This document shows positions 1 to 43,286 of a stretch of 43,286 nucleotides of DNA, piece after piece (the first letter of the stretch is position 1; each line of letters begins with the position of its first letter). Under the pieces are notes generated by a model, which worked only from the letters and a program-made list of their open reading frames with translations, was not told the origin of the DNA and made no database searches. This stretch comes from a virus. The stretch is taken from the IMG/VR virus record IMGVR_UViG_3300024518_002978, positions 1 through 43,286 of that record. The stretch is one strand, 5' to 3'. The translations under genes were made by a program, and so were the position numbers.

Positions 1-33
1 CCTATGTTACGCTCGATTTCGCTGGGTTTCTCG

Positions 34-73
34 TGCTCGTTGGTGCTCGTTACTGCTCGTTAGTGCTCGTTGG
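34..73. repeat. Four tandem 10-bp repeats
   Basis: Four consecutive copies of TGCTCGTTNN stand at 34-43, 44-53, 54-63 and 64-73; the last two bases vary (GG, AC, AG, GG). The array overlaps the 3' end of the minus-strand gene that stops at 50, so half of it is coding and half lies beyond the stop. It may be only slipped-strand duplication; an iteron or end-associated role cannot be judged at the window edge. Confidence 0.7.
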
Positions 74-481
74 TGCACTGTCTGCGATGAACTCGCCGTC
101 GGCCCAACGCTTCAGCAACCGATCAAGGAAAGCCCGAAACAACCACGATGCCAACCACCACCAGATGCTCGGTGGTATCACGCCAACGCTGATCAGCTGC
201 CCCCTTGCTTCCTTCTTGGCTCGCTTGATTGCTTTGCGTCTGGCCTTGCGTGCTTGCTTGCCCGTCTGCCCGCATAGTGCCAGCGCTTGGCCTTGCACTT
301 CCAACCATCCACTGGCGTACAGCTGTGCCGCTGCGTTCTCACACAACCCGCACGTCTGGTGGTCTTCATCGATCCCCGTTTCCAGCATAGCCCCCACTGT
401 GGCCGCCTTCAGCCGCTGGTTGCTGTATACGAGCCCTTGTACAACCCCCGGGGATAGTGGTTTCTGGTGTTGCTCGTTCAA
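50..481 (-). CDS. Small membrane protein, hypothetical
   Basis: 143 residues. The start is a TTG whose bases overlap the TGA of the upstream gene (TTGA), with GAAGG seven bases upstream; a longer GTG frame from 607 would overlap the previous gene heavily. The N-terminal half carries two cysteine pairs around CGLCE and a later ALCG. The middle is strongly basic (KQARKARRKAIKRAKK), followed by a hydrophobic, tryptophan-rich segment (VIPPSIWWWLASWLF) that should cross the membrane once. Family not recognised. It is the last gene of the early unit visible here, after two other small unknown genes. A membrane or lysis-accessory role is possible but only inferred from topology. Confidence 0.6.
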   Translation of the reverse strand: MNEQHQKPLSPGVVQGLVYSNQRLKAATVGAMLETGIDEDHQTCGLCENAAAQLYASGWLEVQGQALALCGQTGKQARKARRKAIKRAKKEARGQLISVGVIPPSIWWWLASWLFRAFLDRLLKRWADGEFIADSAPTSTNEQ

Positions 482-759
482 TGGTCTACCTTCAGTGTGC
501 CCACATGGCCACGGATTCGGCTGTGATCTCGGTAGGCTGTGATCGACAGCAGATCCGGATCGGGCAAAAACGGGATCACCGCTTCGACTGGTTCGGCAGA
601 ATCCCACGTGATCTCAACGCGATCGCTGAACCGTTCGATCGTCACGGTTATTTTCTTCGGAAGTTGTGCGTGTACTTTGCCGCCGCCGATACGGCCCGAA
701 AGTAAAACGCCGACCGTCTTCCGGATCGCTTGTTTCACGTCTTTGGATAATTGGAACAC
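478..759 (-). CDS. Hypothetical protein
   Basis: 93 residues with a GTG start one base after the TAA of the upstream gene and AAAGGG about eight bases before it. ATG codons at 801 and 786 are in frame but lack a convincing ribosome site and would overlap the upstream gene. The protein is soluble, starting FQLSKDVKQAIRKTVG and rich in alternating beta-type sequence (KITVTIERFSDRVEITW). No family recognised. It couples to the next gene by the TTGA overlap. The conserved-looking composition and tight packing support a real gene; no function is proposed. Confidence 0.6.
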   Translation of the reverse strand: MFQLSKDVKQAIRKTVGVLLSGRIGGGKVHAQLPKKITVTIERFSDRVEITWDSAEPVEAVIPFLPDPDLLSITAYRDHSRIRGHVGTLKVDH

Positions 760-760
760 T

Positions 761-943
761 TTACGGCCCTTTGTAGTCCGGATCATCGTCTGCGAATCCA
801 TACGCCAGCGACGGTTCGTTTAGTGCCCTGGCTGCCAGATCGTGGATTCTCGCCGGCACCCGTTCCGCTGATGCCTGCCACGCCCAATTCAGCACTGCCA
901 GCGTGGCCCGTTCTCGGTCTTCTTTGTTTGGTGGACTCGCCAT
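761..943 (-). CDS. Small helical hypothetical protein
   Basis: 60 residues from an ATG preceded by GAAGGAACAGCA, a good ribosome-binding site. The sequence is mostly helical (KEDRERATLAVLNWAWQASAERV) with an acidic tail ending DDDPDYKGP. It is the first gene downstream of the tRNA-like element at 959-1030, and its ribosome site lies within 16 bases of that element's 3' end. Family not recognised. Confidence 0.65.
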   Translation of the reverse strand: MASPPNKEDRERATLAVLNWAWQASAERVPARIHDLAARALNEPSLAYGFADDDPDYKGP

Positions 944-958
944 TGCTGTTCCTTCAAT

Positions 959-1030
959 TCACCGGTGCAGATCTCGACTCTGCATTCCCGCTCAACCAAA
1001 CGGGAGTCTTACCGCTTAGACGAACCGGCG
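959..1030 (-). tRNA. tRNA-like cloverleaf with 8-nt anticodon loop
   Basis: On the minus strand a 72-nt cloverleaf can be drawn. The acceptor stem CGCCGGT/ACCGGTG has seven pairs with one G-U. Then come U8 C9, as in Glu-type tRNAs, the D arm GTCT-AAGCGGTA-AGAC, the anticodon stem CCCGT/GCGGG, and the T arm GCAGA-GTCGAGA-TCTGC. Three things are odd: the anticodon loop TTGGTTGA has eight bases, the variable loop has three, and the T loop begins G rather than T. No CCA is encoded. The anticodon cannot be assigned; a four-base GGTT reading would leave purines at positions 37-38. It could be a functional unusual tRNA, a decayed one or a mimic. Confidence 0.5.
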
Positions 1031-1109
1031 GTATTGGGAAGCGTAACGCACAGCGATCGGCCGCTGTTTGAATACTCCCGCTTCTTCTCTACGTCGACCG
1101 TCTCTGGTA

Positions 1110-1144
1110 GGGCGGTTCTAGGTCACCGATCTAGCGCTCCGCCC
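1110..1144 (-). other. Nested hairpin downstream of the 1160-1894 gene
   Basis: On the minus strand GGGCGG (1144-1139) pairs with CCGCCC (1115-1110), and an inner CTAGATC/GACCTAG arm (1134-1118, one mismatch) closes on a 3-base loop. It starts 15 bases after the TAA at 1160. No U-tract follows, so it is not a standard intrinsic terminator. It may protect the 3' end or be processed, since the tRNA-like element lies 80 bases further on. The rest of the 944-1159 gene-free stretch shows nothing else recognisable. Confidence 0.4.
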
Positions 1145-1159
1145 ACTCTCTTTGGTGTT

Positions 1160-1894
1160 TTATCGTCGATAGTACCGAACTGTTGGGCACACGCCGTTGG
1201 GGCAGTTCACACGCTGCCCGCGGCTGTTCGTGTAGTACGGCTGCCCTATCTGAATCGATCCGCTGAATACCTTTGCCGATTTCGGTGGCTTGTAGCTGGT
1301 CGGCGTTTCGCCACGTGTTGACCAGTGGTTCGTGTGATACGCCCCGTGTATCCGCTCCAGTTCGTGATTACTGAATCGATCCAGCCCGCCGGTTGGGTGG
1401 CCATGTCCAACGATATGACGGCGCAGATATGCCTCATCGCCCTGATGTCGTTTAACAACGTACCGCTGCCCGCTGTAATTCGCAAGAATATGCAACCCGG
1501 CTGTGTAGCCCGCTGGCTCTGTGTAGCCCGTGACCGGGTTGCCCGGTTTGATCACCGTTTTCAGATCCGTTGGTTCCGTGTTCGCTTTGGGGGGTTCGGC
1601 TGGTGGCTCGACAATTTCGGCCAGCTTTACTTCCTTCAGCTCGTCCAGCGAGTCTTCGACCGCGATCAGCCGCCGCGTTATCTGATTAAGGATATCCGCC
1701 ACGTCTTTGTCGTTCTCTTTGGCTCGCGTCTGTTCGGCCAGAATCGCTTCCATCTGCAAATCGAACGCGCTTGCTGTGTCATCGCTTTGAACGTCGTCTG
1801 TTGCTCGTGTCTCGTCAGCCACTGGAATCATAAACGCTATCAGCATAAACGCCGCGGCCAGCCCGCCGGCACCGATCTTCAATGTGTTGTGCAT
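1160..1894 (-). CDS. Secreted or membrane-anchored coiled-coil protein
   Basis: 244 residues. The N-terminus (MHNTLKIGAGGLAAAFMLIAFMIP) is a classic signal or anchor sequence. Residues about 40-95 are acidic and helical and look like a coiled coil (ILNQITRRLIAVEDSLDELKE), then a proline-rich linker (VEPPAEPPKANTEPT). The C-terminal half holds LRRHIVGHGHPTGGLDRF and ELERIHGAYHTNH, a pattern I associate with planctomycete proteins of unknown function, and ends with a cysteine pair in NCPNGVCPTVR. It probably works outside the cytoplasm, for example at the cell envelope during exit or superinfection exclusion, but this is inference. It neighbours the papain-like peptidase and several small membrane proteins. 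Confidence 0.7.
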   Translation of the reverse strand: MHNTLKIGAGGLAAAFMLIAFMIPVADETRATDDVQSDDTASAFDLQMEAILAEQTRAKENDKDVADILNQITRRLIAVEDSLDELKEVKLAEIVEPPAEPPKANTEPTDLKTVIKPGNPVTGYTEPAGYTAGLHILANYSGQRYVVKRHQGDEAYLRRHIVGHGHPTGGLDRFSNHELERIHGAYHTNHWSTRGETPTSYKPPKSAKVFSGSIQIGQPYYTNSRGQRVNCPNGVCPTVRYYRR

Positions 1895-1912
1895 ATTGCA
1901 CCCCTTCTGTGT

Positions 1913-2161
1913 TTACCCGCCCGGATGAACGACCGAACGCACGGCCGCGTCTTTGGCTTCTAGTAGCTTGCGAAGCGCTGTCGATCGCTCTGGCCCCGGT
2001 ATCGACAGCAGTTCCACTTGCAACGCCAGCGATTGGAAACGTTTCGACATATCCCGCACCGGCCCATCTTTTAGATGATCAGACTTGAACCACCTTAGAA
2101 CTATTGGTGGATCTGTCGGCAGTTCTTGCCAGTCTTTGTCTGCTGGATCTGTTGGCATCAT
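1913..2161 (-). CDS. Acb2/Tad1-like hairpin protein (putative anti-CBASS nucleotide sponge)
   Basis: 82 residues. Two adjacent ATGs compete (2161 and 2158); both overlap the upstream stop. After a short acidic N-terminus with WFKSDHL comes a two-helix hairpin: SKRFQSLALQVELLSIPG followed by PERSTALRKLLEAKDAAVR. The second helix, with its (G)xER(S/T)xALxKLLEAKDAAVR pattern, is what I recognise from phage proteins grouped as Acb2/Tad1-type. In that family small helical proteins assemble into oligomers that sequester cyclic oligonucleotide or gcADPR signals, blunting CBASS or Thoeris defence. Assignment is by memory of the motif, not a search. Many members of this broad family are untested, so a sponge role here is a prediction. 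Confidence 0.6.
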   Translation of the reverse strand: MMPTDPADKDWQELPTDPPIVLRWFKSDHLKDGPVRDMSKRFQSLALQVELLSIPGPERSTALRKLLEAKDAAVRSVVHPGG

Positions 2162-3012
2162 TCAAACCACGGCGATTGCGTGCTCCAGTTTACGAATCGA
2201 TCTTTGGCTTTGTCCGGCATCAACAGCCGCGCCCCGTACGGTGCGAAGTTGCGTTTTTGGTGCCACGTGTAGCACGATTCGGACATCAAATAGTAGCCCT
2301 TGCCGTGTGAATTCCAAACGCACAACGTCCAGCCGTTGCCCTTTCCCTTTGCTTCCATTGCCCACACGATGAACGTTGCGTGCCCGCCGCCGCCCTGTGG
2401 CGGATTCGCCATGTACCGCCGGCCGTTGATCGTCTGCCAACGTGGTGGCCACTTCGTACCAATGTGCCCCGTTCCCCGGGCTGCCAACGCAATCAGCATC
2501 GTTCGGAACGGTGGCATCGGTAGTTGCTCAGTGACGCACCCCGAAACCATTGTGGCTTCTCGTGCTCGTTTCTCGAATCTTGACGCGCTCTTTTCGTACG
2601 TGCTGTACGGCCAGTCCGCTTCTGTGGGTAGCCCCGGCTTGATGCCAAGACCGGGGATTCCTTCCACCAGCACCCGCACGCCCTGCAGTATGTTTGTGCC
2701 ACGATCCCGCCCGACGTTTCCAGCCCCGCCCATACGTTCAGTACAGTTGTAAGCGTAAATATCGGACAGCTGAATCATTTTGTTTGTTGCATAGTCAACC
2801 CGTGATTCAGTCCCGCCGGCCAGCGCCTGCCCCTGGCAATCGCTCATTTTTTGCCGCTGAACACGAATCCGCTCCAATGGCGAACGCGCCGGGTCTCGCA
2901 ACACTTCTTCCCAGTCCGGGAAATCGCGTTCTTCGATGTCAGCACACGTCACGGCGGAATTGAGAAACGCCAGATCCACAGCGGATGACGGTTGCAAGTT
3001 GTAATAACTCAT
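2158..3012 (-). CDS. Papain-like (C1-type) cysteine peptidase
   Basis: 284 residues from an ATG that overlaps the upstream TGA (ATGA); an in-frame upstream start at 3096 is less likely. The papain-fold landmarks appear in order: DCQGQALAG with candidate nucleophile Cys59, a helix of the type LSDIYAYNC, PTEADWPY near 129-136, the His-containing GGHATFIVW (His211) and WNSHGKG (Asn234), matching the Cys-His-Asn triad layout of C1 peptidases. There is no clear signal peptide or propeptide. It lies between small membrane proteins and the Acb2-like gene. It might degrade a host or envelope protein, process a phage protein, or take part in lysis; the substrate is unknown. Confidence 0.75.
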   Translation of the reverse strand: MSYYNLQPSSAVDLAFLNSAVTCADIEERDFPDWEEVLRDPARSPLERIRVQRQKMSDCQGQALAGGTESRVDYATNKMIQLSDIYAYNCTERMGGAGNVGRDRGTNILQGVRVLVEGIPGLGIKPGLPTEADWPYSTYEKSASRFEKRAREATMVSGCVTEQLPMPPFRTMLIALAARGTGHIGTKWPPRWQTINGRRYMANPPQGGGGHATFIVWAMEAKGKGNGWTLCVWNSHGKGYYLMSESCYTWHQKRNFAPYGARLLMPDKAKDRFVNWSTQSPWFE

Positions 3013-3230
3013 GCGGTTTCCCGTCTCATAAACAGTTTCACCGCCATTTTCCCGTAGTCGTCCGGGAGGAAAGTCGCCATGTGCTGGCACTCCCATCCGG
3101 CCGCCTGCAGCCGTTCCATTGTCGAACTGTAAATATCCCAGCCTGGCTCGACTGTTATATTTTCCGTTGCGTATTCGTACTGCGTTAGCTGCGCACGTTC
3201 CGGCTCTGTGAACGGTAGGCTTTCCGGCAT
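3009..3230 (-). CDS. Small hypothetical protein
   Basis: 73 residues; the ATG at 3230 overlaps the TAA of the upstream gene (TAATG), and the stop overlaps the peptidase start (ATGA). Sequence is soluble and acidic (MPESLPFTEPERAQLTQYEY) and closes with KLFMRRETA. Contains RLQAAGWECQHMATF. No family recognised. Its position between the membrane protein 3230-3604 and the cysteine peptidase, coupled to both, suggests all three are made together. Confidence 0.65.
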   Translation of the reverse strand: MPESLPFTEPERAQLTQYEYATENITVEPGWDIYSSTMERLQAAGWECQHMATFLPDDYGKMAVKLFMRRETA

Positions 3231-3604
3231 TATCTCACATACTCCCGCAAGATTTCGGCGTGCTTTGCTGGCGTCCATTCCGCCCGCACACGTTCGCCGG
3301 ATTCGTCGATCGACCAATACGCCGCTTCTTCCGCGTCTGCAATCGCTTGAAACGCTGTAACGCGTGCCGCTTTGGATGACTCCCCCAGGAACGCGGTGGC
3401 CGCTTCGTCCGTTGCCAGCGCCCCGGCTTCCAACTGTTCCGCCCCTTTGGCCGCCACTTGACGCCACAGCTGTTCGTATTCGTCGAACGCTTTCGACACT
3501 ACGTCTGGCCCGCCACGCTTGCCACCGTCGTCGCCCCCTCCGAACTCGAAAGACGACGGTAGCAGAATGACGATGCCGCAGAGAATCAGGATCACAATCC
3601 TCAT
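3230..3604 (-). CDS. Exported or membrane-anchored helical protein
   Basis: 124 residues with an ATGA overlap to the upstream gene. The N-terminus MRIVILILCGIVILLPSS is a short hydrophobic signal anchor; a lipobox is not convincing because the cysteine sits inside the hydrophobic core. A glycine-rich linker (FGGGDDGGKRGG) leads to an Ala/Glu-rich helical domain of about 85 residues. This signal anchor plus helical domain layout is shared by inner-membrane spanins and other lysis accessories, but no spanin pair could be identified. Family not recognised. Confidence 0.65.
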   Translation of the reverse strand: MRIVILILCGIVILLPSSFEFGGGDDGGKRGGPDVVSKAFDEYEQLWRQVAAKGAEQLEAGALATDEAATAFLGESSKAARVTAFQAIADAEEAAYWSIDESGERVRAEWTPAKHAEILREYVR

Positions 3605-3927
3605 ACTGCCGGTTCCGCTGCTGGTGCTGGTGCTGGTTCCGCTTGCTTTGGCTTCTTCCCCAGCTGCCCGGTTGTCCTACACGCCATCCACGCGTTTAGC
3701 AGATCGACAGAGTCTAAGCATTGCCGTTCCAGCGAATCGTCCATCAGCACACGCCACGCGCCGTCCTTCGACAGATCGGCCGCCTTTACGCGTGAACGCT
3801 TTGGCATTAGCCGTTGAAAGAACGCCCGCACCCCGTCACCTTTGGCCCCGTACGCTGTGACCAGTGCCACGACGGCCGCCACCGCTTTGGCCGCGTACGC
3901 CATGAACGGTGAAAACTCAAAATCCAT
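3601..3927 (-). CDS. Small membrane protein, holin candidate
   Basis: 108 residues if translation starts at the ATG at 3927, which has GGGG about eight bases upstream; a second in-frame ATG at 3975 lacks a good ribosome site. One clear membrane segment (YAAKAVAAVVALVTAYGA) sits near the N-terminus, followed by a charged basic/acidic domain and a tail of PAPAPAAEPAV. One N-terminal membrane segment and a charged C-terminus fit class III-like holins, and the neighbours are other small membrane proteins, but nothing in the sequence proves pore formation. Confidence 0.6.
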   Translation of the reverse strand: MDFEFSPFMAYAAKAVAAVVALVTAYGAKGDGVRAFFQRLMPKRSRVKAADLSKDGAWRVLMDDSLERQCLDSVDLLNAWMACRTTGQLGKKPKQAEPAPAPAAEPAV

Positions 3928-3988
3928 CGGAACGCCCCACTTGTGGAGAACTGGAAACAGCACCGGCCGAAACATCCCGGCCCGTCAA

Positions 3989-4396
3989 CTACTCGGCTGG
4001 CAACCCGCCGATCACGTCTTCGACTCTGCCGATACTGCCCGCTTCGGCAGCCCCGGGCAACAACCCCTGAGCATAATCAAACACGGCCGCGATCACTGGC
4101 CGTACCATGTCCAGAATGCGATCCATGAACCACGGCTGGAGCCACTCCGGCACGACAGCCAGAAACGCCTCGACAGTAGCGCCGAGAATCTGCGGTTCCC
4201 ACTCGGCCCGTTCTTCGTCTGTGATCCCGTCAGCCGCGTCTGTCAAATACGGCCAGATCTCCTCCGGGATGAACGGCACCGCCTTTAGAACAACCGGATA
4301 CAAAATCCGGTATTCCATCGCTTCGCCCATCCACGGGATGTCGATAAAAGGATTGATTCGCTTGGTCAATTCTTCGGCCAGTGCCGCTCGTGACAT
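3989..4396 (-). CDS. Amphipathic hypothetical protein
   Basis: 135 residues from an ATG preceded by AAGGCGGG. Contains several amphipathic helices rich in Trp, Pro and Ile (EYRILYPVVLKAVPFIPEEIW, EAFLAVVPEWLQPWFMD, MVRPVIAAVFDYAQGLLPG) but no unbroken transmembrane stretch. Ends with TAG. It precedes the holin candidate by 61 bases. It may associate peripherally with the membrane; no family recognised. Confidence 0.6.
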   Translation of the reverse strand: MSRAALAEELTKRINPFIDIPWMGEAMEYRILYPVVLKAVPFIPEEIWPYLTDAADGITDEERAEWEPQILGATVEAFLAVVPEWLQPWFMDRILDMVRPVIAAVFDYAQGLLPGAAEAGSIGRVEDVIGGLPAE

Positions 4397-4471
4397 TTTA
4401 CCCGCCTTGCTTTTGGTGGTTGTGAAGATTGCTATCGCATCACAAAAAGCTAAACGGTTTTGCCTGAATTG

Positions 4472-4525
4472 TCAATCGCGATTAGCCACACACTGGACAC
4501 AAACACACCGCTTCCAGCTATCCAT
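4472..4525 (-). CDS. Tiny cysteine-rich ORF
   Basis: 17 codons, starting at an ATG that overlaps the TAG of the 43-residue ORF before it. The product contains CVCVQC, three closely spaced cysteines. The ribosome site is weak (GGG about ten bases upstream). It could be a metal-binding micropeptide or the remnant of a zinc-ribbon gene. Below normal annotation size, so confidence is low. The 75 bases between it and the gene at 4396 hold no further recognised feature. Confidence 0.3.
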   Translation of the reverse strand: MDSWKRCVCVQCVANRD

Positions 4526-4649
4526 TTCGCCGGCCCTGTTTGCTGTCTGGCTCGATTCTTCGCCCTTTGAACGTGTCCCACCAAATCCGCTGCTGGTGTT
4601 CGTTGCGGATCCGCTGTGCCAGTTCAGCCGCTTCTTTGTCGCTTCGCAT
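4518..4649 (-). CDS. Small charged ORF
   Basis: 43 residues (MRSDKEAAELAQRIRNEHQQ, then RIWWDTFKGRRIEPDS). It overlaps the previous gene by 26 bases and the next ORF by eight. The helical start and the paired tryptophans recur in its neighbour (YWWKGVIDQYLQRLEKH), so these tiny genes may be related or a split gene. No function proposed. Confidence 0.45.
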   Translation of the reverse strand: MRSDKEAAELAQRIRNEHQQRIWWDTFKGRRIEPDSKQGRRNG

Positions 4650-4794
4650 TGTGCTTTTCCAATCGTTGCAGATATTGATCGATTACGCCCTTCCACCAGT
4701 AGCCGTCCCGGTGTTCGAATGGTGCCGGCAGTGCTCGTGACAGTTCCGCGTCCCGTTCCTTGCTGCGTTTCTGTCTTTGCGTTTCTTTGCTCAT
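4624..4794 (-). CDS. Small basic protein
   Basis: 56 residues, ATGA-coupled to the 33-residue ORF upstream. Very charged: MSKETQRQKRSKERDAELSR then a GYWWKGVIDQYLQRLEKHN helix. The longer frame extending upstream to 5091 is rejected because its composition is that of a shadow frame. Not recognised; nucleic-acid binding is possible from charge alone. Confidence 0.5.
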   Translation of the reverse strand: MSKETQRQKRSKERDAELSRALPAPFEHRDGYWWKGVIDQYLQRLEKHNAKRQRSG

Positions 4795-4892
4795 TGTTTC
4801 CCAAATAGAAAGATGGGCGCGTACCACCCCGCCTGAACGACGGGGCTGTCGGTGACCGATATTGCACTGATTTTGATTTCGGTGTTGTGCAT
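4791..4892 (-). CDS. 33-residue ORF
   Basis: Starts at an ATG with GAGGG seven bases upstream and ends in an ATGA overlap with the next gene, which supports translation. Product begins MHNTEIKISAISVTDSP and ends in a hydrophobic APIFLFGKQ. Too short to classify. Confidence 0.45.
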   Translation of the reverse strand: MHNTEIKISAISVTDSPVVQAGWYAPIFLFGKQ

Positions 4893-4894
4893 AT

Positions 4895-5050
4895 TTAACC
4901 CTCGCACACCTCCCTCTGTCTTCGACAGTTCCGCCCGTACGTGTCACCTGCGGAAACGGGATCGGCAGTTCGCTGCCACGCCAGCTGTTCGCTCTGTGCT
5001 TTCGCCTTGGAGACTTCGCACAGCCGGATGCGTTCAAATTGTCGTGTGCT
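4895..5050 (-). other. Coding-like stretch without a start codon
   Basis: Directly after the two TAG codons that end the 5054-5353 gene, the same frame stays open for 51 codons to a TAA at 4895, three bases before the next gene. The translation (FERIRLCEVSKAKAQSEQLA and on to CRRQREVCEG) has the balanced composition of a real helical protein, unlike the other two frames. There is no ATG, GTG or TTG in it; only a CTG. It may be a decayed gene, an amber-readthrough tail or translation from a rare start. Confidence 0.35.
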
Positions 5051-5053
5051 CTA

Positions 5054-5353
5054 CTATTCCTCAAATACCCGAAACAGGCCTGCCTCTTCATCTGTGATCC
5101 AATCCGCGATAATTAACCGCAGATGCTTGGGCGGGAAAACAGTTTCGATGCCGTGCGGATGTTCCTCGATGTAAATCTCATACTGCCCGTTTGGTGCTTT
5201 AGGATTAGGAGAACACCAGCAACCCCAGAACCATTCGCCGTCGATTTCACGTTCGCACAGTGCGCGGTTTGTTCCTTCCCACGTCACGGTTTGGACAAGC
5301 CCGTCGCGTGAACCGCCGATGAACTCCACGTGGACTGTTGGCTGCTCACTCAT
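5054..5353 (-). CDS. Hypothetical protein with a leader hairpin
   Basis: 99 residues from an ATG with AGGAG nine bases upstream. Beta-rich start (PTVHVEFIGGSRDGLVQTV), a central WFWGCWCSPNPKAPNGQYEI and an acidic C-terminus. Ends with two consecutive TAG codons. The mRNA leader carries a perfect 13-bp hairpin (5366-5395) immediately before the ribosome site, so its expression may be structure-controlled. Family not recognised. Confidence 0.65.
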   Translation of the reverse strand: MSEQPTVHVEFIGGSRDGLVQTVTWEGTNRALCEREIDGEWFWGCWCSPNPKAPNGQYEIYIEEHPHGIETVFPPKHLRLIIADWITDEEAGLFRVFEE

Positions 5354-5365
5354 TCGCCTTGCTCC

Positions 5366-5395
5366 TGTGGGAAAAAGTACCCACTTTTTCCCACA
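5366..5395 (-). promoter_or_regulatory. Perfect 13-bp inverted repeat in a gene leader
   Basis: The arms TGTGGGAAAAAGT and its exact complement are separated by four bases. On the minus strand the 3' arm ends one base before GGAG, the ribosome site of the gene starting at 5353. As RNA this is a stable hairpin abutting the Shine-Dalgarno; as DNA it is an operator-like dyad. No U-run follows, so it is not a standard terminator. Confidence 0.6.
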
Positions 5396-5408
5396 ACTAC
5401 CCACGAAC

Positions 5409-5460
5409 AGAACAGCCGGGAATCGAACCCGCTACGCCGCCAGCGACTCTTAACCAGCGA
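5409..5460 (-). other. tRNA-like fragment (T arm and D-loop-like segment)
   Basis: On the minus strand GCGGG-TTCGATT-CCCGG (5432-5416) is a near-perfect tRNA T arm with the conserved TTCGA loop, and GCTGGTTAAGAG (5458-5447) resembles a D loop. The spacing is about nine bases too short for an anticodon arm and no acceptor partner for CTGTTCT was found, so no full cloverleaf forms. It may be a deleted tRNA gene or the 3' part of a host tRNA captured as an attachment site. The remaining gene-free stretch up to 5613 holds no convincing gene. Confidence 0.4.
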
Positions 5461-5613
5461 TGCCGAAACGCGGCGCCCCAGTGACGCCCCGTCAATCGAT
5501 TGTGGCCGCAACATCCACGCTGCCCACTGCCCTGCGTCCGTCTCTCCGAACTGTCAAGCCTGTGTCTTTTGATCATGAATAGCATTCCGGCTTCCCCGCT
5601 CACCTTCCGTTGT

Positions 5614-6225
5614 TCACCATTCTCCCTGGCTGAATTGTCCACCGTGGTATTGCATGTCCGCCACTTCCGGCAGACGCCCGGCCCGCCGGCCAGTGTTGTG
5701 TTTTGTTGTGGCAGTGGTGCCCGTCAAACAGTCCGAACAGAACGGATTAGGCAATAACTGGTGCACTCGCATCGCACCGCCGCAACCACAGCAGAAATCC
5801 CGCAGCATCGTCGTGCCTTCTATCCGTCGGCCCCGTTCGATCCGGTGTTTCGGTTTCTGCCGCAGAACTGTCGCCGATTGTTCGGCCCGCTGTTTTATTC
5901 TGGCCTGTTCCTTCTCTGTAAGTTCCGCCTGAACTGCCGCCGCGTTCATCTCTGCGATCTGTTTCGCGATCGTCTTCCGTCGCTTTGCTTCAGCCCTTGC
6001 CGCTTTCGCGCGTTGCGTCTCTATTTCTATCTTCCGCCGCCGATCTGACTCGGCCGCCGTCGCCGCATTTTCGGCTTCCACGTGTTGCCGGTACCGTTCA
6101 GCCCGGGCGCGTTCCACTTCTTCTTGCTGCCGCAACCGCCTATGCACCTGTGCCATGTCGATTTTGGTTCGTGCGTTGGCCCGTGCTCGTGCCCGTTCCG
6201 CTGCCAGCCACTTCGCGTCTTTCAT
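5614..6225 (-). CDS. Long basic coiled-coil protein with C-terminal zinc knuckle
   Basis: 203 residues from an ATG (MKDAKWLAAERARARANART). Residues about 1-130 are almost pure Ala/Arg/Glu/Gln/Lys helix, a long coiled coil. Around residues 145-170 a FCCGCGG...FCSDC segment gives a CxxC...CxxC zinc-binding site. The tail ends in DMQYHGGQFSQGEW. A basic rod with a zinc knuckle suggests nucleic-acid or scaffold binding. It follows the DUF4406 gene by seven bases. Family not recognised. Confidence 0.6.
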   Translation of the reverse strand: MKDAKWLAAERARARANARTKIDMAQVHRRLRQQEEVERARAERYRQHVEAENAATAAESDRRRKIEIETQRAKAARAEAKRRKTIAKQIAEMNAAAVQAELTEKEQARIKQRAEQSATVLRQKPKHRIERGRRIEGTTMLRDFCCGCGGAMRVHQLLPNPFCSDCLTGTTATTKHNTGRRAGRLPEVADMQYHGGQFSQGEW

Positions 6226-6232
6226 CGCTCCA

Positions 6233-6847
6233 TTACTCCGGCTTCTGTGGTTCGCCCCCAAACGGAAACGGCTGAAATGCCCTGTGTCGATATTCCTTGA
6301 TCATCCTGCGACGATCCTGCAACGCAAACACCAGATGTGCTGCCATGTTTTCCGCGTCTTTGACGGAACAAACCACATCCCCGTCTTCGTCGCGAATTAC
6401 GCACCCGGTGCCGGTCAGCTGAACTGTCCAACCGTCCGCCGTGCACGTTTCCGGTTTTGGATCGATAAACAGTTCCGGATCCAGTTCTAGGTCTGCCCGC
6501 TGTTTGAAGACGGCCAGCCCGGCCCGTTTCGCCACTGCCAATTCGGCCAGCGTTCCTCCTGATCGTGGCCAGCCGAGTAGTAAGAAGATCGCGTCAACGC
6601 TCATCAACGCGTCGATGTCGCGCCGCAACGCTTCTCGGATGTCGTGGCCGCACGCTGTTGGGCTGGCCCAATCGGTATCTGCTGGCATGTCTTCCGGTGC
6701 TAACCCGGCCGCCCGATCCAACTGTACCGGCGTTATCACTTCCCAGCCGGCGTTCACCAGCTGCGCCGCCGCTTCGTCGAACAGGTTATAGTTCCAGTAC
6801 GCGAAACCACTCATCGGCCCGGCTACGTAGATCTTCGGCTTCTTCAT
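6233..6847 (-). CDS. DUF4406 / nucleoside deoxyribosyltransferase-like protein
   Basis: 204 residues; ATGA overlap with the upstream gene fixes the start. Begins KKPKIYVAGPMSG, the hallmark of DUF4406, a Rossmann-like family related to nucleoside 2-deoxyribosyltransferases. It continues with FDEAAAQLVNAGWEVITP, RRDIDALMSVDAIFLLLGW and GGTLAELAVAKRAGL, the expected nucleotide-pocket pattern. Residues about 140-204 are an extra C-terminal module (CTADGWTVQLTGTGCVIRDE) not typical of the core family. A role in nucleotide salvage or in hydrolysing modified or signalling nucleotides is possible; activity is unproven. Confidence 0.75.
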   Translation of the reverse strand: MKKPKIYVAGPMSGFAYWNYNLFDEAAAQLVNAGWEVITPVQLDRAAGLAPEDMPADTDWASPTACGHDIREALRRDIDALMSVDAIFLLLGWPRSGGTLAELAVAKRAGLAVFKQRADLELDPELFIDPKPETCTADGWTVQLTGTGCVIRDEDGDVVCSVKDAENMAAHLVFALQDRRRMIKEYRHRAFQPFPFGGEPQKPE

Positions 6848-7218
6848 TCTGGTTGCCCCATTCCCAGCACTGCCGCAACTTGCTTTACGGTTGTGTGTGA
6901 AATTGTGCCGCCGAACTGTGTGCCCCGTTTGACCGTTGGCCGCTTCTCGTTTTCGTAATACTCGGCCGCCGCCAGCAACTTGCCCACGTCCGGCCACGGA
7001 TCGTCCGACGCACCGAACCGGGCGCACGCCAATTCGACACTATCCGCCGGAAAGAGCGCCAGCACTTCCGCCCACACCACCGCCTGTTCCTTGGTCAATT
7101 TGGTTTGCGTTTTCAAAAGCGCCATTTTCGCCAACGCTCTCAAAATACGCTTCCGCCTCAGCGATTGCGCCAAGTGTTGCGGACTGGTCTCGTTCCTGTT
7201 TGCTAGCTCCTGTTCCAT
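6844..7218 (-). CDS. Putative helicase-loader/inhibitor-like replication protein
   Basis: 124 residues. The ATG at 7218 has AAGGA eight bases upstream, although this makes it overlap the replication gene by 179 bases in another frame; an internal ATG at 7125 lacks a ribosome site. The pattern KEQAVVWAEVLALFPADSVELACARF...WPDVGKLLAAAEY resembles small phage proteins that load or inhibit the replicative helicase (G39P-like: an all-helical domain with a WP motif). Its position just after the O-like gene mirrors the lambda O-P pair. Assignment is weak to moderate. Confidence 0.5.
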   Translation of the reverse strand: MEQELANRNETSPQHLAQSLRRKRILRALAKMALLKTQTKLTKEQAVVWAEVLALFPADSVELACARFGASDDPWPDVGKLLAAAEYYENEKRPTVKRGTQFGGTISHTTVKQVAAVLGMGQPE

Positions 7219-8239
7219 CGTACTTTCCTTCTAAAATCTTGGTGACCGTATCCGGCCGCAAGAAGAACTCGAAATCCATCCACCAGCCGCGATCGTTCTG
7301 GCCGTTCAAGAACTGACACGACGACGCCCGCTGCAACGCTTCCCGGTAGTTCTCCCGCCATTCCGGGCTGCGCCACCGTTGTTTCAGATCTGTAAACCGT
7401 TTGTTTGTGTTCCGGCACTTGACGCCCATCCAGTTGTTGAATTCCGCCAACAACGCGTCGGCTTCTTCTCGTGTGATCGGCAACGCTTCCAGATTCTCGG
7501 CCACCAGTCGCAACGCCGTGGCCAGGTCTTTCTTCTGCTGTCGATCCATTCCGCTGGATGCGTGCTGGATCGTGGCTATTGCCGCGTTCACGTCCGCCGG
7601 CCCGTCTTCCAATGGATCCGTCGCCGGCTCGACTTCGGCCGCTGGTGGCTCGTCTAGTGGCTCTGGTGGACTTGCGTCGGACTTGCGGACTTGCGTCGGA
7701 CTTACGCCGGACTTACGCCCATTTTCGTCTTCGTCCGGCTCTGGCTCTGGTGGCTCGTGTTTGTGCACCGGTGCACAACTGGACGGCGTAACGATCGGTG
7801 GCTCTGGCTCAGGAGACGGTTTGAGATCAGGTTGCGCCGCTGGATCCGGCTCGTTGTGCTTGAATCTGTGCCACGCCAGCATTTCCGCCCGCGTCGCTTC
7901 GCAATCCGCCGCCCACTCGAGTGTCTCTTCGGCATCGTCCCACGCCACCGCCGCGTAGTAGTGCCCCCACTTCAGCGTTTTCTCGTGTTTGTGCACCGGT
8001 GCACAACTTCGGAACACTTCGACAACCCGCCTAGCCTTCGTTACGCGATCCCGCGAAACGCCCACGGCCGTCGCAAACGCCGCATCTGTCCGGCCTGCCG
8101 CATGTCGCGTTGTCCACTCGGCCGCCGCTGCGCCCAGATACCAATTGGCATCGGATTGCAGCATTTCCAGATGTTCACGGACGCCCACAAGAAACGCGTC
8201 CTCTGATTGTTGGGCGGGTTGCCGTAGCTCCGTTTCCAT
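7040..8239 (-). CDS. O-like phage replication protein with internal palindromes
   Basis: 399 residues. The N-terminal 120 residues are helical and include a helix-turn-helix-like stretch (AFATAVGVSRDRVTKARRVVEVF). Residues about 120-220 are a Pro/Glu-rich disordered linker holding a repeated SCAPVHKHE peptide. The C-terminal domain (about 255-345) has RNTNKRFTDLKQR...FLNGQNDRGWWMDFEFFLRPDTVTK...LEGKYD, the conserved tail seen on many phage replication initiators. The gene contains two copies of an 18-bp palindrome, as expected if the origin lies inside the initiator gene. It ends in a 179-base overlap with the next gene. Confidence 0.7.
   Translation of the reverse strand: METELRQPAQQSEDAFLVGVREHLEMLQSDANWYLGAAAAEWTTRHAAGRTDAAFATAVGVSRDRVTKARRVVEVFRSCAPVHKHEKTLKWGHYYAAVAWDDAEETLEWAADCEATRAEMLAWHRFKHNEPDPAAQPDLKPSPEPEPPIVTPSSCAPVHKHEPPEPEPDEDENGRKSGVSPTQVRKSDASPPEPLDEPPAAEVEPATDPLEDGPADVNAAIATIQHASSGMDRQQKKDLATALRLVAENLEALPITREEADALLAEFNNWMGVKCRNTNKRFTDLKQRWRSPEWRENYREALQRASSCQFLNGQNDRGWWMDFEFFLRPDTVTKILEGKYDGTGASKQERDQSATLGAIAEAEAYFESVGENGAFENANQIDQGTGGGVGGSAGALSGG
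7754..7780. repeat. Palindrome-bearing direct repeat, copy 1 (candidate origin/operator)
   Basis: 27-bp repeat containing the perfect palindrome TTGTGCACCGGTGCACAA at 7761-7778. An identical copy lies 228 bp away at 7982-8008. On the minus strand it encodes part of SCAPVHKHE. The identity at DNA level over 27 bases suggests selection for the DNA site rather than only the peptide. Confidence 0.65.
7982..8008. repeat. Palindrome-bearing direct repeat, copy 2 (candidate origin/operator)
   Basis: Second copy of the 27-bp repeat, with the 18-bp palindrome at 7989-8006, inside the replication gene. Two dyads in an initiator gene fit an origin recognised by the encoded protein, as in lambda-type phages, or a pair of operators. 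Confidence 0.65.
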
Positions 8240-8241
8240 TA

Positions 8242-8994
8242 TCAGAGCGCCCCCATGATCACCGGCGCGTCGATCGCTTGTGCCAGTTCTCCCTGAATCA
8301 GGCGCAGCGCCGCAACTCTGGCCGCCTGCATCTGGCCCGGCAGTTCACGAACGACGAATTCGCCCTGCTCCAAGTCAATCATGATCGCCATTTGCACGAT
8401 TACGGTCGTTTCGATTTCGCCGACAAGCGATGGATAGAACGGAAACGACACGTAGAACGTTTCCGGGATATCGGACGCCCCGGCCAGCTTTGCGACAATT
8501 GACGAACTGACCGATTCGTCGCCGTGCTTGGCTGTTTCCTCGCGGTTTCGGGAGGATTCGAACTTCACCGCCTGCACGCGCTGCCGCAGATCGCTCGGCT
8601 GCAACGTGGTGCCGCACAGATGGATCCGCAGAAACTCGACAAAGTCTTTCGCCGAGAACCTCGAATAGCCCGTCAACGAATCGACCGCTGGGTTGATCTC
8701 CAGTGGTAACGTAACACGATCCCGCCGATAGTCGCCGCTGTCGTTCAGCACGCCGACCACTTTATCGACCGAAACGTATACGCTGGATTCTCCAGCACGG
8801 AAACGGACGAACGCCGCCTTAAACGAATCCATCGAATAAGCTGTCGCCGTGATCGGATCCGCCGGCCGCTTTAGGTGGTACGTTTCCCCCGTCAGCTTGT
8901 TGACATAAATCAGATCGTCCGGCGTAGCGTACGCCTGTGCCAGCCGATCCGCCTCGATCAGCTTCTTCAGCGCCATCAACCCGTCCGCAATCAT
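8242..8994 (-). CDS. DUF2303 (YfdQ-like) protein
   Basis: 250 residues. The layout matches the DUF2303 family found beside phage recombination genes: a start helix (MALKKLIEADRLAQ), a core with SMDSFKAAFVRFRAGESSVYVSVDKVVGVLND, TLPLEINPAVDSLTGYSRFSAKDFVEFLRIHL, and a beta-rich C-terminus (YVSFPFYPSLVGEIETTVIVQMAI). The biochemical role of the family is not known. Here it sits between the coiled-coil/exonuclease/RecT cluster and the replication gene, the usual context. Confidence 0.7.
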   Translation of the reverse strand: MIADGLMALKKLIEADRLAQAYATPDDLIYVNKLTGETYHLKRPADPITATAYSMDSFKAAFVRFRAGESSVYVSVDKVVGVLNDSGDYRRDRVTLPLEINPAVDSLTGYSRFSAKDFVEFLRIHLCGTTLQPSDLRQRVQAVKFESSRNREETAKHGDESVSSSIVAKLAGASDIPETFYVSFPFYPSLVGEIETTVIVQMAIMIDLEQGEFVVRELPGQMQAARVAALRLIQGELAQAIDAPVIMGAL

Positions 8995-9049
8995 CGCAAT
9001 TCTCCCAAAAACAGATCACACAAAAACACAACCAGCACCGCGCCGGCTG

Positions 9050-9379
9050 TCACTCATCGTCGAACGTTCGCTGCCCTTCCGCGGCTGCCGTCGAATCTGT
9101 ATCGGCATCGAACCGAAACCCGCGATGCCTCGGACTGGCCGCCATGCGTCTTGCCACGCCCTGCGCCGGCCCCTTCTTGCTGACTTCGAATTCCAGATCG
9201 GCCGCTTCGATTGGATCGTCACCGGTTGGCGTTATCTTGATTGTCAGTGTGACCGACCTCGGCTTCTTCAATCTCGGCCGTTCTTCGCAATCGGCGAACG
9301 CTTCCGCCAACGCCTGATCGATAATCTCCGCGACCATACCGTCGCGAATACTGGCCAACGTTTCAGTTCTCAGAATCAT
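9050..9379 (-). CDS. Conserved small phage protein
   Basis: 109 residues, start ATG with AGGAG upstream. The N-terminal helix (SIRDGMVAEIIDQALAEAFADC) is followed by KKPRSVTLTIKITPTGDD, a strand-rich segment of a type common in small phage proteins next to DUF2303 genes, then a basic and acidic tail. No biochemical function known to me. Confidence 0.6.
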   Translation of the reverse strand: MILRTETLASIRDGMVAEIIDQALAEAFADCEERPRLKKPRSVTLTIKITPTGDDPIEAADLEFEVSKKGPAQGVARRMAASPRHRGFRFDADTDSTAAAEGQRTFDDE

Positions 9380-9414
9380 GATCTTCTCCTGTGGTTACGT
9401 GGTTCGGTTCGGTC

Positions 9415-10656
9415 TTACTCCAGATCTTCGGCGAAATCGCGAATTCTGTGTGCCGCTTCGAACAGGATCGCGTTCAGTTGTTCGTTGTAGTGACGAAGCC
9501 CGGACGGAATCGCCAACTGCCCAACTGTGTGCGCGAAATCTTCCAGCTTCTTCTTGTCCGGCAGCAACTCAACCGCCCGCGCCTGCCGTTGTTCTTCGGC
9601 TTCCCGCTGCCGTTCCGCTTCTTCGGCTTCTTCTGCGATCCGCTTTTTGTCGGCTTCTGCAGCCGCCGCCGCTACCGCTTCGTCCTGCAGCCGCTGCATT
9701 TCCACTTCCGCCGCCGCAGCCTTTTCGTCTTCCAGCCGCTGCCGCTCGGCTTCCGCCTTCCGCGTCTGTTCCTTCAGTGCTTCGACTTCCGCCAGTTGCT
9801 GTTGCCGTTCCGCTTCCGCCGCTTTGGCTTTGGCTTCTTCGGCGTTCTTCAGCATTGTCGGCCACGCTTCCGGCCCGGCGTCCAATAGTTGCCGGGATGT
9901 AACGTACATATCCAGCTTTGACAGCCGTGCCGACATTTCCTCGGCCGATGCCCGCTCGGCTTCTTCCAGTCCGCGCTTGCGATCCGCTGCAACTTTATCG
10001 CTCATCGCGTTGGCGACCAGTTCCGGCCACTGATCGCGATCCACTGCCATCACTTCGGCGATCGACATTGCCACGTCCTGCCGTGCCAGCTCAACCGAAA
10101 CGTTCGCCGCTTCTTCCCGCCACGCCCGCGCCTCGATTTCTTCCTGATAATCGGCCGTCCGCTTCTCCAGCATTCGCTCGAACATCTGGTCTGTCATTGT
10201 GGCCAGTGCCGCCAGCTGGCTTGTGTCGCCCTGCACTTTGGCCAGCGCGTCGACCCGGGATTGCAGTTGCTCCTGTGCCTCCCGTTGCTTTTCTTCTTTG
10301 ACCCGCGCCTTCTCCGCGTCGGCTTTATCGCGTTCGATCTTCAGACAATCCGCCACGGCTTCCAGTGGTGCCTTCAGCCGCTTGGCTGTGCTGTCAACTG
10401 TCCGCCCCCAGAGTAACGCGTCTTCCTTCAGTTCCTTCCGTGTCGATTCGACCGCGGAAATCATCTTCTTAACTTCGATGTGCCCGGCCGTCACCGCCTT
10501 GATCTGTTCTCTGTCGTTCAGATCCAGAACCTGCAGCCCTTTGTACTTCTGTTCCACTTCGACGATCGCGTGCTCGGTGCACGTTACGAAGTTCTGCAGC
10601 TTGTCCTGCAGTGACAGCTCGCGGGTTTCTGGTTCCTGTTCGGTTGTTGTGCTCAT
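9415..10656 (-). CDS. Long coiled-coil protein of the recombination cluster
   Basis: 413 residues; ATGA overlap with the exonuclease gene and GGAG upstream fix the start. After a short N-terminal domain (LQNFVTCTEHAIVEVEQKYKG, ISAVESTRKELKEDALLWGR) most of the protein is charged helix rich in Glu, Ala, Gln and Arg, typical of phage proteins placed beside RecT and YqaJ exonucleases. A conserved-looking end (VGQLAIPSGLRHYNEQLN) closes it. It probably scaffolds or modulates the annealing/resection machinery; this is inferred from context. Confidence 0.6.
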   Translation of the reverse strand: MSTTTEQEPETRELSLQDKLQNFVTCTEHAIVEVEQKYKGLQVLDLNDREQIKAVTAGHIEVKKMISAVESTRKELKEDALLWGRTVDSTAKRLKAPLEAVADCLKIERDKADAEKARVKEEKQREAQEQLQSRVDALAKVQGDTSQLAALATMTDQMFERMLEKRTADYQEEIEARAWREEAANVSVELARQDVAMSIAEVMAVDRDQWPELVANAMSDKVAADRKRGLEEAERASAEEMSARLSKLDMYVTSRQLLDAGPEAWPTMLKNAEEAKAKAAEAERQQQLAEVEALKEQTRKAEAERQRLEDEKAAAAEVEMQRLQDEAVAAAAAEADKKRIAEEAEEAERQREAEEQRQARAVELLPDKKKLEDFAHTVGQLAIPSGLRHYNEQLNAILFEAAHRIRDFAEDLE

Positions 10657-11306
10657 TCTTCTTGCTCCTTGGCTTTGGGTAAACATAGTGCTGGGATCAC
10701 GCAATCCCGTGCTTCCGCGTATTCGCAAACGAACTGGTCGATCGCGTCTGATAGTTGGTCAGTGAATTCGTCCCGCTGAACGACAACCCAGAACAACCGG
10801 ACGCCCGGCGCGTAGCTAACGAAGTGCCACTCATCCAGACCGGTTACCGCCATCCCGCCGTGTACCTGGCATTTGTGTTCCTGTGGCAACTTGCCGCCGC
10901 GCACGTACTGCACGTGCTTCCGTGGCGCCGGACACTTCAGTTCCAGCCCGGCGCAGTAGCCGCCGCCTGTGTCCAGCAACAGGCCGTCCGGACTGCAGCC
11001 CACCAGCTCATCGTCGCGTGTGACGAATCCCACCTCCTGCACTTCAGCGCCCGACAGATCCGCGAATGCTGCCCGCGCGTCTGGCTCCAGCTCCGTCCCG
11101 CGATCCGTCCAGCGGTTGCCCTCGAATTCAACGAACTCCGGCCAGAAGCATTCCGCTATCAGTTCGTCCATGTATTCGAACCGGCCCGCCGCCATTTGGC
11201 ATTTGGCTGGCGTTAGGATCCGGCTGAACTGTGATGCTGTCGGCCGCCCGCGTCGAACGTCCAGCCACTCTTCGGAGCCTTGGATCATCTGTTCTTTGAC
11301 TATCAC
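10653..11306 (-). CDS. YqaJ-type viral recombinase exonuclease
   Basis: 217 residues, ATGA-coupled on both sides. Contains the lambda-exonuclease/YqaJ signature in order: GSEEWLDVRRGRPTASQF (10-27), RGTELEPDARAAF (69-81), CSPDGLL with Asp107, LELKCP with Glu122 and Lys124, and HKCQVHGGM (144-152). These are the PD-(D/E)xK metal and catalytic positions. The family degrades one strand of linear dsDNA 5' to 3', giving 3' ssDNA for the annealing protein, here RecT two genes upstream. Length is normal for the family. Confidence 0.88.
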   Translation of the reverse strand: MIVKEQMIQGSEEWLDVRRGRPTASQFSRILTPAKCQMAAGRFEYMDELIAECFWPEFVEFEGNRWTDRGTELEPDARAAFADLSGAEVQEVGFVTRDDELVGCSPDGLLLDTGGGYCAGLELKCPAPRKHVQYVRGGKLPQEHKCQVHGGMAVTGLDEWHFVSYAPGVRLFWVVVQRDEFTDQLSDAIDQFVCEYAEARDCVIPALCLPKAKEQEE

Positions 11307-11623
11307 GCTATCGATTCCTGTTCGCTATAGAACTGCTCACGTGCACGCCAGCCCGCATTAGTAACGCCTAGTCTGTACCTGATAAACTCCGGATTCCCAA
11401 TCATACCCTTGGCGATTCCGCGTTCCGTTTCCGTTGCTGTCATCCATCCCAGCCCCGGCAGTTTTTGTAACCAGAACTCAGCAAATGGCACTTGCTCGCA
11501 TTCAAATTTCCCCATGAACACGTCGTCTGGTCTACTCGCGTATTGCGTGACGTGAATCTGTCCGCCTGCAAACCAACCAAGAAACGCCCAGCGTTCTTCC
11601 CGTGGTAAATCTTTGACTATCAC
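11303..11623 (-). CDS. Hypothetical protein in the recombination operon
   Basis: 106 residues from a GTG with GGAAGG seven bases upstream; the longer frame from 11677 would overlap the preceding gene. Sequence: MIVKDLPREERWAFLGWFAG, then a PGLGWMTATETERGIAKGM segment and a C-terminus reading like a winged-helix wing (RYRLGVTNAGWRAREQF). Not recognised as a family. The tight coupling to the exonuclease suggests co-production. Confidence 0.6.
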   Translation of the reverse strand: MIVKDLPREERWAFLGWFAGGQIHVTQYASRPDDVFMGKFECEQVPFAEFWLQKLPGLGWMTATETERGIAKGMIGNPEFIRYRLGVTNAGWRAREQFYSEQESIA

Positions 11624-11640
11624 GCGTCCGCCTTCCGTTG

Positions 11641-11916
11641 TTAATCCATGTTGCGTTTCTTTGGCGGGATATCCCACTGGCCCGCATCGTGCTTCGGCTG
11701 TTTGTACTTCCAGTGCAGCATTTCCGTGTATTTAATAACGCCCGATTCTTCCAACGGCCGCAACATATCCCGCGCCTCGGTGCCGCTTATGCTCCTGTTG
11801 TGGTTTGCTCGCACGTACTTTTCCCACTCGTAAATATTGAATTCAGCGCCCAGCCACCCCGGCTTCCGTCCAGCCACAAAACGGCAAAACAATGCCCGCA
11901 GATCGCTGTCCTTCAT
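11641..11916 (-). CDS. Possible winged-helix small protein
   Basis: 91 residues with an ATGA overlap to recT. Helical core (SDLRALFCRFVAGR, EWEKYVRANHNRSISGTEARDMLRPLEESGVIKY), where the second part reads like a winged-helix recognition unit followed by a hairpin. No family recognised; a DNA-binding role is inference. Confidence 0.55.
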   Translation of the reverse strand: MKDSDLRALFCRFVAGRKPGWLGAEFNIYEWEKYVRANHNRSISGTEARDMLRPLEESGVIKYTEMLHWKYKQPKHDAGQWDIPPKKRNMD

Positions 11917-12662
11917 TCCGCTGCGCTCCCGTCTGTCTGACTGAACGGATCCAGCGGAATCCGCCGCGCTTGGTGCACGACCCGCGTTCGCGGAAACTCT
12001 GAAACGTCACCGTATGCGATCGCTGTCTGGATCTCGGACGATAACGTGACCCACTTGCACGCCCGACGAAAAACGGTCTTCTTCGCCATTTCGTTCCAGT
12101 CGGTCGCCCACGGCCCGTCGTTCGCCGACTTCGAACGCTTGCGGATGTTCTCCACGTCTTCGCGCTGCATGATCTCGGACTGCCGCGACCCGTCTGCCAT
12201 CGTCAGTTCCGCGTACACCGCGTACACTTCGCCGCGCGGGTTTCTCGCGTCGAACGTGTGCTGGAGAATCTGCCCGCGATCGTGCTCGAACGTGTCGTTT
12301 GCGCAGACTATGTCGGCGTGAATTGTTGACACGTTGCCCGACCGCCGCACCAGTTCGACGAGCCCCTGATATCCGATTATCAGCGAACACGTCGTTTTGT
12401 ATGGAATCAAATACGCCCGCCTGCCGTCTGGTTCCAACCCTGCCGCCGACAGATCAAGTAGGCACTTGATAAACGATTCCTCTGTGCAGTTCATCAGCTT
12501 CGGCGTTTTTGTCAGTGCCGTGCCCGCGATCCTGATGAACCGCTCGGCCGACAGATGTTCCGGCAGTGCCAACGCCAGCTGCTGTTGCAACACGTCACCG
12601 TGCAACACCGCCCGCAGCCCCTTCCCCTGTTCCTGTTGTTGTTGTTCCGGCTGTTCCGTCAT
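11913..12662 (-). CDS. recT: RecT-family single-strand annealing protein
   Basis: 249 residues. The ATG overlaps the TGA of the resolvase gene. After a Gln-rich N-terminus the RecT core is clear: ERFIRIAGTALTKTPKLMNC, ESFIKCLLDLSAAGLEPDG, AYLIPYKTTCSLIIGYQGLVELVRRSG, then DGPWATDWNEMAKKTVFRRACKWV. RecT proteins bind ssDNA and anneal complementary strands in homologous recombination, partnered by a 5'-3' exonuclease, which is encoded two genes downstream. The C-terminal tail (QARRIPLDPF) is short and variable, as usual. Confidence 0.9.
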   Translation of the reverse strand: MTEQPEQQQQEQGKGLRAVLHGDVLQQQLALALPEHLSAERFIRIAGTALTKTPKLMNCTEESFIKCLLDLSAAGLEPDGRRAYLIPYKTTCSLIIGYQGLVELVRRSGNVSTIHADIVCANDTFEHDRGQILQHTFDARNPRGEVYAVYAELTMADGSRQSEIMQREDVENIRKRSKSANDGPWATDWNEMAKKTVFRRACKWVTLSSEIQTAIAYGDVSEFPRTRVVHQARRIPLDPFSQTDGSAAE

Positions 12663-13165
12663 TCGTATTCTCCGATCTTTAGTTCCTTGAATTCCTGAAA
12701 CGTCAATCCCACGGCCAGCGCCTGCCACTGGTGCGTAGTCACCCCGAACAATGGCCCCGGCTGTTCCTTTGTGCCCTTCCACGGCTTCGCCCCGCCCCCT
12801 GTGTGCGGATACAAATCGCAGATGGCCCGCCGGATGTTTGTGTCGTTCGCCCGTGCTGCCCCGCAAATGTGCAACTTCACGTCGCCCCGGTACACCAGCT
12901 GAAACGGCAGCCCGCCGTCGATGGCCGCTTGCTCGAATCTGCCAACCCATCGGCACGTGTGGAACGTGGTCTGGCCGACGCTCATTCCTTGGTTCTGGAT
13001 CCACTCGCAAACAATCGCGTCGATCTCGCCGGTGCGTGACCATCCCGCGATCCATCGCAATATGTCGCCGTTCGGTGAATTGCCGGCCCCGCCTCGGATT
13101 GCTCGGCCTTCCAGATGAACCCAGCCGCTTTTCGTCGTGCCGGGATCGATTGCTATGATATTCAC
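12659..13165 (-). CDS. RuvC-like Holliday junction resolvase
   Basis: 168 residues from a GTG with GGAG seven bases upstream (MNIIAIDPGTTKSGWV). The RNase H-fold resolvase pattern is visible: Asp7 in AIDPGTTKSG, Glu54 in DAIVCEWIQNQG, and a C-terminal helix THQWQALAVGL. There the usual acidic residue is replaced by His145, as in some RuvC proteins that use histidine, and Gln148 stands where a second acid is common. It probably resolves branched intermediates of RecT/exonuclease recombination or cleans DNA before packaging. It is coupled to recT. Confidence 0.75.
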   Translation of the reverse strand: MNIIAIDPGTTKSGWVHLEGRAIRGGAGNSPNGDILRWIAGWSRTGEIDAIVCEWIQNQGMSVGQTTFHTCRWVGRFEQAAIDGGLPFQLVYRGDVKLHICGAARANDTNIRRAICDLYPHTGGGAKPWKGTKEQPGPLFGVTTHQWQALAVGLTFQEFKELKIGEYE

Positions 13166-13285
13166 GCGTCGCTCCGTGTTGGTGAAACCCCGGGTTCGCA
13201 CCGGGTTGCCGGTCGCTGGTTGTTGCCAGCACGCCAGCTCGTGGCGGAATCCATTTGTTAATGCAGGAAGTTCCGCCGCTACCTG
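13166..13285. other. Structured gene-free segment between the csrA-like gene and ruvC
   Basis: No credible ORF. Contains inverted repeats: GGCGGAA/TTCCGCC at 13243-13249 and 13271-13277, and GCTGG/CCAGC at 13215-13219 and 13226-13230. The RNA leader of the resolvase gene therefore folds and could be a target for a post-transcriptional regulator such as the CsrA-like protein encoded upstream. Confidence 0.35.
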
Positions 13286-13387
13286 CTACTTCGTTTCCGG
13301 GATCCACAGTTCACCGCCAACCCGCCGCAGGCTTCTTGCCCGTATCTCGTGCAACGCTTTCGCATCATTTCGTAGCCGGTCGATGAA
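13286..13387 (-). other. Coding-like stretch without a start codon
   Basis: An open frame of 33 codons lies between an in-frame TAG at 13388-13390 and a TAG at 13286. Its translation (FIDRLRNDAKALHEIRARSL, then RRVGGELWIPETK) looks like genuine protein, while the other frames do not. The only conventional start is an internal TTG with no ribosome site, and the first candidate codon is ATC. It may be a gene relic or be read from a rare start. Confidence 0.3.
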
Positions 13388-13407
13388 CTATAGATCCCCG
13401 CGCGTTT

Positions 13408-13758
13408 CTACGGTTGGTACTGCCACTCTTTGCCGTCCCGTTCCATTTTGAGTCTCAATTCTCGTCGAATAATCCGCATTTCCGGTGGAGCGCTGATGCC
13501 GAGGTACACTTCGCCCTGCCGCACGTCCGTCACCATGATCCGCACGTTCGCCCCGATACGGACTGTTTCGCCGATCCACATTGTGACCATTGAAACAACC
13601 CGGTCGTCGTCCTGTGTTACCGCCCGGCTTTCGACTGGCGTTCCCGCTGGTGCCCGTATCTTCAGCGTTAGATCTTCCGTTGTCCGCCCGGCCAGTACCG
13701 CTTGGATGTCGTCGCCGATTTCCACAACGCTTCCAATAGTTCGCCGCAGCACAAGCAT
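13408..13758 (-). CDS. csrA: Tandem (single-chain) CsrA-like RNA-binding protein
   Basis: 116 residues from an ATG with ACAGGAGG seven bases upstream; an in-frame ATG at 13812, in ATGA overlap with the previous gene, would add 18 residues. Residues 1-47 align without gaps to CsrA: MLVLRRTIGSVVEIGDDI...RAPAG, keeping Leu4, Arg6, Gly9, Gly15 and Ala36-Pro37. Residues 55-108 form a second CsrA domain (MWIGETVRIG...LGISAPPE...RRELRLKM) with an offset of 54. CsrA proteins bind GGA motifs in mRNA leaders as homodimers. Repeat 1 keeps the beta-1 contacts but has Ser at the Arg44 position. Repeat 2 keeps Arg98 (Arg44 equivalent) but lost the beta-1 arginines. Confidence 0.85.
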   Translation of the reverse strand: MLVLRRTIGSVVEIGDDIQAVLAGRTTEDLTLKIRAPAGTPVESRAVTQDDDRVVSMVTMWIGETVRIGANVRIMVTDVRQGEVYLGISAPPEMRIIRRELRLKMERDGKEWQYQP

Positions 13759-13808
13759 CGGCTGCCCTCCTGTGTAGTTGTGCCGCCAGTTCCGGGCGGT
13801 TGTCGGGT

Positions 13809-14036
13809 TCATCGCCCTGCGTCCGGTTTCCACGGTTGCAGCCGTTCCGCACGCTTCAGCACCGCCACCTCGTGCGCGTGCTTCAAGGCGAGCGCTTGCA
13901 CCCTGTGTAGCTGGTTCAGCGTTCGGTGGTACTGCTGTTTCCAGTCTTCTAACGCCTGCGCATAAATACGGGCGCCAATCAAGGCGCCCATACCAAACGA
14001 ACACGCAAGCCCCGTCACGACTAACACCGCTTCCAT
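13809..14036 (-). CDS. Small membrane-anchored coiled-coil protein
   Basis: 75 residues from an ATG with CAGGAG eight bases upstream. N-terminal membrane segment (AVLVVTGLACSFGMGALIGA) and a C-terminal helix with heptad-like pattern (LEDWKQQYHRTLNQLHRVQALALKHAHEVAVLKRAERL). The layout resembles inner-membrane spanins or other phage membrane accessories, but its place among early regulators argues for an early membrane role. Its TGA overlaps the alternative ATG of the csrA-like gene. Confidence 0.6.
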   Translation of the reverse strand: MEAVLVVTGLACSFGMGALIGARIYAQALEDWKQQYHRTLNQLHRVQALALKHAHEVAVLKRAERLQPWKPDAGR

Positions 14037-14136
14037 TGTTCCCGCTCCTGATCGTGGGTTTTTGTTTGCTTTTCGCAACTTAGCCGGAACGACCGCAACC
14101 CGTCAACCCCGGGGTGCCGTTTTCTTCCATCTTTTT

Positions 14137-14424
14137 TCACCGGCTGGCCAGATAATCCCGGCACGCCTTGGTTCGCTGGATCGCGTTGTCAATCGTACGG
14201 CTGGCATTCCCCTGCGAACGTAGGTATTCCCCCACTTCCGCGGACACTCTGACCGATATTGTTACACGCGGCGCGTCCACTTTCGGTCGTCCCATTTTTT
14301 TGCCCGGCCCGGCCACACGTGGCCCGCCCCGGTTTTCCACTGGTTCCGCTGCCTTCTTCTTCCTGGCTGGCTTCCGCCGTGTGCTGCCCTGTTCCGCTGC
14401 CTTCTTCTTGGTTCGCTTCTTCAT
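14137..14424 (-). CDS. AT-hook / ribbon-helix-helix-like DNA-binding protein
   Basis: 95 residues, ATGA overlap with the upstream gene. The first half is very basic (KKRTKKKAAEQGSTRRKPAR) and includes KKMGRPKV, an AT-hook-type core. The second half (RVTISVRVSAEVGEYLRSQG, then RTIDNAIQRTKACRDYL) has the strand-helix-helix pattern of MetJ/Arc-type dimers. It is probably a transcriptional regulator of the early region. The two operator-bearing promoters just upstream are natural candidates for its targets. Confidence 0.65.
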   Translation of the reverse strand: MKKRTKKKAAEQGSTRRKPARKKKAAEPVENRGGPRVAGPGKKMGRPKVDAPRVTISVRVSAEVGEYLRSQGNASRTIDNAIQRTKACRDYLASR

Positions 14425-14642
14425 CTGTCCAACCCTTCGATAATCTGCGCGGCCAGCTCGGCCGCTTGTGAGGAAATTCCGAGATCCTGCCAGCCGACCG
14501 GCTTCGATGTCTGGTTCAGCCGCTCCGAAATCTGCACGCTGATGACTTCCAGCATTTTGGCCGCTGTGTTGATCGTCTTCTGTTGGCGTCGCAACGCGTC
14601 GTGGGCTGTTTCTTGCTGTGGTTCGCTTGGTGTTCTGGCCAT
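14421..14642 (-). CDS. Small helical early protein
   Basis: 73 residues from an ATG with GGAGCGGAAACA before it. An in-frame ATG at 14681 adds 13 residues and coincides with the predicted transcription start. The product is helical (HDALRRQQKTINTAAKMLEVISVQISERLNQ) with a C-terminal SSQAAELAAQIIEGL. First gene behind promoter 14688-14715. No family recognised. Confidence 0.6.
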   Translation of the reverse strand: MARTPSEPQQETAHDALRRQQKTINTAAKMLEVISVQISERLNQTSKPVGWQDLGISSQAAELAAQIIEGLDR

Positions 14643-14687
14643 TGTTTCCGCTCCGTTTGTTGTTGGTTGTGTGCTCGCCATATTGGA

Positions 14688-14715
14688 AGTATACCCGCAC
14701 CCGTGCTTGTTGCAA
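14688..14715 (-). promoter_or_regulatory. Early promoter 2 (sigma70-type) with palindromic -35
   Basis: -35 TTGCAA (14715-14710) and -10 TATACT (14693-14688) are separated by 16 bases, followed by TCCAATATG. The -35 lies inside the palindrome TGTTGCAACA (14708-14717). The element and its leader are almost copied at 15216-15243. Confidence 0.7.
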
Positions 14716-14750
14716 CACAACAAGCAAAGAAACGGGAAATTGAGCGGAAG

Positions 14751-14969
14751 TTATTCCCCGTCGCAATCCACGCGTCGGAAGTTGAAACCGTATTTTCCCA
14801 CCGCCTTAACCACTGCGTCCGCACACGCCTTCACGCCTCGGTTGTAGTGGTAGCCCGGCGCATCCGTTTCTGGTTGCGTAGTGTCCCGCAAATACCACCC
14901 CTGCTGCCCCTGCAACGCTTCCATAACATCCGTAACGATTGCCCGTTCTCGTTCCGTTGGATCTGCCAT
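14751..14969 (-). CDS. Small early hypothetical protein
   Basis: 72 residues from an ATG with AGGAGC seven bases upstream. Starts MADPTERERAIVTDVMEALQ and has a cysteine-containing middle (RGVKACADAVVKAVGKYGF) and acidic end. Second gene of the transcript from early promoter 1. Not recognised. Confidence 0.6.
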   Translation of the reverse strand: MADPTERERAIVTDVMEALQGQQGWYLRDTTQPETDAPGYHYNRGVKACADAVVKAVGKYGFNFRRVDCDGE

Positions 14970-14987
14970 CGTCTCAGCTCCTGAAGT

Positions 14988-15005
14988 GCCCCGGTTGCCC
15001 GGGGC
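14988..15005 (-). other. Intercistronic hairpin
   Basis: GCCCCGG-GCAA-CCGGGGC, a perfect 7-bp GC stem with a GNRA-type tetraloop, lies between the 49-residue and 72-residue early genes. No U-run follows (acttcaggag), so it is more likely a stability or processing element than a terminator. Confidence 0.5.
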
Positions 15006-15020
15006 TGTGTGGTTGGTGGT

Positions 15021-15170
15021 TTAATCTTCCGCGATCAGCTCGCGGATACACTCAGCCCGGAAGTTGTCCTCCCGTTCCAGTGAAATGGCCAGCTCGGTTT
15101 GAAGTTCGGCTGGTGTTGCAACCAGCAAGAAGTTACGGATTGCACAGCGGATGGCTCGTTCGTTGTTCGT
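15021..15170 (-). CDS. Tiny early protein
   Basis: 49 residues (MTNNERAIRCAIRNFLLVAT and on to ECIRELIAED), ATG preceded by ACAGGAGCCGAAACA. Helical and acidic at the end. First gene behind early promoter 1. An in-frame ATG at 15209 coincides with the predicted transcription start and would add 13 residues similar to those before the 14642 start. Confidence 0.6.
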   Translation of the reverse strand, partial: TNNERAIRCAIRNFLLVATPAELQTELAISLEREDNFRAECIRELIAED

Positions 15171-15215
15171 CATTGTTTCGGCTCCTGTTGTGGTTGCTGT
15201 GTTTGACATATTGGA

Positions 15216-15243
15216 AGTATAGCCCGTGGCTTGGTTGTTGCAA
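15216..15243 (-). promoter_or_regulatory. Early promoter 1 (sigma70-type) with palindromic -35
   Basis: -35 TTGCAA (15243-15238), 16-base spacer, -10 TATACT (15221-15216), then TCCAATATG. The palindrome TGTTGCAACA (15236-15245) overlaps the -35. It lies just beyond the late terminator and opens the early unit. Confidence 0.72.
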
Positions 15244-15295
15244 CACGTAAAGCAAAGAATACCGTAAAGATTTTGGAAACTATCCGCTGCGCATG

Positions 15296-15318
15296 AAAAA
15301 ACCCGGGTTTCCCCGGGC
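15296..15318 (-). terminator. Intrinsic terminator ending the late unit
   Basis: On the minus strand CCCGGG-GAAA-CCCGGG is followed immediately by TTTTTT. It stands 28 bases after the stop of the 15347-15766 gene and 53 bases before the -35 of early promoter 1, a clean boundary between late and early transcription. Confidence 0.88.
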
Positions 15319-15346
15319 TGGCTGTGTGATTGCTGCTGGCTGTCCG

Positions 15347-15766
15347 TTATGTGCCCGTAGCAGTTCGCCCTCGTCGCAATTCCCTGATTTCGCCGGCCAG
15401 ACCGTTAACAGCGTTGTGTCCCGATATCGCCAGCTGTGCCGACTGATCGCGCTGTTCCGCCAATGCGGATTCAAACGCTGTCCGCTGTGCCAGGGATTCC
15501 GCCCGAAACTCTGCCCGTTGCGTTGCTGATTCCGCTTTGAAATCCTCGCGTTGCTTGTGCGATTCTTCGAATGCCCCCGTTATCACTTCTTTAAAATCCA
15601 ACCGCGCCTTCTCCGCTTCATTGCCCCAACGTCTCATAATACCGGGCAATCCCTTTGTCGCGAACCACAGCACCAGCGCAATCAGGCAACCCAACGCGCT
15701 AAGGTTCCCCCACTCTGCGAACGGACTCTGTGCCAATATGCCGACTGTGTCTGTTACATCTGCCAT
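15347..15766 (-). CDS. Membrane-anchored coiled-coil protein
   Basis: 139 residues from an ATG with GGAGG about ten bases upstream (an ATG at 15817 is in frame but has no clear site). One membrane segment (SALGCLIALVLWFATKGL) precedes a helix of over 80 residues with repeated QRxxF-type motifs (QREDFKAESATQRAEFRAES). Last gene of the late unit. Topology fits a holin-like or spanin-like lysis accessory, or a tail-associated membrane protein; not decided. Confidence 0.65.
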   Translation of the reverse strand: MADVTDTVGILAQSPFAEWGNLSALGCLIALVLWFATKGLPGIMRRWGNEAEKARLDFKEVITGAFEESHKQREDFKAESATQRAEFRAESLAQRTAFESALAEQRDQSAQLAISGHNAVNGLAGEIRELRRGRTATGT

Positions 15767-15849
15767 CTGCCGCGATCCTCCGTCGTGTTTCGGTAGCCTC
15801 TGATATGCCACCGTCATCTATCGCCAGTGCTGATCATCTGTTTTCGGTT

Positions 15850-16206
15850 TTACGCTTCAACACCGCCAATATTTAACACGCCGTCCATCGGCTCGATTCG
15901 GCCGTCTGATATCGTCGCCAGCGCTGTCACGATCTGTTCCCCAGCCGTTCCGCCGGCAATGGTAAACTTGATGCCCGTTCCAGTCTCGATTGTCAGATCT
16001 TCGTTCTCGTGATCTGAGACCGTCTCGTTCCCCGTCAATACCGTAACGGTTCCAAACGACAACGCCGCATCTGCCGACGTTACGGTCGCCGAAATCACTG
16101 TTTCCGCGGCGCCCAGCCGGTTTCCGAAATCCATGTAGTACAGTGCCCCGCTGGCCTGAATGTGCTTATAGATTTCGTTTATCGCTTGGTAGTTGGTGGT
16201 TGTCAT
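15850..16206 (-). CDS. Beta-rich virion-associated protein
   Basis: 118 residues, ATGA overlap with the upstream gene and AGGA eight bases before the start. After MTTTNYQAINEIYKHIQASG the sequence is nearly all short beta strands (SATVTSADAALSFGTVTVLTG, DLTIETGTGIKFTIAGGTAG). This resembles small structural components of phage tails or fibres. Exact family unknown. Confidence 0.55.
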   Translation of the reverse strand: MTTTNYQAINEIYKHIQASGALYYMDFGNRLGAAETVISATVTSADAALSFGTVTVLTGNETVSDHENEDLTIETGTGIKFTIAGGTAGEQIVTALATISDGRIEPMDGVLNIGGVEA

Positions 16207-16475
16207 TGTAGTTCCTGTCGTCCTGTGGCCGCCGTCCATACTCGCGTGTTGTTACCGGCTGTCCATGCTTTTGTTCTTTGCGCCGCGACCCATCCCAGCG
16301 ATGCAGTTGTTAGTGCCCCGGGTGCTGGTGGGGCTGCTACGGCATTCCCGCTGTAAACAGACGCAACGCTTGCCCTCCACGCTTCCGGCTTTGTCGCGTC
16401 CGGTTGAACCAGTCGATGCCACGGGCGACCATGCCCAAATACCGACGCCCGTTTTTCTGCCGTATCAATTGCCAT
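16203..16475 (-). CDS. Small tail-region protein
   Basis: 90 residues: MAIDTAEKRASVFGHGRPWH, then a Pro/Ala-rich middle and TTASLGWVAAQRTKAWTAG. Short proteins of the form AxRxSAxxxGxPW are common at the end of phage tail-fibre clusters. Coupled to the beta-rich protein downstream. Function unknown. Confidence 0.55.
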   Translation of the reverse strand: MAIDTAEKRASVFGHGRPWHRLVQPDATKPEAWRASVASVYSGNAVAAPPAPGALTTASLGWVAAQRTKAWTAGNNTRVWTAATGRQELQ

Positions 16476-16479
16476 GATA

Positions 16480-17346
16480 TTACCCGCTCGTCATCTTAGC
16501 TTCTGAGTAGTCCCCCGCGGCATCTGTTAACAGCTTCTTCGCAATCATTGTTCCAGCATCGTTATAGATTTCCCATGCGTCGGTTCCGCTTGTCTGCGCG
16601 TCGCTACGATTTCGTGTGCTCATGTATAACAGCATCAGAGCGGTTCGCAGTGTTGGTGTTGCTGCTGGCACTCCGACGCCGAGTTCGCTGATCGCTGTGT
16701 CCAGTGCCGCATTAACTTCTGCGAGAATCTCGGCTTTCATCGCCGTTGACATCGCACCTAGATCAGTCAGGCCTGCACCTGCGGTTCCCACCGTTGCAAT
16801 AAATGCGTCTAACAACAAATCCAGCCGCCCACCGTCGACCCAGTCCGTCAATGCTCCCATTCGTGCTACTGTCACCTCGTTTGTGTTCGCCAGTTTCGTG
16901 TCGAGGTCCAATCCGCCAGCATCACTGATTGCCAATCCCCCCGCAGCATCGGCTGCCGCATTCGGCAACGCGGTTAGCCCGAATCGCGTTGCGTCATCAG
17001 GATCAAAATCCACCAATTGAATCGTGACCGGCAACACCACCATTCCCGTGACTGTTCCGCCCACGGTCACTTGAGACACGCCAGTTGCGAAGGCAGCGTC
17101 TGGCACGTCGAGACGATACCGACCATTCCCGACCGCCAGGAAACCGCCATCTTCGTGTGCGTCAGTTAGTGCTGGCGTGGTCAAGTCCGCCTCTGTTATT
17201 GACGTAACAACCGCACCGTCTCGGCGGTAGTTCAAGTCGATGCCTGCGGTGTTGAACACAACACCAGTCTCTGGCGTGCCATCGGTACTGTCGACGATGT
17301 AAAGCTCAACGCTCACATTTGTACTGTCTTTTTTTACTAGCTTCAT
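16480..17346 (-). CDS. Tail fibre/adhesin-like protein
   Basis: 288 residues. The N-terminal half is beta-rich (KKDSTNVSVELYIVDSTDGTP, RYRLDVPDAAFATGVSQVTV). A central Ala/Gly/Asp segment near residues 125-150 reads LTALPNAAADAAGGLAISDA and recurs in the 600-residue protein at 20938-22740. The C-terminus is helical then short and polar (AWEIYNDAGTMIAKKLLTDA). Probably a structural fibre or tip component; no enzyme motif. Confidence 0.6.
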   Translation of the reverse strand: MKLVKKDSTNVSVELYIVDSTDGTPETGVVFNTAGIDLNYRRDGAVVTSITEADLTTPALTDAHEDGGFLAVGNGRYRLDVPDAAFATGVSQVTVGGTVTGMVVLPVTIQLVDFDPDDATRFGLTALPNAAADAAGGLAISDAGGLDLDTKLANTNEVTVARMGALTDWVDGGRLDLLLDAFIATVGTAGAGLTDLGAMSTAMKAEILAEVNAALDTAISELGVGVPAATPTLRTALMLLYMSTRNRSDAQTSGTDAWEIYNDAGTMIAKKLLTDAAGDYSEAKMTSG

Positions 17347-17348
17347 CT

Positions 17349-19433
17349 TTATCTCCCTGCCGTATAGGCGGACATGATGTGCGACAGGATAGTGCCAGCG
17401 GAAACGGTGATCGCTTGTGCGATGATCGGTTCCAGCGGAAGGTCCAATTCCGACACGCTATGGACAGTCACCGGAAGGCTGATCGAGTCACCAGCCGGAA
17501 TCGCTACTGCAGATCCAGTGTTACCAGAAGCAAATGTGATTGTAGGACTGGTTCCGTCGATCGTCCCACTAGCCACAATATCAATCGTAGTCGACGTTAT
17601 CTGATCAACTGATGACACTGTCAATGGCGAACCGTCATCGTTGTCTATCGTCCAGGCTGCCGTCGCGTAGCTGGTTGTTCCACCGTCCAATGCCTTATCG
17701 ACAGTAACCGTAACAGTCGCACCCGTCGACGTGATCGACGACTGGACTGGCCCGCGACCATTGGAGCCACTGTACAGCGATTCTTCGATTGCCAGCCAGT
17801 ATCGGCCCGCTTGCGTTGCCGCTTCCGTGTTTCCATCCCAGTGCAGTGCGGCACGATCATATCCTAAAATACCGAAGTCAATATCTGCGTTGTCACCCCA
17901 TGCTTCGACTTGAGCCAATCGCACAATGTCTAGGTCGTCAGCGTTGTTACCAGGAACCGTTCCCACCTGAGAACAGATTAAAGGGAACGTAAATCCGGTG
18001 TCTGTTTTCAGCTGAGATATCAAAGCGTCAAGGTCAGCATTGTACGCAACCTGTGTCACTGGTGCTGCTGCATCAGCTTCACCTTGTTCCCAAATTGCAG
18101 CTGCAATTCCGTTTGTCCCTGATGCCGTTACACGAGCCACAGCAGCCGTGTAGTTGCTTCCTGGTGTGAGTGGATCCCAAGAACCACCAACAAGAGCTGT
18201 CCCAGATTCTGCTGCTGTAATGAATCCAACAGGGACAGCTTGGTCGAACATGATTTGAGTTGCGAGTATTGGCCAGCATGATCCTTTCGGAGTTGTTTCT
18301 GCCGTGTCTGTTGGGTCAGTGCAATCACGCCATTCTGAGTCGTTCTCGTCGATCACAGACGCCGTTAATGAAGCATGACTGTAGCTATTGTTCGCATTGA
18401 ATTGCCCGGATGCGTTGCTCTGGCCGATGATCAAGAAGACATCACCGATGCCAAACGTATCGTGAGTGTCAAGCACGCTGGTATCGTTCGTGAATCGGAC
18501 TGTTAGTGCTCCCTGTCCTTCCGTCTGACTCGACAATGTTCCTGAGAACGTACCGCCTGTTGGACTGGCATCTATTGTCGCGTACGCACCGCCATTGAAT
18601 GACGCCTCGATCGCAGTTGGAGTCCCATCGTATGTGCCTGTGATGGCAATGTCGGAGACGCCTGCTGTCCTTTGCAACACCTGCAACGGTTGTGGGGTCG
18701 TGATGTTGCATTGATCAAAAAGGAAGATGTCGTACTGGTCAGAATGAAGATCGCCAGCTTCAGCGGCGGTTATCTCGCGTCCGTCCCAAACGTAGAGGTA
18801 GTGAAAATCGCCTTTGAAAACGAATGTACTGGCGTCGATTCCCTGCATCACGTTGCTAATGATCAGGTCACCGGTCGTACACGCAATAGGGCTGTCTGCT
18901 TCTTCAACACCGTTGACGTAAAAGTGCAGTTCCTGATCACTGAAATCAAATGACATTACATAAGATTTCTCGGTCGTGAATTCATGCAACGCGAAATCGT
19001 ACGAATTCGGCACTGCGTCACGATATCTGGTCACCCCGGATGCACCACCGAACCAAACATAGTCAGAGCTATCTGTGATGTCGCCGCAGATCATGCCTGC
19101 GTTGTCATCAGCCGTTTGCTTGCATCTCCATGCCAATGACCAATCCTGCGTACCGTCAAGAACGACATTAGAATCTAACGGCAACGGATCGAGAATGTTG
19201 GCTGCATTCTGAATCACGCTGTCGCCGTTGACTGTGCCCCAGGACAAAGACCCATCGAGTGTTAGCCCGTGACCATTGCCAGTTGAGTCTTCCGAAGTGG
19301 AGCCCGTGTTTTCGTGAAACCCCCACGCCGCTTCGAGTCCTGAATAAAGAGCATGGCCTGTGTCGAGGGGATAGACAACACCCGCATCGACATCAAACCC
19401 GCTGCTGAATCCTGATGAAAACCCGCCAGCCAT
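17349..19433 (-). CDS. Tail fibre with LamG-like and SASA-type esterase domains
   Basis: 694 residues. A Gly/Ser/Phe N-terminus (MAGGFSSGFSSGFDVD) may attach it to the tail. Residues about 25-235 are a concanavalin/LamG-like sandwich (GLEAAWGFHENTGS...DWSLAWRC...LYVWDGREITAAEAGDLH). Residues about 328-550 form a SASA/GDSL-type carbohydrate esterase: FLIIGQSNASG with nucleophile Ser339, AAIWEQGEADA near 445-455 and ILGYDRAALHWDG with His531. The C-terminus is Ig-like. The family removes acetyl groups from glycans. Here it probably trims surface polysaccharide during adsorption. Confidence 0.75.
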   Translation of the reverse strand: MAGGFSSGFSSGFDVDAGVVYPLDTGHALYSGLEAAWGFHENTGSTSEDSTGNGHGLTLDGSLSWGTVNGDSVIQNAANILDPLPLDSNVVLDGTQDWSLAWRCKQTADDNAGMICGDITDSSDYVWFGGASGVTRYRDAVPNSYDFALHEFTTEKSYVMSFDFSDQELHFYVNGVEEADSPIACTTGDLIISNVMQGIDASTFVFKGDFHYLYVWDGREITAAEAGDLHSDQYDIFLFDQCNITTPQPLQVLQRTAGVSDIAITGTYDGTPTAIEASFNGGAYATIDASPTGGTFSGTLSSQTEGQGALTVRFTNDTSVLDTHDTFGIGDVFLIIGQSNASGQFNANNSYSHASLTASVIDENDSEWRDCTDPTDTAETTPKGSCWPILATQIMFDQAVPVGFITAAESGTALVGGSWDPLTPGSNYTAAVARVTASGTNGIAAAIWEQGEADAAAPVTQVAYNADLDALISQLKTDTGFTFPLICSQVGTVPGNNADDLDIVRLAQVEAWGDNADIDFGILGYDRAALHWDGNTEAATQAGRYWLAIEESLYSGSNGRGPVQSSITSTGATVTVTVDKALDGGTTSYATAAWTIDNDDGSPLTVSSVDQITSTTIDIVASGTIDGTSPTITFASGNTGSAVAIPAGDSISLPVTVHSVSELDLPLEPIIAQAITVSAGTILSHIMSAYTAGR

Positions 19434-19948
19434 TAGGATGGATCCGGTGTATCGATGGCGTCTTTGTAGTCCGTCACGGCGACGCCGCGTGGTCGCGTGT
19501 TGATCGCTGACACGGACACTGCCAAACCAGCTGTTCGCATGTTGGAAACCCCACCACTGCTGTCGAGCATTGCTTGTACTCGTGCCACAACTTGTTCAAG
19601 TCGCGTTGCCAGATAGTTATCTCGTTTGTTTCTCTGCTCCAGTTCCGCCAGTTGGGCGGCTCCGATTTCATCGACCAGATCAATACGTTCTTTGGCTTTT
19701 CGCTTTGTTGTTACAGTGTCATCGCCACCGTTTTCTGCGAACCACGACGTGAAATTTTGACCTGCGCCGTTTAGCGTTAAGTCATTCTCCGCGTCAATCA
19801 GTTCCTGTTCCGTCGGAACAATTCCAGGCCCGTTGTAGCTGTCGATCGAAATGCTCCCAGAGTTTGACGATACAAAAAAGTCAACATTCGCAATCGCTCT
19901 GGGCCTCAAAAACTCAATCAGTTTCAGCGTCTGATTCGGCAAGGGCAT
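19433..19948 (-). CDS. Fibre-associated hypothetical protein
   Basis: 171 residues, TAATG coupled to the esterase gene. Starts MPLPNQTLKLIEFLRPRAIA, has NGAGQNFTSWFAENGGDD and a basic helix (KRKAKERIDLVDEIGAAQLAELEQRNKRDN). Short and placed between two fibre genes, so a fibre-assembly or tip role is likely but inferred. Confidence 0.55.
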   Translation of the reverse strand: MPLPNQTLKLIEFLRPRAIANVDFFVSSNSGSISIDSYNGPGIVPTEQELIDAENDLTLNGAGQNFTSWFAENGGDDTVTTKRKAKERIDLVDEIGAAQLAELEQRNKRDNYLATRLEQVVARVQAMLDSSGGVSNMRTAGLAVSVSAINTRPRGVAVTDYKDAIDTPDPS

Positions 19949-20817
19949 TAGAATCGCTCCTCAGCAAGAAAAATAGTGGTGCTTTGCGTTCCATCCCATC
20001 CCTCGTTTGCATCTTCGTTGATGAACGTATATTGAACCCAATCACCAATTGCCGCTGGACTGATCGTTCCTTGAGCGCTAATCTGTGTTCGGTCGGATGC
20101 CCCGGATGCAGTCAATCGTGCGTAAACTTTAAGGGCAGCGGCCTGGTCTTTCAATTGGCAGATGGCATACTTTTGATCGGCTGCTGTACTAGCTGGCCGC
20201 CCCCGAATTACAAAGAACACATCACTTAGCCGTCGCCATGTGAACTTGCTGTCCGAACTCGAAAAACAGTCTCCGGTATTGGTGGGGACGGTCCAAGCGC
20301 CACCTTGATCAACTGGTTCATACGCGGTCCCCGCTGATTGAGTCAAATCAGTATCTGTACTCAGGTAGGCAGAAACGATACATGGCTTCCTTCCGTCATA
20401 TTCAACAACCCAGGAATTCGCAGCGGTACAGCGGAAAATCACTGTTTCCCCAGGTATGAAAACGCGACTCCATTCGGTTGCAGCGGCCCCTCCGTTGATG
20501 GTCTGACTCGCGGCTCCAATCAGAACTAACTCAAACGAAGCATCGCCATCAACAACATGAACGCCTATCCGTTCATCAACTGCCGCACTAGGAAGCGTCA
20601 AATTTCTATCCGCTGTTAATCCCGCGATTGTGCAGACGTAGAATTGACCGACAGCGCCGGTGATGTCGGTTGTTGTGACTGTTTGTGCATTTGTTTCCAG
20701 TCCCGCACCAAACACGGAAAACAGGAAATCGCGGTTGTCCTGTGGAGAGATATCACCGGCTGTGTTGTCCGCATGTAACGTTTGCAGGGCTGCCAGTGTT
20801 CGTCGTGTGTCAACCAT
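19948..20817 (-). CDS. Tail fibre protein with jelly-roll-like C-terminus
   Basis: 289 residues. The N-terminus (LQTLHADNTAGDISPQDNRDF) matches a common phage fibre attachment motif of the type ALxxLxADNxxGxISPQDLRD. The middle is beta-rich (ITGAVGQFYVCTIAGLTADR, RVFIPGETVIFRCTAANSW). The last 100 residues, ending GWDGTQSTTIFLAEERF, read like a single jelly-roll receptor-binding domain. Proposed role: adsorption. Confidence 0.65.
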   Translation of the reverse strand: MVDTRRTLAALQTLHADNTAGDISPQDNRDFLFSVFGAGLETNAQTVTTTDITGAVGQFYVCTIAGLTADRNLTLPSAAVDERIGVHVVDGDASFELVLIGAASQTINGGAAATEWSRVFIPGETVIFRCTAANSWVVEYDGRKPCIVSAYLSTDTDLTQSAGTAYEPVDQGGAWTVPTNTGDCFSSSDSKFTWRRLSDVFFVIRGRPASTAADQKYAICQLKDQAAALKVYARLTASGASDRTQISAQGTISPAAIGDWVQYTFINEDANEGWDGTQSTTIFLAEERF

Positions 20818-20900
20818 TATTCAGCCCCCGATTCTTGCTCGTCTTCCGCCACATCGGTCAGTTCGCCGCCTGTGATGTCTTCTAGTCGTTCGTCAGCCAC
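20817..20900 (-). CDS. 27-residue acidic leader ORF
   Basis: GTG start with AGGTG seven bases upstream, product MADERLEDITGGELTDVAED and a short acidic tail; its TAA overlaps the next ATG (TAATG). The coupling and clean acidic composition suggest it is translated, perhaps only to feed ribosomes to the fibre gene. Confidence 0.5.
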   Translation of the reverse strand: MADERLEDITGGELTDVAEDEQESGAE

Positions 20901-20937
20901 GTTTTCACCTGCTGGTTTGTACTCGTTTGCGTTTTGT

Positions 20938-22740
20938 TTACTCGTCAGCGCCGAGAACTTCCGAGATGTCGAATTGCGTGCCGGCATCCGGCACTGTGAA
21001 AGGAACTTTCGCCCCGGCCGATGCGACTGTCAGCCCCCCGCCCGTACCGCTTGGTGCCGGACCGCGCCAAATCTTGTACTCTGCCCCTTTGACCAAACCG
21101 GCAAACGTCACCAGCCCGCCCGCCGGACTGGTTTCTGAACGGATCTTTGTGTCCAGTGCCCGGCCCGCCACGCCGGATCCCCTGTTCAGTTGCAGATACA
21201 TAATAACGCCCGTTTCCGCCACGCCGTCTTCGTCGTAACATATCAGCGAACCGTTGGATAGCCCAACGGCTGGTGGTGCCGGACTGGCGTTCACGGCCAT
21301 CGCATACGTTTCAGTTTGCGGATTCGTCGCCACGACGATCGTGCCGGATGTTCCGGCGTAGTTCGGCTTCGCGATCACATAATCGTAGCTGGCTGAATTC
21401 AGTCGGAAAACAGCCTCCCCGTTCACGTCCGTTGTCGCCGTGTAGCTGTTCCCGCCTTCCGTCAGCACGACCGTCGCGTTCTCCAGATCGTTCGGCGTTC
21501 CTTCAGTGTCCTGCACTGTGATCGTGACCAGATTCGCCCCGGCCCCTGCAACGCTGGCGATCGTGTTGCCGATCGCTTCCAGCGCATCGTCTGCAGCCGC
21601 GAACGTAGACCAGTCGCCAGACGCCGACGCCATCTTAGCGATGATTGAATCATCTACGGGATCGTCAGCATCTGCGACCGCAACCAGATGGTCTAGCTTG
21701 TGCGTCACCTGTGCCGCGATCACCTGCGCGTTGACTTCCGCCTTTGTTAGTCCCGTCACTGCCAGAATATCGATACCATCGCCGGTTGCCACAGTGAACA
21801 CCGCCCCCGCTTCGAACGTGATCGTCTTGGTGGATCCCGTGTAGTCACTGGCCCGCACTATGCCCTTCTGTTCACCGGTTGTTTGGTCTGTGATGACGCA
21901 CAACCGGTCGTTGTACGCGTCATCGTCTGCAGATCCCGCCGCCAGCACCATTTCAGTTTGGCTGGTGACGGTCAATGTCGTTGACTGCATCACCATTGCC
22001 ACAGAACCAGCTGCCGACGGTGCCTGTTCCAGCGCGTTGGACGTGAACCGCGACACGCCCCCGTCGTTTTCGATCAGCTCGTTCAGAAGTGCCGTCCCGG
22101 TACCCGGCTTGCTGGTTGGATCGTAATTCTGCGCAAACAGATGGTCTAAGTGGATCGCCACAAGTGCCGCCGCCGCTGCCGCTTGGATCTCGGTGGTTCC
22201 GATCACGCCCGTGATTCGTGTTATCAGTGTTGCAACATTCGCCGCCACCGTATCCAACGCCACGCCGCCAAGATCACTGATCGCCACCCCGCCCGATGCG
22301 TCCGCCGCCGCGTCTGGCAACGCTGTGCCGGCCAGCCCGCGCGTTGCTGAATAACTTGAATCGATCAGCAGATCGTTCAAACCGGCAGCACGAAATCCGA
22401 TCACCGGCCCACGCCACGGAAGGATCCCGGTTGCGGATCCAGTGAACCACCCATGCCCTTCTTCCGTGTTGTTGATCGTGCCGCCCGTGTCCGGGATTTC
22501 TATCGTATAGATTCCTGCGTCGCCTTCGTCTGTCCAGTCATGAACGCCGCCCGTGGTTGGCGTTACGCTCGTTACCGTGTACGCACCCGCCGTTGTGACG
22601 AAATGCCATCGCAACGCCATGCCCGCCGCGTTATACGCCACCGCATCTTCGATCGTCTTGAAGTCTGCGTCGTCAATTAGCGGCAGAATGTTGACCGGCA
22701 CTTTTGCCAGTGCTACGTCTACGTCCATACAGATGTCCAT
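20938..22740 (-). CDS. Large multidomain tail fibre/adhesin
   Basis: 600 residues; the ATG overlaps the upstream TGA (TGATG). Segments: N-terminal beta domain (TAGAYTVTSVTPTTGGVHDW, GIYTIEIPDTGG); an Ala/Asp repeat region (GTALPDAAADASGGVAISDL) shared with the 16480-17346 protein; a domain with long helices (QVIAAQVTHKLDHLVAVADA); and near 440-510 an Ig-like carboxypeptidase-regulatory-type fold (NATVVLTEGGNSYTATTDVNG...VFRLNSASYDY). The C-terminal 100 residues are another beta domain. No catalytic motif. Probably a structural adhesin. Confidence 0.65.
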   Translation of the reverse strand: MDICMDVDVALAKVPVNILPLIDDADFKTIEDAVAYNAAGMALRWHFVTTAGAYTVTSVTPTTGGVHDWTDEGDAGIYTIEIPDTGGTINNTEEGHGWFTGSATGILPWRGPVIGFRAAGLNDLLIDSSYSATRGLAGTALPDAAADASGGVAISDLGGVALDTVAANVATLITRITGVIGTTEIQAAAAAALVAIHLDHLFAQNYDPTSKPGTGTALLNELIENDGGVSRFTSNALEQAPSAAGSVAMVMQSTTLTVTSQTEMVLAAGSADDDAYNDRLCVITDQTTGEQKGIVRASDYTGSTKTITFEAGAVFTVATGDGIDILAVTGLTKAEVNAQVIAAQVTHKLDHLVAVADADDPVDDSIIAKMASASGDWSTFAAADDALEAIGNTIASVAGAGANLVTITVQDTEGTPNDLENATVVLTEGGNSYTATTDVNGEAVFRLNSASYDYVIAKPNYAGTSGTIVVATNPQTETYAMAVNASPAPPAVGLSNGSLICYDEDGVAETGVIMYLQLNRGSGVAGRALDTKIRSETSPAGGLVTFAGLVKGAEYKIWRGPAPSGTGGGLTVASAGAKVPFTVPDAGTQFDISEVLGADE

Positions 22741-23222
22741 CACGAGCCCCCTTGCTGCGCGTAGTAGTTCCACGGGTTGCCGGTTGACGCCGTATACGTC
22801 CATTCTGAATAGGCGCCGTCAACCGTCGCGTTTGTTGATGTCTGTACCCTGATCTGGCAGTCCGTCAGCCCGCCGGTTAGATCATCTGTTATTGTGAAAT
22901 CGTATCGATCCCAATCGCCGACCGACGCGTCTGCTGTCGCTTTATTCGTTTGCCATACCCCGTCAACTTTCACGTTCACATTCGTAATTGTTCCCGCTGA
23001 CACGTAGATCCAGACCGACACATTGGACGCTGTACCGGCCACGGACGGATCTTCCGTCACCCACTCACAATCTGCCGGCCCGCCCAACCCGGAAACGTTG
23101 CACGTATTGCCATCACTTGGTGCCGTCGGCTGCTCGTCGCCGTCATCCACGTTTGTGTATGCGTTGACATCCCAATCCTGCGCCGTGCCGTTTCCGTTTG
23201 GATGTGTCGTCAGTGTTGCCAT
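22740..23222 (-). CDS. Beta-sandwich tail protein
   Basis: 160 residues: MATLTTHPNGNGTAQDWDVN, VSVWIYVSAGTITNVNVKVDG and WDRYDFTITDDLTGGLTDCQI suggest a galactose-binding-like or Ig-like sandwich. Coupled by overlap on both sides within the fibre block. Likely a small virion adhesin; no precise family. Confidence 0.55.
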   Translation of the reverse strand: MATLTTHPNGNGTAQDWDVNAYTNVDDGDEQPTAPSDGNTCNVSGLGGPADCEWVTEDPSVAGTASNVSVWIYVSAGTITNVNVKVDGVWQTNKATADASVGDWDRYDFTITDDLTGGLTDCQIRVQTSTNATVDGAYSEWTYTASTGNPWNYYAQQGGS

Positions 23223-23452
23223 TATTGGAATTCAGATAACGGATGTGGCCTATAGACGCCCGGGGCTGCTTTGGTTTTCCCGCTCCACCAATCTTTATCT
23301 TCCTGTGTCATTGGTGCTGAATCCCCATCGTTTAGGATCAGCGAATCGCGACTGGCACGTCCCGCAATCATGTACTTGTGCACGACCAGCCCGGCCACAA
23401 CAAACAACGTCCCGTACGCCACAACACCGGCAAAGTTCATTAGCTTCTTCAT
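23222..23452 (-). CDS. Small membrane protein in the tail block
   Basis: 76 residues from an ATG with GGAG upstream. One N-terminal membrane helix (NFAGVVAYGTLFVVAGLVVHKY) and a polar tail (MTQEDKDWWSGKTKAAPGVY). A membrane protein here could act at entry or lysis, or help keep tail components at the membrane. The 110 bases before it hold no recognised feature. Confidence 0.6.
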   Translation of the reverse strand: MKKLMNFAGVVAYGTLFVVAGLVVHKYMIAGRASRDSLILNDGDSAPMTQEDKDWWSGKTKAAPGVYRPHPLSEFQ

Positions 23453-23562
23453 CGTTCGATCTCCGTTTGGAAGTGCACCGTGGGAAGTTCCACGGCCGAC
23501 CATACTAACGGCTGAACGCCTGCCCGGGGTATCCGGATCTCGTGAATTGTTTTCGCTCGTGT

Positions 23563-26100
23563 TCACTCGTCTTCTTCCGGTTCTAGCTCTGATTCTACCG
23601 TTTCGCCGTAACCTACGATCGTTGACCCGTCGTAGTTCATGATCAATGAACACCCGACATTCTGGCCCGTCCGCAGCGACTCGCCAAAGTACCGTTGCCA
23701 CTGTGGCAGCCCGTCTTCCCAGCGTATCGCGCCAAGTGGCCGATTCATCAGCTGGTATTGTGGCGCGTTCGGCCAGTTGGAATCCCGCACGTGGATCTTC
23801 ATGTACGTGTTGTTCGCGTTCATGAACAGCGCCCAGTCGCGCGCTGGGTTGGTGGAATTCCCGCTATTAAAATGCCCCGTCATTCCGGCCGTGTTTGCCA
23901 AGTCGAAATGTTCCTCGTCCCCCACCCCTACACCGCCGCCACTCCACGGCTGAAAAACGATCAGCGTTATTGAATCCTGCCACAGCATCGTGTCGTGATT
24001 CAATCCCAGCACCGTGCCTTCCGGTGTTCCCGGGAATCCCTGAAAGTACGGACTGTCCGCCCATACGTTCGACTTGAATTGTCCGCCGCCCTGCGCGTGC
24101 TCGCCGAACACGTCGAACAACGCCGCCTCTAAATCGTCTTGATCTGCGTCGAACTCCAGCCAGTCTGTGAACGATGCCACGCTTTCTGTTGCCCACGAAT
24201 CTTGCAACTGTGACTCGAACCCCATTCTCCATTGCACGGTGCCATCGTTTACCGCCCGCCAGCCCGACAATAGCCCCGGCTGCCACCAACGAATGTAATG
24301 AGAGAACCCCAGTACGTTTCCGAACGGCTGCCCGTCCACGCCGGACGCTACAGTTGTGATGCTTTGCGACCCCTGCGCCACTGGCACGCGTCGTGACTCA
24401 AACTGTGGAAACGTACCAAGTAGGCCACCTGTGAAACTGTAATCTGAATCCGACACTTCGAACGGCGCGTTCATCGCGGCCACGTCCGACGATTGCAACA
24501 CGTCCGAAAACGGTTCGTACTTCCGCACTGTTTGCGCCACCGATGTCGCGTTCGGTCGCGTTCGTTCGTTGACCACTGTTCCGCCATCGTACTTAACGCC
24601 GTCCAGCGTGCCCGGAAACCGGAACCCATTAAACAACGCGTACTGCGTGACCACTGCCAACGCTGGCTCGTCTGACGAACCCGCGACTTCCGACGGATAG
24701 AAGTTGTCCGTTAAGTGAAAAATATCCAACGCCCCGATGAGAAAACGCCACCATTCCGCGACGAGGTTCAGATCAAAATCCATGATGTGCCAGCCCAGAT
24801 TGTCGCTTTCCTGCCCTCCGGCCCCCGCTACTGTGTTTCCTGTTTTACGGTTCAGAATCAGATGGTTCTGCGCGGAATGAATCCAGAACGTCACGGTCGT
24901 GGCTAGTGTTGTGAACTGGTGTTGCGCCAACTGCTGTGTTAGGTCACTGCCGTCATACGTCCACACGAAATTATCCGACGTTGCATCGAATTTCGTCAAT
25001 ATAACCACGTCACCGTTGCCCATCACCCGTGCTTGTGAAACTGTTCGGTTCCGATTTATGGATGTCCCTGGAATCACTCGATGGCTTAGAACTTCCATCG
25101 TGTCGCGATCCCAGATTTCTATGTCGCCTTCATACCACCGTGGCGGATCCGATTGGATCAGCGCATCGTTTAGTAGGATCTTCTCGAATTGCAACGTTTC
25201 GTCCGCCCATTCCACCGCCAGTTCGCTGTACCCGTTCCGCAGCCCCGGCCCCGTGAACGTTGCCGCTATGATCTGTGGAACGTCCGCCAGCGCCGCCGCG
25301 ATATCGTCACCGCCGGCTGTGTGATCCCACTCCACTTCTACCGCTGGGTTGCCGTCCCATGCCGGTATTTGCGCCGTGTAGTACGCCTCGTGCCAAAGTC
25401 TACGGCCCGGAAATCTATACAACTGTGTCGCTGTATCCGGTTCGTGTGGATTCATGCACTGCCAGTACACGAACGGCCGCCGGATGAACCACAATAGCCC
25501 GCCACTGCATTCCCCATACGATGCCGGCGTGCCATACGATCCAAACGAAATCGACGGTATCGCTACCAGATTTGGATCCCCGGGATTCGCTGGCGAAAAC
25601 GGCGTGCCTACTACTTCTTTCGGCATCGCTACGTATTCCGTTGGAACGGTTGATAGCGTTGATTCGCCCGTTTCCATGTCAATGTACTTGATCCGCTTTT
25701 CCCATATCACAAACTGGCTGTTCGGCCGCACTGCCCACGCATTGTTGAACGATGTCGGCGTTCGGGACGGAAACAAAAAGCTAGTCCCCAACGGCACCCA
25801 AATGGTTGCGCCGATGTCGTCGCGTTCTGATTCCACCCAATACCAAACCGGCAGCCGGCCGTCCTTTGTTACTATGCTCCCCGTCTGCGCGTTCGCGATC
25901 GATCCCGTTATCGGCTGGCCAACGTGTTCCCACAACAACTCGCCGGTTATGCGATCGTACCCTTTGATGTTTACGCCGCCCGGTTCTTCTTCCGTGAACG
26001 ATCCCGGAATGTACCGCAGTTCTGTTCCGCGCGTATCCAAACCTGAACGCAACACGGCGCCGGTTTTGTGTCCAGATTGGTAGCGAAATTCTGTTGTCAC
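23563..26100 (-). CDS. Large propeller-like tail tip/fibre protein
   Basis: 845 residues from a GTG in GTGA overlap with the upstream gene. Several stretches follow the PQQ/WD-like propeller pattern (KGYDRITGELLWEHVGQPIT, FVIWEKRIKYIDMETGEST, DIEIWDRDTMEVLSHRVIPG, DNFVWTYDGSDLTQQLAQHQ), spaced tens of residues apart over the first 500 residues. The second half is less regular, Gly/Asn/Trp-rich, ending in an acidic ELEPEEDE. It is the first large protein after the tail tip genes, so it is probably a central fibre or tip adhesin. Confidence 0.6.
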   Translation of the reverse strand: MTTEFRYQSGHKTGAVLRSGLDTRGTELRYIPGSFTEEEPGGVNIKGYDRITGELLWEHVGQPITGSIANAQTGSIVTKDGRLPVWYWVESERDDIGATIWVPLGTSFLFPSRTPTSFNNAWAVRPNSQFVIWEKRIKYIDMETGESTLSTVPTEYVAMPKEVVGTPFSPANPGDPNLVAIPSISFGSYGTPASYGECSGGLLWFIRRPFVYWQCMNPHEPDTATQLYRFPGRRLWHEAYYTAQIPAWDGNPAVEVEWDHTAGGDDIAAALADVPQIIAATFTGPGLRNGYSELAVEWADETLQFEKILLNDALIQSDPPRWYEGDIEIWDRDTMEVLSHRVIPGTSINRNRTVSQARVMGNGDVVILTKFDATSDNFVWTYDGSDLTQQLAQHQFTTLATTVTFWIHSAQNHLILNRKTGNTVAGAGGQESDNLGWHIMDFDLNLVAEWWRFLIGALDIFHLTDNFYPSEVAGSSDEPALAVVTQYALFNGFRFPGTLDGVKYDGGTVVNERTRPNATSVAQTVRKYEPFSDVLQSSDVAAMNAPFEVSDSDYSFTGGLLGTFPQFESRRVPVAQGSQSITTVASGVDGQPFGNVLGFSHYIRWWQPGLLSGWRAVNDGTVQWRMGFESQLQDSWATESVASFTDWLEFDADQDDLEAALFDVFGEHAQGGGQFKSNVWADSPYFQGFPGTPEGTVLGLNHDTMLWQDSITLIVFQPWSGGGVGVGDEEHFDLANTAGMTGHFNSGNSTNPARDWALFMNANNTYMKIHVRDSNWPNAPQYQLMNRPLGAIRWEDGLPQWQRYFGESLRTGQNVGCSLIMNYDGSTIVGYGETVESELEPEEDE

Positions 26101-26423
26101 TTCTCTGCCGTTTCCTTTTTGGCTTTGGCTGGATCGATCTTTGCCTCGGCCGCGTGACAGTGCTCCACCCACGCGCCGCGGAATTCATCGATTGACACGT
26201 ACTCCGGCTGTGCCTGGTGGAATCGATCCTCCATTGTGCCACTGGTATCGAGGAGGCTTTTGACGATCCCGGGCGGAACAGACGCTAACACGTCGGCCAC
26301 TCGCCGGAATTCTTGGTAAGTAATCTGCGATCCTGCGAAGTGTTCCCGCCAGACTTTGGCTGGATCCGTTGTGCGTGTCGTCCCCTGCAGTGCCGCCTTG
26401 ATTCTGTCCTCGCGTGTCGTCAT
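26097..26423 (-). CDS. Small hypothetical tail-tip gene
   Basis: 108 residues, AAGGA before the ATG. Helical: MTTREDRIKAALQGTTRTTD, EFRRVADVLASVPPGIVKSL and a basic tail (DPAKAKKETAEK). Its TGA overlaps the GTG of the propeller-like gene. Not recognised; a tip assembly factor is one possibility. Confidence 0.6.
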   Translation of the reverse strand: MTTREDRIKAALQGTTRTTDPAKVWREHFAGSQITYQEFRRVADVLASVPPGIVKSLLDTSGTMEDRFHQAQPEYVSIDEFRGAWVEHCHAAEAKIDPAKAKKETAEK

Positions 26424-26433
26424 CGCTTCTTCC

Positions 26434-28443
26434 TTATATGTAGTTCGCCAGTTTCGGATTGGCCGCGATCGCGTCGGCCCGTTGTCGTTCGTTCTGCTGC
26501 TGTTCCTCGGCCGCCGCCGCCTGTTCGTCTACCACCAGCTTGGTTCCGCGATCGACCGTTAGTGTTGTCACTGGCCCGCCGCTTCCCCACATGAACGTCC
26601 GCTTGGTGATCTGAACGTAAACACTGGTGCCCGCGCCTTCCGACGCCTGATCTAGTGACACGTTTCGCCCTTCGATGTCCGTCAATAGATCGCCGATCTC
26701 ATAATACAAATGGATGCCCGGTAGCTTGAATTCGCAATCCACCTCAGCGTGCCCGGATTCGTCGCGCAGCTTCTCCGCGTACTCGGTGATCTCTGTTGTG
26801 TCGTCTTTTTCGTCGGCCCCGGCCGCGTCACCCGCCAGCGAACTTTCCCACGTTCCGCTCATCACAACTTCACGGTGTGCGAATTTTGCCGCCTTATCCA
26901 GCTCCAGCCACACGTCGCGCCCGTTCACCGCTTCCGACTGCCGCGTTGCTTCGCCTTCGATCCTATAGTCGCCCGCGATCGTTCCTGTGATCCGAACCCG
27001 CCCGCCGTCTTCCATCAGTTCTTCTGGTGGCTCGTCTTCCGAAAATACAATGCCGATCTGATCCGGCAAAATTGCAAACGTGCCGGCGTAGGGCACCCAC
27101 TCCCCGCCGTTCGGCTTTATCTCCAGAAACAAGTCGCGCCGCGTCTTTGTGTCCGCTTGCCCCTGATATGTCAACGGCGGTTCTATGCGCCGCCTGTGTG
27201 GAGTGTATTGCGTGAAGATCGACGACAAGTCTGGTGGATCACCAGCCGCCCCCACTGTTATCCGCAGCCCTGTCACGCTGCCCGCTTCGTTGCCCACGTA
27301 CAAACGCCGCACCGTTGGGTTGGCTTGGTACACGCTCGTTTCTTCTGACTTCTTCAACTGTGCCGCCGTCAAATCGTCGTCAGATTCCGGCCAGCCCGGG
27401 AACAGCTCGATCGTTATCTCCCGTCGTTCCCAGTCCCCGACAACCAGCACCGCGTTGTGCATGTCTCCAATGTGCCGGTTTAGTGTGTACTCGCGTAGGT
27501 TCTGTTCTTCGATCCGTAGCGGGTTGCCCGGCGCTTGGTGATACAGCTTCTTCTCAGTGCCGGCCCCCTTCTTGAATAGCTCGATCGTTGGCTTCTTCTT
27601 GCTCATCGTTGTGGCGCCGCCGACTCCGTCTGCTGACGCGTAGTTTATGAACCAATTGTAGCCCAACGGATGCAACAACGAATCCAAATAGAACGGCAGA
27701 TACCGGCCGCGCTCCAGCGTGACCGCTTCAACCGTTGGCGCATCGTTCAGCACTTCCAGCGAACCCGGGTTTTCCAGTAGCGTTTCGTCTGGATTGCAGC
27801 TCCAGCACACCGCGTTGATCGCTTCTTTCAATGTCCACAGCGCCGGCGTCTGACCGTTGTAGGCCTGGCTCTTTGTCGTATGTGCCGCGTGTGGATGGAT
27901 CCAGATGTTCGCGGTTGTGTCTGTCAGCATTTCGTCCGACATATTGCCGATGACAACCCCGTCAATGTTCGGGTTGAATTCGATCGCCTTCTTGACCGTT
28001 TCCTGATCTGTCGTCAGTGGGTTTAGCCATACTTCGCCGGCCATCGTGTTGCCGAAATGGTACGGCCGCAACTGACTACTGGCCGATAGTGCTTCTTCGT
28101 CTTCGTTCACGGATTCCCGCTCGGTCACGTAGTCACCTAAGTGGATGCGATCCGCAGCTTCGTTGTCCAGCAACACGTCGACCATCTTGGTAAAGTCTGC
28201 CGGCTGTACGCGTTCCGTCAACGCCCCGGTACCGTCTTCGTCCTGCAGAATCCACGCCAGTTCGCAACTGTCCAGTTCCTGCCCGCCCGCGCTCTGGATC
28301 ACGTTCAGCGGAATCAGCAACTGCTGCACCTGCTCGCGCGTTGTTGGTGGCGTATCGTCATCAGACAACCGCGCCGCCCACATTGGATACGTGAACGCTG
28401 TGGCCCCTTTGGTGTTGATCGCGTCTGTGATACGGCCAGTCAT
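26434..28443 (-). CDS. Tail tip/baseplate hub-like protein
   Basis: 669 residues, ATGA overlap with the distal tail gene. Long mixed alpha/beta protein with YLPFYLDSLLHPLGYNWFIN near 250-270 and later strands (DGGRVRITGTIAGDYRIEGE). C-terminal PGIHLYYEIGDLLTDIEGRN and a final coiled Gln/Glu-rich tail. Size and position (tape measure, distal gene, then this) match the tail-tip hub of siphoviruses; no specific family motif found. Confidence 0.6.
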   Translation of the reverse strand: MTGRITDAINTKGATAFTYPMWAARLSDDDTPPTTREQVQQLLIPLNVIQSAGGQELDSCELAWILQDEDGTGALTERVQPADFTKMVDVLLDNEAADRIHLGDYVTERESVNEDEEALSASSQLRPYHFGNTMAGEVWLNPLTTDQETVKKAIEFNPNIDGVVIGNMSDEMLTDTTANIWIHPHAAHTTKSQAYNGQTPALWTLKEAINAVCWSCNPDETLLENPGSLEVLNDAPTVEAVTLERGRYLPFYLDSLLHPLGYNWFINYASADGVGGATTMSKKKPTIELFKKGAGTEKKLYHQAPGNPLRIEEQNLREYTLNRHIGDMHNAVLVVGDWERREITIELFPGWPESDDDLTAAQLKKSEETSVYQANPTVRRLYVGNEAGSVTGLRITVGAAGDPPDLSSIFTQYTPHRRRIEPPLTYQGQADTKTRRDLFLEIKPNGGEWVPYAGTFAILPDQIGIVFSEDEPPEELMEDGGRVRITGTIAGDYRIEGEATRQSEAVNGRDVWLELDKAAKFAHREVVMSGTWESSLAGDAAGADEKDDTTEITEYAEKLRDESGHAEVDCEFKLPGIHLYYEIGDLLTDIEGRNVSLDQASEGAGTSVYVQITKRTFMWGSGGPVTTLTVDRGTKLVVDEQAAAAEEQQQNERQRADAIAANPKLANYI

Positions 28444-28829
28444 ACTGGTGGATTATCCGGTGTTTTCGCCTGCAAAAACTTTACTTCGCCGAACTGCGTA
28501 AAACCGTGCTCTCCGGATCCGTCCCAAAACACGTCGCCCCGCGGTAGGTAGCCTAAGAACGTGCACCCTTCCCACTCGATTCCGTCCGCAAAGAACGTGC
28601 CGGTATCTTCTTCGTCCAGCTGCTGATCCATCAACGCGATCGCGTTGTAAAACGATTGCAACGTGTCGTGATCGGTTAGCGTCACCTGCACTGTCAGCTC
28701 GCGGATCTGGATCCGTGAACGCAACAACTGCGCGCCAACCACGCCCCAGAACCGTTGCACCACCAGCTCCCGTTGGTACGGTGGTGCATCGACATTTGAG
28801 TGATAAACAACCGGTAGATCAAACGCCAT
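28440..28829 (-). CDS. Distal tail-like protein
   Basis: 129 residues: MAFDLPVVYHSNVDAPPYQR, RIQIRELTVQVTLTDHDTLQ and TFFADGIEWEGCTFLGYLPR. Small beta-rich protein immediately after the tape measure, the position of distal tail or minor tail proteins. The assignment rests on order. Confidence 0.55.
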   Translation of the reverse strand: MAFDLPVVYHSNVDAPPYQRELVVQRFWGVVGAQLLRSRIQIRELTVQVTLTDHDTLQSFYNAIALMDQQLDEEDTGTFFADGIEWEGCTFLGYLPRGDVFWDGSGEHGFTQFGEVKFLQAKTPDNPPV

Positions 28830-28842
28830 TTCTGTGCCCCCC

Positions 28843-30555
28843 TTATGGCGCCGCTGCCGCTGCTGGTCTTATCGGCCTTGGCCCCTGTGGTGGTGCCTCG
28901 ATTTTCACCTTGGTTCGCGATGCCAGGTGCGCCTCGATTTTGTTCAGCACTTCCACCTGTGTTCTGATGAACTCCGCGTCGCGTTCTGATAGCGACCCCG
29001 TGCTGAACCCTTCGAGCCCGCCGTCGGCCACCGCGTTCAGGAATTCCCGCACTTCTGCGACTGGATCTTTTCCTTCCGCGTTCGCGATGTCCAATTGCTT
29101 GTTGGCCAGCCCGATCTGTAATGAATCGATGCCCGGCAGATTCACCGCCCCCAACGTATCATTCAGCAACTTCCGCACGGCCCCCTGGCTCTGTGCTCCT
29201 GTCGTGTTTGTCTGCAACGCTTCGATGTTTGCGGCGCTCGTTCTGTCAGCTCGCAGTAAACCCGTTGCTGCCTCGACCCCAGCTACCAGTCCCGTGAACG
29301 ATTGCACCCCATCGTCCAGCGACGTAATCGCCGCCGCCGCTTTCGCTTCCGTCTTCAATGCGCGGTCGGTTCCCTCTATAAATTCGGATATCGCACCCTT
29401 CCCGATTCCTTCTTTTTGCTGATCCAGAAACTGCCGGCGCAGTGCTTCATTGCCGCGGAACAGATCCACGCGTTCGTCGACCGTCCCGGCCGCTTTGAAT
29501 TTTTTGATCTGGTCTGCTGTCAGATTCGCCGCTGTACCGTCTTTCAGCGTTCTTGTCAGTTCAGGCGTGAACGAATCCAACCGCGTCACGAACTGCCGCA
29601 CAGCAGTTGCCGTATTGGCCCCTGTGAAGTCTTTCAACACTTGCGAAAACACACTGGAGATCTCTAGCGCCCGCTCCGTTGTTACGCCTTCTACATTTGT
29701 TCGGTCTGCTGTCGCTGCCGCCAGTGCCGGCCCGATATTCTGGAAGAATTCCGCCGCGTTGACAGAACGTACCTGACTCTGTACTTGTGCAACTTGACCT
29801 AACGCGCCTTCGAAGTTATCCGACTCCGACAATGATGCGATATCCAGCGCACTACCGACAAATGTAGCCGCCGCCCCTGCGTCACCCGCGTTCATTTGCA
29901 ACGCCGCGCTCGACACTTCCATTGCTTCTGTGAGATCTTTGGCCCCGGCTGATATCGCCACGCCCAGTAGATTCGCCAGCCCTTCCTGTGTGGTTCCCAA
30001 ACCCTGCGCGTTGCTTTCTATCATTTCTCGTGCGGCGCTTATCTGATCCCCGCCAACGTTCAGACCGATGTCTGCCAGTGCCGCTTCCAGCGTTAGTTCC
30101 TGCCGGCTGGCCTTCAGTTCCAGATTCTTGGCCTTCTCCAGCTCGCCGACGACGGCCGTGATGGCCGCTTGCACGCCTGCCACGCCTGCCGCGATACCGA
30201 CAATTTGCGAAACAGCCCCGCTGGCTGCTGATCGTAGTCCCTGCGCCGCTGTGGTGCCGGCTTTCATCTGCCCTTTGGCACTGGCCAAAGAACGCTCGAG
30301 CTTATTGACTTTCGCCCGTTGGATGTCGAACGCCTTCGAACCGACCTCCATTTGTTTCAACGCTTTGATGTTATCGCGCAGTTCCTTCTCCAGTGCCGCG
30401 TAGGATCCCCGCGCCGCCTTGGCCCCTTTGTTGGCTTCTTTGTTCTGCGCCGTGAAACTCTTCGCCAGCTGCTCGACCCGTTGCTGCAACTTCGCCACGT
30501 CCGCGATCGCCGATTCCGGCCCGCCTGTGTCAAGATCTACGCGTATCTGGTTCAC
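28843..30555 (-). CDS. Tape measure protein
   Basis: 570 residues from a GTG start. N-terminal coiled coil (IADVAKLQQRVEQLAKSFTA, YAALEKELRDNIKALKQMEV), then hydrophobic Ala/Gly segments (GAVSQIVGIAAGVAGVQAAI), long Ala/Gln/Thr helices and a disordered Pro/Ala end. This is the usual look of a phage tape measure that sets tail length and is ejected with DNA. The protein is short for the family, predicting a tail of roughly 85 nm at about 0.15 nm per residue. Confidence 0.8.
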   Translation of the reverse strand: MNQIRVDLDTGGPESAIADVAKLQQRVEQLAKSFTAQNKEANKGAKAARGSYAALEKELRDNIKALKQMEVGSKAFDIQRAKVNKLERSLASAKGQMKAGTTAAQGLRSAASGAVSQIVGIAAGVAGVQAAITAVVGELEKAKNLELKASRQELTLEAALADIGLNVGGDQISAAREMIESNAQGLGTTQEGLANLLGVAISAGAKDLTEAMEVSSAALQMNAGDAGAAATFVGSALDIASLSESDNFEGALGQVAQVQSQVRSVNAAEFFQNIGPALAAATADRTNVEGVTTERALEISSVFSQVLKDFTGANTATAVRQFVTRLDSFTPELTRTLKDGTAANLTADQIKKFKAAGTVDERVDLFRGNEALRRQFLDQQKEGIGKGAISEFIEGTDRALKTEAKAAAAITSLDDGVQSFTGLVAGVEAATGLLRADRTSAANIEALQTNTTGAQSQGAVRKLLNDTLGAVNLPGIDSLQIGLANKQLDIANAEGKDPVAEVREFLNAVADGGLEGFSTGSLSERDAEFIRTQVEVLNKIEAHLASRTKVKIEAPPQGPRPIRPAAAAAP

Positions 30556-30559
30556 TTGC

Positions 30560-31261
30560 TCAACCCTTCAGCGTTAGACCCATCATTCCGGAAACAATCC
30601 CGCGTACGCTGTCCCTCGATAGAAGCCCCAAATACGACACCAGTTCCGGCGTTATCCGGTAGTTGATCTGCAGCACGCGCGACAAGAAGAACCAGTCCGC
30701 GGTATCATCGAACAGAAACGTACGGATGCCCTCAGCCTTTAGCTTTGCTGTTCCGTCCGGTTCTGGATCCTGTGGAATAGTGCCGGTCGCTTCCCGCTTC
30801 TCAAGATCTGTAACCAGCCAGTTGTACTGCTCGTCAACGCACCAGACCAACCGCCCGTCGTCCTGCAGTTTGGCAATACGATCCATCTGGCCCAACGTCG
30901 GAATGCTCCAGCTTCCGTCGTCGCCCAGCACCACTTGTGCGCCCGCTCTGTGATCCGGCCGCCGTAGGTCTTCTTCTGTTGGTGGCGACTCGTTCCAGAT
31001 CCCGACCCAATACGCGCCGGCGTTCAGATCTCCATTGGCCGCCGACTTGATCCACGTCTGTTTGTCGGGAAAGTAGTCAAACTGATTTTGGGTTGGCGAC
31101 AACCAGCCGAACAGCAACCCGGGATCGCCGCTCATTGCAACTGGCCCGGAAGTTGGCCGCATAACATCCAGACCCGCCGATATCTCGCCAAGCCCGACGG
31201 CTGCGAAATGCTCGGCTGGCGATCGGTCTTCCCGCCCCGGAATATAGATCAACGGTCGCAT
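30560..31261 (-). CDS. Tail assembly chaperone-position protein
   Basis: 233 residues between the tail tube candidate and the tape measure, where siphoviruses encode tail assembly chaperones. Sequence: AEHFAAVGLGEISAGLDVMR, LLFGWLSPTQNQFDYFPDKQ, WFFLSRVLQINYRITPELVS. It is acidic and soluble. The C-terminal part (GLLSRDSVRGIVSGM) is helical. No programmed slippery site was found near its end. Family not recognised; role inferred from position. Confidence 0.55.
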   Translation of the reverse strand: MRPLIYIPGREDRSPAEHFAAVGLGEISAGLDVMRPTSGPVAMSGDPGLLFGWLSPTQNQFDYFPDKQTWIKSAANGDLNAGAYWVGIWNESPPTEEDLRRPDHRAGAQVVLGDDGSWSIPTLGQMDRIAKLQDDGRLVWCVDEQYNWLVTDLEKREATGTIPQDPEPDGTAKLKAEGIRTFLFDDTADWFFLSRVLQINYRITPELVSYLGLLSRDSVRGIVSGMMGLTLKG

Positions 31262-31272
31262 CGTTTGTTCGC

Positions 31273-32160
31273 TTAGGAAATAGCGACGCCGGTTGCTGCC
31301 GTCAGTGCCAACGCGTTAATCCGCATTGTTCCGGACGTGTTGCTTCGACCGTCGCCGCCCATTGACACGGCTTGCCGCATACCGGCCGCCGCTGTGATTT
31401 TGATATGTGCCAGCGATCCCACTGCCGTGATGATCCCACTGGCTGTTCGCTCGGCCAGATTGACAACCACGCCGGCGCCAAGTGCTGCGCCTTCCAACAA
31501 CGCCGCCAGCGTTGCGAAGTCTTCGGTCGTGATCTCGATTGTTGGCACTTGTTCCGAAATATAGAACGCCGTTGGGAATGGCCCGCCGCCGTCTTTCTGT
31601 TCGATCACCGTGATCCCCGGCGTAACTGTCACGGATTGCAGTTCTGGTACCGCCGTTCCGGCCACTGTGACGGAATGCAGAACGTACTCGTCGATCAGCG
31701 TTGCGGCTGCCAACGTCTGCGAACCAACCAGCGATACTGCCGGCGTGAACGCGTCCGCGGACTGGTACCGCAGTGTGCCCGACAGTGACGCCGACTCATT
31801 TTGTGGGCAGTTGATCGAATCGGGAGTGTATAGCGTGTTGCTACACTGCAACGCCTGGTGGTTGGCCCCCGCCACGTGAACAGCGCCAACCGCTCGCGAT
31901 CGAAACGGAACACTGCTGACGGCCGCCGCCGTGAACAGTCCGGCCGCGATGAACGTCGAACTGTTCAGCGCTAGAATTGTTGACAGATCCGTCGAACTGA
32001 ACGACGAACTTTGTGGCGTATCGCCCTGAAACACGGCCGCCGGCGCAGGCTGGCCAGACCCGAACGCGTTGATCGCGTTCGAGTTTATGTTGTGCGTCAG
32101 ATTCGACACTTGCCGGATGATCGCCGCGTTCAGTGTCACGTCGTATGGTGATTGTGCCAT
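31273..32160 (-). CDS. Major tail tube protein candidate
   Basis: 295 residues. Almost entirely beta and small residues: VTLNAAIIRQVSNLTHNINS, LSGTLRYQSADAFTPAVSLV, ELQSVTVTPGITVIEQKDGG, VPTIEITTEDFATLAALLEG. Position after the neck genes and before the tape measure fits the tube protein. No sheath-like gene stands beside it, which argues for a non-contractile tail. Confidence 0.6.
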   Translation of the reverse strand: MAQSPYDVTLNAAIIRQVSNLTHNINSNAINAFGSGQPAPAAVFQGDTPQSSSFSSTDLSTILALNSSTFIAAGLFTAAAVSSVPFRSRAVGAVHVAGANHQALQCSNTLYTPDSINCPQNESASLSGTLRYQSADAFTPAVSLVGSQTLAAATLIDEYVLHSVTVAGTAVPELQSVTVTPGITVIEQKDGGGPFPTAFYISEQVPTIEITTEDFATLAALLEGAALGAGVVVNLAERTASGIITAVGSLAHIKITAAAGMRQAVSMGGDGRSNTSGTMRINALALTAATGVAIS

Positions 32161-32172
32161 CGCTCTGTTCCC

Positions 32173-32661
32173 TTATGTAAAACGCCCTTTGGAATCCCGG
32201 ACACGTTTCTTCCGCTTGAACTTCGGCTGGGTTGCCAATACTGCGAACGTTTCGCCCCATCGCTTTGCGATCCCGCGTGCTTCTTCGTCTGATACGGCTT
32301 CAATCTCGCGTACCACGTCCTGCGAAATCGGCGTCCGCGTTGACGCTCGCGCCTTCATTGTTCCGCGTGTGTCCGTTGCTGTGATCTTGGCTGTCGCCAG
32401 CACCCGCTGTCGCAGTGTGCCCTTCCGCACCAGTGGTGCCGTTGTTCCAAATTCCTTGGCCTTCTTGATCTGCGTGCCCTTGGTGCGAACCCGGTACCCG
32501 TACGCCCCGCCGCCCTTCGTGTCTGCATTGTTTTCGAAGTGCCGCGGAAGTCGCTCGTTTCTGAAGTTCGTCATCTCCAAACGGTTAACCGTCCGGCTGA
32601 TATCACGGATACCCCGGGCGGTTAGCATCGTTGTTTCAATTCCGATTTCTAAAACGATCAT
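32173..32661 (-). CDS. Neck / head-tail joining protein
   Basis: 162 residues; ATGA overlap with the upstream gene sets the start. Basic: VLEIGIETTMLTARGIRDIS, RLPRHFENNADTKGGGAYGY, and an end of QPKFKRKKRVRDSKGRF. This composition and size recall HK97 gp10-like or minor tail joining proteins. Assignment is by order and general character. Confidence 0.55.
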   Translation of the reverse strand: MIVLEIGIETTMLTARGIRDISRTVNRLEMTNFRNERLPRHFENNADTKGGGAYGYRVRTKGTQIKKAKEFGTTAPLVRKGTLRQRVLATAKITATDTRGTMKARASTRTPISQDVVREIEAVSDEEARGIAKRWGETFAVLATQPKFKRKKRVRDSKGRFT

Positions 32662-33137
32662 AGTGCCATCAATGTCATCTGCTGTTGCCAGACCCACACG
32701 ACAGAATCCGCCGCCTTCGTTGGTAGGTCACTTTGAACTATTACGGTCGGCGCCAACGTCGTATTCCACCGCAATAGATCCAGCCCGCCGTCTGCGCCAA
32801 CGTCCGCAGATATCGCCGCCAGCATTGGATCCATGACGTTATCCCCGAACCATTCCCACTGTGCTTCTTCGGTTGTCGTGTTGGCTGTCGGTATCGTGAT
32901 CTGTGTCAACACTTCGATGTTCACGTCCCCCTGCATGCGCTGCCCTTTGCGCGTGCCGTTTACGCTCATTGGATCCAGAACAATTCGTGGCGGAAGCAAA
33001 GTGGCAAACGGTGGTGCCGCCCACTTGAAGATTCGCGTCAACGCTTCCGACGCGTCGCCAGCGCCCAGAATCGTTTGCACGGCCGCCATTTCTGACAGCC
33101 GTGTTTTGACGTTTGTCATTGCGCCGCCAACACTCAT
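32658..33137 (-). CDS. Tail terminator-like neck protein
   Basis: 159 residues, ATGA-coupled to both neighbours. Contains AVQTILGAGDASEALTRIFK, VNIEVLTQITIPTANTTTEE, WEWFGDNVMDPMLAAISADV and a beta end (ADSVVWVWQQQMTLMA). Alpha/beta pattern like tail terminator proteins that cap the tube before head attachment. Tentative. Confidence 0.5.
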   Translation of the reverse strand: MSVGGAMTNVKTRLSEMAAVQTILGAGDASEALTRIFKWAAPPFATLLPPRIVLDPMSVNGTRKGQRMQGDVNIEVLTQITIPTANTTTEEAQWEWFGDNVMDPMLAAISADVGADGGLDLLRWNTTLAPTVIVQSDLPTKAADSVVWVWQQQMTLMAL

Positions 33138-33493
33138 CGGAAGAATTCCGTTCCTTTAGCTTCTGTCCACTGGTCGTCGACCCGTTGCAACCAGACCGTT
33201 TTTAACCCGTTGTCTGGATCGCCGATTCTGATAACACGGCACCGAACACAGTCGATCCGGTACGTGTCTTCCGATCCCACTGTTACCGCCGCTCCGACTT
33301 CCATGCGATAGTCGTACACAAACGACCGACCGTTCTGGTTTTCGTCGTTTACGCCGTCACGGTGCACGATGGCCGTTTGCGAAAGTACGGCAGCCCTATC
33401 GCCGCCGATTTCCCGCGTGACCGGTTCGCCATTGAAACGCAACTCCAACGGCGAACCGACCGCGGCTGCTCGTGCATCGAACGCCGATGTCAT
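33134..33493 (-). CDS. Head-tail connector-like protein
   Basis: 119 residues from an ATG in ATGA overlap with the capsid gene. MTSAFDARAAAVGSPLELRF, then beta segments (SFVYDYRMEVGAAVTVGSED, RCRVIRIGDPDNGLKTVWL). First gene after the capsid gene, the usual connector position. Family not recognised. Confidence 0.55.
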   Translation of the reverse strand: MTSAFDARAAAVGSPLELRFNGEPVTREIGGDRAAVLSQTAIVHRDGVNDENQNGRSFVYDYRMEVGAAVTVGSEDTYRIDCVRCRVIRIGDPDNGLKTVWLQRVDDQWTEAKGTEFFR

Positions 33494-34455
33494 GTCGTAA
33501 CGTTTTCGAACAGTCCATTGCACGCCGTGTGTAGCTCGACTTCGTCAACGTCGTGCCGAACACGAACAATATCCGACCGCACCGTTTCGTCCCGGTACGT
33601 TTCGACAAGCCCGTCTTCCATCGACCCGTCGCCAGACCAGTGGAACGTTCGCCCAACGCACGGCTCGCGGAAATCATCGCCAGTCGCAATGCGTCCGATC
33701 CATGCGTACTCGTTCGACCAGATTGCAGCCGGCACGGCTGTCTGGCCTTCTTCGGCCGTGTTCTTGGTGCCGCCCGCGACAATCAGGTTGTCAATTGCCA
33801 ACGCTTCCGCGACCGCTTGAACGGAAATATTGCCCGCCCTTGCGTCCTGGAATCCCTGGTATTTCACCCGCTCCACAATCTGCGCACAGTTGCGAAGATT
33901 TCGGAACACCTGGTTAGTGATCACCATTGCGTTTGGCCACAGTCCGCTCGCGATGTACAGCGCCTGAATTTTGGCTTCCACGTCTGTGATCGGTACCGCG
34001 TTCGCGATATCGTCCCATTCGTTGGTTATCGTGGTCGCTGTGTACGTCGTTGCGTTGAAAATCATAGCGGCTATCCGCTTCTCCTGATTTTCAATAACCG
34101 CCCGGTGCGCACGCGCTGTCGAGATCACTTCCGCGTCGAAGTAATTGGCGTACATCTTGGCTTCACGGTCGTCAATCGGTTCCTCCGCACCGTGTTCTTC
34201 CGTGGCGTACGTGGCCGGCTCGAACGTGAAGTTCCCGCGGCTGTACCCTGATCCGGGCGCCCGGGCTGTATCGCGATTCTGCAGCAACTGCTCGATCGGA
34301 ATCTTCCCGAAACTTCCGGCTTGTGACGCAACCTGCGTCGCTCGCAAAACACGGTGGCCGATGAATCCCGCGGAATCCATTGCCAGTTCGAATTCCTGCA
34401 TACTCTCGGCCAAGTCCGGCCGCTGGGTTGCAAGTGCTGATGTTGGTGACGGCAT
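33490..34455 (-). CDS. Major capsid protein (HK97-fold, gpE-like)
   Basis: 321 residues. The N-arm region (RPDLAESMQEFELAMDSAGF) is followed by PATYATEEHGAEEPIDDREA, AEVISTARAHRAVIENQEKR and the A-domain-like stretch WPNAMVITNQVFRNLRN...AVAEALAIDNLIVAGG...WSNEYAWIG. The E-loop/spine pattern and size fit HK97-fold capsid proteins of the kind processed by no N-terminal delta domain. Position after protease and decoration genes matches lambda E. Confidence 0.8.
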   Translation of the reverse strand: MPSPTSALATQRPDLAESMQEFELAMDSAGFIGHRVLRATQVASQAGSFGKIPIEQLLQNRDTARAPGSGYSRGNFTFEPATYATEEHGAEEPIDDREAKMYANYFDAEVISTARAHRAVIENQEKRIAAMIFNATTYTATTITNEWDDIANAVPITDVEAKIQALYIASGLWPNAMVITNQVFRNLRNCAQIVERVKYQGFQDARAGNISVQAVAEALAIDNLIVAGGTKNTAEEGQTAVPAAIWSNEYAWIGRIATGDDFREPCVGRTFHWSGDGSMEDGLVETYRDETVRSDIVRVRHDVDEVELHTACNGLFENVTT

Positions 34456-34519
34456 ACTGCCTTCTCCCTAAGAAATTAGAATGAACGTGCCCATCTGCCG
34501 ATTGTCGACAGCCGGATGA

Positions 34520-34903
34520 CTACACCGCGGCAGTGTCTCCGTGGGCGTTGTACAGAACTTCGATGATGTCGCCGTCGGCTGTTGCCGCCTGCAACGCCGT
34601 GCCCACCTGAAATGCGGTCGCCTGTGCTGTGTCCTGCACTTTCCCGGCCGCTTCCGTGTAGACTGTCGCACCGACCGCCAGTGCTTCCACTGCGATCATT
34701 TTGTGCGTTCCCGCTGCCGATCGCAGTTTGACCGCGATTTTGTCGCCAGCCGCGAACGCTTCCCGCGTTGCGATTCCGACTTCCTTTTCGGCCAGTCCGG
34801 CCGTCACGATTTTCCCATCAGCCTCAAGAACAACCCGGGCGAACTGCGCGATAGCCGCGTCCGCTTCGAATGTTCGTGTGTTGCTGTCCACTTGTTCCGC
34901 CAT
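34520..34903 (-). CDS. Capsid decoration (cement) protein
   Basis: 127 residues: ADAAIAQFARVVLEADGKIV, EKEVGIATREAFAAGDKIAV, and ALAVGATVYTEAAGKVQDT, the DUF2190-like pattern of small capsid cement proteins that bind the outer shell and stabilise it. It occupies the lambda D position between protease/scaffold and capsid. Confidence 0.75.
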   Translation of the reverse strand: MAEQVDSNTRTFEADAAIAQFARVVLEADGKIVTAGLAEKEVGIATREAFAAGDKIAVKLRSAAGTHKMIAVEALAVGATVYTEAAGKVQDTAQATAFQVGTALQAATADGDIIEVLYNAHGDTAAV

Positions 34904-34963
34904 CGTTCCTACTCCCGTGGAGTTTTGGTTGCCTTTGTCCGTACGCTACGCCGCGTTCGGTGT

Positions 34964-35404
34964 TCAGTTGTTCTGCGCGTGTGCGGCCAGCATTGCTTCC
35001 CGCAGTTCCGGTCGCAGCTTGTTGACAGCTCGAACGGCATCGGCTTTCGTCTTGGCCCCGGCCTTCATTTGCTCGGACACCATCGACTTGAATTCGGTGA
35101 TCGGATCACCGGCTTCCGGATCCGCTGTCTTGGTGCCAACCGCCGGAACGCCCGGTGGCTTCTGCGTCGCTGCCGACTTCAGTTCGTTGACTTCTTCCGA
35201 CAGCTCTGCCTCACGTTTGCTGCTGGCGTCCAAACGCTCGCGCAACGAATCGCAGTACAGTGCCCCGGCGTCTTTGGCTGTCAGCCCCGCTTCCTGTGCC
35301 TCGGCTACAAACAGCGCGTCGGCTGATTGCTTTGTGTCGATGCCCGGACACGCGGCCACGATTTCGGCATAGGTTGCCGCGATCGGTTCTTTCTCGTCCG
35401 CCAT
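34964..35404 (-). CDS. Nested scaffold protein (internal start in the protease gene)
   Basis: An in-frame ATG at 35404 (MADEKEPIAATYAEIV) has GCGGGAG eight to nine bases upstream. It would yield a 146-residue helical protein equal to the C-terminal part of the protease, exactly as lambda Nu3 is nested in gene C. The domain boundary coincides with this start. Predicted, not shown. Confidence 0.6.
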   Translation of the reverse strand: MADEKEPIAATYAEIVAACPGIDTKQSADALFVAEAQEAGLTAKDAGALYCDSLRERLDASSKREAELSEEVNELKSAATQKPPGVPAVGTKTADPEAGDPITEFKSMVSEQMKAGAKTKADAVRAVNKLRPELREAMLAAHAQNN

Positions 35405-36253
35405 TTTTGCGGCTCCCGCTAACGTTTGGCTTCGCAACCGTTCGACAACGCTGTCGAATGTTTTGATGCCATCAATGAGTCCCAGTTGCTGTGCTTCTTC
35501 GGCCAGATACACCAGCCCCGTTACCAGCTGGCCCGCCTGCGCGGTTGTCATCCCGCGTCCAGCCGCGATGCCTGCCGTGAATTGCTTCTGTGTTCCGTTG
35601 ATCATCTTCTGCCACTCGGCTACCTGCTCGTCAGTGATCTCGGTTCCCGGGAACCCGCCCGCTTTGAACTCGCCGGCCTTCACGACAATTGTCCGGATCT
35701 TTTCTTCGTTCAGTGCCGCACTGATATCGTGTACGGCCATGAACGTGCCGATGGATCCCACCAACGCCGTGCTCGTGTTGGCGAACACTTCGTCGCACTG
35801 GCTGGCAACCCAGTAGCCCGCAGACGCGCAAAGATCCTCGACGAACCCGATCGTCGGCTTGGTGGTGCCGGCCACGTCGGCCGCCAGATCCGCCGTCCCT
35901 GCGACAGTGCCGCCCGGCGTATCGAAACGAATCAGAATGCCCCGTACGCTTCCGTCGTTCTCGGCTGCTCGAATCTGCCGCCGCGATCGTAACATCCCGC
36001 CGCCGCCGAAACTTGACCCGCGTTTGGTCATAGTGCCGGATACTGTGATCACTGCGATCGAACCGTTGTCGATCGTGTCGAATTCCTGCGCCACAATCTC
36101 GGTGGCTTTCGGTTCTTCTTCAGCGCTGGCCGCAATATGTGCCGCCATGTCTGTCCGGTTTACCAGATCCACCAGCTGCCCGAACCGTACCGGCTCGATA
36201 CACCAGAACCCGGAATAGTTGTCCAGATTGACGCTATTTGTTGGCTGGTTCAT
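34964..36253 (-). CDS. S49-type head maturation protease with C-terminal scaffold
   Basis: 429 residues. The N-terminal two thirds is a SppA/lambda C-type serine protease: IAVITVSGTMTKRGSSFG, ILIRFDTPGGTVAGT, LCASAGYWVAS with nucleophile Ser144, STALVGSIGTFMAVHD, and VVKAGEFKAGGFPG where Lys197 is the probable general base. Residues from about 284 are helical and acidic (SKREAELSEEVNELKSAATQ), the scaffold part. The start overlaps the portal stop by 20 bases. The enzyme acts inside the procapsid and cleaves scaffold and itself. Confidence 0.83.
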   Translation of the reverse strand: MNQPTNSVNLDNYSGFWCIEPVRFGQLVDLVNRTDMAAHIAASAEEEPKATEIVAQEFDTIDNGSIAVITVSGTMTKRGSSFGGGGMLRSRRQIRAAENDGSVRGILIRFDTPGGTVAGTADLAADVAGTTKPTIGFVEDLCASAGYWVASQCDEVFANTSTALVGSIGTFMAVHDISAALNEEKIRTIVVKAGEFKAGGFPGTEITDEQVAEWQKMINGTQKQFTAGIAAGRGMTTAQAGQLVTGLVYLAEEAQQLGLIDGIKTFDSVVERLRSQTLAGAAKMADEKEPIAATYAEIVAACPGIDTKQSADALFVAEAQEAGLTAKDAGALYCDSLRERLDASSKREAELSEEVNELKSAATQKPPGVPAVGTKTADPEAGDPITEFKSMVSEQMKAGAKTKADAVRAVNKLRPELREAMLAAHAQNN

Positions 36254-37841
36254 TCGTCTTCCCCGGCTTGTCTGTTTCGGTTGGCTTGTCTGGTTCGTCG
36301 CCGAAATTCTCGGCCGCCGTCAGGTTAATCTGCAGCCCCTCGTGCAATGGCAACGCCAGCATTTCCCGCCACGTCACGCGCTCGTGGTCTTCTTCCGCTT
36401 CCGCGTTGATCCGCCTGGCTTCTTCCCGGCACAACCGGTACAGCTTCCCGTTGTCCGTCACGTTCTCCAGCGTTAGCTCGTCAAAGTCGTCGCCGCGTCT
36501 GGCGTGCACCCGTCGCTGGGTTGTGATCCCGCCGCGTACTTTGGCGATGTCGGCTGTGGCGTCTTTCAACGGCTCGACATATTCCCAGCTCGGCCGCTTC
36601 CACTTCGTCTTGAAAATCTTCACGCCCTGTTGGCTGGCCCACGTCCGCAACTGTGGGTACTGCGCCAACCAGCCCTGAACCTTCCAACGCCAGACCCGCC
36701 GATGGTATCGGCGAATCAGCCATTTCTGGATCCGTCTGTATCCTTCCCGCGCCTGATCGTGTGCACCACGCCATCCTGAGAAGTTCGTTTGGCTCGCGTC
36801 CAGCAACAACGCGTGTAGCGGAATGCCTAAGTTGGCCGCCGCAATCTTTAGGATCAGCATCACGTGTTCGAAGTATTGCGGGTTCGGAACGTCCGGGCTG
36901 AACCCTTCGATCGTTTCGCCCGGTGCCGTCACAATCTCCATCCCGGGCGCTATGTTTTCTTCCGTCCGGCTGTAGCTGGTGCCGTCCGGTGTTACCGTCT
37001 GCTGTCCTCCGTACTGGCTTCCGCCGGCCAACGGCCCGGCCTTCTGTCGGCTTCTGATAATCGCAAAACAGCTCGCGATCTGTTGGCGTACGAGGTTTGC
37101 GAACTGGATATCGTCGTGCATTCCCAACGGATCCGCGACCCGCCGAAAACACGACACGCCCCGCGTTTGGCTCACACGATCCGGATCCAGTACGTGGAAC
37201 ACTTGCCGGTTGCCGTTCGTGTCCCGTGCTGCGATCGGTGTTGTGTCGCCAACCCTGCGAAGTGCTCGTCGCGGATCCAGTTCTTCCTTGGTAAACAGAT
37301 ACGATAGCCGCCGTCTGTGTTCGTCCAGCTGAACCCCGTACACCACGTTCTTGCTGGTGTTGCTCGGTGTTCGGCATCTGTGTGCTTCCATCAGCTCCAT
37401 TGCGCCGTCTTCGTTCGGCAGAACCAGCATATCGCCATCGACCAACGCCGCCCGCAGCACCGTGCGTTCCTGTTCGTGGAACGTCATCTCGCCGGCTAAG
37501 TCGCACAGTTCTTCGTCGTCGGCCCACTCGTTCCACTGGTCTTTCAAAAACGCGTTGGCGTTCTCGTCACCGGTGCACGGATCTGGCCGGATTCCCTGAT
37601 CCTGCAAACACGAATCCAGCAACCGCGTTATCGCCATCCCGGCTATTGAATCGTTGCGATCCAGATCCCGCGCGTATTCGATCGAGTACAACCAGTCGCG
37701 CTCGTTCTGAAAGTGGTAGTCGCCGGATGTTCCAACGCCTGCCACGCCCTTCCGCTTCCGACGGAAACGCCCGCCTTGGTTCGCGATGTCGTAGTTGGCC
37801 CGTGGCCCGTGAAGAATCGGTGGCGTTTGCGTCCTGCTCAT
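36234..37841 (-). CDS. Lambda-family portal protein
   Basis: 535 residues, ATGA overlap with the gene before. Recognisable gpB-type landmarks: YDIANQGGRFRRKRKG, DYHFQNERDWLYSIEYARDL, GIRPDPCTGDENANAFLKDQ, HEQERTVLRAALVDGDMLVL, FHVLDPDRVSQTRGVSCFRR and HALLLDASQTNFSGWRGAHD. The C-terminus is charged (PDKPTETDKPGKTNEPANK). It forms the dodecameric DNA channel at the head vertex and docks terminase. Length is standard for the family. Confidence 0.88.
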   Translation of the reverse strand: MSRTQTPPILHGPRANYDIANQGGRFRRKRKGVAGVGTSGDYHFQNERDWLYSIEYARDLDRNDSIAGMAITRLLDSCLQDQGIRPDPCTGDENANAFLKDQWNEWADDEELCDLAGEMTFHEQERTVLRAALVDGDMLVLPNEDGAMELMEAHRCRTPSNTSKNVVYGVQLDEHRRRLSYLFTKEELDPRRALRRVGDTTPIAARDTNGNRQVFHVLDPDRVSQTRGVSCFRRVADPLGMHDDIQFANLVRQQIASCFAIIRSRQKAGPLAGGSQYGGQQTVTPDGTSYSRTEENIAPGMEIVTAPGETIEGFSPDVPNPQYFEHVMLILKIAAANLGIPLHALLLDASQTNFSGWRGAHDQAREGYRRIQKWLIRRYHRRVWRWKVQGWLAQYPQLRTWASQQGVKIFKTKWKRPSWEYVEPLKDATADIAKVRGGITTQRRVHARRGDDFDELTLENVTDNGKLYRLCREEARRINAEAEEDHERVTWREMLALPLHEGLQINLTAAENFGDEPDKPTETDKPGKTNEPANK

Positions 37842-38125
37842 CGCCAGTTCTCCCCGAACGCGATGTGCTTCACGCTGCCGCCGGCGCCGGTCTGGTTCTC
37901 ACTTAGCCACGCTAAAGCCTCGGTGGCCGACGCCCGCCACAGTGCTGGATCGTATTCGAAGTTCGATGTGGTCTTTGACCACTTGGCCGGCATCAACGCC
38001 AGCAACGCGCGGCACGCTTCGATAAACAGTTTGCACGACGCGATCGACCCGTTGATATCGTAACCAACGTTCTCCAAATACTGCGTGATCGCTTCGTCTT
38101 GCGTGGTCGTCCCGGTTATCGCCAT
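37838..38125 (-). CDS. Small head gene, gpW-position
   Basis: 95 residues between terminase and portal, where lambda has the head-tail joining gene W. Sequence: YLENVGYDINGSIASCKLFI, ACRALLALMPAKWSKTTSNF. Mostly helical. The order supports a gpW-like joining role, but the sequence itself is not decisive. Confidence 0.55.
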   Translation of the reverse strand: MAITGTTTQDEAITQYLENVGYDINGSIASCKLFIEACRALLALMPAKWSKTTSNFEYDPALWRASATEALAWLSENQTGAGGSVKHIAFGENWR

Positions 38126-38173
38126 CGCCGAACGTTAGCGGCTTTTCGTAGCGGCGTTTCGCACAATTGGTGC

Positions 38174-38659
38174 TTATCGGGTTTCCGGATCCCCGATTGC
38201 TTGGTCTGCCACGGCCGCCGCGTACTGTTCGCACAACCAGCCAATGGCCCGCGACACGCTGTTTTTGACCAGCGTTCCGTCGTCCAGTTCGGCGCCGGCT
38301 ACATCCAGTGACAACGCCAGCCGCTTGATGGCATCACGGCTTGAACGTCCGAGAAACACTTCCGGCCGTTGCGGAACGTATCCCATATTTGCGATCTGAA
38401 CCAACGGCGGAACAGAGAACGCAACGCCAACCGGCACCGGCGGAACCGCGGTTCTCATCCGTTCTGCCGGTTGGCTTGCTTCCGTTGTTTCCGGCTCGTC
38501 AGCGTTTTTGCTGGGTTGTAGTGGTGCCCCGTTCTCGAGGTTTTTCTCTGGCACCGCCGCCGGCGTTTTTTCTGCCGGTTGTGTTTCTGCCGGTTGGCTC
38601 GTTCGTCTGGCCCCGCTCAGTGGCCGCCGTGTTGGTCTTACCGTCTTCTTCGTCATCAC
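38174..38659 (-). CDS. Disordered-N-terminus protein after terminase
   Basis: 161 residues, ATGA-coupled to the large terminase. The first 85 residues are Pro/Ala/Glu/Lys-rich and disordered (RTSQPAETQPAEKTPAAVPE). The C-terminal 70 residues (EVFLGRSSRDAIKRLALSLD, VKNSVSRAIGWLCEQYAAAV) look like a ribbon-helix-helix-like or small helical domain. Could bind DNA or the portal during packaging. Unknown family. Confidence 0.55.
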   Translation of the reverse strand: MMTKKTVRPTRRPLSGARRTSQPAETQPAEKTPAAVPEKNLENGAPLQPSKNADEPETTEASQPAERMRTAVPPVPVGVAFSVPPLVQIANMGYVPQRPEVFLGRSSRDAIKRLALSLDVAGAELDDGTLVKNSVSRAIGWLCEQYAAAVADQAIGDPETR

Positions 38660-40707
38660 TGTCGATCCCCTACGAAAAATGCCCGGCCGTCCGGCGCTTG
38701 TACCGACGACGCCGCCGGCTTCTCCGACGCTGCCGCTGCCGCCTCGGCCAGTCTTATGGATTCGTGAACAGACAACGCGACGAGGTTTCCCACGTCCGTG
38801 TCGAAGTAGTGGTTGTGCCCGTACCGCTTCCAGCCGGCTTTGCCCGTGCTGTGATCGATCTCGTGCCGTTCGTTATTCATTTGTTCGGCGAATTCGTTGT
38901 GCCGCAACGCTTCCGAACCAAACAGCGTGACGGATCCCGCTGCCCGGCCGCCGCCGTCTTCTGTTGGCATAATCAAATACGAACCCTGCGACTGGTGTTT
39001 GAAGTGCCCCGGCTCGAAATCGACGACCCAGACTTCTTGCCCCATGTATTCCTGTTCGGAATAGTACCACGGTGCCCCCGTCCAGCTTGGCTCGATCGTG
39101 TCTGTCCTATCCTTCCGCGCCCACGCTGCCAGCCCCATCGCTGGTACCCAGTGTTCGCCGGCAGACATCACGAATTCGTAAACCACACGCCGCGGATTCT
39201 TCTTCTTCTTCTGGTTGCCCTGGTACCCGCAGTCCACCAGCACCAGATTGGCGTCGACTTGCGTGTCAATAATCGACCGCACTTTGTGCAGCCCGGCCAG
39301 TATCGCTTCTTCCGGCCCGATCACGTCTGGCTGTTCCGTCGATGTCGCCCCGTACGCGATAACATCCCGCAGCCCTTCCGGCCCGTGTGCGTTCACAGAC
39401 CAGTTCAACACCCTCATTCCAACGTCCACGTGCCCGGTTATCACTTCCGACCAGTCCGGTACCGCCCACTTGTCCCGGCCGTTGCACCGCCCGTGGTACC
39501 CGGCTTCCGTGCCCCGCACAATGCCGATCGTCAACGGGACTGTTTCCAGCCCTTCGTCGTCGGCCGTCTCACCTAGCCACTGGTTTATGAAGTTCTGCGT
39601 GTCTTGCGGTTGTGCGCAGATCCGTTCCCACGATAGCGACAACGCGTACAGACTGGACAACTGGTAGCTTTCAACCGTGCCGATGTTCTCCGGCGCTCCT
39701 TCCAGATAGTCGCAGTCCTGCCAGCCCCGCCACTGCAGCCGATCGCGCACTGCGTCCAGCTCTGGCGTTCCTTCATCCAGTTCGGTTGCCTGTTCCAATA
39801 GATCCAGACGCATAGACGCCGCCTGTCGTGCTGGCCCGCTTTTGACAGTGCAGCCCCGCGGCGCCCACACGCCCGAACGTATGAACGGCTTCCGGTATTC
39901 GTCTGTGATCACTCCACGGCAGCCCGCACAGATGTACCCGGCCACCTTCACGTTCTCAATCTCCAGCACTTGCGGCGCCCCGCAGATCGGACAGCACAAC
40001 CACAGCCGGCAGTCGCTGCCCTTGATTCGTCTGGCCTCGATCCGCGACTTCGGCCGCTCGCGATTTGTCTCGTCGAAGTACGTGCCCTTCAGCGTTGGGA
40101 TTGATTCGTAAATCTCTTTGCGAAGTGTGTCGTTGTCTTTGAATCTGTCGCCAAACATTTCCTCTGGATCCGGATGTTTGGAAGTGCTCACACGTTCCCA
40201 CAAGTCAAGCTCGCTTGCACCGCCAAACAACGCGTTGATATTCGACAGCGTTCCCGGGCTGCGTGCCCACGCGCCGTAGATCGTATTCCCCGCGAACCGT
40301 AGGCGCCGCTTCTGTGTTGTCTGCAGCCCTGAATCGTCGAAGTACGGATTAAAACCACCCATCACTCGCACGCGTTCCGTCTGCTGGTCTGCCAAGTCTT
40401 GCACGTGCCCCGCTAGTATCTGGTTGCACGGTGCCAGTTCAGAGAAGTACAGCGACCCGCACAGCACGATAAACGTCTTACCCAGCCGGCTTGCCCACTG
40501 CATCACAATCTCCCGGCACCAGCTCGCGTCGAACGCGTCCATTGGCCCGCCCGGTGCCACCATGTGCGGGAACGCCAGAAAGTCGAACGGCCGCCCTTCT
40601 TCGTTGAACACTTTGCGTATCGAATACTCCGCAAGCCCGATCTCCGGTGCCGGCGCAAACGCGTGCCAGTAGTCGCCCAGGACTGTTTCCAGTTCAGCCG
40701 TCGACAA
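38656..40707 (-). CDS. Terminase large subunit (gpA-type)
   Basis: 683 residues. Motor: FDASWCREIVMQWASRLGKT (Walker A-like near 70-79), and HVQDLADQQTERVRVMGGFN. A zinc module (CPICGAP...GYICAGCRG) lies near the middle, as in gpA-type terminases. The C-terminal nuclease part has LVLVDCGYQGNQKKKK and YHGRCNGRDKWAVPDWSEVI. The enzyme pumps DNA into the procapsid and cuts the concatemer. Length and gene order (TerS before, portal after) agree with lambda. Confidence 0.87.
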   Translation of the reverse strand: MSTAELETVLGDYWHAFAPAPEIGLAEYSIRKVFNEEGRPFDFLAFPHMVAPGGPMDAFDASWCREIVMQWASRLGKTFIVLCGSLYFSELAPCNQILAGHVQDLADQQTERVRVMGGFNPYFDDSGLQTTQKRRLRFAGNTIYGAWARSPGTLSNINALFGGASELDLWERVSTSKHPDPEEMFGDRFKDNDTLRKEIYESIPTLKGTYFDETNRERPKSRIEARRIKGSDCRLWLCCPICGAPQVLEIENVKVAGYICAGCRGVITDEYRKPFIRSGVWAPRGCTVKSGPARQAASMRLDLLEQATELDEGTPELDAVRDRLQWRGWQDCDYLEGAPENIGTVESYQLSSLYALSLSWERICAQPQDTQNFINQWLGETADDEGLETVPLTIGIVRGTEAGYHGRCNGRDKWAVPDWSEVITGHVDVGMRVLNWSVNAHGPEGLRDVIAYGATSTEQPDVIGPEEAILAGLHKVRSIIDTQVDANLVLVDCGYQGNQKKKKNPRRVVYEFVMSAGEHWVPAMGLAAWARKDRTDTIEPSWTGAPWYYSEQEYMGQEVWVVDFEPGHFKHQSQGSYLIMPTEDGGGRAAGSVTLFGSEALRHNEFAEQMNNERHEIDHSTGKAGWKRYGHNHYFDTDVGNLVALSVHESIRLAEAAAAASEKPAASSVQAPDGRAFFVGDRQ

Positions 40708-40897
40708 TCGCCGCCCCTTTGTTCTGTTTGTCGTATTCGATGATTGCGTCCATCACACGGTTGTAAAGCTGTTGGACGTCGCCCTCTTCAATGCACGCGG
40801 TATAGCATTCGTCCCGCAATTTCTGGCCGGCTTGAAGCCCGACCTTATACGCTGCCTGAGGAATGATCACGTCCGCCACGTTCTGTTCACCCGCCAT
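40694..40897 (-). CDS. Small helical protein between terminase genes
   Basis: 67 residues (MAGEQNVADVIIPQAAYKVG, YNRVMDAIIEYDKQNKGAAI). Overlaps the large terminase by 14 bases. Soluble and helical; not recognised. The longer upstream frame is rejected since it overlaps the preceding small gene. Confidence 0.5.
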   Translation of the reverse strand: MAGEQNVADVIIPQAAYKVGLQAGQKLRDECYTACIEEGDVQQLYNRVMDAIIEYDKQNKGAAIVDG

Positions 40898-41072
40898 AGT
40901 CCACGAACCACACGCGACCGCAATCCGGACACGCCTCAAATTGGAACCCATGTGTAATCGTACCGCGTGGCACGCCGTCCCGCTTCCAGTAAAGTGCATC
41001 CGGATGGAATATAAAAATTCGGCTGTGCTTGCATCGTGCCTGCCGCCACAGCTTTAGTATCGCTCTAATCAT
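40887..41072 (-). CDS. Small zinc-binding-like protein
   Basis: 61 residues from an ATG in ATGA overlap with the small terminase. IRAILKLWRQARCKHSRIFI and FEACPDCGRVWFVDYGG give CxH and CxxC pairs, enough for one zinc site. Unknown role; its place between the terminase subunits suggests packaging or expression control. Confidence 0.5.
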   Translation of the reverse strand: MIRAILKLWRQARCKHSRIFIFHPDALYWKRDGVPRGTITHGFQFEACPDCGRVWFVDYGG

Positions 41073-41671
41073 TCCCCGCCAATCCTTTGCCCTTTGTTCG
41101 CCAGCCGTCGCAGAATCTGCCGACACTGGCCGCGAAGTTCTCGCGTTAGTGAATCCCGCAACGCTTCCGGAAAGTCTGTCGCCATAACTTTCGGTAGTGC
41201 TTCCAGCTCGGCCCGAACTGCCGCCGCCATTTCCTGAAACTCCAGATAGACTGTCTCGCGTTCAACATACGTATCCTTCAGCCCTTTGGCTTCTTCTTCC
41301 AGCTTGTCGGCCCGTGCTTCCGCCTGCCGTTCCTTGGCTGTTTTCTCTACGTCGCTGCCGCGTTCCCACTCTTTTCGTGCCGCTTCGATCCGCCGTTCGA
41401 CGATCCACTCCACCAGATCCGGCCCGTTGTAGGTTAGGTCTTGGTTCCGTGCCGCTCCGTGATCCCGCAAATGTTTGGTGGATACTCCGATCAGCCACGC
41501 CGCCGCCTGTTGTTGCAGCCGCTCCAGTGTTCCCTTCTGTTTTACAGTGGTGGTTTCTGCCGCGTGAAACGCTGCGATCAGCTCGCGAACCCGTAACGCT
41601 TGTTCAACAGTTGACGCCGCATCGTTCGCTGCTCGCAATTCTTCGTAGGTTGTCGGCTTTGATGTCTTCAA
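41069..41671 (-). CDS. Terminase small subunit (Nu1-like)
   Basis: 200 residues if started at the TTG at 41671, which has GGGGGCGG upstream. The DNA-recognition part is clear near residues 50-90: LQQQAAAWLIGVSTKHLRDH followed by YNGPDLVEWIVERRIEAARK, the MerR-like HTH of Nu1-type small terminases that binds the packaging site. A long coiled coil (AKERQAEARADKLEEEAKG) and a C-terminal assembly part follow. It overlaps the preceding gene by 68 bases. Confidence 0.72.
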   Translation of the reverse strand: MKTSKPTTYEELRAANDAASTVEQALRVRELIAAFHAAETTTVKQKGTLERLQQQAAAWLIGVSTKHLRDHGAARNQDLTYNGPDLVEWIVERRIEAARKEWERGSDVEKTAKERQAEARADKLEEEAKGLKDTYVERETVYLEFQEMAAAVRAELEALPKVMATDFPEALRDSLTRELRGQCRQILRRLANKGQRIGGE

Positions 41672-41954
41672 GATCCGCCCCCGCCATCGATTCGTCTGGC
41701 CCCGCCGGCTGCGACACGTGCTGGTGGAGGTGTGCTTGCACCTGTGGGTTGTTGCTGTTGTGCATAGCAACCATCACCCGCGCGGCTGCGATCTTCTCGC
41801 GGTTGCTTCCGTTTCGCAACAGCCCCGCCATAACCAACGGTGCCGCCTGCAGCATGGCGTCCGAAATCGCGAACCCCTTCCGGAGTTTGGTTTCCAGATC
41901 CCGCAGATTACGGCGAGTGTGTCCCGGCTCGATTAGTTCGGTGGCTTCATCCAT
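41604..41954 (-). CDS. Hypothetical protein before small terminase
   Basis: 116 residues: IEPGHTRRNLRDLETKLRKG, AAPLVMAGLLRNGSNREKIA, AARVMVAMHNSNNPQVQAHL, then a Gln/His-rich linker and a cysteine end. Small helical protein overlapping both neighbours. Its helical repeats resemble DNA-binding packaging accessory proteins but no family was recognised. Confidence 0.55.
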   Translation of the reverse strand: MDEATELIEPGHTRRNLRDLETKLRKGFAISDAMLQAAPLVMAGLLRNGSNREKIAAARVMVAMHNSNNPQVQAHLHQHVSQPAGPDESMAGADLEDIKADNLRRIASSERCGVNC

Positions 41955-43194
41955 CCAGCTGCGCCTTCTCCCCGGTCACGTCTTCCCATCGCCGCACAAC
42001 CACGTCGCAGAATCCCGGATCGATCTCCATGCCGTAGCACGTACGCCCGGCCTTCTCAGCTGCGACCAGTGTGGTACCGGATCCCAGAAACGGATCGCCG
42101 ATCACTTCGCAGAAATCGGTGACGCCAAGAATTGCGTCGATCACTTCTTCCGGCTTCTGTGTTGGATGATCCGGATTGCCGGTTCGCGGAACTGTGATCA
42201 CATTGCCGACCGCTTTGTGGTTGTCGAATTCCGGCTTGGCCGCTGCCCCAAACATCACTAGCTCGTGTTGTGATCTCCAGCCGCGACCCATGCCCGGCGT
42301 GCCCTTATCCCACACGATCATATTCCGGACGCCGCACCCGCTCGATTCCATCACGTCGAACAGCTGTACCCACATCCGCCAGTCCGTGAACATATAAACA
42401 AACGGCGGATGCCACGCGCTGATCACGGCCTTCATCAACGCACAATATCCGCGGGACGATAGCGCATCGTTGTGGATCCGCGGCTGGAATTCTTTGCCTT
42501 CCGCGTCGATCCGTTTGCTTCCGATACTGCCGGACGCCCGGCCCGCTTCTTGAAACCCGCCGGAACAGTACGGTGGATCAGTCACGATTGCGTCGATCAC
42601 TTTGCCGCCCATCAGCTTCGCGATCTGTTCTGCCTGTGTACTGTCGCCGCACAGCACCCGGTGCCGGCCAAGTAGCCACAAGTCGCCCTCCTTGCTGACC
42701 GGTTCTTCTGGTGGTGGCTCGGCCACGCCTTCACCTGTGCCCCGGCCAGACCCGCCGGCCGCGTCCACTTCGGCGAACAGCTCGGCCAGATCGTCTTCTG
42801 TGAATCCCACGTCTTCCAGATCCACGCCTTCGTTTGCCAGTTCCTGCAGCATCGCGTCTAGCCCGGCTTCATCCCATTCCGACAGCTCGGCCGCGCGGTT
42901 GTCTGCGATCGCGTACGCCGCCGCGTCGGCCCCCGTCAGATCGCGCCGCCGCACTGCCACCAGTTCGTCGCCGTCTGTTTCGATAATCCGCACCCGCTTG
43001 ATGCCGGCTGCCTTGGCCTCGGCCAGTGTGCCGTTACCAGCTCGGACGATCCCGGCGGAATCCATCACAATCGACCGGCCCGCTCCGAACTGTTGCAGGC
43101 TGCGCCGGATCGCTTCAGAAGATCGCTCGGTTCGCTTCCGAACGTTCGCCGCGTCTGGCTGCACTTCTTCGATGTCGATTGTCTCGTCTGGCAT
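41947..43194 (-). CDS. ParB-like domain fused to DNA methyltransferase
   Basis: 415 residues from an ATG with AAGGGG eight bases upstream. Residues about 5-145 are a ParB/sulfiredoxin-type domain (VQPDAANVRKRTERSSEAIR, GIVRAGNGTLAEAKAAGIKR, AYAIADNRAAELSEWDEAGL). Residues 170-415 form a DNA methyltransferase with DPPY at 206-209 before HPTQKPEEVIDAI and DPFLGSGTTLVAAEKAGR, the order of beta-class N4-cytosine or N6-adenine enzymes. Phage enzymes of this fused type are usually orphan methylases that may protect DNA from host restriction or mark it for packaging or regulation. No partner nuclease is nearby. Confidence 0.82.
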   Translation of the reverse strand: MPDETIDIEEVQPDAANVRKRTERSSEAIRRSLQQFGAGRSIVMDSAGIVRAGNGTLAEAKAAGIKRVRIIETDGDELVAVRRRDLTGADAAAYAIADNRAAELSEWDEAGLDAMLQELANEGVDLEDVGFTEDDLAELFAEVDAAGGSGRGTGEGVAEPPPEEPVSKEGDLWLLGRHRVLCGDSTQAEQIAKLMGGKVIDAIVTDPPYCSGGFQEAGRASGSIGSKRIDAEGKEFQPRIHNDALSSRGYCALMKAVISAWHPPFVYMFTDWRMWVQLFDVMESSGCGVRNMIVWDKGTPGMGRGWRSQHELVMFGAAAKPEFDNHKAVGNVITVPRTGNPDHPTQKPEEVIDAILGVTDFCEVIGDPFLGSGTTLVAAEKAGRTCYGMEIDPGFCDVVVRRWEDVTGEKAQLDG

Positions 43195-43286
43195 AAAGTG
43201 CCCCTTCCCCGTATTTTCAGCAAAAAGCGGAACAGAACGCGAAAAAAAAATACCCATAGCGACCGAAAACTCTGGGGCCAACGTCC
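43195..43286 (-). promoter_or_regulatory. Leader of the late unit at the window edge
   Basis: Gene-free 92 bases upstream of the methyltransferase. Minus-strand sequence includes a nine-T tract after TATGGGTA and an A/T-rich segment before GGGGAAGGGGC. A late promoter may lie here but no convincing -35/-10 pair can be fixed. Confidence 0.25.

Follow-up and report, generated by a model that had tools for sequence, protein, structure and literature searches.

How would a CsrA protein act on RNA if both halves of its dimer were carried by one chain and only one of the two binding surfaces were intact? The question is raised by a gene at positions 13408-13758 of the window, by which we mean the entire 43,286-base virus record that was analyzed. 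In CsrA dimers, each RNA surface combines beta-1 from one protomer with beta-5 from its partner, and residues L4 and R44 are critical (PMC7652899). An earlier note on this DNA had proposed that the gene encodes two CsrA-like domains in a single chain, and that only the pairing of beta-1 from repeat 1 with beta-5 from repeat 2 gives a full RNA site. The relevant features are listed below.

13408..13758, minus strand: tandem CsrA gene, 116 amino acids plus stop, ATG start (translation; PF02599 matched twice)
13766..13771, minus strand: AGGAGG Shine-Dalgarno, seven bases upstream of the start ATG at 13758, within CUACACAGGAGG
13597..13758, minus strand: repeat 1 (residues 1-54), with L4 and R6 of beta-1 kept, S at position 44, and no C-terminal helix
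13741..13749, minus strand: codons for L4, R5, and R6, the beta-1 half of the intact composite site (position table, 14 tandem proteins)
13627..13629, minus strand: codon for S44, the beta-5 half of the degenerate site (position table)
13411..13596, minus strand: repeat 2 (residues 55-116), with V58/M60/W61 in beta-1, R98 (position 44) kept, and a predicted helix at 99-108
13576..13587, minus strand: codons for V58, T59, M60, and W61, the beta-1 half of the degenerate site (position table)
13465..13467, minus strand: codon for R98, which is position 44 of repeat 2 and the beta-5 half of the intact composite site (position table)

Translation of the reverse complement yields an intact frame of 116 codons without a stop. 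A longer frame from GTG 14004 overlaps another ORF, and a start there is not needed. The protein reaches the gathering score of Pfam PF02599 in two stretches, with 67 bits in total compared to a cut-off of 27. When each repeat is searched alone, repeat 2 matches with an E-value of 3e-12, and repeat 1 falls slightly below the cut-off (25.9 bits, E-value 9.6e-6). Against an HMM from which the window's sequence was left out, repeat 1 reaches 26.9 bits and repeat 2 reaches 49.5 bits, compared to 12.9 and 15.2 bits, respectively, for the highest-scoring of 20,000 shuffles. Neither match is due to chance, since both far exceed the shuffle scores. A genome search agrees with Pfam in that one open frame of the record bears both CsrA matches, and it reveals no second CsrA in the record. 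The protein misses the cut-off of the NCBIfam equivalog csrA (TIGR00202; 56.9 bits versus 70.1) and therefore is a divergent homolog rather than a standard CsrA. The two domains proposed earlier thus represent a true duplication. The position table likewise bears out the offset of 54 between the repeats and the naming of L4, R5, R6, S44, V58, M60, W61, and R98. Position 7 of repeat 1 is T, where CsrA has R or K.

Structure prediction gives a consistent picture of the repeats. An AlphaFold run with 12 tandem sequences produced a model with a pLDDT of 86.9 and a pTM of 0.76, and a run with 7 sequences gave agreeing strands. Repeat 2 is predicted to form the complete five-strand, one-helix protomer (strands 55-61, 65-68, 72-80, 83-89, and 96-98, then the canonical helix 99-108), whereas repeat 1 has the matching CsrA strands and lacks the helix. 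Repeat 2 of the model overlays whole CsrA protomers at 1.3-1.8 Å, including 57 of 57 residues of 2bti_B at 1.4 Å and 56 of 56 residues of 5z38 at 1.3 Å. The full-length model is a weak match to the PDB (the first model reached a Foldseek E-value of 0.1 at best), and its Z-scores are modest, with unrelated beta-sandwiches equaling CsrA by this measure. Matches of the model to FHA-like folds and to a pore-forming toxin were set aside as generic beta-sandwich similarity. Chains of RsmN align with model residues from 1 to 102, spanning both repeats, which is consistent with, although no proof of, strand exchange between the predicted repeats. Sequence and prediction together indicate a CsrA fold of the repeats. 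The earlier note had named two outcomes that would speak against its proposal, namely a repeat 2 without this fold or a protein that is one continuous CsrA variant, and on both points the result favors the note.

The note had also called for a search for other tandem CsrA proteins, and this search returned 13 more: 10 from Peribacterales-type Patescibacteria, one from another Patescibacterium, one from a planctomycete, and one from Pseudomonas phage vsMR. The 10 Peribacterales-type proteins are found in 9 of the 74 genomes of the order, whose name is our reading of a MAG title. A wider sample of the phylum (n = 380) added one tandem CsrA (G594), and 398 Planctomycetia genomes contained one (G884). 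In a phylum-wide Planctomycetota sample (n = 392) searched with a cruder profile, no match to both repeats was seen among the matches listed. A single csrA gene adjoins the tandem gene in most of the Peribacterales loci that carry one. For example, on a Ca. Peribacteraceae MAG contig (L021:4001-5339), a gene for a 105-residue tandem CsrA is followed by two single csrA genes. At another Peribacterales locus (L155:1301-2596, from G079), two different tandem csrA genes lie side by side on the same strand. The protein of phage vsMR (OR687460.1; L227:3001-3279 of an unannotated record) has 92 residues with two CsrA stretches. The tandem architecture is rare but recurrent.

Single-sequence searches of viral contigs, genome contigs, phages, and plasmids yielded no close relative of the 116-residue protein, and the CsrAs that a tandem-shaped query retrieved from viruses have one domain each. 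Long tblastn spans in L005, L007, and L009 proved to be single-domain CsrAs. PHROG families 5527 and 31572 were candidate tandem families because of their long models, but the match of E. coli CsrA is confined to the first half of each, and the PHROG CsrA families are single-domain. In a library of viral protein models, the window's model is matched best by UniProt A0A6J5RUQ1, a 114-residue 'Carbon storage regulator' from an uncultured Caudovirales phage (TM 0.72, 2.4 Å over 112 alignment columns). Unnamed phage proteins of 81-113 residues (e.g., A0A6G5YEX0 and A0A2I7QSD7) match the whole fold of the model with 15-22% identity, and these may be further single-chain CsrA-like proteins. Another virus record (L008:3726-5150) holds two csrA-like genes ∼1 kb apart, the second of which lacks the MLxLxR motif of beta-1 and keeps the position-44 arginine. 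Judged by these residues, its product is a possible half-site CsrA. A domain tree, based on 50 columns and having long branches, does not distinguish between a single and a multiple origin of the fusions. The repeats are strongly alike within G066 and G069 and weakly alike in the window and G020, which suggests duplications that may differ in age or rate.

Across the 14 tandem proteins, R6 and R44 are present without exception in the outer pair of strands (repeat 1 beta-1 with repeat 2 beta-5), and L4 is present in all but one, which has I. In the inner pair, 11 of the 14 retain R6 and R44, and both are lost or unrecognizable in the proteins of the window, vsMR, and the Peribacterales genome G020. 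In the window protein, L4, R6, and R44 of the inner site are all replaced (S44; V58/M60/W61). In vsMR, beta-5 of repeat 1 is wholly unrecognizable and the outer site alone is kept. Loss of R44 in repeat 1 coincides with loss of R6 in repeat 2 (Fisher p 0.003, a value that ignores relatedness, the three proteins coming from unrelated sources). Coinciding inner losses are expected if these residues form one site across the repeats. The joint loss of the inner halves and the constant retention of the outer site support the cross-repeat pairing of beta-1 and beta-5 on which the earlier note relied. The same three proteins have the shortest repeat spacing (40, 54, and 54 versus 55-70), measured for vsMR and G020 after extrapolation of repeat 2 over a few residues. 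The duplication, the intact and lost site residues, and the recurrence of the architecture in several lineages are all evident from sequence comparison. That two unrelated double CsrAs share the same lopsided design suggests that a natural 'one-handed' form of CsrA may exist.

The record encodes terminase, portal, head protease, RecT, a YqaJ/RecE-type nuclease, a RuvC-like resolvase, an O/DnaD-like replication protein, and a ParB-methyltransferase fusion. Nearly all of its likely genes are on the minus strand. The tandem csrA gene belongs to the recombination/replication cluster, where its neighbors on either side are the resolvase gene and a small ORF. Positions 14137-14433 encode a BrnA/antitoxin-like protein of 98 residues, with no recognized toxin adjoining. 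The 4-mer usage of the record is nearest to that of its phage relatives L003 and L004, followed by planctomycetes (0.75). No CsrA was found in these two terminase relatives, both of which are fragments. A Planctomycetia chromosome (G233) encodes a portal 42% identical to that of the record and, in the same neighborhood, relatives of the record's protease and of its genes at 34520-34903 and 33490-34455. The record is probably a planctomycete phage, because both its 4-mer usage and the related head genes in G233 point there. Peribacterales are unlikely as hosts, with a 4-mer value of 0.49 and no terminase match, although an empty answer of this kind proves little.

About 20 kb upstream of the G233 portal is a canonical one-domain csrA gene beside integrase, LexA-like, and ParB-like genes, and related prophages may therefore carry ordinary csrA. 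The early region of a Planctomycetia prophage (L234:11951-15766) contains an integrase, an HTH gene, a LexA-like gene, a canonical csrA, and a ParB-like gene, with related head genes 20 kb further. The likely hosts are rich in csrA: Three Planctomycetia genomes (G837, G838, and G839) have 6-10 CsrA matches each, which is unusually many. A role in host CsrA networks, as proposed in the earlier note, is plausible because the likely hosts carry so many csrA genes.

We consider it reasonably probable that the protein is a single-chain CsrA pseudo-dimer with one ANGGA-binding site, which would bind RNA but could not bridge. Its two repeats would pair like two CsrA protomers, making a second subunit unnecessary. 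The outer strands at the chain ends (beta-1 in repeat 1, beta-5 in repeat 2) would make one complete CsrA RNA site, and the site formed by the inner strands beside the linker would be lost. The inner beta-5 and beta-1 are expected to lie parallel, side by side, in the dimer, and the linker would have to run back along the inner site. A short linker would leave no space for RNA there. The protein would then be a monovalent reader of ANGGA that blocks a Shine-Dalgarno or covers a GGA otherwise available to a host CsrA, and it could not tie two GGA motifs together. We infer a role in repressing phage early mRNAs, in competing with the many host CsrA copies, or in both. The protein might repress phage or host mRNAs in which one GGA overlies the ribosome site, or it might compete with host CsrAs by covering GGA motifs.

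The pattern of residues also bears on three other readings. It is unlikely that both composite sites bind, with R45 and the repeat 2 beta-1 backbone standing in, to give a linked bivalent CsrA that bridges two GGA motifs. This reading draws on the fact that R45 lies directly beside S44, such that the 'dead' site is not arginine-free and R45 could rescue part of it. In addition, 11 of the 14 tandem CsrAs keep both sites, and the inner-site register is loose in several of them because the repeat 1 strand with R44 is one residue shorter. However, V58, M60, and W61 take the places of L4, R6, and R7 in repeat 2, both halves are jointly lost in three unrelated proteins, and beta-5 in repeat 1 of vsMR is beyond recognition. 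Less likely again is a poison subunit, in which one repeat would swap strands with a host CsrA protomer to form hybrid dimers of altered site number. CsrA protomers do interlock by strand exchange (PMC7652899), the likely hosts offer 6-10 copies as partners, and most Peribacterales tandem genes have a single csrA as neighbor. Against this, the covalent link strongly favors intramolecular pairing, the inner strands have diverged, and CsrA heterodimers have not been demonstrated according to PMC7366521.

The least likely of these readings is that RNA binding has been lost altogether, leaving either a CsrA-like scaffold for a protein partner, comparable to CsrA bound by FliW or CesT, or a gene in decay. 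The repeats are indeed highly divergent, with long tree branches and low identity to any relative, but the RNA-contact residues of one site have been kept precisely while the rest diverged. The gene also has a good Shine-Dalgarno and an intact frame within an early gene cluster. A one-site pseudo-dimer remains the reading we favor.

The Shine-Dalgarno within CUACACAGGAGG resembles a CsrA site, and autoregulation via this element of the gene's own leader is a guess. The leader of the tandem csrA gene folds no better than shuffles (z 0.34). Before the gene, CAACTACACAGG (13766-13778) is nearly repeated by CAGCTACACAGG (13902-13913) in the upstream ORF, and this near-repeat looks like a CsrA site. 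The occurrence of GGA near starts in phage leaders is confounded with Shine-Dalgarno sequences, and Rfam gave no hit in the record, hence no known CsrB-type sponge RNA.

A broader proposal can be made more tentatively, and we hold it with greater doubt than our reading of the window protein. Tandem CsrAs might be natural pseudo-dimers within one chain that recur as a class among phages and bacteria with small genomes. Shortening of the linker would accompany decay of the inner site, giving monovalent 'cap' proteins that occupy GGA without bridging and thereby reshape post-transcriptional control in host and phage.

Phage-borne csrA genes are already well known, having been reported in 30 of 2517 phage genomes (1.2%; PMC7366521). 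In contrast, a search of 5.4 million open papers for CsrA in tandem, double, or fused form returned nothing relevant, and as far as can be found in open papers, the tandem and natural single-site forms are new. Whereas canonical CsrA is a one-domain chain of ∼65-75 residues that forms a homodimer with two equivalent RNA surfaces bearing L4 and R44, the window protein has two domains in 116 residues and one complete surface. It contains the domain of the CsrA/RsmA/RsmE family (PF02599) twice and keeps L4, R6, and R44 of one site. The known phage CsrAs compared here are single-domain.

RsmN/RsmF of Pseudomonas aeruginosa has a rearranged CsrA fold (PDB title) and aligns with both repeats of the model. 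It is nevertheless a single CsrA-sized chain (structures of ∼65 residues) and no tandem. In RsmN/RsmF, a helix is inserted between beta-2 and beta-3. This insertion is absent from the model, in which strands 11-14 and 18-25 are separated by a short turn.

The Peribacterales tandems (L021, L100, L105, L106, L108, L152, L153, L155, and L156) have the same architecture and can be aligned end to end, with 31% identity to P0002. They differ in being chromosomal, and most lie beside a single csrA and keep both sites, although L156 has the same one-site pattern as the window protein. The vsMR protein has the same two stretches and the outer site only, with ∼14 residues condensed between the repeats. 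The 114-residue phage entry A0A6J5RUQ1 is similar and is likened to the window protein by model fold only.

Until now, engineered mixed dimers have been the means of dissecting how CsrA bridges two GGA motifs. When one subunit carried R44A, the dimers showed that bridging and full repression of glgC both require two sites (Mercante et al. 2009, as cited in PMC7652899). As described in that citation, these dimers likewise have one intact and one dead RNA surface. The window protein differs from them in being natural, in being a single chain, and in having both halves of the dead site changed. Natural single-chain versions with one or two sites would allow a direct test of the value of bridging, and they would show a symmetric dimer turning asymmetric after gene fusion. 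They would also suggest a simple means by which a phage could interfere with a CsrA-rich host.
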